DNA from: Aliarcobacter cryaerophilus
GTDB taxonomy: Bacteria; Campylobacterota; Campylobacteria; Campylobacterales; Arcobacteraceae
Assembly: GCF_014352935.1 (NCBI RefSeq)
Contig: NZ_CP060694.1
Coordinates: 1,798,001-1,862,000 of the forward strand
Direction: 5' to 3'
Length of the DNA: 64,000 bases
A program made the position numbers and the translations under genes. Below, piece after piece: positions 1 to 64,000 of the stretch; within the stretch, counting starts at the first letter, position 1, and each line of letters begins with the position of its first letter. The notes under the pieces are model-generated. The model ran no database searches. It was not told the origin of the DNA and saw nothing but the letters and a program-made list of their open reading frames with translations.

Positions 1-1046
1 ACCTCTTTATCTATTTCAAAAATATCTTCAATATTTGAAGCTTTTAAACTATTAAATCTATTTATAGCTTCTAAGCTTATTTTTGAAATATCCAAGAAAC
101 CTATTTTTCCACTTAAAAATTTTGAAACAGCAACTTCATTTGCTGCATTTAAAACAACACCTAAATCAAGATTGTTTAGAATCTCATCTTTTAAAGACCA
201 AATTGGATATCTACTCTCTTCTATTTTTTTAAACTCTAAAGATGATATTTCAAGCAGATCAATAGGTTTTAGAATTTCACAATCGACTCTTCCTAAAATT
301 GCATAAGATATTGGAAGTTGCATAGATGCATTTGCTATATGAGCTGTTGTACTTCCATCTTTGAAATTTATTAATGCATGAACCAAAGATTTTGGCTCAA
401 TAACAGCATCTAGCTTTTTTGTACCAAAGAGCCAAGCAGCTTCTATTAACTCAAACATTTTATTTGTCATAGTTGCGCTATCTATTGTTATTTTATTTCC
501 CATTTTCCAATTTGGATGATTAAGAGCCTCTTTTATAGATACATTTTTCAAAGATTCAAGTGGATAATCTCTAAAAGAACCGCCACTTGCTGTGATTGTC
601 ATAGAATCTATTTTTTTATCTTGAAGCAAATACCAAAGACCAAAATGTTCACTATCAATAGCACTTAAATTTTTTTGGTCTATAAATTTTCCAGCAACAA
701 CTAATGACTCTTTATTTGCTAAAGCAATTTTTTTACCACACTCAATAGCTTTTAATGTTGGTTTTAATCCTAAAAAACCAACAAGAGCATTTACAACAGT
801 TTTTGAAGAGCTATCTTCTATTGCTTCCAGTATAGCTTCTTCCCCAAAAAATACATTTTTGTGATTTACTTTTTTTATATCATCTTTAGAAGCAATTATC
901 ACTTTTTTTGGATTATGCTCTTTTATTTGAGAATTTAGTAAATCAATATTTCTTCCAGCTACTAAAACCTCAACATTTAGAGCAAATTTTTTCGCAATTT
1001 CTAGAGTATTTACTCCAATAGAACCTGTACTTCCAAGAAGTATCAA
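1..1046 (-). CDS. dxr: 1-deoxy-D-xylulose 5-phosphate reductoisomerase, 3' end outside window
   Basis: Second step of the MEP isoprenoid pathway: DXP to 2-C-methyl-D-erythritol 4-phosphate with NADPH, in the cytosol. About 348 codons are visible. The N-terminus carries the NADPH-binding GSTGSIG loop, followed by DXR blocks such as NALVGFLGLKPT, ALANKESLV, SEHFGL and TASGGSFRD. The frame is open to the left edge, so roughly the last 40 residues are missing. I place the start at TTG 1046, because AAGGA lies just upstream and the TTG overlaps the cdsA stop as TTGA, which suggests translational coupling to cdsA. Family assignment is secure; the start is inference. Confidence 0.95.
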   Translation of the reverse strand, partial: MILLGSTGSIGVNTLEIAKKFALNVEVLVAGRNIDLLNSQIKEHNPKKVIIASKDDIKKVNHKNVFFGEEAILEAIEDSSSKTVVNALVGFLGLKPTLKAIECGKKIALANKESLVVAGKFIDQKNLSAIDSEHFGLWYLLQDKKIDSMTITASGGSFRDYPLESLKNVSIKEALNHPNWKMGNKITIDSATMTNKMFELIEAAWLFGTKKLDAVIEPKSLVHALINFKDGSTTAHIANASMQLPISYAILGRVDCEILKPIDLLEISSLEFKKIEESRYPIWSLKDEILNNLDLGVVLNAANEVAVSKFLSGKIGFLDISKISLEAINRFNSLKASNIEDIFEIDKE

Positions 1047-1801
1047 ATAATTATCCTTAATAAAACTAACATAACTATCGCTCCAAATAAATACCCATCA
1101 ACTCTATCTAAAACTCCACCATGTCCTGGTAAAATATTTCCACTATCTTTTACTCCAGCTTCTCTTTTTAGATAACTTTCATATAAATCTCCAAAAACTG
1201 AAGATAATGATACAATAGCTGAAACTATAATAGCTCCTAAAATCCCAACTTCATTTATAGAAGTAAAAATACCCATAATTACAGCAAAAATCATACCACC
1301 TACAACACCCTCTAAAGTTTTATTTGGGCTTGTTTCACAAAATGGAGTTCTTCCAAAAGTTTTTCCAGCGAAATAAGCTCCTGTATCAGTTGCTGCAACT
1401 ATTATTAGTAGCCAAAATAGTACCATTACTCCAAATTCACTATATAAAGAGATTAAAAAAACAAATGATGCAGTTGGATAAAGAAGAGGTAAAATCATCT
1501 TTTTATCAAGTTTTCTTTTATATGCTAATTGTGAAGCATAACCAATTGCTACTATGAATATTAAATCAACAGGCATAGGATAGAAATATACAGCTACCCA
1601 AAGTAATAAAACATAAATATATATGCTCTTATCTTCTAATCCATATAGCATTTTTGCTTCACGTACTGCAACCATAAGAACCACTCCAAACACTAACCAA
1701 AATAGAAAGTATGAATCTATATATGCAATAATTAAAAAAAGCACAAACAAAACAAGAGCTGTTTTTACTCTTGTTGATAAATTTCCAAGTATTTTAAACA
1801 T
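1043..1801 (-). CDS. cdsA: phosphatidate cytidylyltransferase
   Basis: Makes CDP-diacylglycerol from phosphatidate and CTP, the branch point of phospholipid synthesis, in the inner membrane. The 252-residue product is almost entirely hydrophobic, with multiple membrane segments. Its C-terminal third carries the CdsA signature: SVFGDLYESYLKRE, then KDSGNILPGHGGVLDRVD with the conserved Lys-Asp and Asp residues. The ATG start has AAGG upstream. It precedes dxr with a 4-bp overlap, so the two are probably one transcript, a common pairing in bacteria. Confidence 0.95.
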   Translation of the reverse strand: MFKILGNLSTRVKTALVLFVLFLIIAYIDSYFLFWLVFGVVLMVAVREAKMLYGLEDKSIYIYVLLLWVAVYFYPMPVDLIFIVAIGYASQLAYKRKLDKKMILPLLYPTASFVFLISLYSEFGVMVLFWLLIIVAATDTGAYFAGKTFGRTPFCETSPNKTLEGVVGGMIFAVIMGIFTSINEVGILGAIIVSAIVSLSSVFGDLYESYLKREAGVKDSGNILPGHGGVLDRVDGYLFGAIVMLVLLRIII

Positions 1802-1884
1802 AAAGCTTACCTTAAACTAAAATTACAATATTTTACTAAAATTTCGCTTTTAAATCGATTGTACTATTATATTTTGAGAGTTTA

Positions 1885-1911
1885 AAAATGCACTAAAATT
1901 TAGTGCATTTT
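1885..1911 (-). terminator. Rho-independent terminator after TraT-like gene
   Basis: A near-perfect inverted repeat (AAAATGCACTAAA / TTTAGTGCATTTT, one base apart) starts 7 bases past the stop of the TraT-like gene. On the minus strand it runs into a short T tract, and on the plus strand it is followed by TTTTTT. Confidence 0.7.
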
Positions 1912-1917
1912 AGTTTT

Positions 1918-2694
1918 TTAGAATAATCCTGAGATTTGATTTGAAATCTGTTTTTCTAAAATTGGTGTTGCTTCTTGTAAAGTTAAATTCATTTTTGTAG
2001 CTTCTGCTAACATTACTGTTTTATACTCTTTTCGCTCTTCTTCGTAATATTGAGTTTTATCATTAGCAATATTTGAATTAATCTGTCCAGTAGCATTTGT
2101 ATTTCGAACATCTCCACCAAAACTATTTACAAATCCTGATTTTTTACCATCTCTTACACTAGCTTGCCCAGCTACTGTTGAATTTTGTGTTAAAACAGAA
2201 CCTTTTGTTCTCTCTTTTATTAATATATCAACTTGCATTTGATAAATTGTATCTTCTGTTGCTTTACCAATAAGTCCGCCAATTACAGCAGCTCCCAATC
2301 CAACTCCAATAGCTTGACCAGCTCCTCCATTATTATATGCAGAAACACCTGCTCCAACAGCTCCTGCTCCCAAAGCAGCTCCTGCTACATTATTTTCTTG
2401 TTTTTTATCACAATAAAGTACATTTACCATCAAAATATATGTAGCTTCATCTGGGTCATCAACAATTTTATAGCCTTTTGCTTGAAGTTCATTTGATAAA
2501 CTTTGCTCAAGATTTATTGGCTGTCCGCTAGTATTTTTACTAGATATAAATACTGTTCTTAACTCTTTTTTAACTGGGTCAATAAATACACTTTGAGACA
2601 TTCTTACATTAGTTTGTAGCTCTGTTGTTGCACATCCACTAAATAGTGTTGAAGCTAAAACAATACTTAGTGTTAAATTTCTAATTTTTTTCAT
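1918..2694 (-). CDS. TraT-family outer-membrane lipoprotein
   Basis: 258 residues with a lipoprotein signal: a basic start, a hydrophobic core and lipobox FSGC with the modified Cys at 21. The body resembles TraT, the complement-resistance/surface-exclusion lipoprotein. It has an N-terminal region after CATTELQTNVRMSQSVFIDP, a Gly/Ala-rich hydrophobic stretch at about 102-145, and then DILIKERTKG. TraT is known from F-type plasmids, but many chromosomal copies exist and nothing plasmid-like surrounds this one, so a role in surface exclusion should not be assumed. The ribosome site is TTAGGAGA. It is monocistronic, with its own terminator. Confidence 0.8.
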   Translation of the reverse strand: MKKIRNLTLSIVLASTLFSGCATTELQTNVRMSQSVFIDPVKKELRTVFISSKNTSGQPINLEQSLSNELQAKGYKIVDDPDEATYILMVNVLYCDKKQENNVAGAALGAGAVGAGVSAYNNGGAGQAIGVGLGAAVIGGLIGKATEDTIYQMQVDILIKERTKGSVLTQNSTVAGQASVRDGKKSGFVNSFGGDVRNTNATGQINSNIANDKTQYYEEERKEYKTVMLAEATKMNLTLQEATPILEKQISNQISGLF

Positions 2695-2751
2695 TATATT
2701 CTCCTAAAAAATATTCAATGGCTTATTATATTTAAATTTTATTAACTATTA

Positions 2752-4080
2752 TTAAACTTTAACAACAATAGTACTGTATGGATTATAAAGCACATTTGCT
2801 CCATGTTGAATTTTGACATTTCTTCTTTGTGTAAAATCAACTTCATATGTACCACCAAAATCTACACTAAACTTTGCACATAAACTTGCTGCTTTTTCTA
2901 TAATATTTTGTGGTAAATCTTTTTTACTATTTTGTACAATCACATGGCAAGATGGTCTATCTTTTAGATGAAACCAAAAATCACTAGCTTTTGAATTTTC
3001 AAGCAAATATATATTTTCTCGCTCATTAGCACCTAACATAATTTTAAAACCTTCAAAGAAAAAACTCTCACAGTTTTGCGCTTTTTTAGTTTTTATCTGA
3101 TTTTTCTCTTTTTTTGGAGATAAAAATTCACACTCATCAATCGAACTTGCATTTTGAAGATTTATTCTTAATTTTTTTAAAAAATCCAATTTATCTTTTA
3201 AATTACTCTCTTCAATAGTTATATTAAAAGCTTTTTGCTTCAATTTTTTTGCTTTTTTAAATAAATCATTTGTAAAAATAGTTGGATTTTTCATATTTTC
3301 AAGCTCTATAGTTATTAATTTACCATTATAATCTTCAATTTTTAACTCTTTTTGATAAGCTTTGATAGTATGTAAATTGGCTAAAATAAGATTTGCTTTA
3401 GTGTATGTATCTTCTGACTCTTTTTCCAAATCCTCTTTTTTTGGTAAAGAGTGTAGAATTTTCTCTAATTTTTTAATATTTTTATCAATATTTGAAATTT
3501 TTTGTTTTTTAATATTTTCTAAATTCTCTTTAACTTGTTCATCATAAACTTGATATAAATAATCTTCAATATTCTCTATTTCGTACTCTTTTGGTACAAA
3601 ATCTTTTTTGGGAATTTCTTCAAGTTTTACTCCAACTTTTACAACTCTAAAAGATGAATATTCATCAATATGCCTTAAAGCTTCCAAAATAGTTCTATTT
3701 TCATCTAAAATTATAATATTTGTATATTTTCCAGTAAATTCGAGTTGCAAAATCAAATTCTCTTTCTTATAAGATGAACTTGAATTTACCTTTATATTTA
3801 TGATTTTATCATTGTTATAAATTTCAATACTCTCAATTTTTGAATTTGTAAACTTTTTTTGAAGCACCACATCAAAAGGAGCATTAAAATCTTTTTTTAA
3901 TGATATTTGTTCTTTTGATTTAAATATCTTTGCATTTGATTTATTTAAATCAAAGTATATGATATTTTTATTATTAAATTCAATTATAATTATATTGTTA
4001 TCAACTCTTTTTATAAACTTTATATTTTGGGCATTCTCACTAAGATAATCAACAATTTTTTTTAAAATATTGTATTGCAA
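2752..4080 (-). CDS. NFACT-family protein (RqcH/FbpA-like)
   Basis: A 442-residue protein with an NFACT-N-like half, a Lys/Glu-rich coiled-coil middle (about 180-310) and a clear NFACT-R domain: FEGFKIMLGANERENIYLL, then KASDFWFHLKDRPSCHVIV. RqcH binds stalled 50S-peptidyl-tRNA and adds C-terminal alanine tails; many members are misannotated as fibronectin-binding proteins. At the position of the Asp-Arg pair that matters in Bacillus RqcH, this protein reads Asp91-Lys92. The start appears to be TTG at 4080, with only a weak GAG-type ribosome site. Family is certain; tailing activity is inferred and needs testing. Confidence 0.85.
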   Translation of the reverse strand: MQYNILKKIVDYLSENAQNIKFIKRVDNNIIIIEFNNKNIIYFDLNKSNAKIFKSKEQISLKKDFNAPFDVVLQKKFTNSKIESIEIYNNDKIINIKVNSSSSYKKENLILQLEFTGKYTNIIILDENRTILEALRHIDEYSSFRVVKVGVKLEEIPKKDFVPKEYEIENIEDYLYQVYDEQVKENLENIKKQKISNIDKNIKKLEKILHSLPKKEDLEKESEDTYTKANLILANLHTIKAYQKELKIEDYNGKLITIELENMKNPTIFTNDLFKKAKKLKQKAFNITIEESNLKDKLDFLKKLRINLQNASSIDECEFLSPKKEKNQIKTKKAQNCESFFFEGFKIMLGANERENIYLLENSKASDFWFHLKDRPSCHVIVQNSKKDLPQNIIEKAASLCAKFSVDFGGTYEVDFTQRRNVKIQHGANVLYNPYSTIVVKV

Positions 4081-4139
4081 TTTTTACTCTTTTTTTTATA
4101 TTTTTTTCTAAATTTCAGACACTTTTTATATCTAAAGGT

Positions 4140-4145
4140 TATAAT
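4140..4145 (+). promoter_or_regulatory. sigma70-type -10 box of the small periplasmic protein gene
   Basis: TATAAT preceded by GGT, 29 bases before the ATG at 4175. A strong TTAGGAGA ribosome site lies between them. Confidence 0.6.
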
Positions 4146-4174
4146 TGTAGCTAAATTTAATTTAGGAGAATAGT

Positions 4175-4495
4175 ATGAAACTATTAAAGATATTAGCAGC
4201 TTCAACTTTAGCTTTGGCTATTGCATCAACTTCATCTTTTGCAGATGTTCAAAAAGGACAAAAAGCATTTATTAAATTCTTAAAAGAGCCTTGCGGGATG
4301 GATGGAGCAAAATTTGCTTTAAAACATACTCAAGAGGAGTGGAGAAAAATAAAAGCAGATGGAACAGCTGAAGCTGAGATTATAAAAATTTGTCCAAAAG
4401 TAAAAGCTGGAGATATAAAAGAGAGTCTTCTTGAGCATGTTATGGATTTCTCTATAGAGTTTGCAAGTGATTCAGGAAATGTTCCTTCTTGCTAA
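4175..4495 (+). CDS. small secreted periplasmic protein, unknown function
   Basis: 106 residues with a signal peptide, probably cut after SFA at 23. The mature part is about 83 residues with three cysteines: EPCGM at 40, KICPK at 73, and the last residue, C106. Its GAKFALKHTQEEW stretch resembles small Campylobacterota proteins that are sometimes labelled cytochrome c, but there is no CXXCH haem site. The ribosome site TTAGGAGA is strong and the gene has its own promoter, so it is probably well expressed. A C-terminal free Cys suggests a disulfide or metal role, which is inference only. Confidence 0.7.
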   Translation: MKLLKILAASTLALAIASTSSFADVQKGQKAFIKFLKEPCGMDGAKFALKHTQEEWRKIKADGTAEAEIIKICPKVKAGDIKESLLEHVMDFSIEFASDSGNVPSC

Positions 4496-4502
4496 TTTTT
4501 AA

Positions 4503-4534
4503 GTTATAAAGATAGTTAAATCTATCTTTATAAC
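4503..4534. terminator. convergent terminator hairpin
   Basis: A perfect 13-bp inverted repeat (GTTATAAAGATAG / CTATCTTTATAAC) with a 6-base loop lies between two convergent genes and overlaps the stop codon of the minus-strand gene. It has no good U tract on either side. Confidence 0.5.
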
Positions 4535-5034
4535 GTTAATCTATCATATTTTGAAACTATTATTTCAGATAACTCTATCATTTTTATATTCATAATTTTA
4601 TACTCAACATCACTCATTTTTATTAAAAACTTATCATAAATAAATGAATATGGATATAGTGTGAAAAATATAAACTCTTTACTAGTTGACTCTTTATTTA
4701 ACTCTTTAAACCAAAGAGCTAATATTGAAAAATATAGAAGTGATGGATTAAACTCTTCATTTTGCTTGAGGTTTTTTTCAAGCTCTTTTGATATAAAGTT
4801 ATAACATTTTAAAATAGCTTTTACTCTAAAGTTCTTTTGATTATCTATATAATATTTTGGTTCATACAAAATATTTGAAAGCTGTTTTAATATATCACTA
4901 TTAATAGTTTCAAACTCATAATAAAGATCCAAATCAGATTTTGTTTTTGGTTTTACATCTTTGTACGTATTTATTAAGTCTCTACAAAATAGTAACAATG
5001 CTTCTGTTTTTATTTTAGAAATATTTAGAATCAT
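4528..5034 (-). CDS. hypothetical protein, 168 aa
   Basis: I do not recognise this family. The product has no signal peptide or membrane segment, is rich in Leu, Lys, Ile and Tyr, and looks helical. The start ATG has no Shine-Dalgarno sequence; instead a TACAAT hexamer sits 6 bases upstream, so the mRNA may be leaderless. It lies between the small periplasmic protein gene (convergent) and thrS (divergent). Codon use is like its neighbours, with no sign of transfer. Confidence 0.65.
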   Translation of the reverse strand: MILNISKIKTEALLLFCRDLINTYKDVKPKTKSDLDLYYEFETINSDILKQLSNILYEPKYYIDNQKNFRVKAILKCYNFISKELEKNLKQNEEFNPSLLYFSILALWFKELNKESTSKEFIFFTLYPYSFIYDKFLIKMSDVEYKIMNIKMIELSEIIVSKYDRLTL

Positions 5035-5100
5035 AGATAAATTGTAACCAAATATTTCTAAAATAACTATATGATTTATATTGTTTAAGTTTTTTTAAGA

Positions 5101-5106
5101 TAGAAT
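5101..5106 (+). promoter_or_regulatory. candidate -10 box for thrS
   Basis: TAGAAT (TAGAATAAT), about 38 bases upstream of the preferred thrS start, in the divergent gap. Confidence 0.4.
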
Positions 5107-5143
5107 AATTGCATTTTATAAGACTTTGAAAAAAAGGAAAATA

Positions 5144-6952
5144 TTGGAACAAATTGGTTTATTACATGATGGTCAAATTTATGACCTTCAGACTGCTGAA
5201 GCTTTAAATATCAAAGGAGATATTATAAAAGCTGACGACTCAAAAGAGTCTCTAGAGATTTTAAGACACTCTTGCGCTCACATGATGGCTCAAGCTATCA
5301 AAGAACTTTATCCTGAAGCAAAATTCTTTGTTGGACCTGTTGTAAAAGAAGGTTTTTATTATGACTTTAAAGTAGAAAGTAAAATTTCAGATGAAGATTT
5401 ACCAACTATTGAAAAGAAAATGAAAGAAATAGCAGATAGAAAACTACCTATTACTAGACATGAGACTACAAAAGAAGAGTTTTATGAGAAATTCAAAAAT
5501 GATGAGTTAAAACAAGCTGTTCTTAAAAATATAAAAGATGATACTTTAACAATCTACAAACAAGGTGATTTTGAAGATTTATGTAGAGGTCCTCACTTAC
5601 CAAATACAAGAATGATAAGAAGTTTTAAACTTACACGAGTTGCAGGTGCATATCTTGGTGGTGATGAAAAGAATGAGATGATTACTAGAATTTATGGTAT
5701 TGCATTTTTTGATAAACAAGCCTTGTTTGATTATACAAAAATGATTGAAGAGGCTAAAAAAAGAGACCACAGAAAGCTAGGAACTGAACTTGAACTATTC
5801 ACATTTAATGATGATGTTGGAGCTGGTCTTCCTATGTGGTTACCAAATGGAGCAAGACTAAGAAGTAAGTTAGAGCATCTTTTATATAAAGCTCATAGAG
5901 TTAGAGGTTATGAACCAGTTCGAGGACCTGAGATATTAAAATCAGAAATGTGGAAAATCTCAGGACATTATGCAAACTATAAAGAGAATATGTATTTTAC
6001 TACTATTGATGATCAAGAGTATGGAATTAAACCAATGAACTGTGTTGGGCATATTCAAATATTTAAAAATAGTTTAGTTTCATATAAAGATTTACCAAAA
6101 AAACTTTTTGAATATGGAGTTGTACATAGACACGAAATGAGTGGAGCTATGCATGGATTATTTAGAGTAAGAGAGTTTACTCAAGATGATTCGCATATCT
6201 TTTGTACACAAGATCAAATAAAAGATGTAATTTTTGAAGTATTAGAGTTTGTTGATTCACTTCTTAAAATGTTTGATTTTAAATATGAAATTGAAGTTTC
6301 TACAAAACCTGAAAAAGCAATTGGCGATGATATTTTCTGGGAAAAAACAACTGCTGGAATTATGGATGCTTTAAATGAAAAAAATATAGAGTATGGAATT
6401 GATGAAGGTGGGGGAGCATTTTATGGTCCAAAAATCGACATTAAAATCCTAGATGCAATTGGTAGAAAATGGCAGTGTGGTACTGTTCAAGTAGATATGA
6501 ATTTGCCTTCAAGATTTAATGCTGAATTTATTAATGACAAAGGTGAAAAAGAACAACCAGTTATGATTCATAGAGCAATTTTAGGTTCATTTGAAAGATT
6601 TATTGGAATTTTAACTGAACACTGTGCAGGAGAATTTCCATTTGTTATTGCACCAACTCAAGTTATTTTTGTCCCAATTGCTGATTCTCATGTTGAGTAT
6701 GCAAAAGAGATACAAAGAGATTTAGTAGAAGATGGTATAGATTCTAAAATCTTTAATATGAATGAAAGTTTAAATAAAAGAATTAGAATGGCAGAAAAAG
6801 AGAGAGTTCCAATGATTGTTGTTATTGGAGATGAGGAAGTTGCTAATAAATCTATTGCTTTAAGAAATAGAAGAACTAGAGAGCAATCAAATTTAAGTAA
6901 GCAAGATTTTATTGACTTACTAAACAAAATAAACGAGGAGAGTAGAATTTGA
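5144..6952 (+). CDS. thrS: threonyl-tRNA synthetase
   Basis: Charges tRNA-Thr. I choose TTG 5144 (602 aa, [10 protein letters not shown]) because AAGGAAA lies 4-5 bases upstream. An in-frame TTG at 5126 would add six residues but put the ribosome site inside the gene. The N-terminus is too short for a full TGS domain. The editing (SAD) domain starts with [10 protein letters not shown]. The class II core has motif 2 around [19 protein letters not shown] and motif 3 around [20 protein letters not shown] contributes zinc ligands. A C-terminal anticodon-binding domain follows. The stop overlaps the infC start (TTGA). Confidence 0.97.
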
Positions 6953-7476
6953 GTAGAGATAATAAAAAATCAGATGTAATAATGAATGAGGATATTACTG
7001 CAAAAGAGTTAAGATGTACAAGTGATAGTGGAGAAAATTATGGGATTATTCCTACTGCACAAGCTCTTGCTCTTGCAGATGAGGCTGGACTTGATTTAGT
7101 TCTTATAGCTGCAGATGCTAATCCTCCTGTTGCAAAGATTATGGACTACAGTAAATTCAAATATCAACAAGAAAAAAAGAAAAAAGAAGCAAAGAAAAAT
7201 CAAAAAATAGTTGTTGTTAAAGAGATCAAGCTATCTGTAAAAATTGCCGACAATGATATTAACTACAAAGTAAAACATGCAGTTGAGTTTTTAGAAGAAG
7301 GAAACCATGTAAAATTTAGGGTTTTTCTAAAAGGTAGAGAGATGGCAAATCCAGAAGCTGGTATTGAAGTTTTAAGAAGAGTTTGGGCTATGATTGAAGA
7401 TATTGCAATTATGGACAAAGAACCAAAACTTGAAGGAAGATACGTAAATCTTCTTGTAACTCCTAAAAAAGATTAG
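6949..7476 (+). CDS. infC: translation initiation factor IF-3
   Basis: Binds the 30S subunit, blocks premature 50S joining and checks start-codon pairing. At 175 residues it has both usual domains: an N-domain ([30 protein letters not shown]), a Lys-rich linker (KKKKEAKK) and a C-domain ([24 protein letters not shown]). The start is TTG overlapping the thrS stop, with GAGGAGAG upstream inside thrS. infC in many bacteria starts with the rare AUU used for autoregulation; here it is TTG. Confidence 0.97.
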
Positions 7477-7507
7477 TTATAACTAATCTTTTTTAAACTA
7501 TCTTTAT

Positions 7508-7537
7508 AAAATATTAGCTACTCTAGCTAATATTTTT
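7508..7537 (+). terminator. terminator between infC and rpmI
   Basis: A stem of about 13 bp around TATTAGCTA / TAGCTAATA with a CTC loop, followed by a run of six T. It should end thrS-infC transcripts before rpmI. Confidence 0.65.
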
Positions 7538-7563
7538 TAATCATTTATTAATATTTTTTTGAG

Positions 7564-7569
7564 TATAAT
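7564..7569 (+). promoter_or_regulatory. -10 box of the rpmI-rplT transcript
   Basis: A consensus TATAAT after GAG, preceded by a T-rich tract, 51 bases before the rpmI ATG. With the terminator just upstream, it implies separate transcription from thrS-infC. Confidence 0.6.
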
Positions 7570-7620
7570 CCAAAACTTTTTCAATATGAAAAATGCAAAT
7601 TTATATGAAAGGATTTCTTT

Positions 7621-7818
7621 ATGCCAAAAATGAAAAGCGTTAAAGGTGCTGTTAAAAGATTCAAAGTAAAGAAAAATGGAACTATCAAAAGAGGTTCTGC
7701 TTTTAGAAGCCACATTTTAACTAAAAAAACGCAAAAAAGAAAAAGAAATTTGAGAGGACCACAAACTGTACATAGTACAAACTTAAATGGTGTTCTTTCA
7801 ACTTTATGTTTAGCGTAA
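7621..7818 (+). CDS. rpmI: 50S ribosomal protein L35
   Basis: A structural protein of the large subunit. 65 residues, very basic, starting [15 protein letters not shown] and containing the L35 block [19 protein letters not shown]. Length is normal. The ribosome site AAGGATT precedes the ATG. It is followed by rplT in the usual order, separated by a 97-base gap with three hairpins. Confidence 0.97.
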
Positions 7819-7879
7819 TTACTAAAATATAGTAATTTTGTCCCTCCATATTTATATGGATAAGTTCGGATAGATCCGA
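7818..7879 (+). other. three consecutive stem-loops in the rpmI-rplT spacer
   Basis: Seen: ATTACTA/TAGTAAT (7818-7836) followed by TTT, TCCATA/TATGGA (7845-7860) and TCGGA/TCCGA with a TAGA loop (7866-7879). All lie between the rpmI stop and the rplT ribosome site (GAAAGGAAAA). In other bacteria L20 represses its own operon by binding mRNA structures; a similar role here is inference. Confidence 0.45.
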
Positions 7880-7915
7880 CACCTTATTAAAAGTAACGGT
7901 AAAGAAAGGAAAAAT

Positions 7916-8272
7916 ATGCCAAGAGTAAAAACTGGTGTTGTAAGAAGAAGAAGACACAAGAAAGTATTAAAACTAGCTAGAGGATTCTTTGGTGGAAGAA
8001 GAAAACACTTTAGAAAAGCTAAAGAACAATTAGAAAGAAGTCTTGTATACGCATTTAGAGATAGAAGACAGAAAAAAAGAGATATTAGAAAACTATGGAT
8101 TATCAGAATCAATGCAGCTTGTAGATTAAATGATATTAACTACTCAAGATTCATAAATGGTTTAAGATTATCAGGTATTGAACTTGATAGAAAAATCTTA
8201 GCAAATCTTGCTATGAATGACTCTGCTGCATTTGCATCTTTAGTAGTATCTGCTAAAGCAGCACTTAAATAA
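7916..8272 (+). CDS. rplT: 50S ribosomal protein L20
   Basis: A large-subunit assembly protein that binds 23S rRNA directly and in several bacteria acts as translational autorepressor. 118 residues, the normal length. The basic N-terminus ([19 protein letters not shown]) is followed by [18 protein letters not shown] and the C-terminal globular part ([19 protein letters not shown]). Good AAAGGAAAA ribosome site. Confidence 0.97.
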
Positions 8273-8288
8273 TAAATTTGCATACAAA

Positions 8289-8324
8289 ATAAAAAAGGGA
8301 AGGTTTAAAACCTTCCCTTTTTTT
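8289..8324. terminator. strong bidirectional terminator
   Basis: AAAAAAGGGAAGG / CCTTCCCTTTTTT with a 7-base loop and T tracts on both strands. It lies between convergent rplT and the rhodanese gene and is one of the clearest terminators in the window. Confidence 0.85.
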
Positions 8325-8347
8325 ATATCAAAAAATAGATAAGCCTT

Positions 8348-9529
8348 TTATTCTAAAGGCTCATTTACTTCAATTTTACAATTATTATCTTTACAATTTA
8401 TATTTGCATCAAAATAGAAAATCTCGCTAACATCAATACCATCTTTTTTAAGTTTCATCCAAGCTTCAATAGATCTAGCTCCTGCACTACAGTTAAAAAT
8501 AATAGTTTTATTTTTAGGCAATTTTGAAACAATCTCTTTTGCTGAAAGCTTATCAGTTTCAATATTAATAGAACCATTGATATTTCCCTTTTTAAACTCT
8601 TTTGCTGGCAATACATTTACAATTTGTATATATTCTGGAACTTTATTATCAATAATAAGAGCTTTTAACCACTCACCATCAATACTTCCTTCATCTTTTC
8701 CAAGTTTTGCACCATTTTTACTAAATTCTGGTTTTTGTTCTTTTTTTACTGCATCAACTTTTTTAGCTCCAGCTGTTGTTGGAAGAGATTGTTTTTTCCA
8801 TTCAGGAAGACCTCCTGCATAAACAACAACATTTTTATAACCTAATTTATATAATTTATCTGCAACTATATTTGATTTTTCACACTCATAACCTGCACAA
8901 AAAACTACAATTTTTTCATCTTTATCTATAGGAAATCTTCCTACTAATTTATCAAAATTTGTATCAGGAATTGAAATACTTCCTAAAATAGTCTCTTGTA
9001 AATATTTAGCATTTGGTCTTGCATCTACTAGCAATGCACTATTATTTTCAAAATAAGCCTTAACTACTAATGTATCAACTTCTAAATAATCTTTTTTAGA
9101 CCATTCAGGCTCACCAGCATTATAAACCTTAACATTCTTATGACCTTTTTTAATCAATAAATCTGCAACTATAGCACTTTTTGTACAAGCATAACCACCA
9201 CAAAATACTATAATCTCTTTATCTTTTGAAATATCAGCTATTTGTTTATATCCCTCTTCAAAATCAGTATCTGCAATATTCAAACTTGAAGGGATAGTTC
9301 CTCTTTGATATTTAACTTGAGGTCTTGCATCTATTAAAATTGCTTCTACAGCTCCCCTATTTCCAACTCCAATCATTTTTTTAACATAATCGAAATCAAC
9401 CTCTTTTAATTTATGCTTTTTCATAAGCTCTTTTACTTCACTTGAAGGTTCTTTTAAATCAACCACTTCTTCTGCATTTAATTGAAGAAACATCAAAACC
9501 ATAGCGAAAATTGCTAATAACTTTTTCAT
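8348..9529 (-). CDS. exported protein with three rhodanese domains
   Basis: 393 residues with a signal peptide (MKKLLAIFAMVLMFLQLNA). Three rhodanese-like repeats follow, each with a Cys at the active-site loop: CGGYACTKS (domain 1), CAGYECEKS (domain 2) and CSAGARS (domain 3). Rhodaneses carry sulfane sulfur on this Cys. The gene lies 26 bases after a sulfide:quinone-oxidoreductase-like flavoprotein and is probably cotranscribed with it. It may therefore take polysulfide or sulfane sulfur produced in the periplasm, which is an inference from context. Ribosome site AGGGG. Confidence 0.85.
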   Translation of the reverse strand: MKKLLAIFAMVLMFLQLNAEEVVDLKEPSSEVKELMKKHKLKEVDFDYVKKMIGVGNRGAVEAILIDARPQVKYQRGTIPSSLNIADTDFEEGYKQIADISKDKEIIVFCGGYACTKSAIVADLLIKKGHKNVKVYNAGEPEWSKKDYLEVDTLVVKAYFENNSALLVDARPNAKYLQETILGSISIPDTNFDKLVGRFPIDKDEKIVVFCAGYECEKSNIVADKLYKLGYKNVVVYAGGLPEWKKQSLPTTAGAKKVDAVKKEQKPEFSKNGAKLGKDEGSIDGEWLKALIIDNKVPEYIQIVNVLPAKEFKKGNINGSINIETDKLSAKEIVSKLPKNKTIIFNCSAGARSIEAWMKLKKDGIDVSEIFYFDANINCKDNNCKIEVNEPLE

Positions 9530-9555
9530 TTTATACCCCTTTATTTAAATTTTAA

Positions 9556-11025
9556 TTATGCTTTACCACTTAACATTCCATGCATAGTCATAGGTTTTAA
9601 CATATACACTTTCATTAACCACCAAATCCATCTCTCTTGTGTTGGGTCCAAAGGAAATGACGGAGTTGGTTTTGCCGTCCAGTCAAACTCTGCTAACATT
9701 ACTTTTCCTATATCTGTAATAAGTGGACAAACTGTATATCCTCCAAAATACTCTTTTGGTTCTTTTCCTTCCATGACTGAAATCAAATTATCAACCAATA
9801 CTTTATACTGTTTTCTTACAGTTCCACCTGTTTTTCCCATAGGAACAGCTGCTATATCTCCAAGAGCAAAAATATTGCTATATTTTACGTGTTGTAGTGT
9901 CTCTTTATTTACAGGAATCCATCCTTTATCTGAACCTATTTCAGATTTTCCAATCTCATCTGGTGCTTTTTGAGGCGGTGTTATATGTAAAAAGTCAAAA
10001 GGTACTTCAACTTTTTGATTTTTCTTTACAATTTCATGCTCTTCTAAATCTTTATCATATTCACCTTTTTCTTCCCAGTGTTTATTAAATATTGCTATTT
10101 TTTTTGAAATATCAACTCCAACTAAATTATGATTAAAATTCCACTTCATATCTCTTGCAATAAACTGTTTTTCAATTGCATCTGCATACTCTTTTACACT
10201 AAAAAGTTTATCGCTATTATCATAATATGTTAAATCAACATTTCCTCTAGCATTCGCTTCATTTAGTCTTGAATTTACCAAATACATAACTTTTTTTGGT
10301 GCTCCACCGCATTTTACAGCTGTATTTGGAGCTGTAAAAATAGCTTTTAATTTTTCACCTGATTTTGCTCTTTCTATAAATGTTTGAGTCTGTTTCCACA
10401 TATCCTCTGCACTATCAATATTATAAACAGATGTTATTCCACTATTTCCAAAAACTTTTAAAATTTTAGATGCATCGCCATTTGTATATGCTTCTCCTAT
10501 TTCCTCAAGACCTTTTATAGCACCAAAGTCTAAAACAACTCCAGCTGCAACTATCATAAAATCATAATCTAAAATATCTCCAGAAGCCAAAGTAACTCTA
10601 TTTGCTTCAGGATTAAAATCTACTGCTTTATCCTTTATTAAAGTTACTCCCTTTGGTAAAAAATCTTTTGTTTCATAAACTAACTCATCTTTTGAAGAGT
10701 AAACTCCACTTGCCAACAAAGTAGTTCCAGCTTGATATGATACAGATTTTGGATTTGGCTCAATTATTGTAATATCAGGTTCACTTAAAGTATTTGACAA
10801 TCTAGCTGCTGTTGAAATTCCAGCTAGACCTCCACCAATAATTAGTATTTTTCCTTTTGCTTCACTAGCTTTTGCAACAGTTGAAGCTTTAACCTCTGTT
10901 CCTCCAGCTAAAAAAGCAGCTCCACTAAGACCTGCAAGCTTAAAAGCATCTCTTCTTGAGATTCCAGCTTTTTTTAATTCGCTATCTACTACTTCTAATG
11001 CTTTTTTCATCTCATCATTTTTCAT
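9556..11025 (-). CDS. Tat-exported FAD-dependent oxidoreductase, sulfide:quinone oxidoreductase / FccB-like
   Basis: 489 residues. A twin-arginine signal (SRRDAFKLAGLSG, Arg24-Arg25) is preceded by about 20 extra residues. A dinucleotide fold follows (ILIIGGGLAGIS) and a second FAD contact (IFALGDIAA). Two cysteines sit where SQR enzymes have their redox pair: VKCGGAPKK (C239) and YTVCPL (C433). The likely reaction is sulfide oxidation to polysulfide, passing electrons to quinone or a cytochrome. Export and the rhodanese neighbour fit periplasmic sulfur chemistry. A sulfide dehydrogenase flavoprotein (FccB/SoxF) is the alternative. Confidence 0.8.
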   Translation of the reverse strand: MKNDEMKKALEVVDSELKKAGISRRDAFKLAGLSGAAFLAGGTEVKASTVAKASEAKGKILIIGGGLAGISTAARLSNTLSEPDITIIEPNPKSVSYQAGTTLLASGVYSSKDELVYETKDFLPKGVTLIKDKAVDFNPEANRVTLASGDILDYDFMIVAAGVVLDFGAIKGLEEIGEAYTNGDASKILKVFGNSGITSVYNIDSAEDMWKQTQTFIERAKSGEKLKAIFTAPNTAVKCGGAPKKVMYLVNSRLNEANARGNVDLTYYDNSDKLFSVKEYADAIEKQFIARDMKWNFNHNLVGVDISKKIAIFNKHWEEKGEYDKDLEEHEIVKKNQKVEVPFDFLHITPPQKAPDEIGKSEIGSDKGWIPVNKETLQHVKYSNIFALGDIAAVPMGKTGGTVRKQYKVLVDNLISVMEGKEPKEYFGGYTVCPLITDIGKVMLAEFDWTAKPTPSFPLDPTQERWIWWLMKVYMLKPMTMHGMLSGKA

Positions 11026-11068
11026 TAAAATTTCCTTTTGACAAAATATGATATATATTATCTAAAAA

Positions 11069-11074
11069 ATTATA
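11069..11074 (-). promoter_or_regulatory. -10 box for the SQR-like/rhodanese operon
   Basis: TATAAT on the minus strand, 43 bases before the ATG. An imperfect palindrome (CTTACTTAAATAAG, 11083-11096) overlaps the spacer upstream and could be an operator. Confidence 0.5.
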
Positions 11075-11121
11075 ATATTACTCTTACTTAAATAAGATAT
11101 TATTTTAAAAAAGTTATTAGT

Positions 11122-11703
11122 TTAATTTATAATATTAAGAGCTTTTTCATACTCTTTTTTCTCGTTTATATTCAAAAATTCATCTTCATCATCAAAATTT
11201 ATAATTTGATATTTTGAATTTTTTACTAAATAATTTATTTTATGAATATCGTTTTTGATCATTTTTTCAATAATTTCATTTAAATTATTTGAAAATACTC
11301 CACAAAGATTGTGAGTTCTTTGAGATGTTTGAGCAATTGTAATATCAAAATTATTTGAATTTTCTAGAAGTTTTTTTATTGAAGATATTTTAATTAAAGG
11401 TGTATCAACTGTTATTATAAAAACTTTATCAAATTTTTCAAGTATTGTTTGGAGTGCAAGAATTGGAGAGTAGATATCTTGATTTTTATCTAAAATTAGT
11501 TTTGATTTATCTTTTAAAAAATCAAATTTATCATTTTTTGAAGAGATATAGATATCTTTAAAATATGGTTTTAATCTATTAAATTGGAACTCTATTAAAG
11601 AGTTTGAAGAAGAAAATGGAAGAAGAGATTTATCTTCCCCCATACGAGAGCTTTTTCCTCCACTTAAAATAACACAAGGTATTTCAAATGGATTTATATT
11701 CAT
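11122..11703 (-). CDS. mobA: molybdenum cofactor guanylyltransferase
   Basis: Joins GMP to molybdopterin to make the MGD cofactor used by DMSO-reductase-family enzymes. 193 residues, normal for MobA. The nucleotide-binding start VILSGGKSSRMGEDKSLLPF is diagnostic, and TVDTPLIKI gives the metal-binding Asp motif. It begins 2 bases after the leuC stop and is likely cotranscribed, although the two functions are unrelated. The ribosome site is weak (AAGAAG). Confidence 0.9.
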   Translation of the reverse strand: MNINPFEIPCVILSGGKSSRMGEDKSLLPFSSSNSLIEFQFNRLKPYFKDIYISSKNDKFDFLKDKSKLILDKNQDIYSPILALQTILEKFDKVFIITVDTPLIKISSIKKLLENSNNFDITIAQTSQRTHNLCGVFSNNLNEIIEKMIKNDIHKINYLVKNSKYQIINFDDEDEFLNINEKKEYEKALNIIN

Positions 11704-11705
11704 AA

Positions 11706-12986
11706 TTATAAACTTCTTGGGTCTGTAATATATCCAGAAATTGCACTTGCAGCTGCAACAGCACTATTTGCTAAATATATTTTAGAACTTCTACTTCCCA
11801 TTCTTCCAACAAAGTTTCTATTAGTTGTAGAGATACAAACTTCACCATCTCCTAAAATTCCCATATATCCACCTAAACATGCACCACAAGTTGGATTTGA
11901 AACAACTGCTCCTGCATCAACTAAAGTATCAATATATCCTAATTTTGTTGCATCTCTTAGAATTTTTTGAGTACCAGGTGTTAAAATAAGTCTTACATGT
12001 CGTGCAACTTTTTTACCTTTTAAGATTTCAGCAGCAACCTTAAAATCACTTAATCTTCCATTTGTACAGCTTCCAATAAATACTTGATCAACTCTTATAT
12101 TATCACTAACTGCTTGTGAAACACTGTGACCATTTGATGGTAAAAATGGATATGCAATTACAGGTTCAAGTTTTTCAACATCTATCTCTATCACTTGACA
12201 ATAGTTTGCATCTTCATCGCTATAGTGAATTTTTGGCTCTGCTCTTAATCCATTATTATTTTTAGCAACTGTATCTAAAAACTCTTTTGTAATCTCATCA
12301 TATGCAACAATTCCATTTTTAGCACCTGCTTCAATAGCCATATTACATAAAGAGAATCTGTCATCCATGCTTAAATATTGGATTGTATCACCTGTGAACT
12401 CTAAAGCTTTATATAAAGCTCCATCAACACCTAAAATTCTAATAATTTCAAGTATTAAATCTTTTCCAGTTACATATTGTGATGGTTTTCCTTTGAATAC
12501 AACTTTGATTGATTCAGGAACTTTAAACCAATTTCCACCTGTAATCATTCCAAAAGAGATATCTGTACTTCCCATTCCAGTACTAAATGCTCCTAAAGCA
12601 CCATGAGTACATGTATGAGAATCTGCACCAATAATAACATCACCTGGAATAACTAAACCTTTTTCAGGTAAAAGTGCATGCTCAATTCCCATATCTTTTT
12701 CATCAAAAAAGTTTTTAAGATTGTGTTTATAAGCAAAATCTCTTGAAATTTTTGCTTGGTTTGCACTTGCAATATCTTTTGCTGGAATAAAGTGATCTAA
12801 AACTATTGCAAATCCATCTGGATTTGCAAGTTTTTCAAAGCCACCATCTTCGAAAGCTTTTATTGAAATTGGAGTTGTAATATCATTTCCAATTACCATA
12901 TCTATTGGACTTCTTACAATCTCTCCAGCAAAAACTTTTTTTCCTACATGCTCACTGAATATCTTTTCTGTTATTGTTTGACCCAT
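11706..12986 (-). CDS. leuC: 3-isopropylmalate dehydratase large subunit
   Basis: With LeuD, isomerises 2-isopropylmalate to 3-isopropylmalate in leucine synthesis. The 426-residue product has aconitase-family motifs: GADSHTCTHGALGAFSTGMG, and the three 4Fe-4S cysteines in GSCTNGRLSDF and TCGACLGGYMG, then TTNRNFVGRMGS. This is the short LeuC/HACN type without the swivel domain. No leuD lies nearby, so the small subunit must be elsewhere. Homoaconitase is a less likely alternative. Ribosome site AGGA. Confidence 0.9.
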   Translation of the reverse strand: MGQTITEKIFSEHVGKKVFAGEIVRSPIDMVIGNDITTPISIKAFEDGGFEKLANPDGFAIVLDHFIPAKDIASANQAKISRDFAYKHNLKNFFDEKDMGIEHALLPEKGLVIPGDVIIGADSHTCTHGALGAFSTGMGSTDISFGMITGGNWFKVPESIKVVFKGKPSQYVTGKDLILEIIRILGVDGALYKALEFTGDTIQYLSMDDRFSLCNMAIEAGAKNGIVAYDEITKEFLDTVAKNNNGLRAEPKIHYSDEDANYCQVIEIDVEKLEPVIAYPFLPSNGHSVSQAVSDNIRVDQVFIGSCTNGRLSDFKVAAEILKGKKVARHVRLILTPGTQKILRDATKLGYIDTLVDAGAVVSNPTCGACLGGYMGILGDGEVCISTTNRNFVGRMGSRSSKIYLANSAVAAASAISGYITDPRSL

Positions 12987-13028
12987 TTTTTTATCCTAAC
13001 TATTCTTATTTTTCAAAATTTAGGTTAG

Positions 13029-13034
13029 ATTATA
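13029..13034 (-). promoter_or_regulatory. -10 box for leuC-mobA
   Basis: TATAAT on the minus strand (GATATAATC), 42 bases upstream of the leuC ATG. Confidence 0.55.
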
Positions 13035-13067
13035 TCTAAAACTTTTTTAATATATTGTTTTAAATTT

Positions 13068-13427
13068 CTATATAAAACTATTTATAATATCCTCTATTCT
13101 AGCAGGTGGTCTTACTATAAAAGCCTTGTTTTCTCCAACTAAAATTGGTCTTTGTATTAAAATTGGATTTAGCAAAACTGCATCTATTAACTTATCTTCC
13201 TCTTTTATATTTTCTAGTTTTAAATCTTTGTAAATCTCTTCACTTGTTCGCACTAAATCAAAAATAGAGATATTTATTTTTTTCAAAAGCTCTTTTAGTT
13301 CCTTTTTTGATGGTGGATTTGCAAGATAATCTCTTACTGATATTTCAAAACCATTTTGATCTAAAAAATCTTTTACACTATTTGATTTTGAGCAAGAGAT
13401 ATTGTGCCATAACTCTAATTTTTGCAT
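13068..13427 (-). CDS. arsC: arsenate reductase, ArsC (glutaredoxin-type) family
   Basis: 119 residues, thioredoxin-like fold. The N-terminal HNISCSKSN holds the catalytic Cys12. Arginines typical of true ArsC are present in LVRTSE, LIQRPIL and IVRPPARI, which favours arsenate reduction over the Spx/YffB branch. No arsR or arsenite pump is adjacent, so it stands alone in this window. Ribosome site AAGGAA before the ATG. Confidence 0.8.
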   Translation of the reverse strand: MQKLELWHNISCSKSNSVKDFLDQNGFEISVRDYLANPPSKKELKELLKKINISIFDLVRTSEEIYKDLKLENIKEEDKLIDAVLLNPILIQRPILVGENKAFIVRPPARIEDIINSFI

Positions 13428-13481
13428 ATAAATTCCTTGTTAATTAAAAAACAGTTGATATTATTTTAAAGATAGAAAATT

Positions 13482-13509
13482 TTAACTAAGGATAAAAACC
13501 CTCAGTTAA
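13482..13509 (-). terminator. terminator after prpF
   Basis: TTAACTAAGG / CCTCAGTTAA (one G-U pair in RNA) with an 8-base loop, about 20 bases beyond the prpF stop, followed on the minus strand by AATTTT. Confidence 0.55.
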
Positions 13510-13529
13510 GATTTTAAGATATAAATTTA

Positions 13530-14708
13530 TTAATTTAAAATTTCAGCAGGTGCGTAAACTTCACCCTTCATAATAATTCTTGCACTTCTGCTCATTGTAG
13601 CTTTATCAACAATATATTTTCCGTTTTCTTTTTTGATAACTGCTCCAACTTTTAGTGTTCCAGATGGATGACCAAACTCAACAGTAGTTTTCTCACCTCC
13701 ACCAGCAGCTAAATTTACTAAAGTTCCTTCAATACAAGCTGCAACTCCAATAGCTACACTTGCTGTTCCCATCATAGCATGGTGAAGTTTTTGCATAGAT
13801 AAAGCACGTACGTGTAAATCAATTTCGCTAGCTTTTACCTCTTTTCCACTTGAAGTTGTAAAATCACTTTTTGGAGCAACAAATGCAATTTTTGGAGTAT
13901 GTTGTCTAGTTTCTGCTTCTTTTAAATCACTTATAAGACCCATTTTTAAAGCACCATAACTTCTTATTTTTTCAAATCTAGCTAAGGCTTGGGCATCACT
14001 ATTAATATCAGCTTGAAGTTCTGTTCCTTTATATCCTATATCAGCAGCATTTAAAAATATTGTAGGAATTCCTGCTGTTATCATAGTTGCTTTAAATGTT
14101 CCAATTCCAGGAACTTCTAAATCATCTACTAAATTCCCAGTAGGAAATAATTCTTCACTTGGATCAACTGGTTCTGCAAATTCTAATAAAATCTCTTGGG
14201 CAGGGAAAGCAACACCATCAATATAGTAATCTCCCATCTCTTTTACTTGTCCATCAACCATTGTTACATAACAAAGAATTGTTTTTTTGATATTTGCTTG
14301 CCAAATTCTTACACAACAAACACCATTTTGTGGCACATTATCAACAAGTCCTTCATGAATAGCAAAAGGTCCAACTGCTGAACTTAAATTTCCACAATTT
14401 CCACTCCAATCCATAAAATCTTTGTCAATTGCAACTTGACCAAAATAGTAATCAACATCGTGGTTTGGTACAGTTGATTTTCCAACTAAAATTGCTTTAG
14501 AAGTACTTGAAGTTGCTCCTCCCATACCATCCATTTGTTGTTTATAAATATCAGGGCTTCCAACTATTCTTTGAAGAAGTTTATCTCTTTTTACTTTATC
14601 TTCTTGTGCCTCTTTTGGAAGATCTGCTATATTAAAAAATGTTCCTTTTGAAGTTCCACCTCTCATATATGTTGCTTTTACTCTTATTTGTGGTCTATAA
14701 CTACTCAT
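13530..14708 (-). CDS. prpF: 2-methylaconitate cis-trans isomerase
   Basis: Works with AcnD to turn 2-methylcitrate into the cis-aconitate form used by aconitase, in the methylcitrate cycle for propionate. 392 residues, normal for PrpF. Characteristic stretches are YMRGGTSKGTFF at the N-terminus, DGMGGATSSTSK and WSGNCGNLSSAVGPFA with the catalytic-loop Cys, and HAMMGTASVAIG. The ribosome site is a perfect TTAGGAGA. A terminator-like hairpin separates it from acnD. Confidence 0.95.
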   Translation of the reverse strand: MSSYRPQIRVKATYMRGGTSKGTFFNIADLPKEAQEDKVKRDKLLQRIVGSPDIYKQQMDGMGGATSSTSKAILVGKSTVPNHDVDYYFGQVAIDKDFMDWSGNCGNLSSAVGPFAIHEGLVDNVPQNGVCCVRIWQANIKKTILCYVTMVDGQVKEMGDYYIDGVAFPAQEILLEFAEPVDPSEELFPTGNLVDDLEVPGIGTFKATMITAGIPTIFLNAADIGYKGTELQADINSDAQALARFEKIRSYGALKMGLISDLKEAETRQHTPKIAFVAPKSDFTTSSGKEVKASEIDLHVRALSMQKLHHAMMGTASVAIGVAACIEGTLVNLAAGGGEKTTVEFGHPSGTLKVGAVIKKENGKYIVDKATMSRSARIIMKGEVYAPAEILN

Positions 14709-14782
14709 ATTTTCTCCTAAAATTTAAGCTTTTAAAACTTTTCAAAATGTATAAATTATATCACTTTAAAAAATTTTAAAAT

Positions 14783-14811
14783 TTAGGAATAGGGCAAAGC
14801 CCCAATCCTAA
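14783..14811 (-). terminator. hairpin terminator between acnD and prpF
   Basis: TTAGGATTGGGGC / GCCCTATTCCTAA read on the minus strand: 13 bp with one mismatch and one G-U pair, loop TTT, then an A/T tract ending in six T. It starts at the acnD stop and may lower prpF expression or stabilise the acnD mRNA end. Confidence 0.65.
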
Positions 14812-17403
14812 TTATTTATTTTCAGCAATAACATCTTTTGCGAATTTTTGTAAAATTCCACCAGCTTTGTAAACTTCAACTTCTGCAGAAGTATCTAATC
14901 TACAAGTTACTTTGAACTCTACTTTTTCACCATTTGCTCTAGTCATAGAAACTGTTAAATCACCTCTTGGTTCAATGTTTCCTAATATATCAAATGTCTC
15001 TGTTCCATCTATGTTGTAAGTGTGTCTTGTATCACCTTTTTTAAATTGTAGTGGTAAAACACCCATTCCAACAAGGTTAGTTCTATGAATTCTTTCAATT
15101 GATTCAGCAATTACAACTTCAACACCTGCAAGTCTTACACCTTTAGCTGCCCAGTCTCTTGAACTTCCTTGACCATAGTTTGTTCCAGCAACGATAATTA
15201 ATGGTTGTTTTCTTTCCATATAAGTCTCTATTGCTTCCCACATTCTTGACTCTTTGCCTTCTGGCATAATTTTTGTTAGGCTTCCTTGTTTTACTTTACC
15301 ATTCTCATCTTTAACCATTTCATTGTATAGTTTTGGATTTGCTAAAGTTGCTCTAAGTGCTGTGTTATGGTCACCTCTATGTGTTGCATAAGAGTTTAAA
15401 TCCTCAAGTGGTAATCCCATTTTTAAACAATACTCACCAGATGCACTATTTGCTTGAATAGCATTTGAAGGTGATAAGTGGTCTGTTGTAATATCATTTG
15501 GGAATACTCCAAGTGGTCTTAAGTTTTTAAGAGCTGGCATACTCATAAATGCATCTTCCCAATATGGTGGTTTTTGAATATATGTTGATTTTGCATCCCA
15601 TTTATAAAATGGCTCAGCTTTTGCACCTTTGTCTGATTTTGCAAACATTGGGTCATATATTTTTGCAAACATCTCTGGTTTTACAGATTTGTAAACAATT
15701 GCATCAATCTCTTCATCACTTGGCCAAAGATCTTTAAGTCTTACTTCATTTCCATTTTTATCAATTCCAATAACACCTGTTTCAATATTAACTCTAATAC
15801 TTCCAGCAAGTGCATATGCAACTACAAGTGGTGGAGAAGCTAAGAATGCCTCTTTAATAAATGGATGGATTCTTCCATCGAAGTTTCTATTTCCTGATAA
15901 AACAGCAGTTGTGTAAACACCACTTGCTGTTGCTTCAGCTTCAATTTTTGGATCAAGTGCACCACTCATTCCATTACATGTTGTACAAGCAAAACCTACA
16001 ATTCCAAATCCTAATTTCTCTAATTCACCTAAAAGACCTGAATCTTTTAAATATATTTCAGAAACTTTTGAACCAGGAGCAAGTGAAGATTTTACCCATC
16101 TTTTTCTTGTAAGTCCAAGCTCATTTGCTTTTTTAGCTAATAATCCAGCTGCAACAACGTTTCTTGGATTTGATGTGTTTGTACATGATGTAATAGCAGC
16201 AATTAAAACTGCACCATCTGGCATAACATCATTTGAAATTTCGATTTTTTTAGCAATTCCTCTATCATCAAGAGCTGATACAGGAAGAAGTTTATGTGGT
16301 TGAGATGGACCTGCTAATGTTCTTGTAACAGTAGTTAAATCAAATTTAATTGTTCTTGCATATGTTGCTTCACTTAAAGTATCTGCCCATAGACCATTTG
16401 CTTTTGCATAAGTTTCAACTAATTTTACTTGCTCAGGAGATCTTCCAGTGATTCTTAAATAATCAATAGTTCTATCATCAATAGCAAACATAGCAGCACT
16501 TGCACCATACTCAGGAGTCATATTTGAAATAGTTGCTCTATCACCTAAATCAAGATATTTAATTCCGCTTCCATAGAACTCTAAATATGCAGAAATAACA
16601 TTGTTATCTCTTAAAAAAGAAGTTAAAGATAAAGCTATATCAGTAGCAGTTATTCCAGCACCTCTAGTACCAGTAATTTCAACTCCAATGATTTCTGGAA
16701 CCCTCATATAAGATGGATTTCCAAGCATTACATTTTCAGCTTCAAGTCCACCAACTCCAACAGCAATAACTCCAAGAGCATCAACATGTGGTGTGTGTGA
16801 ATCAGTTCCAACAAGTGTATCAGGAGATGCAATACCATCAATATTGTGAATAACTGGAGACATTTTCTCAAGGTTAATTTGGTGCATAATACCATTTCCT
16901 GGAGGAATAACATCTACATTATCAAATGCTTTTTTAGTCCAGTTAATGAAATCAAATCTATCTGCATTTCTTCTATCTTCAATATCTCTATTTTTTTGGA
17001 AAGCATCTGGATCAAATCCACCACACTCAACTGCTAAAGAGTGGTCAACGATTAATTGAGTTGGAACAACTGGATTAATTTTTTGTGGATCTACACCTTC
17101 TTTAGCTACAGCTTCTCTAAGACCTGCTAAATCAACGAAAGCTGTAAGCCCTAAGATATCATGACAGATAACTCTTGAAGGATACCAAGGGAAATCTTTG
17201 TCTGTTCTTTTTTCTATTAATTGAATAAGTGAATCTTTTAAATCTTCACTTGGACATTTTCTAAGTAAGTTTTCTGCTAATACTCTTGATGTGTAGTTAA
17301 GTTTTGCAAAAGAACCAGGAGTGATATCTTCAACTGCACTTTTTACATCATAATATTTAGTATCTAAACCATCTAATTGTTTAAGATATTTTTCGTTTGT
17401 CAT
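14812..17403 (-). CDS. acnD: 2-methylisocitrate dehydratase, Fe-S dependent (AcnD)
   Basis: Aconitase-superfamily enzyme that dehydrates 2-methylcitrate to 2-methylaconitate, used together with PrpF. 863 residues. Motifs: GTDSHTPHVDALGVIAVGVG, SCTNTSNP, FACTTCNGMSG (cluster cysteines), LSGNRNFDGRIHPF, and in the swivel domain YGQGSSRDWAAKG. The prpF partner marks it as AcnD rather than housekeeping AcnA. It has a possible promoter of its own (TACAAT, minus, 17434-17439) just past the terminator after prpC. Ribosome site CGGAAA is moderate. Confidence 0.93.
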   Translation of the reverse strand: MTNEKYLKQLDGLDTKYYDVKSAVEDITPGSFAKLNYTSRVLAENLLRKCPSEDLKDSLIQLIEKRTDKDFPWYPSRVICHDILGLTAFVDLAGLREAVAKEGVDPQKINPVVPTQLIVDHSLAVECGGFDPDAFQKNRDIEDRRNADRFDFINWTKKAFDNVDVIPPGNGIMHQINLEKMSPVIHNIDGIASPDTLVGTDSHTPHVDALGVIAVGVGGLEAENVMLGNPSYMRVPEIIGVEITGTRGAGITATDIALSLTSFLRDNNVISAYLEFYGSGIKYLDLGDRATISNMTPEYGASAAMFAIDDRTIDYLRITGRSPEQVKLVETYAKANGLWADTLSEATYARTIKFDLTTVTRTLAGPSQPHKLLPVSALDDRGIAKKIEISNDVMPDGAVLIAAITSCTNTSNPRNVVAAGLLAKKANELGLTRKRWVKSSLAPGSKVSEIYLKDSGLLGELEKLGFGIVGFACTTCNGMSGALDPKIEAEATASGVYTTAVLSGNRNFDGRIHPFIKEAFLASPPLVVAYALAGSIRVNIETGVIGIDKNGNEVRLKDLWPSDEEIDAIVYKSVKPEMFAKIYDPMFAKSDKGAKAEPFYKWDAKSTYIQKPPYWEDAFMSMPALKNLRPLGVFPNDITTDHLSPSNAIQANSASGEYCLKMGLPLEDLNSYATHRGDHNTALRATLANPKLYNEMVKDENGKVKQGSLTKIMPEGKESRMWEAIETYMERKQPLIIVAGTNYGQGSSRDWAAKGVRLAGVEVVIAESIERIHRTNLVGMGVLPLQFKKGDTRHTYNIDGTETFDILGNIEPRGDLTVSMTRANGEKVEFKVTCRLDTSAEVEVYKAGGILQKFAKDVIAENK

Positions 17404-17444
17404 TTTATTTTCCGTTTTCTATTTTTTAAAATTTATTGTAAAAA

Positions 17445-17474
17445 AAAATTTAGGCTAAATTTAGCCTAAATTTT
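17445..17474 (-). terminator. strong terminator between prpC and acnD
   Basis: A perfect palindrome AAATTTAGGCTAAA / TTTAGCCTAAATTT begins 6 bases after the prpC stop and runs on the minus strand into a tract of nine T. It is a textbook Rho-independent terminator inside the methylcitrate gene cluster. Confidence 0.8.
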
Positions 17475-17479
17475 AAAGA

Positions 17480-18631
17480 TTATTTTCTATCTTCTAGTGG
17501 AACATAAGCTCTTGGCTCTGGTCCTGTATAGTTAGCTGATGGTCTAATAATTTTTCCATCTTCTCTTTGTTCAATTACGTGTGCACCCCATCCTGTAACT
17601 CTTGCGATAATAAAGATTGGAGTAAACATATCTGTTGGAATTCCCATTTGGTTATATGAAACAGCAGAGAACCAGTCAAGATTTGGGAACATTTTCTTTT
17701 GATCCCACATAACTTCTTCAAGTCTCGCAGCTACATCATACATTAACATATTTTTATTCTCTTCAGATAGCTCTTTTGCAACTTTTTTGATAACAACATT
17801 TCTTGGATCTCTTGTAGCATAAACAGGGTGTCCAAATCCAATGATAATCTCTTTTTTAGCAATTCTTTCTTTAATATCTTTTTCTGCTTCATCTGCTGAT
17901 GAGTATCTTTCTTGAATTCTAAATGCAACTTCATTAGCTCCACCATGTTTTGGACCTCTTAAAGCACCAATAGAACCAGTAATACAAGAATACATATCTG
18001 AATTTGTTCCAGCAATTACTCTTGAAGTAAATGTTGAAGCATTAAATTCATGCTCAGCATATAAAATTAAAGATACATGCATAGCTTTAACCCAAGATTC
18101 TCTTGGTTTTTCACCATGTAATAAGTGTAAGAAATGTCCACCAATTGTATCATCATCAGTTACAACATTAATTCTTTTTCCATTGTATGCAAAATGATAC
18201 CAGTATAAAAGCATAGAACCAAAAGATGCCATTAATTTATTAATAATATCTTGAGCTTCAGCTTTTGGATGAGACTCATCTTCTTGATTTAATGCTCCAA
18301 GAACTGAACAACCTGTTCTCATAACATCCATTGGATGACAAGTTTTTGGTAATTGCTCTAATGCAATTTTTACACCTTCTGGAATATCTCTAAAAGATCT
18401 AAGTTTTGCTTTATATGCTTTTAACTGCTCTTTATTTGGTAATTCACCATGAACGATTAAATATGCAATCTCTTCAAATTCAGCTTTTTCAGCAAACTCT
18501 AAAATATCATATCCTCTATAATATAAATCATTTCCTGTATTTCCAACTGTACATAATGCTGTACTTCCAGCTGCTACACCTGAAAGTGCAACAGATTTTT
18601 TTGGTTTAAACTCTGTACTCATAGTACTCAT
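17480..18631 (-). CDS. prpC: 2-methylcitrate synthase
   Basis: Condenses propionyl-CoA with oxaloacetate. 383 residues, the citrate synthase fold of the short type II/methylcitrate class. Visible: an N-terminal beta region with [14 protein letters not shown] and LYYRGYDI, catalytic His regions [10 protein letters not shown] and [11 protein letters not shown], and [13 protein letters not shown] with the third catalytic region downstream. Ribosome site AAGGAGA precedes the first ATG; a second Met at residue 4 is possible. The position between prpB and acnD supports methylcitrate rather than citrate synthase. Confidence 0.95.
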
Positions 18632-18671
18632 ATTTTCTCCTTAGTTTGATTTAATTTTAAATAAAATGTTC

Positions 18672-18691
18672 AAAGCTAATTACTTAGCTTT
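18672..18691 (-). other. small hairpin over the prpB stop codon
   Basis: AAAGCTAA / TTAGCTTT with a 4-base loop that contains the prpB stop. There is no U tract, so it is more likely an RNA-stability or coupling element than a terminator. Confidence 0.35.
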
Positions 18692-19567
18692 ACCTTTAGA
18701 AAATAATTCATCCATTTTTTGCTCATAAGCGTGGTAGTTTAACATATCGTATAACTCCATTCTTGTTTGCATTGTACTAATAACACCTTCTTGAGTTCCT
18801 TTATCTTTTAACTCTTGATAAACATTTAATGCAGCTTTGTTCATTGCTCTAAATGCTGAAAGTGGGTAAAGAACCATTGCAATTCCAACACTTGCTAACT
18901 CTTCAGTTGTAAATAAAGGAGTTGCTCCAAACTCAGTAATATTTGCTAAAACTGGTACAGTCATAGCATCTGTAAACTCTTTATACTCTTTTAAAGTGTG
19001 AACAGCTTCAGCAAAAATAGCATCAGCTCCAGCTTCAACATAAGCTTTAGCTCTAGCAATTGCAGCAGCTTGTCCTTCACTTGCATGAGCGTCAGTTCTT
19101 GCAATAATGTAGAAATCAGGATCTAACTCTTTTTTAGCATCAACAGCAGCTCTGATTCTATCACACATCTCTTCTGTAGATACTAACTCTTTATTTGGTC
19201 TGTGCCCACATCTTTTTGCAGCAACTTGATCTTCAATGTGCATTCCAGCAGCACCACTTCTAATAAACTCTTTAACAGTTCTAGCAACATTAAATGCATG
19301 TCCCCAACCTGTATCGGCATCAACGATTAATGGAGTATCACAAATAGAAGTAACTCTTCTAATATCAATACAAACATCTTCAATCATTGTCATACCTAAA
19401 TCTGGTAAACCATAAGAAGCATTTGCAATTCCTCCACCACTTAAGTAAATAGCTTTGTGACCTACTTTTGTTGCTTGTAATGCTTGGTATGCATTAATTG
19501 TTCCAACAATTTGTAGTGGACTTGAAGCTTTTAGGGCTTCTCTAAATTTTTTTCCTGCACTTGTCAT
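18680..19567 (-). CDS. prpB: 2-methylisocitrate lyase
   Basis: Last step of the methylcitrate cycle: 2-methylisocitrate to pyruvate plus succinate. 295 residues, isocitrate-lyase superfamily. Visible: [19 protein letters not shown], Mg-binding [16 protein letters not shown], and the active-site loop [13 protein letters not shown] with the catalytic Cys. First gene of the cluster, with TATAAT (minus, 19599-19604) and AAAGGA upstream. It is divergent from a regulator gene. Confidence 0.96.
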
Positions 19568-19598
19568 CTTTTATATCCTTTAAAAATATTGTAAGAAA

Positions 19599-19604
19599 AT
19601 TATA
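19599..19604 (-). promoter_or_regulatory. -10 box of prpB
   Basis: TATAAT on the minus strand (TTGATATAAT), 32 bases before the prpB ATG. Confidence 0.6.
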
Positions 19605-19625
19605 TCAATTTTGTTTTTTTTTGTA

Positions 19626-19713
19626 TGTACTATTTTGTTTTAAGAATTTACAATTTTTATACATTTTTTATTATTTGAACATAATTTGTTTTTATGTATT
19701 ATTTTTGTACAAT
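19626..19713. promoter_or_regulatory. repeated TGTACWAT motif in the prpB-regulator gap
   Basis: TGTACTAT at 19627-19633 (with the preceding A/T) and TGTACAAT at 19706-19713. The second lies in a perfect 8-bp palindrome TTGTACAA (19705-19712) that overlaps the likely -10 box (TACAAT, 19708-19713) of the regulator gene. The first lies near the prpB -35 region. It is a candidate operator pair for the divergent regulator. Confidence 0.4.
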
Positions 19714-19740
19714 ATACGAAAATTTTATTAAAGGAAGCTT

Positions 19741-20718
19741 ATGGATTTTAAAAATTCAATAGAAAAATTTATAGAGATATTTAATCGTTCAAACTTAAGT
19801 ATTTCAAAATTTGCTAGCTTAATTGATAAGGATAGAAGAACTATAACATCGTGGATTGATAGAGTTAGTAATGTAGAAATAAGTAACGATATAAAAACTA
19901 AAATCTGCAAAGAGTTTAGATATCCTGAGTATATTTGGGAAGATGCTTGTAGTGGTGATGAATTTTTAAAGTCTATTACATCTATACCTCAAAAAGAGGT
20001 TAGAATTATTGATGAAGATTATAAAGGAAGGCTTCAATATATAATTGAACATGAAAAAAATAGAAGATTTGTAATTCAAGCACAGTTTCCAGGACCAATG
20101 TATAGAGATAGTGCTGTACGAAAAGTGTACAAAACAACAAATAGTTCTGAAATAGAAGAGTTAAAACAAGAAAGAATTAACCAAATGCTTAGATATGACT
20201 ATGATACAACTGAATGGTACTCTATAAAATCAGTCCTTAGCTTTTGTTTTGCAAGTATTGGAAACTTTTTTACAAGAGAAGAAAAAATAAAAGTATTAGA
20301 ACTTATGCATGAACTTTTTAACAATAACTACAATAAAAAACTATTTTTATTTGACTCATTCTCAAGAAAAATATATGGAATGGAGACAACATATATATCT
20401 ATAAATGTAAAAAATAAAATACTATTTTTTAAATCCCCAATTGAGTCTGTTTTTATAGAGATAAGAAATAAAAGCTTAGTTGAAAGAATGCACAAATATT
20501 ATAGTTCATCAATAGAAGCACCTTCTCATGTAAATTTTTTGGATTCTGTAAAGATTTTAAAGATACTTCAAGATGCTGTAAAATACAATAACACAATAAC
20601 TCAAGCTTATGAAACAATAAATAGAGAGACAAATTATGGAGAGCTTTTTTACAATAATCTTAGTATTGATTTGCAAAAAGAGGTAACTCCTCCACGAATT
20701 GCTCATAGACGAGATTAA
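19741..20718 (+). CDS. XRE-like HTH transcriptional regulator, probable control of the prp cluster
   Basis: 325 residues. The first 60 read as a helix-turn-helix (SISKFASLIDKDRRTITSWID). The remaining 260 residues have no domain I can name and no membrane segment. It is divergent from prpB across 173 bp, the classic place for a pathway regulator, and its own -10 box overlaps a TTGTACAA palindrome, which suggests autoregulation. It is not a PrpR of the sigma54 type (no AAA domain) and I see no clear ScfR/RamB C-terminal domain. Ribosome site AAAGGAAG. Regulation of prp is inference. Confidence 0.75.
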   Translation: MDFKNSIEKFIEIFNRSNLSISKFASLIDKDRRTITSWIDRVSNVEISNDIKTKICKEFRYPEYIWEDACSGDEFLKSITSIPQKEVRIIDEDYKGRLQYIIEHEKNRRFVIQAQFPGPMYRDSAVRKVYKTTNSSEIEELKQERINQMLRYDYDTTEWYSIKSVLSFCFASIGNFFTREEKIKVLELMHELFNNNYNKKLFLFDSFSRKIYGMETTYISINVKNKILFFKSPIESVFIEIRNKSLVERMHKYYSSSIEAPSHVNFLDSVKILKILQDAVKYNNTITQAYETINRETNYGELFYNNLSIDLQKEVTPPRIAHRRD

Positions 20719-20770
20719 TATGAAAAATTCCTTTTAATTTATTAGGAATATACAAACTAAAGGATAAAGA

Positions 20771-21697
20771 ATGAAAATAGTAATTTTAGATAGAAAAACA
20801 TTGGGTTATGATATAGATGTATCAGTTTTTGAAAAATTTGGTAGTGTAATCTCTTTTGATGAAACAAAACCAGATGAAACAAAAGAGAGAATAAAAGATG
20901 CGGATATTATTTTAACAAATAAGGTTTATGTTGGAAAAGAAGAGCTAGAAGAGTCAAAAGTTAAACTAATTTGTATAACTGCAACAGGTACAAATAATGT
21001 AGATTTAATTTATGCAAAAGAGGCAAATATAAATGTAAAAAATGTGGCAGGTTATTCAACTTCAAGTGTTGTGCAGTTAGGGTTCTCTATGATTTTTTAC
21101 TTTGTTCAAAAACTAGACTACTACAAAAAATATGTAGATAGTGGTAATTGGCAAAAAAGTGATATTTTTACTCATATAGATATGCCTTTTTTTGAACTTG
21201 ATGGAAAAAAAGTTGGAATTATTGGTCTTGGAGAAATAGGAAGAGATTTTGCAAAAAAAGCTAAAGCCTTTTCTTGTGAAGTTCTTTACTACTCTACAAG
21301 TGGGAATAATCAAAATAGCGAATACCAAAGTGTTAGCTTAGAAGAGTTATTAAAAACTTGCGATATTATATCTGTTCATGCACCTTTAAATGAGAAAACA
21401 AAAGATTTACTAGGATACAAAGAGCTAAATCTTTTAAAAGATGGTGCTATTTTACTTAATCTTGGTCGTGGTGGAATTATAAACGAAACAGAATTAGCAA
21501 AGATTTTAGATGAAAAAGAGATTTATTGTGGACTTGATGTTGTTACAAAAGAGCCAATTGAACAAAACAATCCACTTTTAAGTGTAAAAAATAAGCAAAG
21601 ACTTCTTTTAACTCCACATATTGCATGGGCTAGTATTGAAGCTAGAAAAAGATTAATCGAAAAAGTTGCTAAAAATATAGAAGATTTTTTAAAGTAA
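20771..21697 (+). CDS. D-2-hydroxyacid dehydrogenase (glycerate dehydrogenase-like)
   Basis: 308 residues. NAD-binding motif VGIIGLGEIGRDFAKKA, catalytic-domain pieces LICITATGTNNVDL, LLNLGRGGIINE (with the Arg region) and LTPHIAWASIEAR with the catalytic His. Such enzymes reduce hydroxypyruvate or other 2-keto acids. It lies 52 bases downstream of the regulator gene, on the same strand, with AAAGGAT as ribosome site, and ends in a shared terminator. Exact substrate cannot be read from the sequence. Confidence 0.85.
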   Translation: MKIVILDRKTLGYDIDVSVFEKFGSVISFDETKPDETKERIKDADIILTNKVYVGKEELEESKVKLICITATGTNNVDLIYAKEANINVKNVAGYSTSSVVQLGFSMIFYFVQKLDYYKKYVDSGNWQKSDIFTHIDMPFFELDGKKVGIIGLGEIGRDFAKKAKAFSCEVLYYSTSGNNQNSEYQSVSLEELLKTCDIISVHAPLNEKTKDLLGYKELNLLKDGAILLNLGRGGIINETELAKILDEKEIYCGLDVVTKEPIEQNNPLLSVKNKQRLLLTPHIAWASIEARKRLIEKVAKNIEDFLK

Positions 21698-21722
21698 AAA
21701 AGTAGATGAAATCTACTTTTTT
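21696..21722. terminator. bidirectional terminator
   Basis: AAAAAAGTAGAT / ATCTACTTTTTT with a GAA loop between the convergent hydroxyacid dehydrogenase and aroG genes; T tracts on both strands. Confidence 0.8.
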
Positions 21723-21724
21723 AC

Positions 21725-23077
21725 CTATTTTCTAGCTTCTTTTAAAGTATTTGCTATCAAAAATGATAGTTCTAAAGCTTGATCAGCATTTAATCTTGGA
21801 TCGCATTGTGTATGATATCTACTAGCTAAATCACTTTGTGTAATAGCTGCTGATTTACTTCCTGTACACTCTGTGACATTTTGTCCAGTCATTTCAAGGT
21901 GAATTCCACCAGCATAAGAACCTTGAGCTTTATGAATTTGGAAAAACTGTTTTACCTCTCCTAAAATTGCTTCAAAATCTCTAGTTTTATAACCATTTTC
22001 AGCTTTTATAGTATTTCCATGCATTGGATCACTTGACCATAAAACTTTTTTACCCTCTTTCTCAACACGTGCTAAAAGTTTTGGGAAATATTCAGCAATT
22101 TTTTCATTACCCATTCTTACAATTAAATTTAATCTTCCAGCTTCATTTTCAGGATTTAAAGCATCAATTAGTTTGATTAACTCATCCTCTTTCATAGATG
22201 GACCAACTTTACAACCAATTGGATTTTTAATACCTCTAAAATATTCAATATGAGCACCATCTAAATCTCTAGTTCTATCTCCAATCCAAAGCATATGTGC
22301 AGAACAGTTAAACCAATCTTTTGTGATTGAATCTCTTCTTGTAAGTGCCTCTTCATAATTTAGTAAAAGTGCTTCATGAGATGTAAATAGAGTTGTTTGG
22401 TTTAGCTGTGGAGTATTTTCACTTGTAATTCCACATGCTTTCATAAATGCTAAACTTTCACTAATTTTATTTGCTATCTCTTCATATTTTGCACCTAAAG
22501 TATTATCTTTTACAAAGTCTAAATTCCATAGATGTACTTGATTTAAATCAGCCATTCCACCTCTTGCAAATGCTCTTAAAAGATTCATAGTAGCTGCACT
22601 TTGATTATATGCTTTTAAAAGTTTTTTTGCTTTTGGCTCTCTTGAACCGATATCAAAATCTATATCATTTATAATATCTCCTCTGTATGAAGGAAGACTT
22701 AATCCATCTATATCTTCAAAGTCAGAGCTTCTTGGTTTTGCAAACTGACCTGCAACTCGTCCTACTTTCACAACAGGACAGCCTCCTGAAAAAGTTAAAA
22801 CTACTGCCATTTGCATCATTACTTTAAATAAATCTTTTATATTTGTGGCATTAAATACATTAAATGATTCAGCACAATCTCCACCTTGAAGTAAAAAAGC
22901 TTCACCATTTACAACTTTAGCAAGTTGTTTTTTAAGATTTAAAGCCTCTCCTGCAAAAATAAGTGGAGGATAAGATGCTAACTCTTTTTCTACTTGTTTT
23001 AAAGTTACTAAATCATTATAAGTTGGTTGCTGTTTTATTGGAAAATCTCTCCAACTACTTGGACTCCATGTTTTCAT
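21725..23077 (-). CDS. aroG: 3-deoxy-7-phosphoheptulonate synthase, class II
   Basis: First step of the shikimate pathway: phosphoenolpyruvate plus erythrose 4-phosphate to DAHP. 450 residues of the class II (plant/Mycobacterium) type. Visible: [17 protein letters not shown] at the start, [11 protein letters not shown] with the metal-binding Cys, [30 protein letters not shown] and [18 protein letters not shown]-like blocks. It lies 61 bases after tal in a serB-tal-aroG series; transaldolase can supply the erythrose 4-phosphate. Ribosome site AAAGG. The symbol is by convention. Confidence 0.95.
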
Positions 23078-23100
23078 TTTTTTACCTTTTATATATTTAT

Positions 23101-23123
23101 TATTGGAAAAATTTTATCCAATA
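23101..23123 (-). other. stem-loop between tal and aroG
   Basis: TATTGGA / TCCAATA around a central A/T core, without a U tract. It lies upstream of the aroG ribosome site and could affect aroG translation or mRNA processing. Confidence 0.3.
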
Positions 23124-23138
23124 TATCTTAAATCAAAA

Positions 23139-24131
23139 TTAATGTTTTAATTTTGATAATAACTCTTTAAATGATACTTTAAATGCATCAAGACCTTCAC
23201 TTAAAAGCTTTTCATAAACATCTTTTAATTTAATCCCATTTTGCTCTAAACTTTTAAAGTATTTATCACACTCATCTTCACTAATAATAACACTTTGCTC
23301 TTTTTTCCCATCTTTTAACCAATCTTCAATAGTTCCAAGAGGCGCTGTATTTACAGAATTTGGATATATCAAATTATCTATATAATATGTAGGACTTAAC
23401 TCATTCCCTTTTACTCCAGTACTTGCAAAAAGTGTTCTTATATTTGAGTTCTCTAATTTATTTACTTCATAGTAACATTTTGTAGCATTTACAATACCTA
23501 ATTTAGATGTAGCAAGACCTTTTGCACCTAAAGTTGTATCCATTAATCTATCAAATCTTGAAACAAAAACAGATACAACACCTTTTGTATCTTTGTTTGA
23601 AGCTTTAATTCCATCATCAAGTGCAATTGCACAATTTCTAGCTTGTTGTGGTGAAAAAATTAAAGTTGCATTTATATGAATTCCTCTACTACTTAACTCT
23701 CTCATAGCAATATATCCAGCATCTGTTGCTGGAATTTTTATCATTACATTATCAGCATTTAAACTTTTGTAAATTCTAAGTCCTTCTTCTATAGTTCCAG
23801 CTGCATCATCACATAAAAGAGGGTCAACTTCAATAGATATAAATCCATTATTTGTATCAATTTTATAAAGTGGCTCTAATAGTTCAGCTGCTCTTCTTAT
23901 ATCTTTAAATGCCAACTCTTCATATATCTTTTTTTGATCATTTGCTTGTAACATATCAAGTTGCTGTTTATAAGCAACAGAACCTGTAATTGAAGCTTCA
24001 AAAATAGCAGGATTTGATGTTGCACCTTTTATAACCTCGTCATTAATTATCTCTTGGAATCTATTTTCCAAGAAATCTCTTTCAATAAAATCACACCAAA
24101 TTGAGTAGTTTATATCTTCAAACTCTTTCAT
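23139..24131 (-). CDS. tal: transaldolase
   Basis: Moves a dihydroxyacetone unit between sugar phosphates in the pentose phosphate pathway and makes erythrose 4-phosphate. 330 residues. The Schiff-base lysine is in NVMIKIPATDAG (Lys132). Further family blocks are VIKGATSNPAIFEASI, INATLIFSPQQA and VSVFVSRFDRLMD. It starts 3 bases after the serB stop and precedes aroG, consistent with one operon. Confidence 0.95.
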   Translation of the reverse strand: MKEFEDINYSIWCDFIERDFLENRFQEIINDEVIKGATSNPAIFEASITGSVAYKQQLDMLQANDQKKIYEELAFKDIRRAAELLEPLYKIDTNNGFISIEVDPLLCDDAAGTIEEGLRIYKSLNADNVMIKIPATDAGYIAMRELSSRGIHINATLIFSPQQARNCAIALDDGIKASNKDTKGVVSVFVSRFDRLMDTTLGAKGLATSKLGIVNATKCYYEVNKLENSNIRTLFASTGVKGNELSPTYYIDNLIYPNSVNTAPLGTIEDWLKDGKKEQSVIISEDECDKYFKSLEQNGIKLKDVYEKLLSEGLDAFKVSFKELLSKLKH

Positions 24132-24134
24132 CTT

Positions 24135-24761
24135 TTAAGCCTTTATATGTTCTAAAATTTTTGTTAAATCTTTTGTATCTACTATAATATTTGCCTCTTT
24201 TTTAAGTACATCTTTTGCACAAAAAGCAACTCTTGTATTAGCTTCTGCAAACATAGATAAATCATTTGCTCCATCTCCACAAACCAAAGTATTCTCTTTT
24301 GAGATTTTTAAAAGATTTTGTAATCTTCTTATCATATCTCCTTTTGAGTAACCAAACATCATGTCTCCACCAACAAGTCCTGTTAAAATTCCATCTTTTT
24401 CATGTAAGATATTTGAAAAATCAGCATCAAGTCCTAGTTTTTCGCTTGCTGGGCTTGTTCCAACTCTAAAACCACCACTGAAACAAACAACTTTATAATC
24501 CATCTTTTTCAACTCTTTTACAATCTCATAAGAACCTTTCATTAAAGGTAAATTTGCACAAATTTCCACAACTTTTTTGTGTTCCATTCCTTTTAAAAGT
24601 GCAACTCTTTGAATTAAAGATTCAAAAAAATCAAGTCTTCCACTCATAGCCTCTTCTGTAATTTTTTTAACTTCATCACCCAAACCAAACTCAAAAGCTA
24701 AAATATCAATTGTTTCCCCATCCATAAGTGTTGAGTCAAAATCAAAAACTGCTAATTTCAT
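24135..24761 (-). CDS. serB: phosphoserine phosphatase
   Basis: Final step of serine synthesis. 208 residues, HAD fold. Motif I DFDSTLMDGETID holds the nucleophile Asp, motif II is VVCFSGGF, and motif IV CGDGANDLSMFAEA is typical of SerB. It is short, with only the catalytic domain and no N-terminal ACT domain. First gene of the serB-tal-aroG series; AGGATA ribosome site. Confidence 0.93.
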   Translation of the reverse strand: MKLAVFDFDSTLMDGETIDILAFEFGLGDEVKKITEEAMSGRLDFFESLIQRVALLKGMEHKKVVEICANLPLMKGSYEIVKELKKMDYKVVCFSGGFRVGTSPASEKLGLDADFSNILHEKDGILTGLVGGDMMFGYSKGDMIRRLQNLLKISKENTLVCGDGANDLSMFAEANTRVAFCAKDVLKKEANIIVDTKDLTKILEHIKA

Positions 24762-24790
24762 AAATATCCTAAATATTAAATATTAAAAGG

Positions 24791-24796
24791 TATAAT
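24791..24796 (+). promoter_or_regulatory. -10 box for the metF-like/ruvX transcript
   Basis: TATAAT after GG, 45 bases before the ATG at 24841, in the gap divergent to serB. Confidence 0.55.
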
Positions 24797-24840
24797 ATTA
24801 ACCAAAATTAACTAAAATAGTTTAAAAGGAATATATTAAA

Positions 24841-25755
24841 ATGTTTGAAACACTTATTTCTAAACTTCAAGAGGATAAATATTTAACACTTGAAACAACA
24901 CCTCAGCATGAGCCATCAATGCATAATATTGTTGAGAAAATCAAAAAATTTAAAATTGATACAAAAGTAGATGGTTTTACTTGTACAGACAATCCACTAG
25001 CGAAACTTAAATACAACTCACTTTTTGCAGCACTAAAACTTCAACAAGAGTTTAAAAAACCAGTAATTGCAACAATGACAATGAGAGATAGAAATAAAAT
25101 AGCTTTACAATCAGATTTGCTTGGTGCAAATGATTTTGATATAAGAGCAATTTTAGCTCTTACAGGAGATCCAGCAAATATGAGTGATCAACCAAATAGT
25201 AAAGGAGTTTTTGAAGCAAACTCTTTAATGCTTTTAAAAATGATTAAATCTTTCAACTATGGAATGGATTTTGCAGGTCGCCCTTTTAAAATTGAGCCTA
25301 AACAAATTTTTCCATTTGCAGTTGTAAATGCCTATGCCAAAAATTTTGGTTCATTAGAGAAAAAAATGCATCTAAAGATACAAAACGGTGCTGTTGGGGT
25401 TATTACTCAACCTGTTTTTGATATTGAAAATGTAAAAAAACTTTTAGAAAATTTTGAGAATGCAAAAGAGAATGTAGAAGGTGATAAAAGAAAAGCTCAA
25501 TTAATTTTTGGAGTTTTTCCTATTACAAAACTTAGAACTGCTCTATTTTTATCTGCACAAGTTCCAGGTATTCATGTACCTCAATTTTGGATAGATGAAT
25601 TGGAAAAAGCTCATAACATAAGTGAGGAGGAGGAGTATAAAGTAGGAATGCAGTTAAGCAAAAATTTATTTGATGAAATAAATAGAATTCACCCAAAAAT
25701 TCACCTAATGACTGCAAATAACAAATTTGAAGTTGCAAGTGAGATTTTAGCTTGA
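24841..25755 (+). CDS. metF: methylenetetrahydrofolate reductase family protein
   Basis: Probably reduces 5,10-methylene-THF to 5-methyl-THF with FAD, the methyl donor for MetH (which is at the right end of the window). 304 residues, normal for MetF. TIM-barrel family marks: LETTPQHEPSM near the start (catalytic Glu region), DNPLAKLKYNSL, RDRNKIALQSDLLG, ALTGDP and GAVGVITQPVFD. It is a divergent member typical of Campylobacterota. The stop overlaps the ruvX start as TTGA. Confidence 0.8.
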   Translation: MFETLISKLQEDKYLTLETTPQHEPSMHNIVEKIKKFKIDTKVDGFTCTDNPLAKLKYNSLFAALKLQQEFKKPVIATMTMRDRNKIALQSDLLGANDFDIRAILALTGDPANMSDQPNSKGVFEANSLMLLKMIKSFNYGMDFAGRPFKIEPKQIFPFAVVNAYAKNFGSLEKKMHLKIQNGAVGVITQPVFDIENVKKLLENFENAKENVEGDKRKAQLIFGVFPITKLRTALFLSAQVPGIHVPQFWIDELEKAHNISEEEEYKVGMQLSKNLFDEINRIHPKIHLMTANNKFEVASEILA

Positions 25756-26141
25756 AGTTAGCTTCTATAGATATTGGATTAAAAAGAATTGGAGTTGCTA
25801 TTTCTCTTATGAATGATATTGTAACTCCACAAAATGCAATTATTAGAAAAAATAGAAATCAAGCTGCTCTTGAAGTAAATAATTTTTTAAAAGAGTGGCA
25901 AATAGAAAAACTAATAATTGGACTTCCAAGCTCAAGTATAGATACTCAAAATAGAATAAAACACTTTACAAACCTGCTAGAACTTCAAATACCTTATGAA
26001 TTTTGTGAAGAGAATCTTAGCTCAATAGAGGCAAAAGAGCTTATGAAAGGTGAAGTAAAACAAGTAAGAGATGGAAGAATTGATTCCATTGCTGCAAAAA
26101 TAATCTTAGAAAGATATATAAATTTAATAAAAAAGAATTAA
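25752..26141 (+). CDS. ruvX: putative Holliday junction resolvase / pre-16S rRNA nuclease YqgF
   Basis: 129 residues, RNase H-like fold. N-terminal LASIDIGLKRIGVAIS carries the first catalytic Asp; LIIGLPSS and the C-terminal RDGRIDSIAAKIILERY give the other acidic residues. In Escherichia coli YqgF processes the 5' end of 16S rRNA. The TTG start overlaps the upstream stop, implying translational coupling. Confidence 0.9.
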   Translation: MKLASIDIGLKRIGVAISLMNDIVTPQNAIIRKNRNQAALEVNNFLKEWQIEKLIIGLPSSSIDTQNRIKHFTNLLELQIPYEFCEENLSSIEAKELMKGEVKQVRDGRIDSIAAKIILERYINLIKKN

Positions 26142-26162
26142 ATATTTGAAAAAGGAAAATTT

Positions 26163-27389
26163 ATGAATTTTACATTTAACGCCTACTACACATTAATAGC
26201 AGCAGTAATAGTTTTACTTATTGGTAAATTTTTAGTAAATAGAATTGAATTTTTAAGAAAGTATAATATTCCAGAACCTGTTGCTGGTGGTCTTGTAGCA
26301 GCTACAATTTCTACTTTAGTATATAATTTTTGGGGATATAGTATAACAACAAGTAGTGAACTTCAAACAAGTTTTATGCTTATATTTTTTATCTCAATTG
26401 GTCTTAGTGCAAATTTTGCAAAACTAAAAGAGGGAGGAAAATCTCTTTTTATTTTTCTTCTTGTTGTTTCTGGTTTTATTATAATTCAAAACTTTGTAGG
26501 AATATCTCTTGCTACAGCTTTAGGAATTGATCCTTTAATTGGTCTAATTGCTGGTTCTATAACGCTTACAGGAGGGCATGGAACAGCTGGAGCTTGGGGT
26601 TCAATATTAGAGACAAAATATGGAATTGAAGGAGCTATGGGGCTTGGAATGGCAGCTGCAACTTTTGGTCTTGTAATGGGTGGAATTATTGGAGGACCTC
26701 TAGCAAAATTTTTAATAAATAGATACAAACTTTCAAACGAAAAAGAGTTACAACAAAATAACTCTAAAGATGAGAAAGTAATTGATGAGTTTGTTCCATT
26801 TGAATATCCAAAAGCTGTAAGATTAATAACTACAAATAGTGCAATTTCAACTTTAGCTCTTTTTGCAGCTTGTTTGGCTTTTGCTGATTTTATAACAAAT
26901 TTAACAAAAGGTTCAGCATTTGAACTACCTACTTTCGTTTGGGCATTAGCAGGTGGTGTAATTTTAAGAAATAGTTTAGAAAATATCCTAAAAATTGAGA
27001 TTTTTGATAGAGCTATTGATGTATTTGGAAATGCATCATTATCTTTATATCTTGCAATGGCTTTACTATCTTTAAAACTTTGGCAACTATCAAACCTAGC
27101 TGGTGCTTTAACTGTAATTTTAATTTCTCAAGTTCTTATTATGATTTTATATGCTTATTTTGTTACATTTAGAGTTATGGGAAAAAATTATGATGCAAGT
27201 GTTTTAGCAGCTGGACATTGTGGTTTTGGTTTAGGAGCAACTCCTACAGCAGTTGCAAATATGCAAGCAATTACAAATATGTATGGACCTTCGCATAGAG
27301 CATTTTTAATAGTTCCATTATGTGGAGCATTTTTTGTAGATTTAATAAATACAACAGTTATTCAAACTATATTTAAAATTTTTGAGTAA
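26163..27389 (+). CDS. gltS: sodium/glutamate symporter
   Basis: Na+-coupled glutamate uptake in the inner membrane. 408 residues with about ten or more hydrophobic segments and two internally related halves. Family stretches: NIPEPVAGGLVAA, TLTGGHGTAGAWG and, in the second half, AGHCGFGLGATPTAVANMQA. The two Gly-rich re-entrant loops match GltS. Ribosome site AAAGGAAA. It starts 21 bases after ruvX and may share its transcript. Confidence 0.93.
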   Translation: MNFTFNAYYTLIAAVIVLLIGKFLVNRIEFLRKYNIPEPVAGGLVAATISTLVYNFWGYSITTSSELQTSFMLIFFISIGLSANFAKLKEGGKSLFIFLLVVSGFIIIQNFVGISLATALGIDPLIGLIAGSITLTGGHGTAGAWGSILETKYGIEGAMGLGMAAATFGLVMGGIIGGPLAKFLINRYKLSNEKELQQNNSKDEKVIDEFVPFEYPKAVRLITTNSAISTLALFAACLAFADFITNLTKGSAFELPTFVWALAGGVILRNSLENILKIEIFDRAIDVFGNASLSLYLAMALLSLKLWQLSNLAGALTVILISQVLIMILYAYFVTFRVMGKNYDASVLAAGHCGFGLGATPTAVANMQAITNMYGPSHRAFLIVPLCGAFFVDLINTTVIQTIFKIFE

Positions 27390-27398
27390 TTATTTAAG

Positions 27399-27433
27399 AA
27401 CCTAAAGAACTTTTAGAAGCTCTTTAGGTTTTA
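27399..27433. terminator. terminator between gltS and the DsrE gene
   Basis: AACCTAAAGA / TCTTTAGGTT with a 12-base loop, between convergent genes; a short T run follows. Confidence 0.6.
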
Positions 27434-27444
27434 GAACTGCAATG

Positions 27445-27798
27445 TTAATATGTTAAAACTCTCTTTGCACTTATTGTCCACTCTCCCAACAAATCCAAAC
27501 TTCCTCTTATCTCTTCATTTAAATATGGTTCATTTTTATAATCACCAGACCTTTTAAGACTTGTTCCACAAGCTTTTATCTGCACACCTAAAGTCAAAAT
27601 CTCTTTTATCATAGCTTGTAAATCTATATCATAACTATCAGGTTTTTTTGCAATTGCACGCACCAAATCTACAGCATCACTAATACAAAAAATTTTTACT
27701 TCTTGCTTCATCTCTACTAATTTTTTAACCAATCTCAAAGCACCATAAATGTTATCACTTCCATCATATGGTTTCGTACTTAAAATAAATAGCGTCAT
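27445..27798 (-). CDS. DsrE-family small sulfur-carrier-like protein
   Basis: 117 residues starting TLFILSTKPYDGSDNIYGAL, followed by KIFCISDAVDL and VQIKACGTSLKR. This layout is the DsrE/TusD fold, in which a Cys in the xxxACGT region can carry sulfur. Ribosome site AAAGGAG. It lies 10 bases after the FmdE-like gene and should be cotranscribed. No other dsr genes are present, so the partner and role are open. Confidence 0.75.
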   Translation of the reverse strand: MTLFILSTKPYDGSDNIYGALRLVKKLVEMKQEVKIFCISDAVDLVRAIAKKPDSYDIDLQAMIKEILTLGVQIKACGTSLKRSGDYKNEPYLNEEIRGSLDLLGEWTISAKRVLTY

Positions 27799-27808
27799 AA
27801 AAGCTCCT

Positions 27809-28396
27809 TTATATAAATTTTATAACTTCATCTTTATATTTTAATAAAATCTCACTAACTCTTTTTTGCCAAGCAGAGCCAAAAATTTCAAGCTCCTCTT
27901 TTGTAGCAATTTTTTGTAAACCTTTTTGCATCAAATTTCCATCAAAACCACTCAAAGATATATTTGACAAATCATACATAACTTCAACTTTTTCTTGATT
28001 ATCAAGCCTTGTAAATCTCATATCACCTTTTATAGGTGCTTCATATTTAAGTAGATTATTTCTAAAGTATTGCCCTTGAAGTCCTTTAAATCCATCTTCC
28101 TCTTTTGCTCCTGTTATAAATGAAGCTACATTTGCTAAAACTCCAGTTGTTCCAGAACTTTTTGAATCTCTTAGCTCAACTCTTATTTCACCACGAACTG
28201 GTAACTCATCTTTGTATAACTCTTTTAAAGCTTTTATAGTCATAAGATAAGCTCCAGCAACTGTTGGACACGAATGACCGCTTAATTTTACAACATCTTG
28301 AAAAGTATATACAAAATCATCATCAACACCAAGGAATCTTCCTAATTTATCTTTTAAAATAATTGTTTCAACATCTTGAAAAAAATCTATATTCAT
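27809..28396 (-). CDS. FmdE-like domain protein
   Basis: 195 residues. LSGHSCPTVAGAYLMTIKAL resembles the zinc/metal-binding start of the FmdE family (formylmethanofuran dehydrogenase subunit E-like), named from methanogen molybdenum operons but common in anaerobes with unknown roles. No signal peptide or membrane segment. The start has AAGG upstream. The 5' region contains an FNR-type box and a long hairpin 40-150 bases away, so it may be oxygen-regulated. Function unknown. Confidence 0.65.
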   Translation of the reverse strand: MNIDFFQDVETIILKDKLGRFLGVDDDFVYTFQDVVKLSGHSCPTVAGAYLMTIKALKELYKDELPVRGEIRVELRDSKSSGTTGVLANVASFITGAKEEDGFKGLQGQYFRNNLLKYEAPIKGDMRFTRLDNQEKVEVMYDLSNISLSGFDGNLMQKGLQKIATKEELEIFGSAWQKRVSEILLKYKDEVIKFI

Positions 28397-28433
28397 ATAA
28401 TTTACCTTATTTTGATTTTTATAATTTAATAGA

Positions 28434-28506
28434 ACAAAAATTGTACGGTGGACTTATTAGGAGAGATTTAGGGGCAAGTCCACTCGTACAAGCTCTATGT
28501 TAGAGT
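28434..28506 (-). ncRNA. candidate small RNA or leader attenuator with two hairpins
   Basis: Read on the minus strand, a predicted start near 28506 (7 bases after the TAGAAT -10 box) gives an RNA of about 73 bases. Hairpin 1 is CUCUA-ACA-UAGAG (28505-28493). Hairpin 2 has an outer 7-bp arm (UUGUACG/CGUACAA, 28441-28447 and 28485-28491), an inner 8-bp arm (GUGGACUU/AAGUCCAC) and a 20-base loop (28456-28475), followed at once by five U. The loop is C/U-rich and holds CUCUCCUAA. It could be a free sRNA or the terminator of a leader for the FmdE-like gene 38 bases further on. No known RNA family recognised. Confidence 0.5.
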
Positions 28507-28512
28507 AAAGAA

Positions 28513-28518
28513 ATTCTA
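28513..28518 (-). promoter_or_regulatory. -10 box upstream of the candidate sRNA
   Basis: TAGAAT on the minus strand. Its distance from the FNR-type palindrome (centre 28547.5) places that palindrome at about -41.5 from the predicted start, the usual class II activator position. Confidence 0.5.
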
Positions 28519-28540
28519 ATATATTATTTAGACTCTTTTG

Positions 28541-28554
28541 TTGATTTATATCAA
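28541..28554 (-). promoter_or_regulatory. perfect FNR/CRP-type binding palindrome
   Basis: TTGAT-N4-ATCAA with no mismatch (TTGATTTATATCAA on the plus strand), 3 bases past the acpS stop. FNR-family proteins bind this consensus and activate from -41.5 when oxygen is low. Confidence 0.6.
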
Positions 28555-28557
28555 ACT

Positions 28558-28911
28558 TTATTTTTTTAAACTATTTACTACAACTGCTATTGCAAAACCA
28601 CCATCATGTGTGATACTTATATTTGATTTTTTAATTTTAAATCTTTTTTTTAATTTTTTACTATATTTAATCTTTGGAGCATTGTTCTTATCTTTTTTAA
28701 TTTTTATATCATAAAATGAACAAATCTCTCCAATTCCAGTACCAATAGCTTTACTAGCAGCCTCTTTTGCAGCCCAAAAACCAGCTGCATTTTGAGGAGA
28801 TTTTATAAACTCTTTTTCATCTTCACACAAAAATCTATCATAAAATTTATCACCAAACTTTTCATGCATCTTTTTTATTCTATCTATGCTAACTATATCT
28901 ATACCTATCAT
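28558..28911 (-). CDS. acpS: holo-[acyl-carrier-protein] synthase
   Basis: Transfers phosphopantetheine from CoA to apo-ACP. 117 residues, normal length. MIGIDIVSIDRIKK gives the Mg-binding Asp, FWAAKEAASKAIGTG the second metal/CoA site, and SITHDGGFAIAVVV the C-terminal strand. AGGA lies just before the ATG. It is divergent from the permease gene with only 29 bases between starts. Confidence 0.95.
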   Translation of the reverse strand: MIGIDIVSIDRIKKMHEKFGDKFYDRFLCEDEKEFIKSPQNAAGFWAAKEAASKAIGTGIGEICSFYDIKIKKDKNNAPKIKYSKKLKKRFKIKKSNISITHDGGFAIAVVVNSLKK

Positions 28912-28927
28912 TTAATCCTATCTTTTG

Positions 28928-28933
28928 TATAAT
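28928..28933 (+). promoter_or_regulatory. -10 box directly before the permease start
   Basis: TATAAT ends 7 bases before the ATG at 28941, and no Shine-Dalgarno sequence is present, so transcription should begin at or next to the start codon (leaderless mRNA). Confidence 0.45.
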
Positions 28934-28940
28934 CTTAACT

Positions 28941-29900
28941 ATGAATATATTTATAAAAAAACTATTATATCTTATCATTATGCTGTTTATTATTAGCCTA
29001 ATATCTTTTATTGCTATAAATTTAGCTCCTAACTCATTTTTTGCAAGTGGAGAGCTAAATCCAAATATAACTCCTGAAGCAATAGAGGAACTAAAAGCTA
29101 TATATGGTCTTGACAAACCGCTATATACACAATTTTTCTCTTGGATTTACTCAATTTTACAACTAGATTTTGGAATATCTTTTACAAGTGGAGAAAAAGT
29201 AAAAGAGGAGATATTAAGTAGAATTCTAATAACTTTGACAATAAATATTGTATCTATGATTTTAATTTTTATAATAAGCCTTTATTTTGGGATTAAATCT
29301 GCTATGAAAAAAAATTCAATATTTGATAGATTTACAAATCAACTTTCACTTTTAAGTTTTTCAATGCCATCTTTTTATCTTGCACTTGTTTTAGTTTTAA
29401 TTTTTTCAATAAAGTTTGAACTTTTTCCAATAGCTGGACTTCATAGTGTACCAAATGATGGGAGTTTAAATTACTATTTAGATTTTGCTTGGCACTTAAC
29501 TCTTCCTATATTTATAATAGTTTTTGGTGGAATTGGAAGTTTGATTTTATATATAAGAGCTTTAACTATTGAGATTTTAAAAAGTGATTATATATTTTTT
29601 GCACGTGCTAGAGGATTGGATAATAAAAAAATCTTAAGATACTATATTTTACCAAACTTATATCCACCAGTTATTACACTTTTAGGACTTTCTCTTCCTG
29701 GAATTATTGGTGGAAGTGTAATTTTAGAGACAATATTTTCAATAGATGGAATGGGACTTCTATTTTATCAAAGTGCTTTAAGCCATGACTATCCAGTAAT
29801 TATGGGAATACTTATAATTGGAGCATTTTTAACACTAATTGGGAATATGTTTGCAGATTTAATTTTATTAAAATTAAATCCAAACTACAATGAAAAATAA
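28941..29900 (+). CDS. ABC transporter permease, peptide/nickel (DppB) type
   Basis: 319 residues with six likely membrane segments, the standard DppB/OppB topology: segment 1, a long periplasmic part (ITPEAIEELKAIYGLDKPLY), then five segments. The EAA-like loop reads YIFFARARGLDNKKIL, and SLPGIIGGSVILETIFSIDGMG is typical of this family. It is an orphan: no second permease, ATPase or binding protein is next to it. A DppA-like binding protein lies at 50176, 21 kb away. panC follows 24 bases downstream. Confidence 0.88.
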   Translation: MNIFIKKLLYLIIMLFIISLISFIAINLAPNSFFASGELNPNITPEAIEELKAIYGLDKPLYTQFFSWIYSILQLDFGISFTSGEKVKEEILSRILITLTINIVSMILIFIISLYFGIKSAMKKNSIFDRFTNQLSLLSFSMPSFYLALVLVLIFSIKFELFPIAGLHSVPNDGSLNYYLDFAWHLTLPIFIIVFGGIGSLILYIRALTIEILKSDYIFFARARGLDNKKILRYYILPNLYPPVITLLGLSLPGIIGGSVILETIFSIDGMGLLFYQSALSHDYPVIMGILIIGAFLTLIGNMFADLILLKLNPNYNEK

Positions 29901-29924
29901 TTAAAACTTTTAAAGGAATATATA

Positions 29925-30743
29925 TTGCAAATAGTTAAAACTATAGAAGAGTTACAAAATATTAGAAAAAATTTGAATGGAAATATTGGATTTGTTCCAA
30001 CAATGGGAGCTTTACATGATGGACATATTTCACTAATCAGAAAAGCAAAAGATGAAAATGAGGTTGTAATAGTATCTATTTTTGTAAATCCTACACAATT
30101 TTTAAAAGGTGAAGATTTAAATAAATATCCAAGAAAAGAGGAAGCAGATATTAAAATTTGTCAAATGTGTAAAGTTGATTATCTTTTTATACCCCAGATA
30201 AACAGTATGTATGAAAAAGATGAAATTTTAATAAAAGCTCCTATTAATAGTTATGTACTTGAAGGATTTACAAGACCAGGACATTTTGATGGAGTATTGC
30301 AAGTTGTTTTAAAATTGTTTAATCTCACACTTCCTAAAAATGCTTACTTTGGGAAAAAAGATGCTCAACAACTAGCACTTATACAACAAATGGTAAAAAA
30401 TCTATTTTTACCTATAAATATTATTGCTTGTGATATTGTAAGAGAAAGTAGCGGATTAGCTCTTAGTTCTAGAAATGTATATTTAACTCCTGAACAAAAA
30501 GAGGAAGCTCTTAAAATTTCAAAATCTATTTATATGGCTGGAAATCTAATAGCAAAAGGGGAGCGAGATTCAAAAATAGTAAAAGATAAAATCTATGAAA
30601 TTTTAGAAAATCTTGATGTAGAGTATGTGAGAGTTGTAAATAAAAGATTTGATGAAATAGAAAAAATAGAACCATCAAACACAATAATTTTAGTTGTTGT
30701 TAGATTTGGAAATGTAAGACTTCTTGATAATATTTGGATGTAA
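29925..30743 (+). CDS. panC: pantothenate synthetase
   Basis: Joins pantoate and beta-alanine using ATP. 272 residues. GFVPTMGALHDGHISLIRKA carries the HIGH-like nucleotide motif, then VVIVSIFVNPTQF, YFGKKDAQQLALIQQMV and SSGLALSSRNVYL with the KMSKS-like segment. TTG start with AAAGGAATA upstream. Likely cotranscribed with the permease gene; panB and panD are not in the window. Confidence 0.95.
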   Translation: MQIVKTIEELQNIRKNLNGNIGFVPTMGALHDGHISLIRKAKDENEVVIVSIFVNPTQFLKGEDLNKYPRKEEADIKICQMCKVDYLFIPQINSMYEKDEILIKAPINSYVLEGFTRPGHFDGVLQVVLKLFNLTLPKNAYFGKKDAQQLALIQQMVKNLFLPINIIACDIVRESSGLALSSRNVYLTPEQKEEALKISKSIYMAGNLIAKGERDSKIVKDKIYEILENLDVEYVRVVNKRFDEIEKIEPSNTIILVVVRFGNVRLLDNIWM

Positions 30744-30754
30744 ATTAATAAGAT

Positions 30755-30782
30755 AAAAAGATAGTATTTAAACTATCTTTTT
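30755..30782. terminator. bidirectional terminator
   Basis: AAAAAGATAGT / ACTATCTTTTT with a 6-base loop between convergent panC and the META-domain gene; it covers the end of the latter. Confidence 0.75.
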
Positions 30783-31207
30783 ATAAATCTTGCTATCTCT
30801 TTATTGTTCTTATCAAAAAATATTAAACTGTTTCCATCTACTTTATAAGTTGTTACTGTATTTAAAACTTCCATATAATCACGTTCTACACTCATATCAG
30901 AACACATCATCATAGTGCTACCAACTTTAGAGATATTAATATTATTTGGTTTTATGTCAACTTTTCCAAAAAAGCTATTACAACCTAAATTTCCAAAAAC
31001 TTTATTCTCTTTTTCAAAATTTATAATAGCAACTTTTTCAACTTTTTTTATATCTTTTTTATTTAAGCTTTTAAGTTCCCACTTTGTATTTTTTAAGACT
31101 TGATTATTACTTGCTGTCTCTAATCCTTTAGTTGAACTAAAAGAGTTTAAAGCTAATCCTAAAATAAGTATCAAAATAGTCAAAAAGAAATTTGATTTCT
31201 TAAACAT
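30773..31207 (-). CDS. META-domain (HslJ-like) protein
   Basis: 144 residues. A hydrophobic N-terminus (about 8-22) is a signal peptide or anchor. The META domain follows: NTKWELKSLN, then NLGCNSFFGKVDI and STMMMCSDM, the hallmark Gly-Cys-Asn and Thr-Met-Met-x-Cys positions. HslJ in Escherichia coli is an envelope heat-shock lipoprotein linked to novobiocin resistance; no lipobox Cys is obvious here. Perfect TTAGGAGA ribosome site. Biochemical role unknown. Confidence 0.85.
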   Translation of the reverse strand: MFKKSNFFLTILILILGLALNSFSSTKGLETASNNQVLKNTKWELKSLNKKDIKKVEKVAIINFEKENKVFGNLGCNSFFGKVDIKPNNINISKVGSTMMMCSDMSVERDYMEVLNTVTTYKVDGNSLIFFDKNNKEIARFIKR

Positions 31208-31325
31208 AATTTTCTCCTAAATTTTATTTAGAGTTTTATAATACTATTTTTGTACTTATTAATTTATATAAATGCAAAAGTTAGCTAAAATCTTTCAAAA
31301 ATTTATAAATGACGGATAATATTAG

Positions 31326-32666
31326 ATGAAATTTAGTGAAGAAAAACCAAAGAAAAAACTACATATGGTAAGCCTTGGATGTACAAAAAATTTAGTTGAT
31401 AGTGAAGTAATGTTAGGAAAACTAAAAGATTATGAACTAACAGATGATGAGAGTGAAGCTGATTTAATCATTGTAAATACATGCGGATTTATAGATAGTG
31501 CAAAAGAAGAGAGCATAAATACAACTTTAAATTTACACAATGAAAGAAAAAAAGATTCTGTTTTAGTTATGGCTGGATGTTTAAGTGAAAGATATAAAGA
31601 TGATTTACAAAAAGAGCTTACTGAAATAGATATTTTCACAGGTGTTGGAGATTATGACAAAATAGATAGATTGGTTCATGAAAAAAGAAGTAGTTTTTCA
31701 AATGAGGTTTTTCTAGCAAGTGAAGAAAACGATAGAGTAATAACAGGTTCAAACTATCATGCTTATGTAAAATTAAGTGAAGGATGTAATCAAAGTTGTT
31801 CATTTTGTGCTATTCCATCATTTAAAGGAAAACTTCACTCAAGAACACTTGAATCACTTGTAAAAGAGGTTACAAACCTAGTAAAAAAAGGGTATAAAGA
31901 TTTCTCTTTTGTATCTCAAGATTCATCATCATATTTAAGAGATTTAGGACACAATGATGGATTAGAACAATTAATTGATGCTGTTGAAAAAATAGATGGA
32001 GTAAAAACAGCCAGAATTTTATATCTATATCCTAGTACAACCACACACAATTTGATAGATAAAATTGCAGACTCAAAAGTTTTTGTAAACTACTTTGATA
32101 TGCCACTTCAACATATATCTCAAAATATGTTAAAAATTATGAAAAGAGGTAAAGGTGCTGAAAAATTAATTGAACTCATGAACTATATGAGATCAAAACC
32201 AAACTCTTTTGTAAGAACAACTTTTATAGCTGGACATCCAGGAGAGAGTGAAGATGATTTTGAAGAGCTTTGCTCTTTTGTAGAAGATTTTGGATTTGAT
32301 AGAGGAAATGTTTTTTCATATTCTGATGAAGAAGGAACATCAGCAGAAACTAGAGATGATAAAATTGAGCAAGAGTTAATAGATGAAAGAGCTGAAATTT
32401 TAGGTGATATAATTTCTCAAACAACTATTAAATCTTTAGAAAATGATATTGGAAAAAGTTTTGAAGTTTATATTGATGGAGAAAGCCAAGAGCATGAATA
32501 TCTTTTAAGTGCTAGAAAAACTATTTGGGCTCCACAAATTGATGGAGAAATATATATAAATGATAATGAAGATAATATACCAATAGTTTTTGGTGAGATT
32601 TATGAAGTAGAAGCAACTGAACTAGCTGGTGATAAACTTCTAGCAAAGATTATAAGAAAAGTATAA
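31326..32666 (+). CDS. rimO: ribosomal protein S12 methylthiotransferase
   Basis: Radical-SAM enzyme that methylthiolates an Asp of ribosomal protein S12. 446 residues. N-terminal MTTase domain with SLGCTKNLVDSE, NTCGF and MAGCLSER cysteines for the second cluster; radical-SAM motif CNQSCSFCAIP; C-terminal TRAM domain. SLGCTKN-VDSE distinguishes RimO from MiaB. It is followed after 8 bases by tilS. Confidence 0.95.
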   Translation: MKFSEEKPKKKLHMVSLGCTKNLVDSEVMLGKLKDYELTDDESEADLIIVNTCGFIDSAKEESINTTLNLHNERKKDSVLVMAGCLSERYKDDLQKELTEIDIFTGVGDYDKIDRLVHEKRSSFSNEVFLASEENDRVITGSNYHAYVKLSEGCNQSCSFCAIPSFKGKLHSRTLESLVKEVTNLVKKGYKDFSFVSQDSSSYLRDLGHNDGLEQLIDAVEKIDGVKTARILYLYPSTTTHNLIDKIADSKVFVNYFDMPLQHISQNMLKIMKRGKGAEKLIELMNYMRSKPNSFVRTTFIAGHPGESEDDFEELCSFVEDFGFDRGNVFSYSDEEGTSAETRDDKIEQELIDERAEILGDIISQTTIKSLENDIGKSFEVYIDGESQEHEYLLSARKTIWAPQIDGEIYINDNEDNIPIVFGEIYEVEATELAGDKLLAKIIRKV

Positions 32667-32674
32667 AATAGATT

Positions 32675-33661
32675 ATGATTTTTGATTTTAGTAGGATAAA
32701 AAATAGCAAAAATCTTCTAGCCTTTTCAGGTGGAGTTGATAGTAGTGCTCTTTTTTTCTTACTTCTAAATCACAAAATTGATTTTGATATGGCAATTGTA
32801 AACTATAATACAAGAGAACAATCAAAAGATGAAATAGAATATGCTTTAAATTTAGCAAAAGAGTATAAAAAAGAGATATTTATTAAAGATGTTAAACTAG
32901 AAAATAGTTCAAACTTTGAAAAAAATGCAAGAGATATAAGATATAGTTTTTTTGAACAAATTATAAAAGAAAATTCTTATGAAACTCTTATAACAGCTCA
33001 CCAATTAAATGACCGTTTAGAGTGGTTTTTAATGCAACTATCAAAAGGTGCTGGACTGGTTGAACTTTTTGGAATAAGAGAGTTTGAAGAAAAAAAAGAT
33101 TATAAAATTTTTCGTCCACTTTTAAATGTAAGCAAAGATGAGTTAGAAAATTATTTAAAAGAGAATAAAATAAAATATTTTATAGATAGCTCAAATATAG
33201 ATGAAAAATATAAAAGAAACTACTTTAGACACAATTTTTCAGATAAATTTTTAAATGAGTTCAAAAGTGGAATTAAAAATAGCTTCTCTTTTTTGGAAGA
33301 TGATTTAAACTCTTTAAATCTTAAATTAGAGCCTGTAATAACTATTGAAGAGTTAGAAGTTTTTGAGAACTTAAAAGATGATAATCTAAACCTTAGAGTT
33401 ATTGACAAATCTTTAAAAAGAAGAGGAGTTTTGTTAAGTAAAAAACAAAGAGATGAGATAATCAAACAAAAAGAGATTACAATTTCTCACAAAATAAATA
33501 TTGCAATTACTCAAAAATATATCTTAATAGCTCCAAAAGTAGAAATGATATTACCAAAAGATTTTAAAGAGATTTGTAGAATTCAAAAAATTCCACAAAA
33601 TATGAGAGCTTATATTTTTTCTAAAGATATTTTAAAAGAGCTAAAACTGAGTTTTATTTAG
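32675..33661 (+). CDS. tilS: tRNA(Ile)-lysidine synthase
   Basis: Modifies C34 of the tRNA-Ile that reads AUA; essential in most bacteria. The window uses ATA often, so this modification should be in heavy demand. 328 residues, short-form TilS: PP-loop AFSGGVDSSALFFLL, TAHQLNDRLEWFLMQL and YFRHNF follow. No large C-terminal domain is evident, as in other Campylobacterota. No clear Shine-Dalgarno sequence; translation probably couples to rimO. Confidence 0.93.
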   Translation: MIFDFSRIKNSKNLLAFSGGVDSSALFFLLLNHKIDFDMAIVNYNTREQSKDEIEYALNLAKEYKKEIFIKDVKLENSSNFEKNARDIRYSFFEQIIKENSYETLITAHQLNDRLEWFLMQLSKGAGLVELFGIREFEEKKDYKIFRPLLNVSKDELENYLKENKIKYFIDSSNIDEKYKRNYFRHNFSDKFLNEFKSGIKNSFSFLEDDLNSLNLKLEPVITIEELEVFENLKDDNLNLRVIDKSLKRRGVLLSKKQRDEIIKQKEITISHKINIAITQKYILIAPKVEMILPKDFKEICRIQKIPQNMRAYIFSKDILKELKLSFI

Positions 33662-33807
33662 CTCTTTTTCTTCCCAAATAAAAACTTAAATATCTTTTGA
33701 AAGATATTTAGGTTTTTCTCTACAATCTTTTGCTTTATCTCTTTTGAAAGTTCTTCCAAATGAGTAGGCGTATATAGTGGTTTTTTATCACTGAACTCTA
33801 TTTTCAT
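33658..33807 (-). CDS. 49-codon small ORF after the OmpA-like gene
   Basis: ATG at 33807, stop TAA at 33658. The product (MKIEFSDKKPLYTPTHLEEL, then a Lys-rich amphipathic second half ending FKFLFGKKKS) has no signal peptide and is basic. The start overlaps the last 20 bases of the OmpA-like gene, which suggests coupled translation, and the end overlaps the tilS stop by 4 bases on the other strand. An internal inverted repeat (AAATATCTTT / AAGATATTT) is present. The charge pattern looks like a real peptide, but I cannot name a family. Confidence 0.5.
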   Translation of the reverse strand: MKIEFSDKKPLYTPTHLEELSKEIKQKIVEKNLNIFQKIFKFLFGKKKS

Positions 33808-34801
33808 TTTGTTTATCCAAATAATTTTGTATCTCTCTTATAGCTTCTTCATTTTTAATATTAAATTTGATTTCAATTCTTCTTGAAGCATCTTTATCTT
33901 CAACACCTTTTTTATCTAAAATCAAATCAGCAGAACTTCTTCCACTTGAGTTTACAAAAGTACTTAAAAGCTTTTTATCTACAATATTTGATTCATATAA
34001 AAACTGCATAACTGCAAGTGCTCTTTGTTGAGATAATAAAAGATTTGCCAAATATGTTCCATCACTATTTGTATGACCTTCAATAGTTATATTTTCAATA
34101 TATTTTGATATCTCTTTATCATCTAATAAAAGTGAAAGATAGTTTTTCAAAACACTACTTAACTCTTTTTTAGCTTCCTCTTTTAAAATATAAGAGTTTT
34201 GATCAAATAATATATTTGATGAAAATTTTATAGCCCCACTTTTTTCATCTACATGTATAGAGTTACCTAGCTTCTCTTTTAATTTAGCTATAACATTTAG
34301 CTTTATTCCTGTTAAAGTTTTTATCTTTAACTTTGCAATATCAAACTCTTCTACCATTTTTTGGTGAATTTGTGTTTGCACCAAAAGTTTATCTGCTAAA
34401 AGTTTTAACTCCTCATCTTTTAAAGCAATTTGATTTGAACTATCATTTAAAGCTAAAGATAAACTATCATTTTTACTCTTTTCATCTTTTATATTAATAT
34501 CATACTCAAGCAAAAGAGCTTTTAGTTTTTCAATCTCTTTATTGCTTAAAACTATTTTTTGGTTTGCATCTTTTAAATCTTCTAAACTCTTTTCATACAT
34601 ATTTTTTGTTTTTGCTAACTCATAAAATAGCTTTGATTTTGCATCTTCACTATCTGCAAGGCTGTGTTGAGTATATAGATATTTTATAACTATTGATGCA
34701 ATTACCAAAATAAATACAAAAAGCAATCCAGCCATCAAATCAGCATAAGAAACCCAAAAGTTCTCCTCTTGATTTTTGTTTTTTTCATTTCTTTTATACA
34801 T
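33788..34801 (-). CDS. MotB/ZorB-like stator protein with OmpA domain
   Basis: 337 residues. A short cytoplasmic start, then FWVSYADLMAGLLFVFILV, a single membrane helix with Asp21 at the proton-binding position of MotB/ZorB. A coiled coil follows (about 55-165), then an OmpA peptidoglycan-binding domain (NILFDQNSYILKEEA, IEGHTNSDGTY, LSQQRALAVMQF, DASRRIEIKF). It pairs with the MotA-like protein encoded 6 bases upstream and presumably forms a cell-wall-anchored ion-driven motor. Ribosome site weak. Confidence 0.8.
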   Translation of the reverse strand: MYKRNEKNKNQEENFWVSYADLMAGLLFVFILVIASIVIKYLYTQHSLADSEDAKSKLFYELAKTKNMYEKSLEDLKDANQKIVLSNKEIEKLKALLLEYDINIKDEKSKNDSLSLALNDSSNQIALKDEELKLLADKLLVQTQIHQKMVEEFDIAKLKIKTLTGIKLNVIAKLKEKLGNSIHVDEKSGAIKFSSNILFDQNSYILKEEAKKELSSVLKNYLSLLLDDKEISKYIENITIEGHTNSDGTYLANLLLSQQRALAVMQFLYESNIVDKKLLSTFVNSSGRSSADLILDKKGVEDKDASRRIEIKFNIKNEEAIREIQNYLDKQNENRVQ

Positions 34802-34807
34802 AATTTA

Positions 34808-35974
34808 CTACTTTGATAAATCTTTAAAAATAGTCAAATCTTTTACTATATTTGCTGTTTGTAAATCTATTTGTCGTAAAGACTCTTTTAATCCCTCTTC
34901 AAATTTCCACTCTATTTTTTCCATATCACTTTTCATAGTTTCAATACTTTTTACAATATTTGTATATATTGCTTTTAGATTTTCACTACTTAAATTATTC
35001 ATATGAGAATTTAATTCAAGAATATTTTTATTTAAGTTATCTGAAACATCTTTGAAAATCATTGTTTGTGAATTTGATTGTAGAGATAATTTTTCAACAG
35101 CACTTGCTAATTTTTCAAAATTCGCAATATTTTCATCAATTCTTAGAGACAACATATACTCTTTTTGTAGTAATTCATCAATACTTTTTGCTCTTTGTTC
35201 TATTGATCTATTTATATCATACATAGCTTGGCTAGAAGTTAACTCTGCAAAAATTTTACTCATACTAGAAAAGTTATCTATATTACTTTTTATATGAATT
35301 GACTCTATATCTATTTTTGTCCAAAAAAAGTTTTTTGTACTCTCTTTTATAATATAACTATCGTGATGAAATCTACTAAGACCAAATTTTTCAAAGAATA
35401 TCCACCAAATAGATAAAAATATTCCATAAATTGATACATAAAAAGCTGTTCCAACTCCACTTAAAAGTTTAGTAATTTCACTATCAAGTGCAGCGATATT
35501 ATTTGATGTAAAATCAGGCATAGATAAAGCTATTGATATAAAAGTTCCCAAAATTCCTAAAGTTGGGAAAATTCCACTTGCAATACTTGAAAAATTACTA
35601 TTTCTTAAATTACTTGTGTAATCTTGTAAAAAATCATCTACACTTCCATTTGCTTTTGAAGTTTGAGCAATTGTTAAAAGATTGTTGTTTATATAATCAA
35701 GTAAAGCTATTTGTAAATCTGCATATAAAGTTCTAAACTTACAAGCTACAAAATAGGCATTGTGTCTAATAAAAAATAGATATATAAAATATATTGCACC
35801 AATCAAAATAACGCTATGTATCTCAACTTTTAGTGGCAAAACTCCAAAATAACATAAAATAACCAAAATAAATAATAAAGTAGGCACAGTAAGTAGTGTG
35901 AAAATTCTTGAAAGTGGTTTACAATTTGTATAAAATCTTGAGTTTAACTCAATTAAATCTTCCTCTTTAAACAT
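34808..35974 (-). CDS. MotA/TolQ/ZorA-like stator protein with coiled-coil tail
   Basis: 388 residues. Four membrane segments at about 24-44, 53-70, 132-152 and 172-195; the third contains GIFPTLGILGTFISIAL, typical of the MotA/ExbB/ZorA proton channel. Residues 235-388 form a long helical/coiled-coil cytoplasmic tail, as in ZorA and unlike flagellar MotA, which has a torque-loop domain between segments 2 and 3. There are no ZorC, ZorD or ZorE genes beside it. GAAGGAAA ribosome site. Confidence 0.78.
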   Translation of the reverse strand: MFKEEDLIELNSRFYTNCKPLSRIFTLLTVPTLLFILVILCYFGVLPLKVEIHSVILIGAIYFIYLFFIRHNAYFVACKFRTLYADLQIALLDYINNNLLTIAQTSKANGSVDDFLQDYTSNLRNSNFSSIASGIFPTLGILGTFISIALSMPDFTSNNIAALDSEITKLLSGVGTAFYVSIYGIFLSIWWIFFEKFGLSRFHHDSYIIKESTKNFFWTKIDIESIHIKSNIDNFSSMSKIFAELTSSQAMYDINRSIEQRAKSIDELLQKEYMLSLRIDENIANFEKLASAVEKLSLQSNSQTMIFKDVSDNLNKNILELNSHMNNLSSENLKAIYTNIVKSIETMKSDMEKIEWKFEEGLKESLRQIDLQTANIVKDLTIFKDLSK

Positions 35975-36023
35975 AATATTTCCTTCAAATTTTTAAAATA
36001 ACCTCCATTTTATCTAAATTTAG

Positions 36024-36029
36024 TAAAAT
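36024..36029 (+). promoter_or_regulatory. candidate -10 box of the L,D-transpeptidase gene
   Basis: TAAAAT, 26 bases before the ATG, in the 80-base divergent gap. Weak match. Confidence 0.3.
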
Positions 36030-36054
36030 AACAAAAAAAAATTTAGGGATTTAT

Positions 36055-37287
36055 ATGAAAAAAAGTCTGTTTTTGATTTTGATTTTACCTTTTTGTCTAT
36101 TTGCAAATGAGAAAAAATATACTGTTTCAGTTTGTACAACTTCAAATTTAGAAAATGCACTTGTATGTAAAAAAAGAATCTATGATAATACTATTGGCGA
36201 GGTTTTTATAGTAAAACAAAATCAAAAATACTATACATATTTAAATACTTACGATGACAAAGAGATAGCAAAAGTTACAATACAAAATGCTTCTAAATAT
36301 GTAAAAGATCAAAAACCTTACATAAAAGAGATTGATATAAAAATTGTAAATCAAATTGATAAAAGAAAACTTTTTATAGATATAGATAATCCAATTAGTT
36401 TAAATAGTACAAAAGATAACTCTTTGAACAAAGATAAAGAAAATAGAGAACAAGAAGAAAAAGAGTTTGAAAGGGTAAAACCTGAAGCTGTAAATATTCC
36501 AATAGTTTCAATGTTGCCTGAAAATATTGAAATTTTGGGACTTTTGCCTTATGATAATCAAAATATAGAAAAAAATGAAAAAAATCCTGAAACTAAAATA
36601 GAGTATGAACTAAAAAGTGAGATAGATTTTGGAAATCAATCTTCAAATGATATTTTAAGCCAAGAGGATGAAGAAGAACTTTTACAAACAAGTCTAAATG
36701 AGTTTGATGAACAGATAAAAAAAGGCTCAAAAAGTAATCAAACTTTTACAAAATCTTATGAAAAAAAAGTTTCAAAATCAAATTTACCAAAAGAACAAAG
36801 AAGAAATCTAAATAACTACGATGAGTTAATAATAAGAGTAGATTCAAAAACAAATGTTATGGAACTTTTTGCAAAAAATGGTGAAAATGAAGAAAAAATA
36901 AAAAGCTACATTGTTTCAACAGGAAAAGATAGTATAAAAAAACCATTAGGAGTTGGAAGAATTTCACAAATTTCACTAAATCCAGTTTGGTATCCAACAC
37001 AAGATACTAAAAAAAGCTTTGCAAAAAAAGGGATAATCTTACCAAATGTAGTACCACCAAATCATAAATACAACTATATGGGAATGGCAAAATTAAATCT
37101 AACTCATAGTGTTGATGGAAATACAACATATAGAATTCATGGAACTCTAAATGAAAAAACTCTAGGAAGCAACGAAAGTGCTGGATGTATTAGAATGAGA
37201 AATAACGATGTTGTAGAACTAGCAATTTTACTAGAAGAGTTTGCCAATATTAAAACTTTAAATAAAATAAAGGTAGTTTTAATCTAA
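36055..37287 (+). CDS. L,D-transpeptidase (YkuD domain), exported
   Basis: 410 residues. Signal peptide (MKKSLFLILILPFCLFA). A Lys/Glu/Asn-rich middle (about 110-255) looks like a flexible spacer. The YkuD domain spans about 260-410: LIIRVDSKTNVMELFAKNG, the conserved YRIHGTLNE His, and the active-site motif SAGCIRMRNNDV with the catalytic Cys. Such enzymes form 3-3 peptidoglycan cross-links or attach proteins to the wall. Neighbouring wall-anchored OmpA protein may be coincidental. Confidence 0.9.
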   Translation: MKKSLFLILILPFCLFANEKKYTVSVCTTSNLENALVCKKRIYDNTIGEVFIVKQNQKYYTYLNTYDDKEIAKVTIQNASKYVKDQKPYIKEIDIKIVNQIDKRKLFIDIDNPISLNSTKDNSLNKDKENREQEEKEFERVKPEAVNIPIVSMLPENIEILGLLPYDNQNIEKNEKNPETKIEYELKSEIDFGNQSSNDILSQEDEEELLQTSLNEFDEQIKKGSKSNQTFTKSYEKKVSKSNLPKEQRRNLNNYDELIIRVDSKTNVMELFAKNGENEEKIKSYIVSTGKDSIKKPLGVGRISQISLNPVWYPTQDTKKSFAKKGIILPNVVPPNHKYNYMGMAKLNLTHSVDGNTTYRIHGTLNEKTLGSNESAGCIRMRNNDVVELAILLEEFANIKTLNKIKVVLI

Positions 37288-37298
37288 AACTACTTTTT
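37273..37298. terminator. terminator between L,D-transpeptidase and HPP genes
   Basis: GTAGTTTTA / TAAAACTAC, loop ATC, then five T. Both stop codons lie inside it. Confidence 0.75.
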
Positions 37299-37883
37299 GT
37301 CTCTTTTCAAACTTCTTCTTTTATATCTTTGATACTTCTTTTTTAGATAATTTTTAAAACTCTCTGGATATGCCCTATTTTTGGGAATATTATTTACTAT
37401 AAATGCAATTAAAAATAGAATTAAAGCTCCACTAAAAACTGGAATTAAAATATAAAAAAATTCAAGCTCATGTATTTGTTCACCTCCAATAACTGCTATT
37501 AATGAAGTTGCACCTCCTGGAGGATGTAAAGTTAGAGTTAATTGCATAATTAATATAGATGTTGAAACAGCAATTGCTGTTGCTAAAAATAGATTTGAAG
37601 AAAAAAGCTTATATGAGATAACTCCTACAATAGCAGATAATAAATGTCCTCCTATTAAATTTCTAGGCTGAGATAAAGGGGAATTAGGAACTCCATAAAT
37701 CAATACAGCACTTGCTCCAAAAGAACCAACAACTAAAGTTAAATCTTTATCATCTAAAATATCCATGTGAAAATATGAAATTGCAATAATCCCTAAAAAA
37801 GAACCTATCCAAGCCCAAAACATATTTGATTTATCAATATTTTCTAAACTTATTTTTCTAAACTCTTTATTAAAAAAATTCAT
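37290..37883 (-). CDS. HPP-family integral membrane protein
   Basis: 197 residues with about four membrane helices and the name-giving motif LTLHPPGGATSLIAVIGG; SPLSQPRNLIGGHLLSAI is the other family block. In plants and cyanobacteria HPP proteins have been linked to nitrite transport; bacterial roles are little known. A near-perfect FNR-type box lies about 41 bases upstream of a possible start. Ribosome site AAAGG. The C-terminus is very basic. Confidence 0.85.
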   Translation of the reverse strand: MNFFNKEFRKISLENIDKSNMFWAWIGSFLGIIAISYFHMDILDDKDLTLVVGSFGASAVLIYGVPNSPLSQPRNLIGGHLLSAIVGVISYKLFSSNLFLATAIAVSTSILIMQLTLTLHPPGGATSLIAVIGGEQIHELEFFYILIPVFSGALILFLIAFIVNNIPKNRAYPESFKNYLKKKYQRYKRRSLKRDKK

Positions 37884-37936
37884 TTTTTATACCTTTTTGA
37901 AAAAATACATACTAATAAATTTTTTTCCTAATTTAT

Positions 37937-37950
37937 ATGATTTATATCAA
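37937..37950. promoter_or_regulatory. FNR/CRP-type box with one mismatch in the HPP-phnA gap
   Basis: ATGAT-TTAT-ATCAA, differing at one base from the perfect box at 28541 and sharing its TTAT spacer. For the HPP gene a TAGTAT hexamer (minus, 37909-37914) puts the box near -41. Confidence 0.35.
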
Positions 37951-37966
37951 AAAAGATTCTATTTGG

Positions 37967-37972
37967 TATAAT
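37967..37972 (+). promoter_or_regulatory. -10 box of phnA
   Basis: TATAAT preceded by TTTGG, 38 bases before the phnA ATG. Confidence 0.55.
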
Positions 37973-38004
37973 AAAAACTATTTTTAAAAAATGAGGTAAT
38001 TTTT

Positions 38005-38559
38005 ATGGGTATTTTAGAAGATTTAATAAAAAGAGCAGAAAATAGTTGCGAACTTTGTAAATGTGAAAATGATTTAGATATTTTTGAAGTATCACCAAGT
38101 GATGGAACAGCAGAACAATCTGCACTTTTATGTCCAAAATGTAAATCACAATTTGAACAAAATTGTGAACTTGATCCAAACCATTGGTACTGCCTAAGTG
38201 AAGCTATGTGGAGCGAAACTCCTGCAGTAAAAGTTTTATCATACAGAATGTTAAAAAAACTAGACAATCAAGAGCTATTGGATATGATTTATTTAGATGA
38301 TGAAACTTTATCTTGGGCAAATAAAGGTTTAGAAGAGTTTAACACTAGTGTTGTACAAAAAGATTGTAATGGTGTTGTTTTAAATGCTGGAGATACAGTT
38401 ACTATAATCAAAGACCTTGAAGTAAAAGGTGCTGGATTTACTGCAAAAAGAGGAACTGCTGTAAGAAATATCTCATTAGGAAGTGAAGAAGGACAGATAG
38501 AAGGTCGTGTAAATGGTGTTAAAATAGTTATTCTAACTCAATTTGTAAAAAAATCTTAA
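38005..38559 (+). CDS. phnA: PhnA-type zinc-ribbon protein
   Basis: 184 residues. An N-terminal zinc ribbon has two Cys pairs (SCELCKC and LCPKCKS); the C-terminal PhnA/YjdM domain reads DGNVL-like KDCNGVVLNAGDTVTIIKDL, GAGFTAKRGTAVRNI. Despite the name, PhnA of this type is not phosphonoacetate hydrolase, and its role is unclear. It lies directly upstream of the phosphate regulon but has its own promoter; the Pho box comes only after its stop. GAGG ribosome site. Confidence 0.88.
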   Translation: MGILEDLIKRAENSCELCKCENDLDIFEVSPSDGTAEQSALLCPKCKSQFEQNCELDPNHWYCLSEAMWSETPAVKVLSYRMLKKLDNQELLDMIYLDDETLSWANKGLEEFNTSVVQKDCNGVVLNAGDTVTIIKDLEVKGAGFTAKRGTAVRNISLGSEEGQIEGRVNGVKIVILTQFVKKS

Positions 38560-38560
38560 A

Positions 38561-38596
38561 GGTAACCAAATTGTAACCAAGCGAAACTAAACTTCC
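38561..38596 (+). promoter_or_regulatory. Pho box and AAACTTCC module upstream of pstS
   Basis: Two direct repeats GGTAACC (38561) and TGTAACC (38572) exactly 11 bp apart, the PhoB-box geometry. AAACTTCC (38589-38596) follows 17 bp after the second repeat. The same arrangement stands before pstC. Confidence 0.6.
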
Positions 38597-38621
38597 AAAT
38601 ATCAAATTATTAGGAAGTAAA

Positions 38622-39677
38622 ATGAGTTTCAAAAAAACATCTATGGCTTTAATAGCAAGTACACTTTTAGTTACAACTTTAAGTGCAAGAGATCAAATCA
38701 AAATTGTTGGTTCATCAACAGTTTATCCTTTTTCATCTTCAGTTGCTGAAGAGTTTGGTGCTACAACATCTTTTCCAACACCAGTTGTTGAATCAACAGG
38801 AACAGGTGGAGGAATAAAACTATTTTGTGCTGGAGTTGATATAAATACTCCAGATATTGCAAATGCTTCAAGACAAATGAAAGCAAGCGAATTTAAAATG
38901 TGTCAAGAAAATGGTGTTACAGATATAACTGAAGCATTAATCGGTTTTGACGGAATCGCTATTGCACAAAGTTCAAAAGTACAAGGTTTTAATGTAACAA
39001 AAGAGCAATTAGCACTAGCGGTAGCAAAAGAAGTTCCATCAGCTGATGGAAAATCACTTATTGCAAACCCTTACAAAAAATGGTCAGATATTAGTAATAA
39101 TTTGCCTGCTAGAGAAATTATTGTTTATGGTCCACCAAAATCATCAGGTACTAGAGACTCTTTTGAAGAGTTAGTACTTCAATCTGTGTTTGAGAAAAAA
39201 GCAGTTTATACAGATTTATTTAAAAAAGATGAAGTTGCAAATAAAAAATATAAAGCTTACTCTGAAATTAGAACAGATGGTGTTTATGTTGAAAGTGGTG
39301 AAAATGATAATTTAATAGTACAAAAGCTTACAAAAAATGAAGCTGCTGTTGGTATTTTTGGATACTCATTTTTAGCTGAAAACAAAGATAAAGTTGTTGG
39401 TTTAAGTATTGATAATATTTTCCCAACAGTTGAAACTATTGCAAATAGCTCATATCCAGTTGCAAGATCTATGTATTTTTATATCAAAAATCAACACTCT
39501 AAAGATGTTCCAGCTTTAAATCAATTTAATAAACTTTTCGTATCTGAAAAGATGATTGGAAAAGATGGAGTTTTAACAGAGTTAGGACTTATTCCATTAA
39601 CTGATGATGTAAGAACAAAAGCTAGAGCAAAAGTTTTAAATAACGAAAAATTAAAAGCAGAAGATTTAAAACACTAA
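38622..39677 (+). CDS. pstS: phosphate ABC transporter, substrate-binding protein
   Basis: Binds phosphate in the periplasm for PstCAB. 351 residues with a signal peptide ending near LSARD. Phosphate-site motifs: IKIVGSSTVYPFSSSVAEEF, ESTGTGGGIKLFCAG and PPKSSGTRDSFEEL. It belongs to the longer PstS/SphX-like class. Ribosome site AGGAAG. Expected to be induced by low phosphate through the Pho box upstream. A terminator follows, so full read-through into the EAL gene is unlikely. Confidence 0.95.
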   Translation: MSFKKTSMALIASTLLVTTLSARDQIKIVGSSTVYPFSSSVAEEFGATTSFPTPVVESTGTGGGIKLFCAGVDINTPDIANASRQMKASEFKMCQENGVTDITEALIGFDGIAIAQSSKVQGFNVTKEQLALAVAKEVPSADGKSLIANPYKKWSDISNNLPAREIIVYGPPKSSGTRDSFEELVLQSVFEKKAVYTDLFKKDEVANKKYKAYSEIRTDGVYVESGENDNLIVQKLTKNEAAVGIFGYSFLAENKDKVVGLSIDNIFPTVETIANSSYPVARSMYFYIKNQHSKDVPALNQFNKLFVSEKMIGKDGVLTELGLIPLTDDVRTKARAKVLNNEKLKAEDLKH

Positions 39678-39686
39678 CAACAAAAT

Positions 39687-39709
39687 AAAAGGAGCTTAAA
39701 GCTCTTTTT
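39687..39709 (+). terminator. terminator after pstS
   Basis: AAAAGGAGC / GCTCTTTTT with a 5-base loop (one G-U pair) and a T tract, 10 bases beyond the pstS stop. Confidence 0.65.
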
Positions 39710-39744
39710 ATTACCTCTTTTCAAAATAACTTTAGGATACACTT

Positions 39745-41475
39745 ATGATAAATTGGGATGAAATAATAGATAAATTAGATTATGCTTTTCAACCAATAAT
39801 CTACGCACAAAGTGGAAAACTATATGCTGTTGAAGCATTATTACGAAATGTTCAAGATATACCAAATATTACAACTATTGATGATCTATTTGATTTAGTC
39901 TTTAGTAATGACTATTTATATGAATTTGATTTACTTTTAAGAGAAAAAGCTATTAAAAAATTTGCAAATATAAATATTCCAAATCTAAAACTATTTTATA
40001 ATCTTGACAATAGAATAATCTACAACAAAAATTATAGTTCTGGAAATACGCAAAAGATTCTTACAAAACACAATTTAAGCAAAGATAAAATAATTTTCGA
40101 ATTAAGTGAAAAAGGTACTTCAATAGAACAAAATGCTCTTTCAACTATGCTTCAAAGATATAAACAAAGTGGTTACTCTATTGCAATAGATGATTTTGGA
40201 ATAGGAGTTTCTGGATTAAAACTACTTTATTTTAGTGAAGCAAATATTATAAAAATTGACAGGTTTTTTATATCAAATATAGATCAAGACTCAAAGAAAA
40301 AGCTTTTTTGTTCTTCTATAATTGATATGGCACATATTATGGGAATGCAAGTAATTGCAGAAGGTGTAGAAACACAAAAGGAGTTTTATACTTGTAAAGA
40401 TATTGGTGCTGATTTTATACAAGGATTTTTAGTTCAAAAACCAACAAAAAATATTAATGAAATACTACCAATTTACAATGATATTTCAAATCTTATTTTA
40501 GATGATAAAAGAGAAGATCAAAACAAATTTATAGATGAACAATTTATAGATAAAATTGAACCATTACCTGTAAATAGCTCTTTATATGACATAATTTTAC
40601 ATTTCAAAAAAAATACTGAGCATAACTTTGTTCCAATAGTTGATGAGTTCAAATATTTTCTTGGAATTATATACGAAAGCGACATAAAAAAAATATCTTA
40701 TTCTCAATATGGATTATCTTTAGCACAAAATCAAAATTTTTCAACAACACTTTTAAAATATTTAAAACCTGCTTTAAGTGTTGAAATATCTTGGGGAATA
40801 GACAAAATTTTAGAGATGTATAACCTAAATTTTCAAAACTCTCTTGGTATTTTTATAACTCATTGCGATAAATATTTGGGATTTATAAATTTAAACTCTC
40901 TTTTAACAATGTCTTATAAAAGAAATATTGAAATAGCAACAAATCAAAATCCACTAACAAAACTACCAGGAAATAAGCAAATAGAGAGATTTATTGGTAA
41001 CTCTTTTAGAAATATTCAAATAAATACAACTCACATAATATACTTTGATTTTAATGATTTCAAACCTTTCAATGATATTTATGGTTTTAGACAAGGAGAT
41101 AGAGCAATTCTTATATTCTCTGAATTATTACAAAAAAGATATCCAAAAAATAGTTTTATAGCTCATATTGGTGGAGATGATTTTTTTGTAGGATTAACAG
41201 ATTTTGCTTTTGAAGATATTTTTAAATTAACTTTAGATGTTCAAAATGAGTTTGAATATAGTGCAAAAAATCTATACTCAAAAGAGGATAAAGAGATTGG
41301 TTATATTGTCTCAAAAGATAGATTTGGAACAACTAGAAACTTTAATCTTTTATCTGTCTCTTGTTCAATTATAGAGATAAATTCTCAATCAAATATTCTA
41401 AATTTTGATGATACTTTAAATAGTATGAAAAAAGAATCGAAGAGTTCAAAAGAGCCAGTTTATAAAGTTTTATAA
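39745..41475 (+). CDS. EAL-CBS-GGDEF c-di-GMP protein
   Basis: 576 residues, no membrane segment. The EAL domain (about 1-240) keeps the catalytic set: E30 in EAL, N86 in FYNLDNR, the FELSE glutamates, DDFG (D149, D150), K170, E206 in AEGVET and Q226, so it should hydrolyse c-di-GMP. CBS-like repeats (about 265-390) may bind a nucleotide. The C-terminal GGDEF domain reads GGDDF (476-480), a degenerate active site, perhaps regulatory. It lies between pstS and pstC, where no such gene belongs in known Pst operons. Ribosome site TTAGGATA. Confidence 0.88.
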   Translation: MINWDEIIDKLDYAFQPIIYAQSGKLYAVEALLRNVQDIPNITTIDDLFDLVFSNDYLYEFDLLLREKAIKKFANINIPNLKLFYNLDNRIIYNKNYSSGNTQKILTKHNLSKDKIIFELSEKGTSIEQNALSTMLQRYKQSGYSIAIDDFGIGVSGLKLLYFSEANIIKIDRFFISNIDQDSKKKLFCSSIIDMAHIMGMQVIAEGVETQKEFYTCKDIGADFIQGFLVQKPTKNINEILPIYNDISNLILDDKREDQNKFIDEQFIDKIEPLPVNSSLYDIILHFKKNTEHNFVPIVDEFKYFLGIIYESDIKKISYSQYGLSLAQNQNFSTTLLKYLKPALSVEISWGIDKILEMYNLNFQNSLGIFITHCDKYLGFINLNSLLTMSYKRNIEIATNQNPLTKLPGNKQIERFIGNSFRNIQINTTHIIYFDFNDFKPFNDIYGFRQGDRAILIFSELLQKRYPKNSFIAHIGGDDFFVGLTDFAFEDIFKLTLDVQNEFEYSAKNLYSKEDKEIGYIVSKDRFGTTRNFNLLSVSCSIIEINSQSNILNFDDTLNSMKKESKSSKEPVYKVL

Positions 41476-41476
41476 T

Positions 41477-41513
41477 CTGTAATCGTACTGTAATCAAACT
41501 CTATTAAACTTCC
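41477..41513 (+). promoter_or_regulatory. Pho box and AAACTTCC module upstream of pstC
   Basis: CTGTAATC at 41477 and again at 41488, 11 bp apart, matching the Escherichia coli Pho-box pattern. AAACTTCC (41506-41513) follows the second TGTAA by the same 17 bp as at pstS. It implies a separate Pho-controlled transcript starting at pstC. Confidence 0.7.
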
Positions 41514-41537
41514 CTAAAATTAACATAAAGGTAAAGT

Positions 41538-42470
41538 TTGTTAAGTAGTCTTCAATCAGAAAAAAAACGAAGAGAACTAAATGAAAAGCTTATAAAATCT
41601 GCTCTTATTCTTGCAGCTGCTATATCTATACTAACAACTTTTGGAATTTTATTTTCAATATTATTTGAAGCTGTAGAGTTTTTCAAGTTAAGAAGCTTTT
41701 GGTACTTTTTAACAGGTACAACTTGGTCTCCTGGAGTTGCAAATAGCCAATTTGGTGCATTACCAATATTTGCAGGAACATTTGTAATAACAATAATAGC
41801 ACTTCTTGTTGCTATTCCTATTGGTCTTGGAAGTGCTATTTATATGAGTGAATATGCAAGTCCTAAATTAAGAGATTATCTAAAACCTATTTTAGAAATT
41901 CTTGCTGGTATTCCAACTGTTGTTTATGGTTTCTTTGCTGCCATTACAGTTGCTCCACTTGTTGTGAAAGTTGCTGCTTTTTTTGGGCTTGAAGCTACTT
42001 TTAACAGTGCTTTAGCATCTGGAATTGTTATGGGAATTATGATTATTCCTTTAATTTCATCTTTAAGTGATGACGTTATAAGAGCTGTTCCAGATAGTCA
42101 AAGAAAAGCAGCATTTGCTCTAGGAATGACTCATGGAGAAACTATTAAAAATATAGTAATCCCAAGTGCAATGCCTGGAATTATCTCAGCGTCACTTCTT
42201 GCACTTTCACGTGCTTTAGGAGAAACAATGATTGTTGTTATGGCAGCAGGTTTAAGACCAAATCTCTCTTGGAATCCACTTGAAGATATGACAACGGTTA
42301 CAGTTACAATAGTAAATAGTTTAGTTGGAGATTTTGAATTTAATTCGCCTGAAACTCTTTCTGCTTTTGCTTTAGGATTGATGTTGTTTATTGTAACTTT
42401 GATTTTAAATATGATCTCGTTGTCAATGATAAGAAAATTTAAAGAAAAATATAAAGTGAATACATTATGA
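41538..42470 (+). CDS. pstC: phosphate ABC transporter permease PstC
   Basis: Inner-membrane half of the phosphate channel. 310 residues, six membrane segments; GALPIFAGTFVITIIALLVA, LEILAGIPTVVYGFFA and the ATPase-contact loop RKAAFALGMTHGETIKNIVI are typical. TTG start preceded by AAAGGTAAAG. The stop overlaps the pstA start (ATGA). Confidence 0.95.
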   Translation: MLSSLQSEKKRRELNEKLIKSALILAAAISILTTFGILFSILFEAVEFFKLRSFWYFLTGTTWSPGVANSQFGALPIFAGTFVITIIALLVAIPIGLGSAIYMSEYASPKLRDYLKPILEILAGIPTVVYGFFAAITVAPLVVKVAAFFGLEATFNSALASGIVMGIMIIPLISSLSDDVIRAVPDSQRKAAFALGMTHGETIKNIVIPSAMPGIISASLLALSRALGETMIVVMAAGLRPNLSWNPLEDMTTVTVTIVNSLVGDFEFNSPETLSAFALGLMLFIVTLILNMISLSMIRKFKEKYKVNTL

Positions 42471-43654
42471 TAAAAAGAAAAAAGAAAAATAAAGAACACA
42501 ATCCATTTTATGACCCAACTCTAAAAAAAAGGCATTTAAGTGCAAAAAGATTTAAAAAGTTTACTCTAACTTCTTTAATCTTTTCAGTAGCATTTTTGGC
42601 ATTTTTCCTTTTTGATATGATAGGAAAAGGTATTCCTGCATTTAATATAGCTTACATAAAAACAGATGTAACTTTTAATGAAAAAACTTTAGAAGATACA
42701 AGATTTGCAGTTCCAACTGAATATAGAAATTTAGTTTCAAGAGCAGCACTTAGGGATTTACCAAAATTATTAGAAGAAAATCCAACATATATGAATTCAA
42801 CTCAAAATATTTGGATTTTAGCAAGTAGTCAAGTTGACCAATATATAAAAAATCACAATCATAATCTAAAAGATAAAGATATAGCAAAAGTTGATGAACT
42901 TTACGCACAAGGTTTAATAGATAAAAAGTTTAATGCTATATTTTTTGAGAATGGTGACTCAAAAATTCCTGAATATGCTGGTATCTTTTCAGCTGTTATA
43001 GGTTCTATTTTGACTTTAATTATAACAATGGTAGTTGCATTTCCAATTGGAGTAATGACTGCTATTTATCTTGAAGAGTTTGCACTAGATAATAAATTTA
43101 CAAGATTTATTGAAATAAACATAAATAATCTTGCAGCAATTCCTTCAATTTTATTTGGACTTTTAGGACTTGCAATTTTTATAAATTTATTTGGAATGCC
43201 AAGAAGTTCACCTTTAGTTGGAGGATTAACTCTTGCTCTTATGACTCTACCTATTATAATTGTAAGTTCAAGAGCAGCTTTAAGAGCGGTTCCAGATAGT
43301 ATAAGACAAGCAGGATATGGTTTAGGATTAAATAAAATTCAAGTAACACGTGACCACGTTTTACCTTTAGCATTTCCAGGAATTTTAACTGGTTCAATTA
43401 TTGGTTTAGCACAAGCTATGGGAGAGACAGCACCATTGATTATTATAGGAATGATTGCATTTATTCCTGATGCTCCTTCAATGGTTACACAAGCGGCAAC
43501 AGTTATGCCTGCACAACTATTTACTTGGGCTGGAATGCCTGAAGGTATGTATATAGAAAAAACAGCAGCAGGAATTTTAGTTTTATTAACAATATTAATT
43601 TCACTAAATGCAATAGCTATATATTTGAGAAAAAAACTTGAAGTAAAATGGTAA
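42467..43654 (+). CDS. pstA: phosphate ABC transporter permease PstA with DUF3333-type N-terminal insert
   Basis: 395 residues, about 100 longer than the usual PstA. After the first membrane segment (about 32-52) comes a periplasmic part (about 55-165) resembling the DUF3333 extension known from alphaproteobacterial PstA: YIKTDVTFNEKT, LASSQVDQYIKN and FNAIFFENGDSKIPEYAGI. The permease core follows (NLAAIPSILFGLLG, DSIRQAGYGLGLNKIQ). The extension's function is unknown. Overlaps pstC by 4 bases. Confidence 0.93.
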   Translation: MIKRKKKNKEHNPFYDPTLKKRHLSAKRFKKFTLTSLIFSVAFLAFFLFDMIGKGIPAFNIAYIKTDVTFNEKTLEDTRFAVPTEYRNLVSRAALRDLPKLLEENPTYMNSTQNIWILASSQVDQYIKNHNHNLKDKDIAKVDELYAQGLIDKKFNAIFFENGDSKIPEYAGIFSAVIGSILTLIITMVVAFPIGVMTAIYLEEFALDNKFTRFIEININNLAAIPSILFGLLGLAIFINLFGMPRSSPLVGGLTLALMTLPIIIVSSRAALRAVPDSIRQAGYGLGLNKIQVTRDHVLPLAFPGILTGSIIGLAQAMGETAPLIIIGMIAFIPDAPSMVTQAATVMPAQLFTWAGMPEGMYIEKTAAGILVLLTILISLNAIAIYLRKKLEVKW

Positions 43655-43668
43655 AAGGAAAATATTAA

Positions 43669-44439
43669 ATGAATAAAGATATAAAAACAAAAATAGATGT
43701 TAAAAATCTAAATCTTTTTTATGGCTCAAATCAAGCTTTGTTTGATATAGATGTTAATTTATATCAAAATAAAATTACAGCATTAATTGGACCATCAGGT
43801 TGTGGAAAATCTACATTTTTAAGATGTATAAATAGAATGAATGATTTAATTCCTATTGTTAAAATTGATGGGAAAATTATAATTGATAAAAAAAATATCT
43901 ATGATAAAGATGTAGATGAAGTAAGTGTTAGAAAAAGAGTTGGAATGGTATTTCAACAACCAAATCCTTTCCCAAAATCAATTTATGATAATGTTGCTTA
44001 TGCACCTTTAAAACATGGTATGGTAAAAAAAGGAAAAGAGTGTGATGAGTTGGTTGAAACATCTTTAATAAAAGCTGGACTTTGGAATGAAGTAAAAGAT
44101 AAATTAACAACTCCTGGAACATCACTTTCAGGTGGTCAGCAACAAAGACTTTGTATAGCTAGAACAATTGCTATAAAACCAGAAATTATTTTAATGGATG
44201 AACCAACTTCAGCACTAGATCCAATTTCTACAGAAAAAATTGAAGCACTTATGCTTGAGTTAAAACAAGATTATACAATAATTACGGTAACTCATAATAT
44301 GCAACAAGCAGCACGAGTTGCTGATTATACAGCATTTTTCCACTTAGGAAAACTAATAGAGTATGATGTAACAGAGACTATCTTTGTTAATCCAACAAAT
44401 AAAAAAACAGAAGATTATATTACAGGGAGATTTGGATAA
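43669..44439 (+). CDS. pstB: phosphate ABC transporter ATPase
   Basis: 256 residues. Walker [10 protein letters not shown] (41-49), signature [15 protein letters not shown] and Walker [15 protein letters not shown], then the H-loop [20 protein letters not shown] and FLGEL-like FHLGKLIEY are PstB-typical. Energises PstCA. AAAGGAAA ribosome site; its stop overlaps the phoU start by one base (TAATG). Confidence 0.97.
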
Positions 44440-45107
44440 TGTTAAAACCATATGAAGAGAAATTAAAACTTATAAAAAGTGAAGTAGAAAAACTAGGATT
44501 AGATATTGTTGAGGCTTTAGAGGTTTGTTTAAAAGCTTTAAATGAGAGAAAAATAGAGAATCTAAAAAATGTTGAAGTTAGTGAAAAAAAATTTCTAGTA
44601 AAATCAAATGAGATTGATAATCTTATAATTACAACTTTAGCTTTATATACTCCAGAAGCAAGAGATTTAAGAAGAATGGTTGCATTTTTAAAAATCACAA
44701 ATGAGATAGTAAGAACAGCGGCAAACACAAAAGATTTTGCAAAAATGTTTAGAAGATCTTATAGTGAAGAGTTGAATACAAATACTATTTTGGAGTACAC
44801 AATACCACTTCTAAAATCAGCTTTATTATCTACAAAAACTGCAATTTCAATAATAGATGAACAAGAACACTCTAAAGTTGAAGAGAAATACCAAAGAGTT
44901 ATTGTTGAAGAGAGTAAAACAGATGATTTATACTTGATGATAGAGAAAAATATTTTAAAACTAATAACTCAAAAACTTGACCTTTCAAAAGAGTATTTTG
45001 ACCTTTTAAGTAGTCTAAGAAGATTAGAAAAAATTGCAGATAGATCAGTTTCAATAGCTAGTTTACTACAATTTGCAAAATTAGGAGGAGATATAGTTCA
45101 ATCATAA
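44439..45107 (+). CDS. phoU: phosphate signalling protein PhoU
   Basis: 222 residues, all-helical with two PhoU repeats; DNLIITTLALYTPEARDLRRM is the conserved metal-binding stretch and RRLEKIADRSVSIA its second copy. PhoU links PstB to the PhoR kinase and keeps the regulon off in high phosphate. Its place between pstB and the two-component genes fits. Confidence 0.93.
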   Translation: MLKPYEEKLKLIKSEVEKLGLDIVEALEVCLKALNERKIENLKNVEVSEKKFLVKSNEIDNLIITTLALYTPEARDLRRMVAFLKITNEIVRTAANTKDFAKMFRRSYSEELNTNTILEYTIPLLKSALLSTKTAISIIDEQEHSKVEEKYQRVIVEESKTDDLYLMIEKNILKLITQKLDLSKEYFDLLSSLRRLEKIADRSVSIASLLQFAKLGGDIVQS

Positions 45108-45131
45108 AACTCTTTATGATATACTTTTTAC

Positions 45132-45539
45132 ATGAAAAAAGCTATAAATAAAATATCGAACTACTTTAGTTCAAACTTCGAAGTTTTGGTTGCTACTGTT
45201 ATATTTTTAACTGTTCTTCTAGCTGGAAATGACTTCTATAGTGCAATTATCCTAATGCTTGAATTCATTGTGATTATGGAAGTTGTAAAAATGATTTCTG
45301 ATTTTATTAGAAAAGAGACATTAAGACTTAGATATGTTCTTGATATTTTTATAATCTTTTTAATCAGAGAAGTTATTATTCTTTCAGCCAATAAGAATAA
45401 AGATTATTTTGATATTGTATTTTTATTGTTTGTTATTTTTATATTTTTTATTTTTAGAATATTGTCTATTAAATTCTCTCCATTTGGAAAAGATGAAAAT
45501 AAAAAAATAGATGAAATTAAAGATGATGAAATAAAGTGA
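45132..45539 (+). CDS. PsiE-family membrane protein
   Basis: 135 residues, four likely membrane segments and a charged C-terminal tail. LRYVLDIFIIFLIREVIILS resembles the PsiE block with Arg-Tyr, Asp and Arg-Glu in the membrane. PsiE of Escherichia coli is phosphate-starvation-induced and of unknown function; the location between phoU and the PhoBR-type genes supports the match. No Shine-Dalgarno sequence; TATACT ends 6 bases before the ATG, so a leaderless start is possible in addition to read-through. Confidence 0.75.
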   Translation: MKKAINKISNYFSSNFEVLVATVIFLTVLLAGNDFYSAIILMLEFIVIMEVVKMISDFIRKETLRLRYVLDIFIIFLIREVIILSANKNKDYFDIVFLLFVIFIFFIFRILSIKFSPFGKDENKKIDEIKDDEIK

Positions 45540-45543
45540 AATA

Positions 45544-46227
45544 ATGATTGAAGGTAAAAATAGATTAATTTTAATAATAGAAGATGAAGAAGATATTCTA
45601 GAACTTCTTGAGTATACTTTACAAAAAGAGGGATATGAAACTATTGGATTTTTAAATGCAAATGAAAATGTAAAAAAAGTTTTAGATGAAGAGAAGATTG
45701 ATTTAATTCTAATGGATAGAAATCTACCAAATATAGAAGGTACCTCTTTTATAAAAGATTTAAGATCAAATGGTTACCAAAATCCTGTTATTTATGTTAC
45801 TGCAAAAGATAAATCTGAAGATATTTTAGATGGATTTGAAGCACATGCAGATGACTATATTACAAAACCATTTAATATTCAAGAGCTAATAGCCAGAGTT
45901 AAATCTGTAATAAAAAGATCTTCAAATGATATTGAAGTTTTAAAAGTAAGAGATATAGTTTATAACTTTTCAAGTAAAACATTCTCTATCGAAGAGAAAG
46001 ATATTGAGCTAACTTCTCTTGAAACTACTCTTCTTTTAGAGTTTATAAAAAATAAAAATATTCTTCTTTCTAGAGAGTATTTATTAGAAAAAGTATGGCA
46101 AGACTCTTTTGATAAACAAGAAAAAACAGTAAATGTTGCTATAAAAAGATTGAAAGATAAGATAGATCCCAATTCAAAGAAAAATTATATAAAGTCAGTT
46201 AGAGGAGAGGGTTATATTTTTTGTTAA
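45544..46227 (+). CDS. phoB: PhoB-type response regulator
   Basis: 227 residues. Receiver domain with IIEDEEDILELLEYTL, phospho-acceptor Asp58 (LILMDRNLP), Thr in YVTAKDK and Lys108 (YITKPF). The C-terminal winged helix of the OmpR/PhoB family ends in KTVNVAIKRLKDKI and KSVRGEGYIF. Its place in the pst cluster suggests it binds the Pho boxes before pstS and pstC. It is not the OmpR-type ortholog name-proven by sequence search, so the symbol is a functional call. Confidence 0.88.
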   Translation: MIEGKNRLILIIEDEEDILELLEYTLQKEGYETIGFLNANENVKKVLDEEKIDLILMDRNLPNIEGTSFIKDLRSNGYQNPVIYVTAKDKSEDILDGFEAHADDYITKPFNIQELIARVKSVIKRSSNDIEVLKVRDIVYNFSSKTFSIEEKDIELTSLETTLLLEFIKNKNILLSREYLLEKVWQDSFDKQEKTVNVAIKRLKDKIDPNSKKNYIKSVRGEGYIFC

Positions 46228-47606
46228 AAATTCATCAACTTTTTTTACGAACTTATCTTGCAATATTTGTTGCAATTTTAATAACTGTTACTCTATCAAC
46301 TTATTTTTGGGCAAAAAATCTCTACTTAAATCAAGTTGAAAAAAACTTAATTCAAAATATAGATATATTATCCGTAATTTTAGAAGATACAAAAGATATA
46401 AATAGTATTAAAGATATTATTAAAGATTTAAGTAAAAAACTAAACCTAAGGATTTCAATTATAAATGAAAATGGTGAAGTAGTAGCAGAGAGTCACAAAA
46501 ATATTGAAGATATAAAAAATCACTCAAATAGAGTTGAGATTATTGAAGCAAAAAATATAGGTCTTGGAAAAGATACAAGACTATCTGAAACTCTAAATAA
46601 AGATTTAATATATATTGCAAAAAAAGTATCTTTTAATGAAGAGATTTATTACTTAAGAATGGCTGATTATACAAATAAAATTACTGATAATTTCAAAAAA
46701 CTAACTTTTGAAATTTTTATTTATATCTCTTTTTTCTTAATAATTGCATTTATTTCAACTTACTTTATAAGTATCAAAATACAAAGGGAAACTGACTCAA
46801 TATTATACTTTTTAAAAGAGATAACAAATAAGAAGAAACCAATATTTTTACAATCAAATTATACTTTTGAATTTTATAAAATAGCAAAACTTTTAAACAA
46901 AGTTGCAAAAAAAATATCAAAAAAAGATGAAATAAAAGCAAAACATACTGCAAAATTAACTTTAGCAAATAGACAAAAAGATGACATTATCTCTGCTATT
47001 TCTCATGAATTTAAAAATCCAATAGCAATAATTTCAGGATATAGTCAAACTTTAATTGAAGATGAAAATTTATCGCCGACTTTAAAAATAAAGTTTTTAA
47101 ATAAAATATTATCTAACTCAAATAAAATGTCACAAATAGTTGATAAACTAAGACTTACTTTGAAGCTTCAAGATAACAATCATAAACTAATCTTAAACAA
47201 AGTTTCTATTAAAAAAATAGTAGAAAACTCTATTAGTGATTTAAAAATAAAGTATAAAAATAGAGAAATCAAAGTTTTAGGAGTCGATAAAGAGATAAAT
47301 GCTGATGAGATATTAATAGGAATTGCTATTTCAAATCTTATAGAAAATGCCTTAAAATATTCACAAGAAGATGTAATTATAGAGATAAATGAAAATTCGA
47401 TATCCATTAGAGATAAAGGAATCGGGATTTCTCAAGAAAATTTGGAAAATATTTTTAAAAAATATTATAGAGCAACTAGTAATAACTGGAACAACTCGCT
47501 AGGTTTAGGACTTTTTATAGTTAAATCTATTTTGAATGTTCACAATTTTAAATTAGAAATTGACTCAAAAATTGGAAATGGATCAACTTTTAAAATATAT
47601 TATTAA
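46221..47606 (+). CDS. phoR: PhoR-type sensor histidine kinase
   Basis: 461 residues. Two membrane segments (about 10-30 and 163-185) enclose a periplasmic sensor part, unlike the small-loop PhoR of Escherichia coli and more like PhoS of Campylobacter. HisKA motif AISHEFKNPIAIISGYSQTL, then the ATPase boxes NLIENALKYS, IRDKGIGIS and LGLGLFIVKSIL. TTG start overlaps the response-regulator stop by 7 bases. Confidence 0.88.
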   Translation: MLKIHQLFLRTYLAIFVAILITVTLSTYFWAKNLYLNQVEKNLIQNIDILSVILEDTKDINSIKDIIKDLSKKLNLRISIINENGEVVAESHKNIEDIKNHSNRVEIIEAKNIGLGKDTRLSETLNKDLIYIAKKVSFNEEIYYLRMADYTNKITDNFKKLTFEIFIYISFFLIIAFISTYFISIKIQRETDSILYFLKEITNKKKPIFLQSNYTFEFYKIAKLLNKVAKKISKKDEIKAKHTAKLTLANRQKDDIISAISHEFKNPIAIISGYSQTLIEDENLSPTLKIKFLNKILSNSNKMSQIVDKLRLTLKLQDNNHKLILNKVSIKKIVENSISDLKIKYKNREIKVLGVDKEINADEILIGIAISNLIENALKYSQEDVIIEINENSISIRDKGIGISQENLENIFKKYYRATSNNWNNSLGLGLFIVKSILNVHNFKLEIDSKIGNGSTFKIYY

Positions 47607-47681
47607 TTTATACTTAATTTAAGCAAAAATTTAGGATAACTTAAATATTATTCGACCCTAATATTGAAAGGGAGTTAATAA
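47607..47681 (+). promoter_or_regulatory. rplM leader region
   Basis: 75 bases between the kinase gene and rplM. I see a possible short stem CCCT/AGGG (within 47655-47672) next to the ribosome site AAAGGGAG, but no convincing -10 consensus. L13 in Escherichia coli regulates its own leader. Confidence 0.25.
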
Positions 47682-48101
47682 ATGAAATTTACTCAAATGG
47701 CGAAAGCCAACGAAATCGAAAGATCTTGGGTTGTAGTAGATGCTGAAGGTAAAGTATTCGGAAGAATTATTACTGAAGTTGCTACAATTTTAAGAGGTAA
47801 AAATAAACCTTGTTTTACACCAAACGTTGATTGTGGTGATTACGTAGTTATAATCAATGCAAGTAAAGCTAAATTTACTGGTGCTAAATTAGAAGTTAAA
47901 AATTACTATACACACTCAGGTTATTTTGGAAGTACAAAAACTCACAAAATGTCAGATATGATTGAAAAAAACCCTGAAAAACTGTTTAAATTAGCAACTA
48001 GAGGTATGCTTCCAAAAACTACTCTTGGTAAAGCTATGTTAAAAAAATTAAAAGTATATGCAGGAAGTGAACACCCTCATACTGCTCAAATTAAAGGATA
48101 A
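47682..48101 (+). CDS. rplM: 50S ribosomal protein L13
   Basis: 139 residues. Family blocks: [41 protein letters not shown] and [20 protein letters not shown]. Followed after 5 bases by rpsI, the standard rplM-rpsI operon. AAAGGGAG ribosome site. Confidence 0.97.
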
Positions 48102-48106
48102 TAGTA

Positions 48107-48496
48107 ATGGCAAAAGTATATGCAACTGGAAGAAGAAAAACAGCAATAGCTAAAGTTTGGTTAGAAAATGGAAATGGTCAACTAACTATAAATGGACAAT
48201 CTTTAGATCAATGGCTTGGTGGTCATGATTCAATCAAAAAAAGAGTAATGCAACCATTACATGTTGCAAAACAAGAATCAAGTGTAAATATCATTGTAAA
48301 AACTCTAGGTGGTGGATATTCAGCTCAAGCTGATGCTGCTAGACATGGAATTTCAAGAGCTTTAGTTGCTTATGATGAGCAATTTAGAACTATTTTAAAA
48401 CCTCATGGATTACTTACAAGAGATGCTAGATCTGTTGAGAGAAAAAAATACGGAAAGAAAAAAGCAAGAAAATCTTCTCAATTCTCAAAAAGATAA
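48107..48496 (+). CDS. rpsI: 30S ribosomal protein S9
   Basis: 129 residues. Starts [19 protein letters not shown], contains [20 protein letters not shown], and ends in the basic tail [17 protein letters not shown] whose final Lys-Arg reaches the ribosomal P site. Confidence 0.97.
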
Positions 48497-48516
48497 TTGG
48501 TATTTTTTTACTTTTC

Positions 48517-48547
48517 AAAGGAAGCGATTTTATCGCTTCCTTTTTTT
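48517..48547. terminator. bidirectional terminator after rpsI
   Basis: AAAGGAAGCGAT / ATCGCTTCCTTT, loop TTT, then seven T on the plus strand; T-rich on the minus strand for tenA. Confidence 0.85.
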
Positions 48548-48559
48548 ATGCCAAATATT

Positions 48560-49237
48560 TTAGCTTTTTATATAACTCATCTGCTTATTATAAGCCATAT
48601 CCCAAAACATATATTCAAATTCAACACTTGAGATAAAAATATCTTCAATAACTTTTTTCTCAGCTTCAGTTTTATTTGCTACAAGCTCATCAAGTGCATC
48701 ATAAAACCACTCAAACGACTCTTCAAACTCTGCTCCTGAGTAAGTCTCTATCCAAGATTTATAGAAGTTATTTTCAAGAGTATCTTTATATTGCTCTTTT
48801 AATCTTTTACCATAATCACAATATGTCCAAGCGCAAGGAAATACAGTTGCTAAAGTTTGCGCTAAATCACCTTTTAGAGCAGTTGCAAGCATATTTGCAG
48901 TATAAGTTCTATTAAACAAACTAGCTCTTACATTTTGAACCTCTTCATCACTAATACCAAACTCTTTCATGTATAAATGGTGAAGTTTCATCTCATCAAC
49001 TAAAGTTGCCTTTGTAATAGCACTTAAGTTACTTAACATCTTCTCATCATCTGCTTTTGTCAAAGCCATTGCGAAAACTTTTGCATACTCTAATAAATAT
49101 AGATAATCTTGTAGTAAATAAAATTTAAACTTATCTTTTGATAAAGTTCCAGCTCCTAACTCTTGTACAAATGGATGATTATAACCATCTTCCCAAACTT
49201 TTATAGCTTTTTGTTTTAAACTTCTAGAAAATGACAT
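48560..49237 (-). CDS. tenA: TenA-family thiaminase II / aminopyrimidine aminohydrolase
   Basis: Salvages thiamine breakdown products to the HMP pyrimidine. 225 residues, all-helical. Active-site Cys in VFPCAWTYCDYG; HPFVQELGAGTLSKDKFKFY and QDYLYLLEYAKVFA are typical. It lies 15 bases after thiM, so the two may salvage the pyrimidine and thiazole halves together. No TPP riboswitch precedes the pair. Ribosome site AAAGGAAT. Confidence 0.92.
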   Translation of the reverse strand: MSFSRSLKQKAIKVWEDGYNHPFVQELGAGTLSKDKFKFYLLQDYLYLLEYAKVFAMALTKADDEKMLSNLSAITKATLVDEMKLHHLYMKEFGISDEEVQNVRASLFNRTYTANMLATALKGDLAQTLATVFPCAWTYCDYGKRLKEQYKDTLENNFYKSWIETYSGAEFEESFEWFYDALDELVANKTEAEKKVIEDIFISSVEFEYMFWDMAYNKQMSYIKS

Positions 49238-49252
49238 TTTATTCCTTTATAA

Positions 49253-50074
49253 TTATTTTATCTCTTGAAAATTTGCTTTTTTTATTAATATATCTTTATT
49301 AAAATTACTTATTGCATTAAATAACTCTTTATGAAAAGTTCCAAGTCCTTTATTATTACTATTTTCATAAGCTATTTCACCTGCAATTCCCATTGTAATT
49401 ACTCCTAAAACTGTAGCTTCAAATATTTTATCATTTGAGGCTCCACAATAACTAGCAACTAAAGAGCTACACATACAACCTGTTCCTGTAATATATGGCA
49501 AAAGATAGTTACCATTTTTAATAGTAACAACTCTTTTACCATCAGATATAACATCAGTTTCTCCAGTAATTGCCACAACTAAACTTAACTTATTTGCTAA
49601 CTCTTTTGCTATATTTAGTGTGTTATCAATTGATTCCAAATCTTCTTTAGAAGCATCAGCACCTTTTGTGTTTGAGCTTAAATTTAATATAGACTTTATT
49701 TCAGAAATATTTCCTCTAATAGAAGATATTTTGTATGTTTCAAGTAACTCATTTATAAAATCTTTTCTAAACTTTGACGCACCTACACCAACTGGATCCA
49801 AAATAACTGGAACATTTAATTCATTTGCTTTTTTTACAGCTTTTAGTATAGAGTTTTTTACATTTTTATTTAATGTTCCAATATTTATTAAAAGAGCTGA
49901 AGCAATATTCACAAACTCTTCAACTTCTGCTTCATAATCTGCCATAGCAGGACTTGCACCAATTGCTAAAGTTACATTTGCACAATCATTTACTGTAACA
50001 TAGTTTGTAATGTGATGAATTAATGGGTTATGTTTTTTTGTATTATTTACAATATCAATTAAATTATCTATCAA
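49253..50074 (-). CDS. thiM: hydroxyethylthiazole kinase
   Basis: Phosphorylates the thiazole alcohol for thiamine salvage. 273 residues. PLIHHITNYVTVNDCANVTLAIGASPAM is the family start (only parts quoted as motif: HHITNYVT, NVTLAIGASPAMA), followed by PVILDPVGVGAS, ISSIRGNISE and TGTGCMCSSLVA with the catalytic Cys. TTG start with AAGG upstream. Confidence 0.93.
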   Translation of the reverse strand: MIDNLIDIVNNTKKHNPLIHHITNYVTVNDCANVTLAIGASPAMADYEAEVEEFVNIASALLINIGTLNKNVKNSILKAVKKANELNVPVILDPVGVGASKFRKDFINELLETYKISSIRGNISEIKSILNLSSNTKGADASKEDLESIDNTLNIAKELANKLSLVVAITGETDVISDGKRVVTIKNGNYLLPYITGTGCMCSSLVASYCGASNDKIFEATVLGVITMGIAGEIAYENSNNKGLGTFHKELFNAISNFNKDILIKKANFQEIK

Positions 50075-50175
50075 AGTAATGCCTTAAAATATATTAATAA
50101 AGTAGCAATTCTATCACAAAGAAAAATGAAAAGCTAATTTATAATACTTTTTATAAAAAAACTATACAATACGCA

Positions 50176-51687
50176 ATGAAATTTTTAATAACTTCTTTAA
50201 TATTTTGTACTCTTTTTGTTAATATGCAAGCAAGTACACTAAACTTATCTATGAGTTCAAGTCCAAGTAGATTAAATCCTATTTTAGCAAATGATAGTGC
50301 AAGTGGTGAAATATCTGATTGGCTTTTTAATGGTCTTTTTAAATATGATAAAGATGGAAATATAACAACTGAAATAGCATCTTCATACACTTTTGAAACA
50401 CCAACAAAACTTATAGTTAAACTAAAAGATAATGTTTTATGGCATGACAAAGAAAAATTATCTTCAAAAGATGTAGTTTTTACTTATGAACAAATAATAA
50501 GTCCAACTGTTTTTAACTCTATAAAATCAAATTTTAGTGAAGTTGCTAGTGTAAAAGCTCTTGATGATTTAACTCTTGAAATAATCTATAAAAAACCATA
50601 TTTTAAAGCCTTAGAAATTTGGATGGTTGGTCTTTTACCATACCATATATTAAAAGATGAAAAAAATCTTATGACAAGTAGCTTTAATAAAAATCCAATA
50701 GGTACAGGCTCTTATAAATTAAAAGAGTTTAAAACTGGACAAGATATAGAACTTATTGCAAATGATGATTTTTTTGAAGGTCGTCCTAAAATTGATAGGA
50801 TTTTATATAAATTTTTACCAGACCCCAATACATCTTTTTTGTATCTTAAACAGAACAAACTTGATATTGGAAGCCTTACTGCTATGCAAGTATCAAGACA
50901 GTTAGATAGTAGCTTTAAAAATAATTTTGAAATTTTAAATAGACCTAGTTTTGGATTTACATATTTAGGATTTAATTTAGAAAATCCCAAATTTAAAGAT
51001 ATTAAAGTAAGACAAGCTTTATCATTTGCTATAAATCGACAAGAGCTAGTTGATATTTTGTTTTTTGGATATGGAGAGGTTTGCAATGGACCATTTATGC
51101 CAAACTCTTTTGCCTACAATGATGATGTAAAACCAATAAAACAAGATTTATTAAAAGCAAAAGCTTTGTTAAAAGAGGCTGGATATGATGAAAAAAAACC
51201 TTTAGTTTTTGAAGTGGTTACTAATACAGGAAATGATATAAGAGTAAACACTGCACAAATCCTGCAATATCAACTCTCAAAAATTGGTGTCCATATGAAA
51301 ATAAGAGTTATGGAGTGGCAAGCATTTTTAAATACAGTTGTTCATCCACGAAAATTTGAAACTGTACTTTTAGGATGGTCTTTAGCTTTGATGCCAGATG
51401 CTTATCCTTTGTGGCATAGCAAAAGTGCAAAACTAGGTGGATTTAACCTAGTAAATTACAAAAATGAAAAGGTTGATGAATTAATAGAAAAAGGAAGTGG
51501 AACTATAAATAAAGATGAACTTGGTGCAATTTATAAAGAGATTTTTAAAATTGTTGCCAATGATTTACCATATCTATTTTTGTATATTCCAGATGGAATA
51601 ACTGCTATAAATAAAAAAATAGAAAATATTGATCCAGCATTTATAGGTATTATGCACAATCAAAAAGATTGGGAAATAAAAGAGTAA
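50176..51687 (+). CDS. peptide/nickel-type ABC transporter substrate-binding protein
   Basis: 503 residues, SBP family 5. Signal peptide ending near NMQAS. Family marks: SMSSSPSRLNPILAND, LFNGLFKYDKDGN, LKDNVLWHDKEKLSSKDVVF and VRQALSFAINRQELVDILF. It begins an operon with a HAD phosphatase and an AbrB-type protein rather than permeases, so it must dock with a transporter encoded elsewhere, for example the orphan permease at 28941. No Shine-Dalgarno sequence; TACAAT lies 5 bases before the ATG. Confidence 0.9.
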   Translation: MKFLITSLIFCTLFVNMQASTLNLSMSSSPSRLNPILANDSASGEISDWLFNGLFKYDKDGNITTEIASSYTFETPTKLIVKLKDNVLWHDKEKLSSKDVVFTYEQIISPTVFNSIKSNFSEVASVKALDDLTLEIIYKKPYFKALEIWMVGLLPYHILKDEKNLMTSSFNKNPIGTGSYKLKEFKTGQDIELIANDDFFEGRPKIDRILYKFLPDPNTSFLYLKQNKLDIGSLTAMQVSRQLDSSFKNNFEILNRPSFGFTYLGFNLENPKFKDIKVRQALSFAINRQELVDILFFGYGEVCNGPFMPNSFAYNDDVKPIKQDLLKAKALLKEAGYDEKKPLVFEVVTNTGNDIRVNTAQILQYQLSKIGVHMKIRVMEWQAFLNTVVHPRKFETVLLGWSLALMPDAYPLWHSKSAKLGGFNLVNYKNEKVDELIEKGSGTINKDELGAIYKEIFKIVANDLPYLFLYIPDGITAINKKIENIDPAFIGIMHNQKDWEIKE

Positions 51688-51698
51688 GGAAGATTTTT

Positions 51699-52355
51699 AT
51701 GAGCAAAAAAGATAAAATTATTTTGTTTGATTTAGATGGAACACTGATTGATTCAACAGATGCAATAACTGATACATTTTTACATGCTTTTTCAAAACAT
51801 AATTTTGATTTTAAAGGAACTATTGAAGATATAAAGATTCAAATTGGATATCCACTTGATATTATGTTTGAAAATTTGGGTGTAGATAGAAAAATAGTTT
51901 GGGATTTCGTAGATAGTTATAAAATGCGATATAAAGATATTTCAGTTGCACAAACACTACTTTTGGAAAATGCTTTTGAAGCAGTTACTCTAGCTTCAAA
52001 ATTTGCAAGGCTTGGAGTGGTTACTACAAAAACAAGAATCTATTCAACTCCAATATTAGAAAACTTTGATATTTTAAAACATTTTGAAGTAATAATTGGA
52101 AGAGAAGATGTAGAAAACCCAAAACCTCACAAAGAGCCAATTTTAAAGGCTTTAGATGCTTTTGAATATGATGATAAAAAACATCAAGCATTTATGGTAG
52201 GAGATACAAAACTTGATTTAATCTCTGCTTCAAATGCCTCTATAAACTCTGTTGGAGTATTATGTGGTTACTCAAATGAAGAAGAACTTTTAAAATATAC
52301 TAATATTGTAAAAAAAGACTCTTTAGAAGCTGTAAAACATATTTCACTACTTTAA
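51699..52355 (+). CDS. HAD-family hydrolase, phosphoglycolate phosphatase-like
   Basis: 218 residues from ATG 51699, which has AAGGAAG 7 bases upstream; an upstream in-frame TTG at 51669 lies inside the previous gene and is less likely. Motif I ILFDLDGTLIDSTD, a helical cap with CbbY/Gph layout, motif III ENPKPHKEPILKAL and motif IV VGDTKLDLISASNAS. Such enzymes remove phosphate from 2-phosphoglycolate or other small metabolites. The next gene starts directly after its stop. Confidence 0.88.
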   Translation: MSKKDKIILFDLDGTLIDSTDAITDTFLHAFSKHNFDFKGTIEDIKIQIGYPLDIMFENLGVDRKIVWDFVDSYKMRYKDISVAQTLLLENAFEAVTLASKFARLGVVTTKTRIYSTPILENFDILKHFEVIIGREDVENPKPHKEPILKALDAFEYDDKKHQAFMVGDTKLDLISASNASINSVGVLCGYSNEEELLKYTNIVKKDSLEAVKHISLL

Positions 52356-53390
52356 ATGATAAAAAATATTTTTCAAATGCTACTAGCTTTGTTGGTAGCT
52401 TTTTGTGGTTCACTTATTTTTATATATTTGCATCTTCCACTTCCTTGGCTTTTAGGAAGTATTTTTGCTACAAGTATATTAATAAGATTTCAAAAAATTC
52501 CAATACAAAGCCCAAAATTATTTTCAGCACCTGCTAGAATATTAATTGGTCTAGCAATTGGAAGTGCTTTTACTCCAGCAATTTTAAACTATATTCCACA
52601 ATACACTATTAGTTTGCTTTTGGTTGTTCCATTTACTATTTTGGTTATATTTTCTGGAACATACTATTACTATAAAGTTTTAAAATATGATTTAAAAACC
52701 TCTTATTTAGGCTCAATGCCAGGTGGTGTTATTGAGATGGTTATAATTGGACAAGAGTTAAAAGCAAATACAGCAAAGATAACTTTAATGCAAAGTTCAA
52801 GACTCTTTTTTGTAGTTGTATCTTTGCCTTTTATTATTCAATATATTTTTCAAATAGACATTCGTGGTAACCAGCTTTTAACAACACCAATAAAAGATAT
52901 AGATATGTTTGAGTTCTTATATATCTATGTTTTAGCAGTTTTTGCAGCACTGTTTGCAAAAAAGATAAAACTAACAGCTGCATATTTGATTGGTCCTATG
53001 ATTATAAGTATTATTTTATATTCAGGCGGATTTGTAACTACACATATACCAGATGAGTTACTTAAATTTATTCAAGTTGTTTTTGGCTCAATCATAGGTT
53101 TTACATTTAAAAATGTTGATTTAAAAACTATTTTTAACACTTTAGTTGCTACTTTGGGACATTTTGTTATTTTAATAATCTTGTGTGGAGTTTTTATTTT
53201 TATTATTCACCACTTTTTTGGTTTTACTACTTTAGATATATTACTTGCTTTTGGACCTGGTGGTCAAACTGAGATAAATTTAATAGCCCTTTTAGTTGGT
53301 GCAAATTTACCTTATATAACTTTGCACCATATTGTAAGACTATTTTTGGTTATGAATATTGCGCCAATTATTGCTAAAAGGTTAAGGTAA
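52356..53390 (+). CDS. AbrB-duplication family membrane protein
   Basis: 344 residues, about ten membrane segments with an internal repeat: SLPGG-like GSMPGGVIEMVII in the first half and AFGPGGQTEINLIALLVGA in the second. These are marks of the AbrB membrane family (sometimes called ammonia monooxygenase regulators), whose function is not known. Starts at the base after the HAD gene stop (TAAATG). Confidence 0.85.
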   Translation: MIKNIFQMLLALLVAFCGSLIFIYLHLPLPWLLGSIFATSILIRFQKIPIQSPKLFSAPARILIGLAIGSAFTPAILNYIPQYTISLLLVVPFTILVIFSGTYYYYKVLKYDLKTSYLGSMPGGVIEMVIIGQELKANTAKITLMQSSRLFFVVVSLPFIIQYIFQIDIRGNQLLTTPIKDIDMFEFLYIYVLAVFAALFAKKIKLTAAYLIGPMIISIILYSGGFVTTHIPDELLKFIQVVFGSIIGFTFKNVDLKTIFNTLVATLGHFVILIILCGVFIFIIHHFFGFTTLDILLAFGPGGQTEINLIALLVGANLPYITLHHIVRLFLVMNIAPIIAKRLR

Positions 53391-53405
53391 TTAATAATTT
53401 AAAAA

Positions 53406-54002
53406 TCAAAAACTACTCAATAAGATATTTATACTCTCTTCAAAAGCTCTGTTTGTAGCTTGTACAAAACCATAAGCATTGTTCGATTTGCATAATACTT
53501 TTTTATCAAAATTAAAAGATTTTACTATCTTTTCATCTTTTACTAAATCAAATTTAAGTTTTAAAACTGCATAAGATTTATCTTCTTCAAAAGTTTGATA
53601 AAGTTTTATAACTTCAGTTTTTAAACTATATTCATGCTCGATTTTTTTATCTTTTAAAACTACATTTTCAAAAATATTACTTGTAATAAAAGAATCTGTC
53701 AATTGATTATAAATCATATTTGAAGGCAGATTTATCCATCTATTTTGTGCATACTCTTCAAATAAATATGGTTTTGTACTATAGAAAATAGATGTTAGAT
53801 TAAAACTTCTATTTACATTTACCTCTTCAATTAAAATTGATTTTACTTTTGAAACCTCAGCTTTTTTTTGAGTTTTAAAATCTATTCCATAATGATTTAT
53901 AGATAAACTCTCTTGTTTTAATCCACATCCACTAAATATAAAAAATATTATAAAAACTAAAAAAGTACTTTTGCTTGAAAACAAGATTTTATTTTGTTTC
54001 AT
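53406..54002 (-). CDS. ABC-transporter auxiliary lipoprotein of the Mla-type operon
   Basis: 198 residues from ATG 54002, chosen because GGAGA lies 9-10 bases upstream and this start gives a normal lipoprotein signal with lipobox FSGC (Cys26). A longer reading from 54023 is possible but adds a charged stretch. The body matches the ABC_trans_aux/PqiC-like pattern (IDFKTQKKAEVSKVKSILIE, YAQNRWINLPSNMIYNQLT). The start lies inside the mlaD-like gene. Probably an outer-membrane partner of the Mce protein. Confidence 0.8.
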   Translation of the reverse strand: MKQNKILFSSKSTFLVFIIFFIFSGCGLKQESLSINHYGIDFKTQKKAEVSKVKSILIEEVNVNRSFNLTSIFYSTKPYLFEEYAQNRWINLPSNMIYNQLTDSFITSNIFENVVLKDKKIEHEYSLKTEVIKLYQTFEEDKSYAVLKLKFDLVKDEKIVKSFNFDKKVLCKSNNAYGFVQATNRAFEESINILLSSF

Positions 54003-54909
54003 TATCTTTTTCTCCTGGTCCATATTTTATTACCTTTTGTTTAAATATCAAATCACTTGGGCTTTCATTTAGATTATTCATTAAGTCTTGAGTTTGATTT
54101 AAAGTATTATCAAGATTTTTTAAAACTGTTTCTAAATTATTAATACTCTCTTGAGCCATCCCTTTTATATCAAAATTTCCTTTGTCAAAATCCTCTTTCA
54201 TCTTTGTTGTTAATGCTTTAAAATTATCAGCTGAAGTTTTTACACTAATAAAAGATGAGCTTCCAATAGTAGCAAAGTTTTTCATACTAAGTAAAAGTTC
54301 ATCAATATTACTTTGATTTTTTACTAAATAATCAGAAAACTTTTCAATATTTGCCATACTTTTTTGGCTATTTTCAAGAAGTATTGAGAAGTTTTTTAAA
54401 TTATCTTCATTTAAAACATCTCTAAAAGAGTGAAGTAAAAAAGTAAGCTCTTTTGTAATATCTTCAGTCGAATCAACAAGATTACTCAAAGCTGATTTTT
54501 TTGAATTTATTATTTTTAGACCATATTTATTTTCTTCCAAAGGTTTTGCTTCACTACTTCCACCTTTTAACTCAACATATTTAAGTCCAGTTATCCCAAG
54601 ATTCCCCAAAATTGCATAGTTATCATCTTTTATTGGAGTTCCTTTTTGAATCTGTATTTCTACTTCAATTTTTTCTGAATTATGAGGACTTATTTTTATA
54701 TACTTTACAAGTCCTACATCAAAACCTTTATATTTTATAGGTGAACCTATATTTAATCCAGAAATAGACTCATCAAAATAGATATAATAAGTATCATATT
54801 TTTTATCTTCTAAACCATATTTTCCCAACCAAAATATTGCAAGAATTAGTAAAAAAGATATTACACTTACAAATAAACCTATTCTAAAAAAATTAATTCT
54901 TGTATCCAT
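53989..54909 (-). CDS. MCE-domain lipid transport protein (MlaD-like)
   Basis: 306 residues. One membrane anchor at about 10-28, then an MCE domain (SGLNIGSPIKYKGFDVGLVK, NLGITGLKYVELKGG) and a long helical C-terminal part (about 150-300), longer than Escherichia coli MlaD. MCE rings carry phospholipids across the periplasm. Overlaps the ATPase gene by one base and the lipoprotein gene by 14. Confidence 0.9.
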   Translation of the reverse strand: MDTRINFFRIGLFVSVISFLLILAIFWLGKYGLEDKKYDTYYIYFDESISGLNIGSPIKYKGFDVGLVKYIKISPHNSEKIEVEIQIQKGTPIKDDNYAILGNLGITGLKYVELKGGSSEAKPLEENKYGLKIINSKKSALSNLVDSTEDITKELTFLLHSFRDVLNEDNLKNFSILLENSQKSMANIEKFSDYLVKNQSNIDELLLSMKNFATIGSSSFISVKTSADNFKALTTKMKEDFDKGNFDIKGMAQESINNLETVLKNLDNTLNQTQDLMNNLNESPSDLIFKQKVIKYGPGEKDNETK

Positions 54910-55646
54910 TAATCTGCCTTTTTATGTGTTAAAAATTCTTTTATAAACTCATCTTTAGAACTCATAGCTTCAGTTATATTACCATCAAATATCTTCTCTT
55001 TTCTTATAATTATAAACCTATCAAGAACTGTTTTTATTGTCTCTAAATCGTGAGTTATTATAACTGTTGTAATATTTAGATTTTTCTTTAAATATAGCAA
55101 AAGCTCATTTACACTTTGTGTACTAGCAGGATCTAATCCACTTGTTGGCTCATCCAAAAATAGAAGTTTTGGTTGCATTGCAAGACTTCGTGCAAGGGCA
55201 ACTCTTTTTTTCATTCCACCACTAAGCTCACTTGGATATAGTTTTGCTGTATGTTTTGGAAGTCCAACTATATCTAAATTTGTGTAAGCAATTTTTTCTA
55301 TCAAATCGTTTGGTAAATTTGTGTACTCTTTTAACATCACACTTATATTTTCAATAACATTTAAAAAAGAGTATAAAGCACCAAATTGAAAAAGATAAGA
55401 AAAATTTAGCTTCAAGCTCTCTAAATCATCTATTCCTAATTTTGAAATATCTTTATTAAAAATCTCAATTTTACCTTTTTGTATCTGATTTAGCATAACT
55501 ATTTGTTTTACCAAAACACTCTTTCCACTTCCACTTCCACCTAAAACTCCAAATATTTCACCCTCTTTTACACTAAAAGATATATCATTGTGTACAATAT
55601 TATCTCCAAAAGCTGTGTGAAGATTTGAAACTTTTATTATTTCCAT
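54909..55646 (-). CDS. lipid ABC transporter ATPase (MlaF-like)
   Basis: 245 residues. Walker A GVLGGSGSGKSVL, signature ELSGGMKKRVALAR, Walker B KLLFLDEPTSGLDP and H-loop VIITHDLETI. SGGMKKRVALAR is typical of Mla/Ttg2/Mkl ATPases. Located between the permease (1 base upstream) and the MCE protein. Confidence 0.93.
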   Translation of the reverse strand: MEIIKVSNLHTAFGDNIVHNDISFSVKEGEIFGVLGGSGSGKSVLVKQIVMLNQIQKGKIEIFNKDISKLGIDDLESLKLNFSYLFQFGALYSFLNVIENISVMLKEYTNLPNDLIEKIAYTNLDIVGLPKHTAKLYPSELSGGMKKRVALARSLAMQPKLLFLDEPTSGLDPASTQSVNELLLYLKKNLNITTVIITHDLETIKTVLDRFIIIRKEKIFDGNITEAMSSKDEFIKEFLTHKKAD

Positions 55647-55647
55647 C

Positions 55648-56811
55648 TTATATTCCCATTTGAGTAAATATTACAGAGAAAACTGCATCTAGTAAAATAA
55701 CCACAAATATTGCATTTACAACACTTATTGTTGTATATTTTCCAATACTTGTAGTATTATTTTCAACTTGAAAACCTCTAAAACAACCAATAATTGCTAT
55801 AAAAAATCCAAAAAATAGAGCTTTAAATACTCCCAATAATAAATGTTTTACAGGAACTTCATTTTGAAGTCTATTTATAAACTCTATATATGTGATATCT
55901 AAACTTGTATATGCGATTACCATTCCACCCATTACTCCAACAATATCTGCAAAAAATACCAAAAGTGGTAAAGATATACACAAAGCAAAAATTCTAGGAA
56001 TTGTTAAAAATATTATTGGCTCAAAATTCATAGTTCTCATAGCATCTATCTCTTCTGTTATTTTCATAGCACCTATTTCTGCTGTGTAACTACTTGCACT
56101 TCTTCCAGCTATTACAATAGCAGTTACAAGTGGCGCTATCTCCCTAAACATAGTGATACTTATCATCTCAACTACAAAAATATTTGCCCCAAACTTTTCA
56201 AGCTGAACTGCTCCTTGGTATGCAATAACAACTCCAACCAAAAAAGCAGTCACAGCAACAATCAAAAGTGCATCTACTGCTGATGTTTCAATATATTTTA
56301 AAGTAGCTTTAAATCTAATCTTTTTTGGATTAACTACTAAATAAAAAAGGAAATAAAAAACTTTTCCTAGAAAATCTATAAATAGTTTTGTAGATTTTAA
56401 TATATCATATACTTTTTTTCCAACATTTTCAAAAAATCTATTTAATATCTTTTTCTCTTTAAGAAACTCATTTTGATAATGTTTTTGATAAAACTCAAAA
56501 ATTTGCTCATACTTTTCAAAGTTCAAATATGAAATATTTTTAATTCTAAATTTCTTAAAAAATGATATTAAATAAATAATAGCAATACTATCAAGCTCTT
56601 TTAAATCCTGAAAATCTATATACATTTTTTTATTTGGATGAAATTTTAAGCTTTTAATCTCTTCTATAATAGTTGGAATAGTCTCTTTATTCCAACTATT
56701 TAAAAGATTTAACTTATATCCATCTTCTAATTTTTTTAAAATAAAATATTCTGTACTTTTCATAATTTTCGCTATTTTCTCTTTTAAATTAAAATAGTTT
56801 ATATTATCCAA
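55648..56811 (-). CDS. lipid ABC transporter permease with N-terminal STAS-like domain (MlaB-MlaE fusion)
   Basis: 387 residues. The first ~110 look like a STAS domain (KMYIDFQDLKELDSIAII), the role of separate MlaB in Escherichia coli. The rest is MlaE with about five membrane segments: FREIAPLVTAIVIAGRSASS, EITEEIDAMRTMNFEP and the C-terminal DAVFSVIFTQMGI. The start is uncertain: TTG 56811 or ATG 56763, neither with a strong ribosome site. First gene of a four-gene lipid-transport operon. Confidence 0.9.
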   Translation of the reverse strand: MDNINYFNLKEKIAKIMKSTEYFILKKLEDGYKLNLLNSWNKETIPTIIEEIKSLKFHPNKKMYIDFQDLKELDSIAIIYLISFFKKFRIKNISYLNFEKYEQIFEFYQKHYQNEFLKEKKILNRFFENVGKKVYDILKSTKLFIDFLGKVFYFLFYLVVNPKKIRFKATLKYIETSAVDALLIVAVTAFLVGVVIAYQGAVQLEKFGANIFVVEMISITMFREIAPLVTAIVIAGRSASSYTAEIGAMKITEEIDAMRTMNFEPIIFLTIPRIFALCISLPLLVFFADIVGVMGGMVIAYTSLDITYIEFINRLQNEVPVKHLLLGVFKALFFGFFIAIIGCFRGFQVENNTTSIGKYTTISVVNAIFVVILLDAVFSVIFTQMGI

Positions 56812-56862
56812 AATTTACAAAAATAATCTTTTTTAAGAAAACTATCTTTAAATTTCTTTAGC

Positions 56863-56868
56863 TATAAT
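56863..56868 (+). promoter_or_regulatory. -10 box of luxS
   Basis: TATAAT preceded by TTTAGC, 35 bases before the luxS ATG. Confidence 0.6.
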
Positions 56869-56903
56869 CACTCAAAAATTAAAATATATTCAAAGGATTT
56901 TTT

Positions 56904-57419
56904 ATGCCACTATTAGATAGTTTTAGAGTTGATCACACAATTATGCCAGCACCTGCAGTTAGAGTTGCAAAAGTTATGCAAACACCAAAAGGCGATGCTA
57001 TTACAGTTTTTGATTTAAGATTTTGTAAACCAAATGAAAAGATGCTAAGTGAAAAAGGTATTCATACTTTAGAGCATCTGTTTGCTGGATTTATTAGAAA
57101 CCATTTAAACTCTCCTACAGTTGAAATCATAGATGTTTCTCCAATGGGTTGCAGAACTGGATTTTACATGAGTTTAATAGGAACTCCAAAAGAAGAAGAG
57201 GTAGCAACTGCTTGGAAAAAATCTATGGAAGATGTGCTTAAAGTTGAGAAACAAAGTGATATCCCAGAACTAAATATTTTCCAATGTGGAACTTGTGCTA
57301 TGCACTCGCTAGATGAAGCAAAAGATATTGCAAGAGATATTTTAGCTTCAAATATTGGAGTTATGTCAAATGAGAAACTATTTTTAAGTGAAGAGAAATT
57401 AGAGAGTTTAGGAAACTAA
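56904..57419 (+). CDS. luxS: S-ribosylhomocysteine lyase
   Basis: Splits S-ribosylhomocysteine to homocysteine and DPD, the AI-2 precursor. 171 residues. Metal ligands in [12 protein letters not shown] (His54, His58) and [10 protein letters not shown] (Cys128), catalytic Cys83 in MGCRTGFY. The homocysteine can be remethylated by MetH, encoded at the window's right end. AAAGGA ribosome site. Confidence 0.97.
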
Positions 57420-57420
57420 T

Positions 57421-58170
57421 TTGCTAGAAGATAGACTGGTTACCACAAATGATGGTAGCCATACACTTTTCTCTTTAAAATATAATCAACACTTTCATAG
57501 CACAGAAGATGGTGGATTTAGTGAAGCTTTGCATAAGCATATTATTCCAGCATTTTCGCACTCTTATAATAAAAAAGAGTTAAATATTTTAGATATCTGT
57601 TTTGGTTTGGGTTACAATAGTTTTGCAACTATCTTTTATATTTTAGAAAACAAACTTGATATTAAAATAAATATCTACTCTCCAGAGCTTGATTTTGATT
57701 TAATAAACTCTTTACAAAACTTCTCATATCCAAAAGAGTTTGAAAAGTTTAAAAATATTATAGATGAACTATCACTCAATCAAAAATATGAAGATGAGAA
57801 GATAAAAATAGAGCTTTTTATAGGCGATGCAAGAGAGTATCTAAAAACTTTTCCAAAAGATTTTTTTGACATAGTTTATCAAGATGCTTTTTCAAGTGAG
57901 GTAAATAAAGAACTTTGGACAAAAGAGTATTTTGAAGATATTTACAAGATTTCAAAAGAAGACTCTATTTTAACAACTTATGCAATCTCTACAAATATAA
58001 GATTGTCTATGTACGAAGCTGGATTTTATATCTATGAAACAAGACCAACAAAAAGAAAAATAACCCTTGCTTTTAAAAATAAGCAAGAAGTTATTGGGAA
58101 ATATATAGATATGGAGTTAAAAAAAATTAGAAATAAAAACGCAAAAGCCCTATTTGATAGCTTTATTTAA
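57421..58170 (+). CDS. MnmD-like tRNA methyltransferase (stand-alone MnmC N-terminal domain)
   Basis: 249 residues. SAM-binding ILDICFGLGYNSFAT and the DUF752 block VYQDAFSSEVNKELWTKEYF match the methyltransferase half of MnmC, which makes mnm5(s2)U34 in tRNA. The oxidase half (MnmC1) is absent and the frame ends normally, so this is a single-domain form. TTG start with AGGAAA upstream, 1 base after the luxS stop, hence cotranscribed with luxS. Confidence 0.85.
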   Translation: MLEDRLVTTNDGSHTLFSLKYNQHFHSTEDGGFSEALHKHIIPAFSHSYNKKELNILDICFGLGYNSFATIFYILENKLDIKINIYSPELDFDLINSLQNFSYPKEFEKFKNIIDELSLNQKYEDEKIKIELFIGDAREYLKTFPKDFFDIVYQDAFSSEVNKELWTKEYFEDIYKISKEDSILTTYAISTNIRLSMYEAGFYIYETRPTKRKITLAFKNKQEVIGKYIDMELKKIRNKNAKALFDSFI

Positions 58171-58182
58171 TTTTTTTTTCAA

Positions 58183-58188
58183 TATAAT
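58183..58188 (+). promoter_or_regulatory. -10 box of the D,D-carboxypeptidase gene
   Basis: TATAAT after a run of T and CAA, 30 bases before the ATG at 58218. Confidence 0.55.
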
Positions 58189-58217
58189 GCAAACTCAATA
58201 AAACAACAGGAAAATTC

Positions 58218-59030
58218 ATGAGAAACTTTTTAAAAATATTTATCTTGCTTTTAAGTCCAATAATTGCCCTTGCTTACAGTGATGCAAACGTTTTTCAAAA
58301 AATTGAAAAAGATTTAGACTCAATTATTGTAAAAGACTTAAACAAAAAACAGTTAATTTTTCAAAAAGATGCAAATCAACTAATAAGACCTGCTAGTTTA
58401 ACAAAAATTATGACATCAATAATAGCCATTGAAAGTGGTAAAATGGATAGTGTTGTTACAATTACTGCTGAGATGAAAAAAGTTGAACCTACAATCATGA
58501 ATTTTAGAGTTGGAGAGAAGTTTTACTTGAGAGATTTAGTAAATGCTGCTATGATAAAATCAGCAAATGATGCAGCAAATGCTATTGCAATTTATCTTGG
58601 AAATGGAAGCAAACAAAAATTTGTAACTATGATGAACACAAAAGCAAAAAAACTAGGTATGATAAATACTAATTTCGAAAATCCTTGTGGTTTTGATGCT
58701 CCAAATCACAAAAGTACTGCCAGTGATTTATTAAAACTTACAGAATACTCTATCAAAAATAGTACTTTTAATAATATTGTAAAAAAAGAGAGTTATAGTT
58801 TTAAAGCAATAAATACTAAAAGATCTTACTTTGCACATACTAGTAATAAACTTCTTCCAAAAGAGAAATATATGATTGGAGTTAAAACTGGTTATACAAG
58901 TAAAGCTGGACCTTGTCTAATTGCAAGAGCAAAAGAAGGGAAAAAAGATATTTTGCTAGTAATGCTAAATTCTCAAAATAGATGGGCAAATACAAAACTA
59001 GCTTTAGATACAGTTTTAGATAAAAGATAG
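58218..59030 (+). CDS. D-alanyl-D-alanine carboxypeptidase (PBP5-type, S11)
   Basis: 270 residues. Signal peptide (about 1-19). Penicillin-binding motifs: SLTKIM (Ser-x-x-Lys), KSANDAANA (Ser-x-Asn) and GVKTGYTSKAGPC (Lys-Thr-Gly). Only the catalytic domain is present; the C-terminal beta domain and amphipathic anchor of PBP5 are missing, so it may be soluble in the periplasm. Trims pentapeptides in the cell wall. CAGGAAAA ribosome site. Confidence 0.93.
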   Translation: MRNFLKIFILLLSPIIALAYSDANVFQKIEKDLDSIIVKDLNKKQLIFQKDANQLIRPASLTKIMTSIIAIESGKMDSVVTITAEMKKVEPTIMNFRVGEKFYLRDLVNAAMIKSANDAANAIAIYLGNGSKQKFVTMMNTKAKKLGMINTNFENPCGFDAPNHKSTASDLLKLTEYSIKNSTFNNIVKKESYSFKAINTKRSYFAHTSNKLLPKEKYMIGVKTGYTSKAGPCLIARAKEGKKDILLVMLNSQNRWANTKLALDTVLDKR

Positions 59031-59056
59031 ATTACTAAATATTAGTCAATCTATCT
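59025..59056. terminator. convergent terminator
   Basis: AGATAGATT-ACTAA / TTAGT-C-AATCTATCT, 14 bp with a bulged C and a 3-base loop, covering both stop codons. Confidence 0.65.
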
Positions 59057-59532
59057 AAAATATATTTTTGTAAATCTCTTTTTGAAACCTCTTCTCTCAT
59101 AGCCTCTTCAAAAATCTCATTTACTTTATTAGCATACTCTTCATAATCAAAAAAAGGGAAATGTAAACTCCAAGCCTTTTTTAATCTACTTTTTGTCATC
59201 TCTTTTTTTACAATATCTTTAAAATAGTTAAATCCCATAAATATAAGTGCTGTGATAATCATCCCACCAACAATTGATATATGTGCATCTATTTTTGCCA
59301 ACAATTTATGCGTAAGAAGAGAAATAGGTAGAAGAACTGCTAAAACTAACCAAACATAAACAAGATAAGCCCTTGTTAATCTCAGTCTAAATCCTAATCT
59401 TGAACTATCAACTTCCATATCATTTCTGTATTGAACTGAAGCAACCAACATATCTTTTAATAAAATTGGTTGTTTTGAAGTTGCATAAATATAATTCAAT
59501 ATGTAGTTTTTAATATTTTTTTCTCTATTCAT
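59035..59532 (-). CDS. hypothetical membrane protein, 165 aa
   Basis: I do not recognise this family. Two membrane segments (about 53-75 and 82-102) lie between a basic N-terminal and a charged, helical C-terminal part (FFDYEEYANKVNEIFEEAM). Both ends are probably cytoplasmic. Ribosome site GAGGAAA. Divergent from the hybrid sensor kinase across 80 bases with an inverted repeat. Confidence 0.7.
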   Translation of the reverse strand: MNREKNIKNYILNYIYATSKQPILLKDMLVASVQYRNDMEVDSSRLGFRLRLTRAYLVYVWLVLAVLLPISLLTHKLLAKIDAHISIVGGMIITALIFMGFNYFKDIVKKEMTKSRLKKAWSLHFPFFDYEEYANKVNEIFEEAMREEVSKRDLQKYILDRLTNI

Positions 59533-59548
59533 AATATTTCCTCAAATA

Positions 59549-59561
59549 AATTGTCACAATT
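59549..59561. promoter_or_regulatory. perfect inverted repeat AATTGTCACAATT
   Basis: A 6-1-6 palindrome in the divergent gap, 14 bases upstream of TATAAT 59576-59581 (the likely -10 of the kinase gene), thus over its -35 region. Candidate operator. Confidence 0.4.
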
Positions 59562-59612
59562 CTATCTTAGTTTGCTATAATAATTGTTAAAATTTTAAAG
59601 CTAAGGTGGATT

Positions 59613-62159
59613 TTGAAAAAGATATTTATTCTTATTTTACTTTTCAAATACCTATATTCTACAGATTTACAAAAAGTTTCGCTTCAACTTATGTGGCTTG
59701 ACCAGTTCCAGTTTGCTGGATTTTATATAGCAAAAGAGAAAGGCTTTTATCAAAAAGTTGGACTTGATGTTGAGTTTAAAAAATTTCAAAATGAAACAAA
59801 TGTGTTGCAAGAAGTTACTCAAAATAGAGCAACTTTTGGACTTGCTTCTAGCTCTTTAATAGTGCATAAATCAAATGGTGCAGATATATCTATATTTGGA
59901 GCTATTTTTCAAACTTCACCTCTTGTGATTTTGGCTTTAAAAAATTCAAATATAAACTCTATTAAAGATTTAAAAGATAAAAACTTAATGATTGCAGATG
60001 AACAACTATATTTTGCAAATTTACAAGCTATGTTTAGTAGCCAAAACTTTGATATTAAATCTGTAAAACTAATTCCTCACTCTTTTAATGTTGATGATTT
60101 AATAAATAAAAAAGCTGATTTAATGGCTTCTTATACTACAAATGAACCTTTTTTACTAAAAGAAAAAGGTTATGAAAGCAAAATTTTCTACCCAAAAGAT
60201 TATGGATTTGACTTTTATGAAAATATTATGTTTACAAATAGTGAATTTGCAGAAAAAAACCCAAAAATTGTATATGATTTTTATAAAGCTTCAATAGATG
60301 GTTGGAAATGGGCATTTGAAAATATTGAAAAAAGTGTTGATATTGTTTTTGAGAAATATAATCCACTAAATAAAAGTAAAGAGGCATTACTTTTTGAAGC
60401 AAATGAGATAAAGAAAATTATTTTTGATAAAAACGGAGATATTGGAACAATTTCTAATGAAAAAATGAACCTAATATTAAATACATATAAGGTTATGGGT
60501 TTAATAAAAAATGATATAGATTTAAAAAGTTTTGTTTTACATAATAGTTTTCAAAATGAACTAAATAGTGAAGAAAAAGAGTATTTAAAAACAAAAAAAT
60601 CTTTTACTTATTGTTCTCATAACGATTTAATGCCATTTGAAGCTATTTTGAATAATAAACATATTGGAATTATAGAAGAGTATCTTGTAGAAATTTCAAA
60701 AAATTTAGATATAGAATTAAATTTTGTACCAACTTTAAATTGGCATGAAAGTTTTGAAAAAGTTGTAGAAAATAAGTGTGATATCTTAACAACAATTGCA
60801 GATAAGAAAAATAGAGAAAAGCTTTTTAATTTTACAAATCCTTATCTGGATTTTCCTTTTGTGATTGCTACAGATATTTCTAAACCTTTTATTGAAGATT
60901 TAAAAACTCTAAAAAGAGTTAAAATTGCTCTTGTGAAAGATTTTGCAACAAGCAATATAATAAAAAATAGATATAAAAATATCAATTTCGTAGAGTATCC
61001 AAATCTTTATGAAGCTTTAGAAGCTGTAAGAAAAGGTGAAGTTTATGCTGCTATTGACTCTCTTGCTGTTATTGGATATGAGATACAAAATCATTTTGTA
61101 GGAGATATCAAAGTATCTGGGAAAATAGATGAAAATCTAAAACTTTATATGGCAACAAATATTGAAAATAAAACTCTTGCCTCGATTTTAAATAAGGCTT
61201 TGAATTCAATAAACGAAAATCAGAAACATGAATTTTTTAATAAATGGGTATATATAAACTATCAAAATAGTATTGATAAAGATGCAGTTCTTAAGTTATT
61301 TATTTTAATTTTAGCTATATTTTTTATTCTAGCTATTATTTATAGAGCTTATTTACTCAAAAAAACAAATCAAGAATTAGAAAATAGAGTTGCTTTTGAG
61401 ATAAAACAAAATGAAGAGAAAAATGGAATTCTTTTACAACAATCAAAAATGGCAGCAATGGGTGAAATGCTTGAAAATATAGCTCATCAATGGAGACAAC
61501 CACTATCAACTATTGGTATTTGTACTTCAGGAATGGAGCTTAAAAAGAATCTAAATATGCTAGAGGATAAAGATTTCTATGATTCATTAAATCATATAAA
61601 ATCTTCTGTATTATACTTAAGCAATACTATTGAAGATTTTAGAAGCTTCTTAGATAAAGATAAAGTTTTATCTAATGTAAATATAAACCATTTAGTACAA
61701 AAAGTACTCGATATTTTAAATCCATCTTTACAATCTCATCATATTGAAGTTATAAAAAATATAGATGATTTTGAGTTTTCAACTATTGAAAATGATTTAA
61801 TTCAAATTTTAATGAATATTATTACAAATGCAAAAGATGCTTTAAAAAATTTAAAAAATGAAGAGCCAAGATATATTTTTATTAATATTTCTAAAAATCA
61901 AAAAAATATAGTTATTGAAATTTTTGATAATGGAATGGGCATAAAAGATGAGATTATATCTAGAATTTTTGAACCATATTTTACAACAAAACATAAATCT
62001 CAAGGTACAGGAATTGGTCTATATATGTCAAAGATTTTGGTGGATAATAATCTAAAAGGTACTATTTTTGTAGAAAACTATAAATTCTTATATAACAATA
62101 TAGATTATAAAGGTGCAAAATTTAATATTTTGTTACCTATTAACCTTGATAATAAGTAG
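59613..62159 (+). CDS. hybrid sensor histidine kinase with NMT1 and SBP-family-3 sensor domains
   Basis: 848 residues. Signal peptide, then an NMT1/THI5-like binding domain (about 20-300: LQLMWLDQFQFAGFYIAKEK), an SBP_bac_3 domain (about 328-550), one membrane helix (559-580), a HisKA part with ENIAHQWRQPL (His625) and an ATPase domain (NIITNAKDAL, DNGMGI, GTGIGLYMS). Two ligand-binding modules in series suggest sensing of small molecules in the periplasm. No response regulator is adjacent. TTG start with AAGGTGGA upstream. Confidence 0.88.
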   Translation: MKKIFILILLFKYLYSTDLQKVSLQLMWLDQFQFAGFYIAKEKGFYQKVGLDVEFKKFQNETNVLQEVTQNRATFGLASSSLIVHKSNGADISIFGAIFQTSPLVILALKNSNINSIKDLKDKNLMIADEQLYFANLQAMFSSQNFDIKSVKLIPHSFNVDDLINKKADLMASYTTNEPFLLKEKGYESKIFYPKDYGFDFYENIMFTNSEFAEKNPKIVYDFYKASIDGWKWAFENIEKSVDIVFEKYNPLNKSKEALLFEANEIKKIIFDKNGDIGTISNEKMNLILNTYKVMGLIKNDIDLKSFVLHNSFQNELNSEEKEYLKTKKSFTYCSHNDLMPFEAILNNKHIGIIEEYLVEISKNLDIELNFVPTLNWHESFEKVVENKCDILTTIADKKNREKLFNFTNPYLDFPFVIATDISKPFIEDLKTLKRVKIALVKDFATSNIIKNRYKNINFVEYPNLYEALEAVRKGEVYAAIDSLAVIGYEIQNHFVGDIKVSGKIDENLKLYMATNIENKTLASILNKALNSINENQKHEFFNKWVYINYQNSIDKDAVLKLFILILAIFFILAIIYRAYLLKKTNQELENRVAFEIKQNEEKNGILLQQSKMAAMGEMLENIAHQWRQPLSTIGICTSGMELKKNLNMLEDKDFYDSLNHIKSSVLYLSNTIEDFRSFLDKDKVLSNVNINHLVQKVLDILNPSLQSHHIEVIKNIDDFEFSTIENDLIQILMNIITNAKDALKNLKNEEPRYIFINISKNQKNIVIEIFDNGMGIKDEIISRIFEPYFTTKHKSQGTGIGLYMSKILVDNNLKGTIFVENYKFLYNNIDYKGAKFNILLPINLDNK

Positions 62160-62186
62160 ATTTAAGAAGTAAACTTCTTAAATCTA
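62157..62186. terminator. convergent hairpin between kinase and metH
   Basis: TAGATTTAAGAAGT / ACTTCTTAAATCTA, a perfect 14-bp repeat containing both stop codons, no long U tract. Confidence 0.6.
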
Positions 62187-64000
62187 AACATTATAATAGT
62201 TTGCCTCTTTGTTGTGAACAACAATTGCACAAGTAGTTTGCTCAGGGTGCATTTGGAATGTTTCACTAAGTTCTATTCCATATTTTTCAGGATTAAGTAG
62301 ATCAAAAATATCTCTATTTTGTGATAATTCAGGACAAGCTGCATAGCCTGGAGAGTATCTACAACCAACATACTGTTTCATTTGAACATCACTTAATTTA
62401 TGCCCCTCTTTAGGAACAATATCCCAATCAAGTCTTATTTGCTTATGTAAAACCTCAGCTAAAGCTTCAGCTAGTTCAACTCCAAGACCGTGAATTTGAT
62501 AATATTTTGTAAACTCTCCACGATCATAAAACTCCCTTTCATAATCACTTATTTTAAGTCCAGCACTTGCAAGTGTAAATCCTACAACATCTAATCTATC
62601 ATTTGCAAAAAAGTCAGCTATACATCTAAAAGGTTTTCTTTTTTGTCTTGGAAACTCCATCACTTTTATAGCTTCACTTAAAGGTGGAACATTTTTTGCC
62701 TCTTCAAGATTATTGTAAATATATTTTTTATCAAAAATATATAGCTTATTGTCATGAGATATACAAGGATAATACTCATATATAGCAATTGGTTCAAATA
62801 TATTTTTTGAAATAAGTTCATCTTTTAAAGAGTAATAAAGTGGTTCAACAACATCTTTTTCATACTTCATAAATGCTTCAGGTGTCTGTTTTCCTCTTTT
62901 ATATCCCCATCTTTGTCTAAATAAAACTCTGTGATTTATCCAAGAAAATATCAACTCTTTATCTAACTCATCTCCAGTTTTTGCAACTTTATTCCAATAT
63001 GGAGGAACTATAAACTCTCTTTTTGGCATAGAGATCTCTTCATAAGGAGGAATTATAACCTCCTCTTTTTCAACTCTATCGCTTGTATCAATTTTTTCAA
63101 TTAAATCAGCAGCTAGTTTTGTATCAAGCTCTCCACCTTTTTCAATTCTTTGCATAGATACAACACCATCAAAAGCATCTCTACAATAAAAAATAGCTCC
63201 ATCATAAATTGGTCTACAATAATCATCAACAAAGTTTTTAGTTAAAGCAGCACCACCAAGCATAACTGGAATTTTTATTCCAAGTCTTTGCATCTCTTCA
63301 AGATTCTCTTTCATTACAGCTGTACTTTTTACAAGTAGTCCACTCATTCCAATAGCATCGGCGTTGTGCTCTTTGGCAGCTTCTAAAAATTGATTTAAAT
63401 CAGCTTTTATTCCAATATTTACTACTTTAAATCCATTGTTACTTAAAATAATATCAACTAGATTTTTACCAACATCGTGAACATCACCTTTAACTGTACC
63501 AATTACAACAGTAGTTTCAGTACTTTTTTCTTGTTTTGGTAAATATGGATTTAAAGCATCAACAGTAGCTTTCATAGTTTCCGCACTTTGAAGTACAAAT
63601 GGAAGTTGCATTTGACCACTTCCAAATAGCTCTCCAATTATTTTCATTCCATCAATTAGCCACTCATTTACAATTAATTCAGGAGCTATAGTATCTTTTA
63701 GCTCTAAAACTAAAGGAATCATCCTCTCTTTGTCACCATCTAATAAAAGTTTTTTAACTTTTTCAATAGGTTCCATTTTTTGATACTCTTCATCACTTTG
63801 TTCATCTTGAGATTCAACATTTGAAAAGTGTTCTATAAATTTAAATAATGGGTCACCATTTTCTTGGTTATTAAATATTAGATCATCACAAGCTTTTTTA
63901 TCTTCAGGGCTTATTTTATTTAGTGGAACAATATGCTTAACATTTACAATAGCAGTTGTAAGTCCTGCTTTTACACAGTGATCTAAATATATTGAGTTTA
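62184..64000 (-). CDS. metH: cobalamin-dependent methionine synthase, 5' end outside window
   Basis: Transfers methyl from 5-methyl-THF to homocysteine. The open frame runs past Met 63776 to the right edge (LDHCVKAGLTTAIVNVKHIV upstream, end of the pterin-binding domain), so the internal ATG is not the start; about 605 codons are visible. B12-binding domain: KGDVHDVGKN with the cobalt-ligand His, SGLLVKST and MLGGAALT. C-terminal reactivation domain: GCRYSPGYAACPEL. The homocysteine and folate domains lie further right. luxS and metF-like genes nearby supply its substrates. Confidence 0.95.
   Translation of the reverse strand, partial: NSIYLDHCVKAGLTTAIVNVKHIVPLNKISPEDKKACDDLIFNNQENGDPLFKFIEHFSNVESQDEQSDEEYQKMEPIEKVKKLLLDGDKERMIPLVLELKDTIAPELIVNEWLIDGMKIIGELFGSGQMQLPFVLQSAETMKATVDALNPYLPKQEKSTETTVVIGTVKGDVHDVGKNLVDIILSNNGFKVVNIGIKADLNQFLEAAKEHNADAIGMSGLLVKSTAVMKENLEEMQRLGIKIPVMLGGAALTKNFVDDYCRPIYDGAIFYCRDAFDGVVSMQRIEKGGELDTKLAADLIEKIDTSDRVEKEEVIIPPYEEISMPKREFIVPPYWNKVAKTGDELDKELIFSWINHRVLFRQRWGYKRGKQTPEAFMKYEKDVVEPLYYSLKDELISKNIFEPIAIYEYYPCISHDNKLYIFDKKYIYNNLEEAKNVPPLSEAIKVMEFPRQKRKPFRCIADFFANDRLDVVGFTLASAGLKISDYEREFYDRGEFTKYYQIHGLGVELAEALAEVLHKQIRLDWDIVPKEGHKLSDVQMKQYVGCRYSPGYAACPELSQNRDIFDLLNPEKYGIELSETFQMHPEQTTCAIVVHNKEANYYNV

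Follow-up and report, generated by a model that had tools for sequence, protein, structure and literature searches.

Intergenic DNA between acpS and an fmdE-like gene of Aliarcobacter raises three questions: whether it encodes a regulatory RNA, which signal switches that RNA on, and whether the product acts on the adjoining gene or on messages elsewhere. We analysed a stretch of 64,000 nt (the window) belonging to G000, a genome of 2.02 Mb from an Aliarcobacter closely related to A. cryaerophilus; the window fmdE is 93% identical to its homologue in A. cryaerophilus gv. crypticus LMG 9065.

A predicted promoter and hairpin RNA in the acpS-fmdE spacer

A preliminary description of the spacer had proposed an FNR-type class II promoter driving a short structured RNA, and all of its coordinates proved correct (Table 1). 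The spacer contains a perfect TTGAT-N4-ATCAA box (ttgatttatatcaa) centred on 28547.5 which, counted from the A predicted as the transcription start, lies at -41.5. The palindrome alone proves nothing, because the genome has no excess of perfect boxes (13 sites, versus 16 for the reversed control pattern), and it was rejected as evidence on its own.

The minus-strand RNA, ACUCUAACAUAGAGCUUGUACGAGUGGACUUGCCCCUAAAUCUCUCCUAAUAAGUCCACCGUACAAUUUUUG, extends from about 28506 to five U residues. Its fold energy is -24 kcal/mol compared with -9.0 for shuffled sequences (z = -6.4; 0 of 200 shuffles). With the RNA ending at the U-run, the fold consists of hairpin 1 followed by a 7+8-bp stem that carries a 20-nt loop and a single bulged A. 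When extra 3' sequence is included, the AGAG arm of hairpin 1 pairs downstream of the U-run instead, and this hairpin is therefore considered marginal.

Table 1. Positions of the predicted RNA, its promoter and neighbouring genes in the window, and of related sites elsewhere
Feature	Position	Strand	Evidence or remark
Predicted RNA, ~71 nt	28436..28506	-	Fold z = -6.4; covariance models; no Rfam match
FNR/Crp-type operator TTGATATAAATCAA	28541..28554	-	Sequence; centre 28547.5 = -41.5; in 11/11 orthologous spacers
Box-to-(-10) spacer, 22 bp	28519..28540	-	Length invariant, 22 bp in 11/11
-10 hexamer TAGAAT (relatives: TARAMT)	28513..28518	-	Sequence and comparison
Hairpin 1, CUCUA-ACA-UAGAG, marginal, 4-5 bp	28493..28505	-	Fold; CUCU/AGAG in all but L010
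Main stem, 5' arm UUGUACG-(A)-GUGGACUU	28476..28491	-	Covariation
20-nt loop GCCCCUAAAUCUCUCCUAAU, C/U-rich, putative seed complementary to purine-rich RBS	28456..28475	-	Near-invariant, stem varies
Main stem, 3' arm AAGUCCAC-CGUACAA	28441..28455	-	Covariation
U5 tract, candidate intrinsic terminator	28436..28440	-	T-score 4.6 in window
acpS, upstream neighbour	28558..28911	-	Pfam ACPS 3e-18
FmdE-like gene, 40 nt downstream of RNA	27809..28396	-	Pfam FmdE 1.5e-4, slightly under curated cut-off
DsrE-like gene after fmdE	27445..27798	-	Detected in only 5/10 RNA-bearing fmdE loci
Candidate Crp/Fnr regulon sites	G000:C1 1410844, 303041, 276336, 1105682, 1993126, 35283 (L105, L099, L098, L102, L109, L096)		Box-22bp-TANNNT
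g2 RNA	L076 about 1230-1440; L077 (reverse complement) about 1230-1440; L047, L050	+ (L076)	

Conservation and covariation across the genus

A DNA search recovered orthologous spacers from ten further genomes of the genus (L002-L011), making 11 with the window. The box, exactly 22 bp and a TARAMT -10 element follow one another in 11/11, and the 22-bp spacer itself has a mean pairwise identity of only 0.49 among diverged members. Conservation of the palindrome, which had been suggested as a check, is thus seen in every orthologous spacer, and the proposed class II promoter stands, with its start as a prediction. In an alignment that was fitted to the covariance model, 10 of the 14 modelled pairs of the main stem have compensatory changes; these amount to 29 cells, 94.4% of all cells are paired, and none of 500 shuffles attained as high a covariation score. 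An initial MAFFT alignment, with seven sequences, had already displayed such changes at 7 of the 14 pairs. The short structured RNA is accordingly borne out by fold and covariation together. Compensatory changes had been sought in both stems; the main stem has them, whereas hairpin 1 shows none among the orthologues, its CUCU/AGAG arms being nearly invariant around a loop of 3-8 nt.

The main loop, GCCCCURAAUCUCUCCUAA, is almost fixed while the stem bases change between species, and it is conserved as two blocks (CCCC and UCUCCUAA) with variable spacing between them. A variable stem bearing a fixed loop is the signature of a presented seed and not of a terminator, and the combination of box, 22-bp spacing, -10 element and covarying hairpin in 11 species-level genomes is far beyond chance. 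A U-tract after the stem is not conserved among these genomes, being weak or absent in three of them (T-scores of 1.3 in L007, 1.3 in L011 and 0.6 in L008); scores of 0.56-3.1 were obtained across more distant relatives, and random AT-rich sequence gives a median of 1.3 and a 95th percentile of 3.4. In L011 the stem runs straight into the fmdE ribosome-binding site (RBS), with neither U-tract nor terminator between.

Two other interpretations of the spacer were rejected. For a leader peptide (UUG...CCC-UAA), assessed by eye, the reading frame is intact in several species and interrupted in L002, L008 and L010, and there is no RBS. A transcript from the plus strand would have no U-tract on its side, and the sole G-U pair (in L007) fits the minus strand.

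Distribution and novelty

With covariance models R1/R2, 11 of the 31 genus genomes gave a single strong hit apiece, always behind acpS. No further convincing copies were found in 104 family genomes nor, when the model was broadened and the filters relaxed, in the 31 genus genomes. Three weak matches (L041-L043, E about 0.04-0.1) were rejected for want of box and hairpin context, and a further weak match occurs in G021 (E 0.015). Rfam, including its FnrS family, returned nothing at the gathering threshold for the window nor at E<=1 for the loci, and no regulatory RNA of Arcobacter or Aliarcobacter was found in the literature searched. These searches agree with the earlier remark that no RNA of this form had been described, and the hairpin apparently represents a new RNA family. 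In 10 of the 11 RNA-bearing genomes fmdE lies directly downstream. The remaining one, G027 (99% complete), retains the box, the RNA and a U-rich tail, the fmdE gene is absent from the genome, and the next gene after the RNA is a convergent ruvX-type gene.

Candidate regulators and regulon

Two Crp/Fnr-type regulators are encoded in the genome, one at 53.9 kb and the other adjoining nap. Both retain an ExxSR recognition helix, which we take to be the type expected for TTGAT sites, as in FNR. Each possesses a single cysteine and no CxxC motif and so, on the basis of its sequence, cannot carry the [4Fe-4S] cluster of FNR; the Crp/Fnr homologues of those genus-mates whose proteins were checked likewise lack the FNR cysteines. 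The oxygen-responsive FNR of the preliminary description thus finds no support, and a 2019 review knows of no ortholog of FNR among the Campylobacterota (PMC6682613).

In the host genome, the same box-22bp-TANNNT arrangement is also present upstream of nor genes, napA, Rieske petA and genes for a small cytochrome c, a hemerythrin and a chemoreceptor (names read from sequence rather than from a family scan), although the arrangement itself shows no excess over its reversed control. Because this candidate regulon includes nap and nor, and because the regulators lack the Fe-S cysteines, nitrate, NO or redox state is a likelier signal than direct oxygen sensing. Because the promoter, the covarying stem and the fixed loop rich in C and U all persist across species, the hairpin very probably functions as a genuine regulatory RNA that is switched on with the genes of nitrate/nitric-oxide respiration. 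A conserved RNA wired to the nap/nor Crp/Fnr regulon would offer a concrete and testable way to study how respiration is controlled post-transcriptionally in Aliarcobacter, an emerging food-borne group.

Proposed mode of action

The reading we favour, with a probability of roughly 0.55, is that of a Crp/Fnr-activated sRNA whose loop pairs with ribosome-binding sites in trans, combined with fmdE read-through wherever fmdE adjoins. The architecture places a Crp/Fnr-family activator at -41.5, from where it would turn on the ~71-nt RNA along with the nitrate/NO respiration genes. The strong stem would then present at its tip an anti-Shine-Dalgarno-like loop (CCCC...UCUCCUAA), which is complementary to UUAGGAGA and AGGGG. 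By base-pairing with purine-rich ribosome-binding sites, the loop would repress translation without Hfq, in the manner of CJnc190 and RepG. Where fmdE lies directly behind, the transcript probably reads through, and the fmdE message would then begin with the RNA. A trans-acting sRNA is favoured by the retention of the RNA in one species that lacks fmdE and by the lack of U-tract conservation. The weak U-tracts of L007, L008 and L011, together with the L011 stem that leads into the fmdE RBS, indicate that the RNA is probably also an fmdE leader in several species. The preliminary description had offered an sRNA or an fmdE leader as alternatives; G027 speaks against a pure attenuator and L011 against a purely stand-alone sRNA in that genome.

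It is possible, if doubtful, that the hairpin acts solely in cis, in the leader of fmdE(-dsrE). As a 5'UTR element or an attenuator it would control read-through, stability or translation of the operon, and its conserved loop would be recognized by a protein or by another RNA. The RNA does precede fmdE closely in the window, and in L011 it is joined to the RBS as described above. The distribution of FmdE subtypes, of which Aliarcobacter has two (window 27809-28396 and homologues L066-L095), points the same way. The FmdE proteins of RNA-bearing species and genus g2 fall into a single clade with a support of 1.0, and the remaining sampled genomes, among them one genus-mate in the tree that lacks the RNA, have a different FmdE type. 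In further genus-mates without the RNA, FmdE is only 46-50% identical to that of the window, and all 10 RNA-bearing genomes with fmdE share the same subtype. That the window FmdE groups with g2 rather than with the genus-mate in the tree suggests transfer of the locus, and co-inheritance of the subtype with the RNA locus suggests a cis link, which counts against a trans-acting sRNA. Furthermore, another box-driven RNA precedes fmdE in g2, and fmdE has a box of its own in g2, g33 and g35 relatives. The second box in g2, however, makes the upstream RNA there a separate unit, the RNA persists in G027 where there is no fmdE to lead (the only such genome), and inspection by eye revealed neither a conserved alternative anti-terminator helix nor pairing to the fmdE RBS. 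A more ambitious proposal, which we regard as speculative and on the whole unlikely, is a dual function in which the RNA is both fmdE leader and a trans-acting anti-Shine-Dalgarno sRNA repressing many mRNAs during nitrate/NO respiration; if true, this would take place in a phylum without FNR and, in the species studied, without Hfq.

A protein-binding or sponge RNA, whose C/U-rich loop engages an RNA-binding protein or a ribosomal component instead of mRNA, would account for the two fixed loop blocks with variable spacing and for the lack of an outstanding target in the TTAGGAGA search. We consider it improbable given that the transcribed strand displays no CsrA-type GGA loop and that C/U loops of related bacteria pair with mRNA (PMC8687705). 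The hairpin followed by U5 could also be an ordinary acpS intrinsic terminator or an untranscribed repeat beside a coincidental FNR-like palindrome, as the chance-level frequency of perfect boxes would allow. The invariant box and spacing in 11/11, the fixed 20-nt loop, the retention of the stem even where the U-tract is lost and, for a repeat, the single copy per genome make this explanation very unlikely.

For the favoured trans-acting sRNA, candidate targets were sought by searching six genomes with the RNA and four without it for TTAGGAGA-N-ATG (G027, G012 and G009 partly covered). Start regions with this motif recur in the RNA-bearing genomes at genes for a porin, an NnrS-like membrane protein, a ccoQ-like protein, a DUF485 protein and prpF. 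The search gave many Shine-Dalgarno-type matches, none of them specific to RNA-bearing genomes: the RNA-less relatives carry the same motif, which is consequently regarded as an ordinary Shine-Dalgarno sequence, and these five were rejected and no target is claimed.

Two conserved upstream regions are recorded separately. A gene of unknown function (MSLSNDYFLLYHGI...; L136, L214, L269, L247, L256, L322) is preceded by a conserved TATTTAACTTTTTTTATTTAGGAGA that, among the recurrent matches, best complements the RNA loop, but its core is also present in the RNA-less G006. A major-porin-like gene (L116, L216, L303, L251, L173, L361, L395) has a strongly conserved 5'UTR in which the palindrome TTTCGAAA is followed by TTTTAGGAGA, and this occurs across the genus in RNA-bearing and RNA-less genomes alike.

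Comparison with known small RNAs

Hfq is absent in Campylobacter jejuni and Helicobacter pylori, and CJnc190 and RepG use their C/U-rich loops to pair with G-rich RBS or 5'UTR sequences, needing neither Hfq nor ProQ (PMC8687705, PMC8322730). CJnc190 of C. jejuni is described there as pairing to the G-rich ptmG RBS and repressing translation (PMC8687705). Like it, the Aliarcobacter RNA is a Campylobacterota stem-loop presenting a conserved C/U-rich loop. CJnc190 differs in being processed by RNase III from antisense pairs with CJnc180, the accessible part of its report mentions no Crp/Fnr box, and no homology or synteny between the two RNAs is known. H. pylori RepG likewise has a C/U-rich loop, and it works without Hfq or ProQ (PMC8322730, PMC8687705); it targets a phase-variable G-repeat upstream of tlpB, and no such target was found here. 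The stem and loop variants that occur naturally in Aliarcobacter provide a series for studying Hfq-free sRNAs.

FnrS is under true FNR control, has another sequence and structure, and is Hfq-dependent in enterics. In Enterobacteriaceae and in its gonococcal form it resembles the Aliarcobacter RNA as a small RNA made from a class II site at -41.5 (PMC3032703), whereas the Aliarcobacter regulators have no 4Fe-4S ligands. PaiI of Pseudomonas aeruginosa is comparable as an anaerobically induced sRNA tied to denitrification (PMC5703892); it requires the NarXL two-component system rather than a Crp/Fnr box and is confined to Pseudomonas.

A different box-driven RNA in genus g2

In genus g2 (L047/L076, L050, L077), fmdE is preceded by a different RNA behind a box, 22 bp and TAATAT, and has its own second box. 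This RNA has a long closing stem and a conserved CAACAACACCUCCUUUGU, close to the 16S rRNA 3' end. From a comparison of only two independent sequences, it looks like a second RNA with an anti-Shine-Dalgarno element at the equivalent place and, if unrelated, it would represent a convergent solution in another Arcobacter-family genus.
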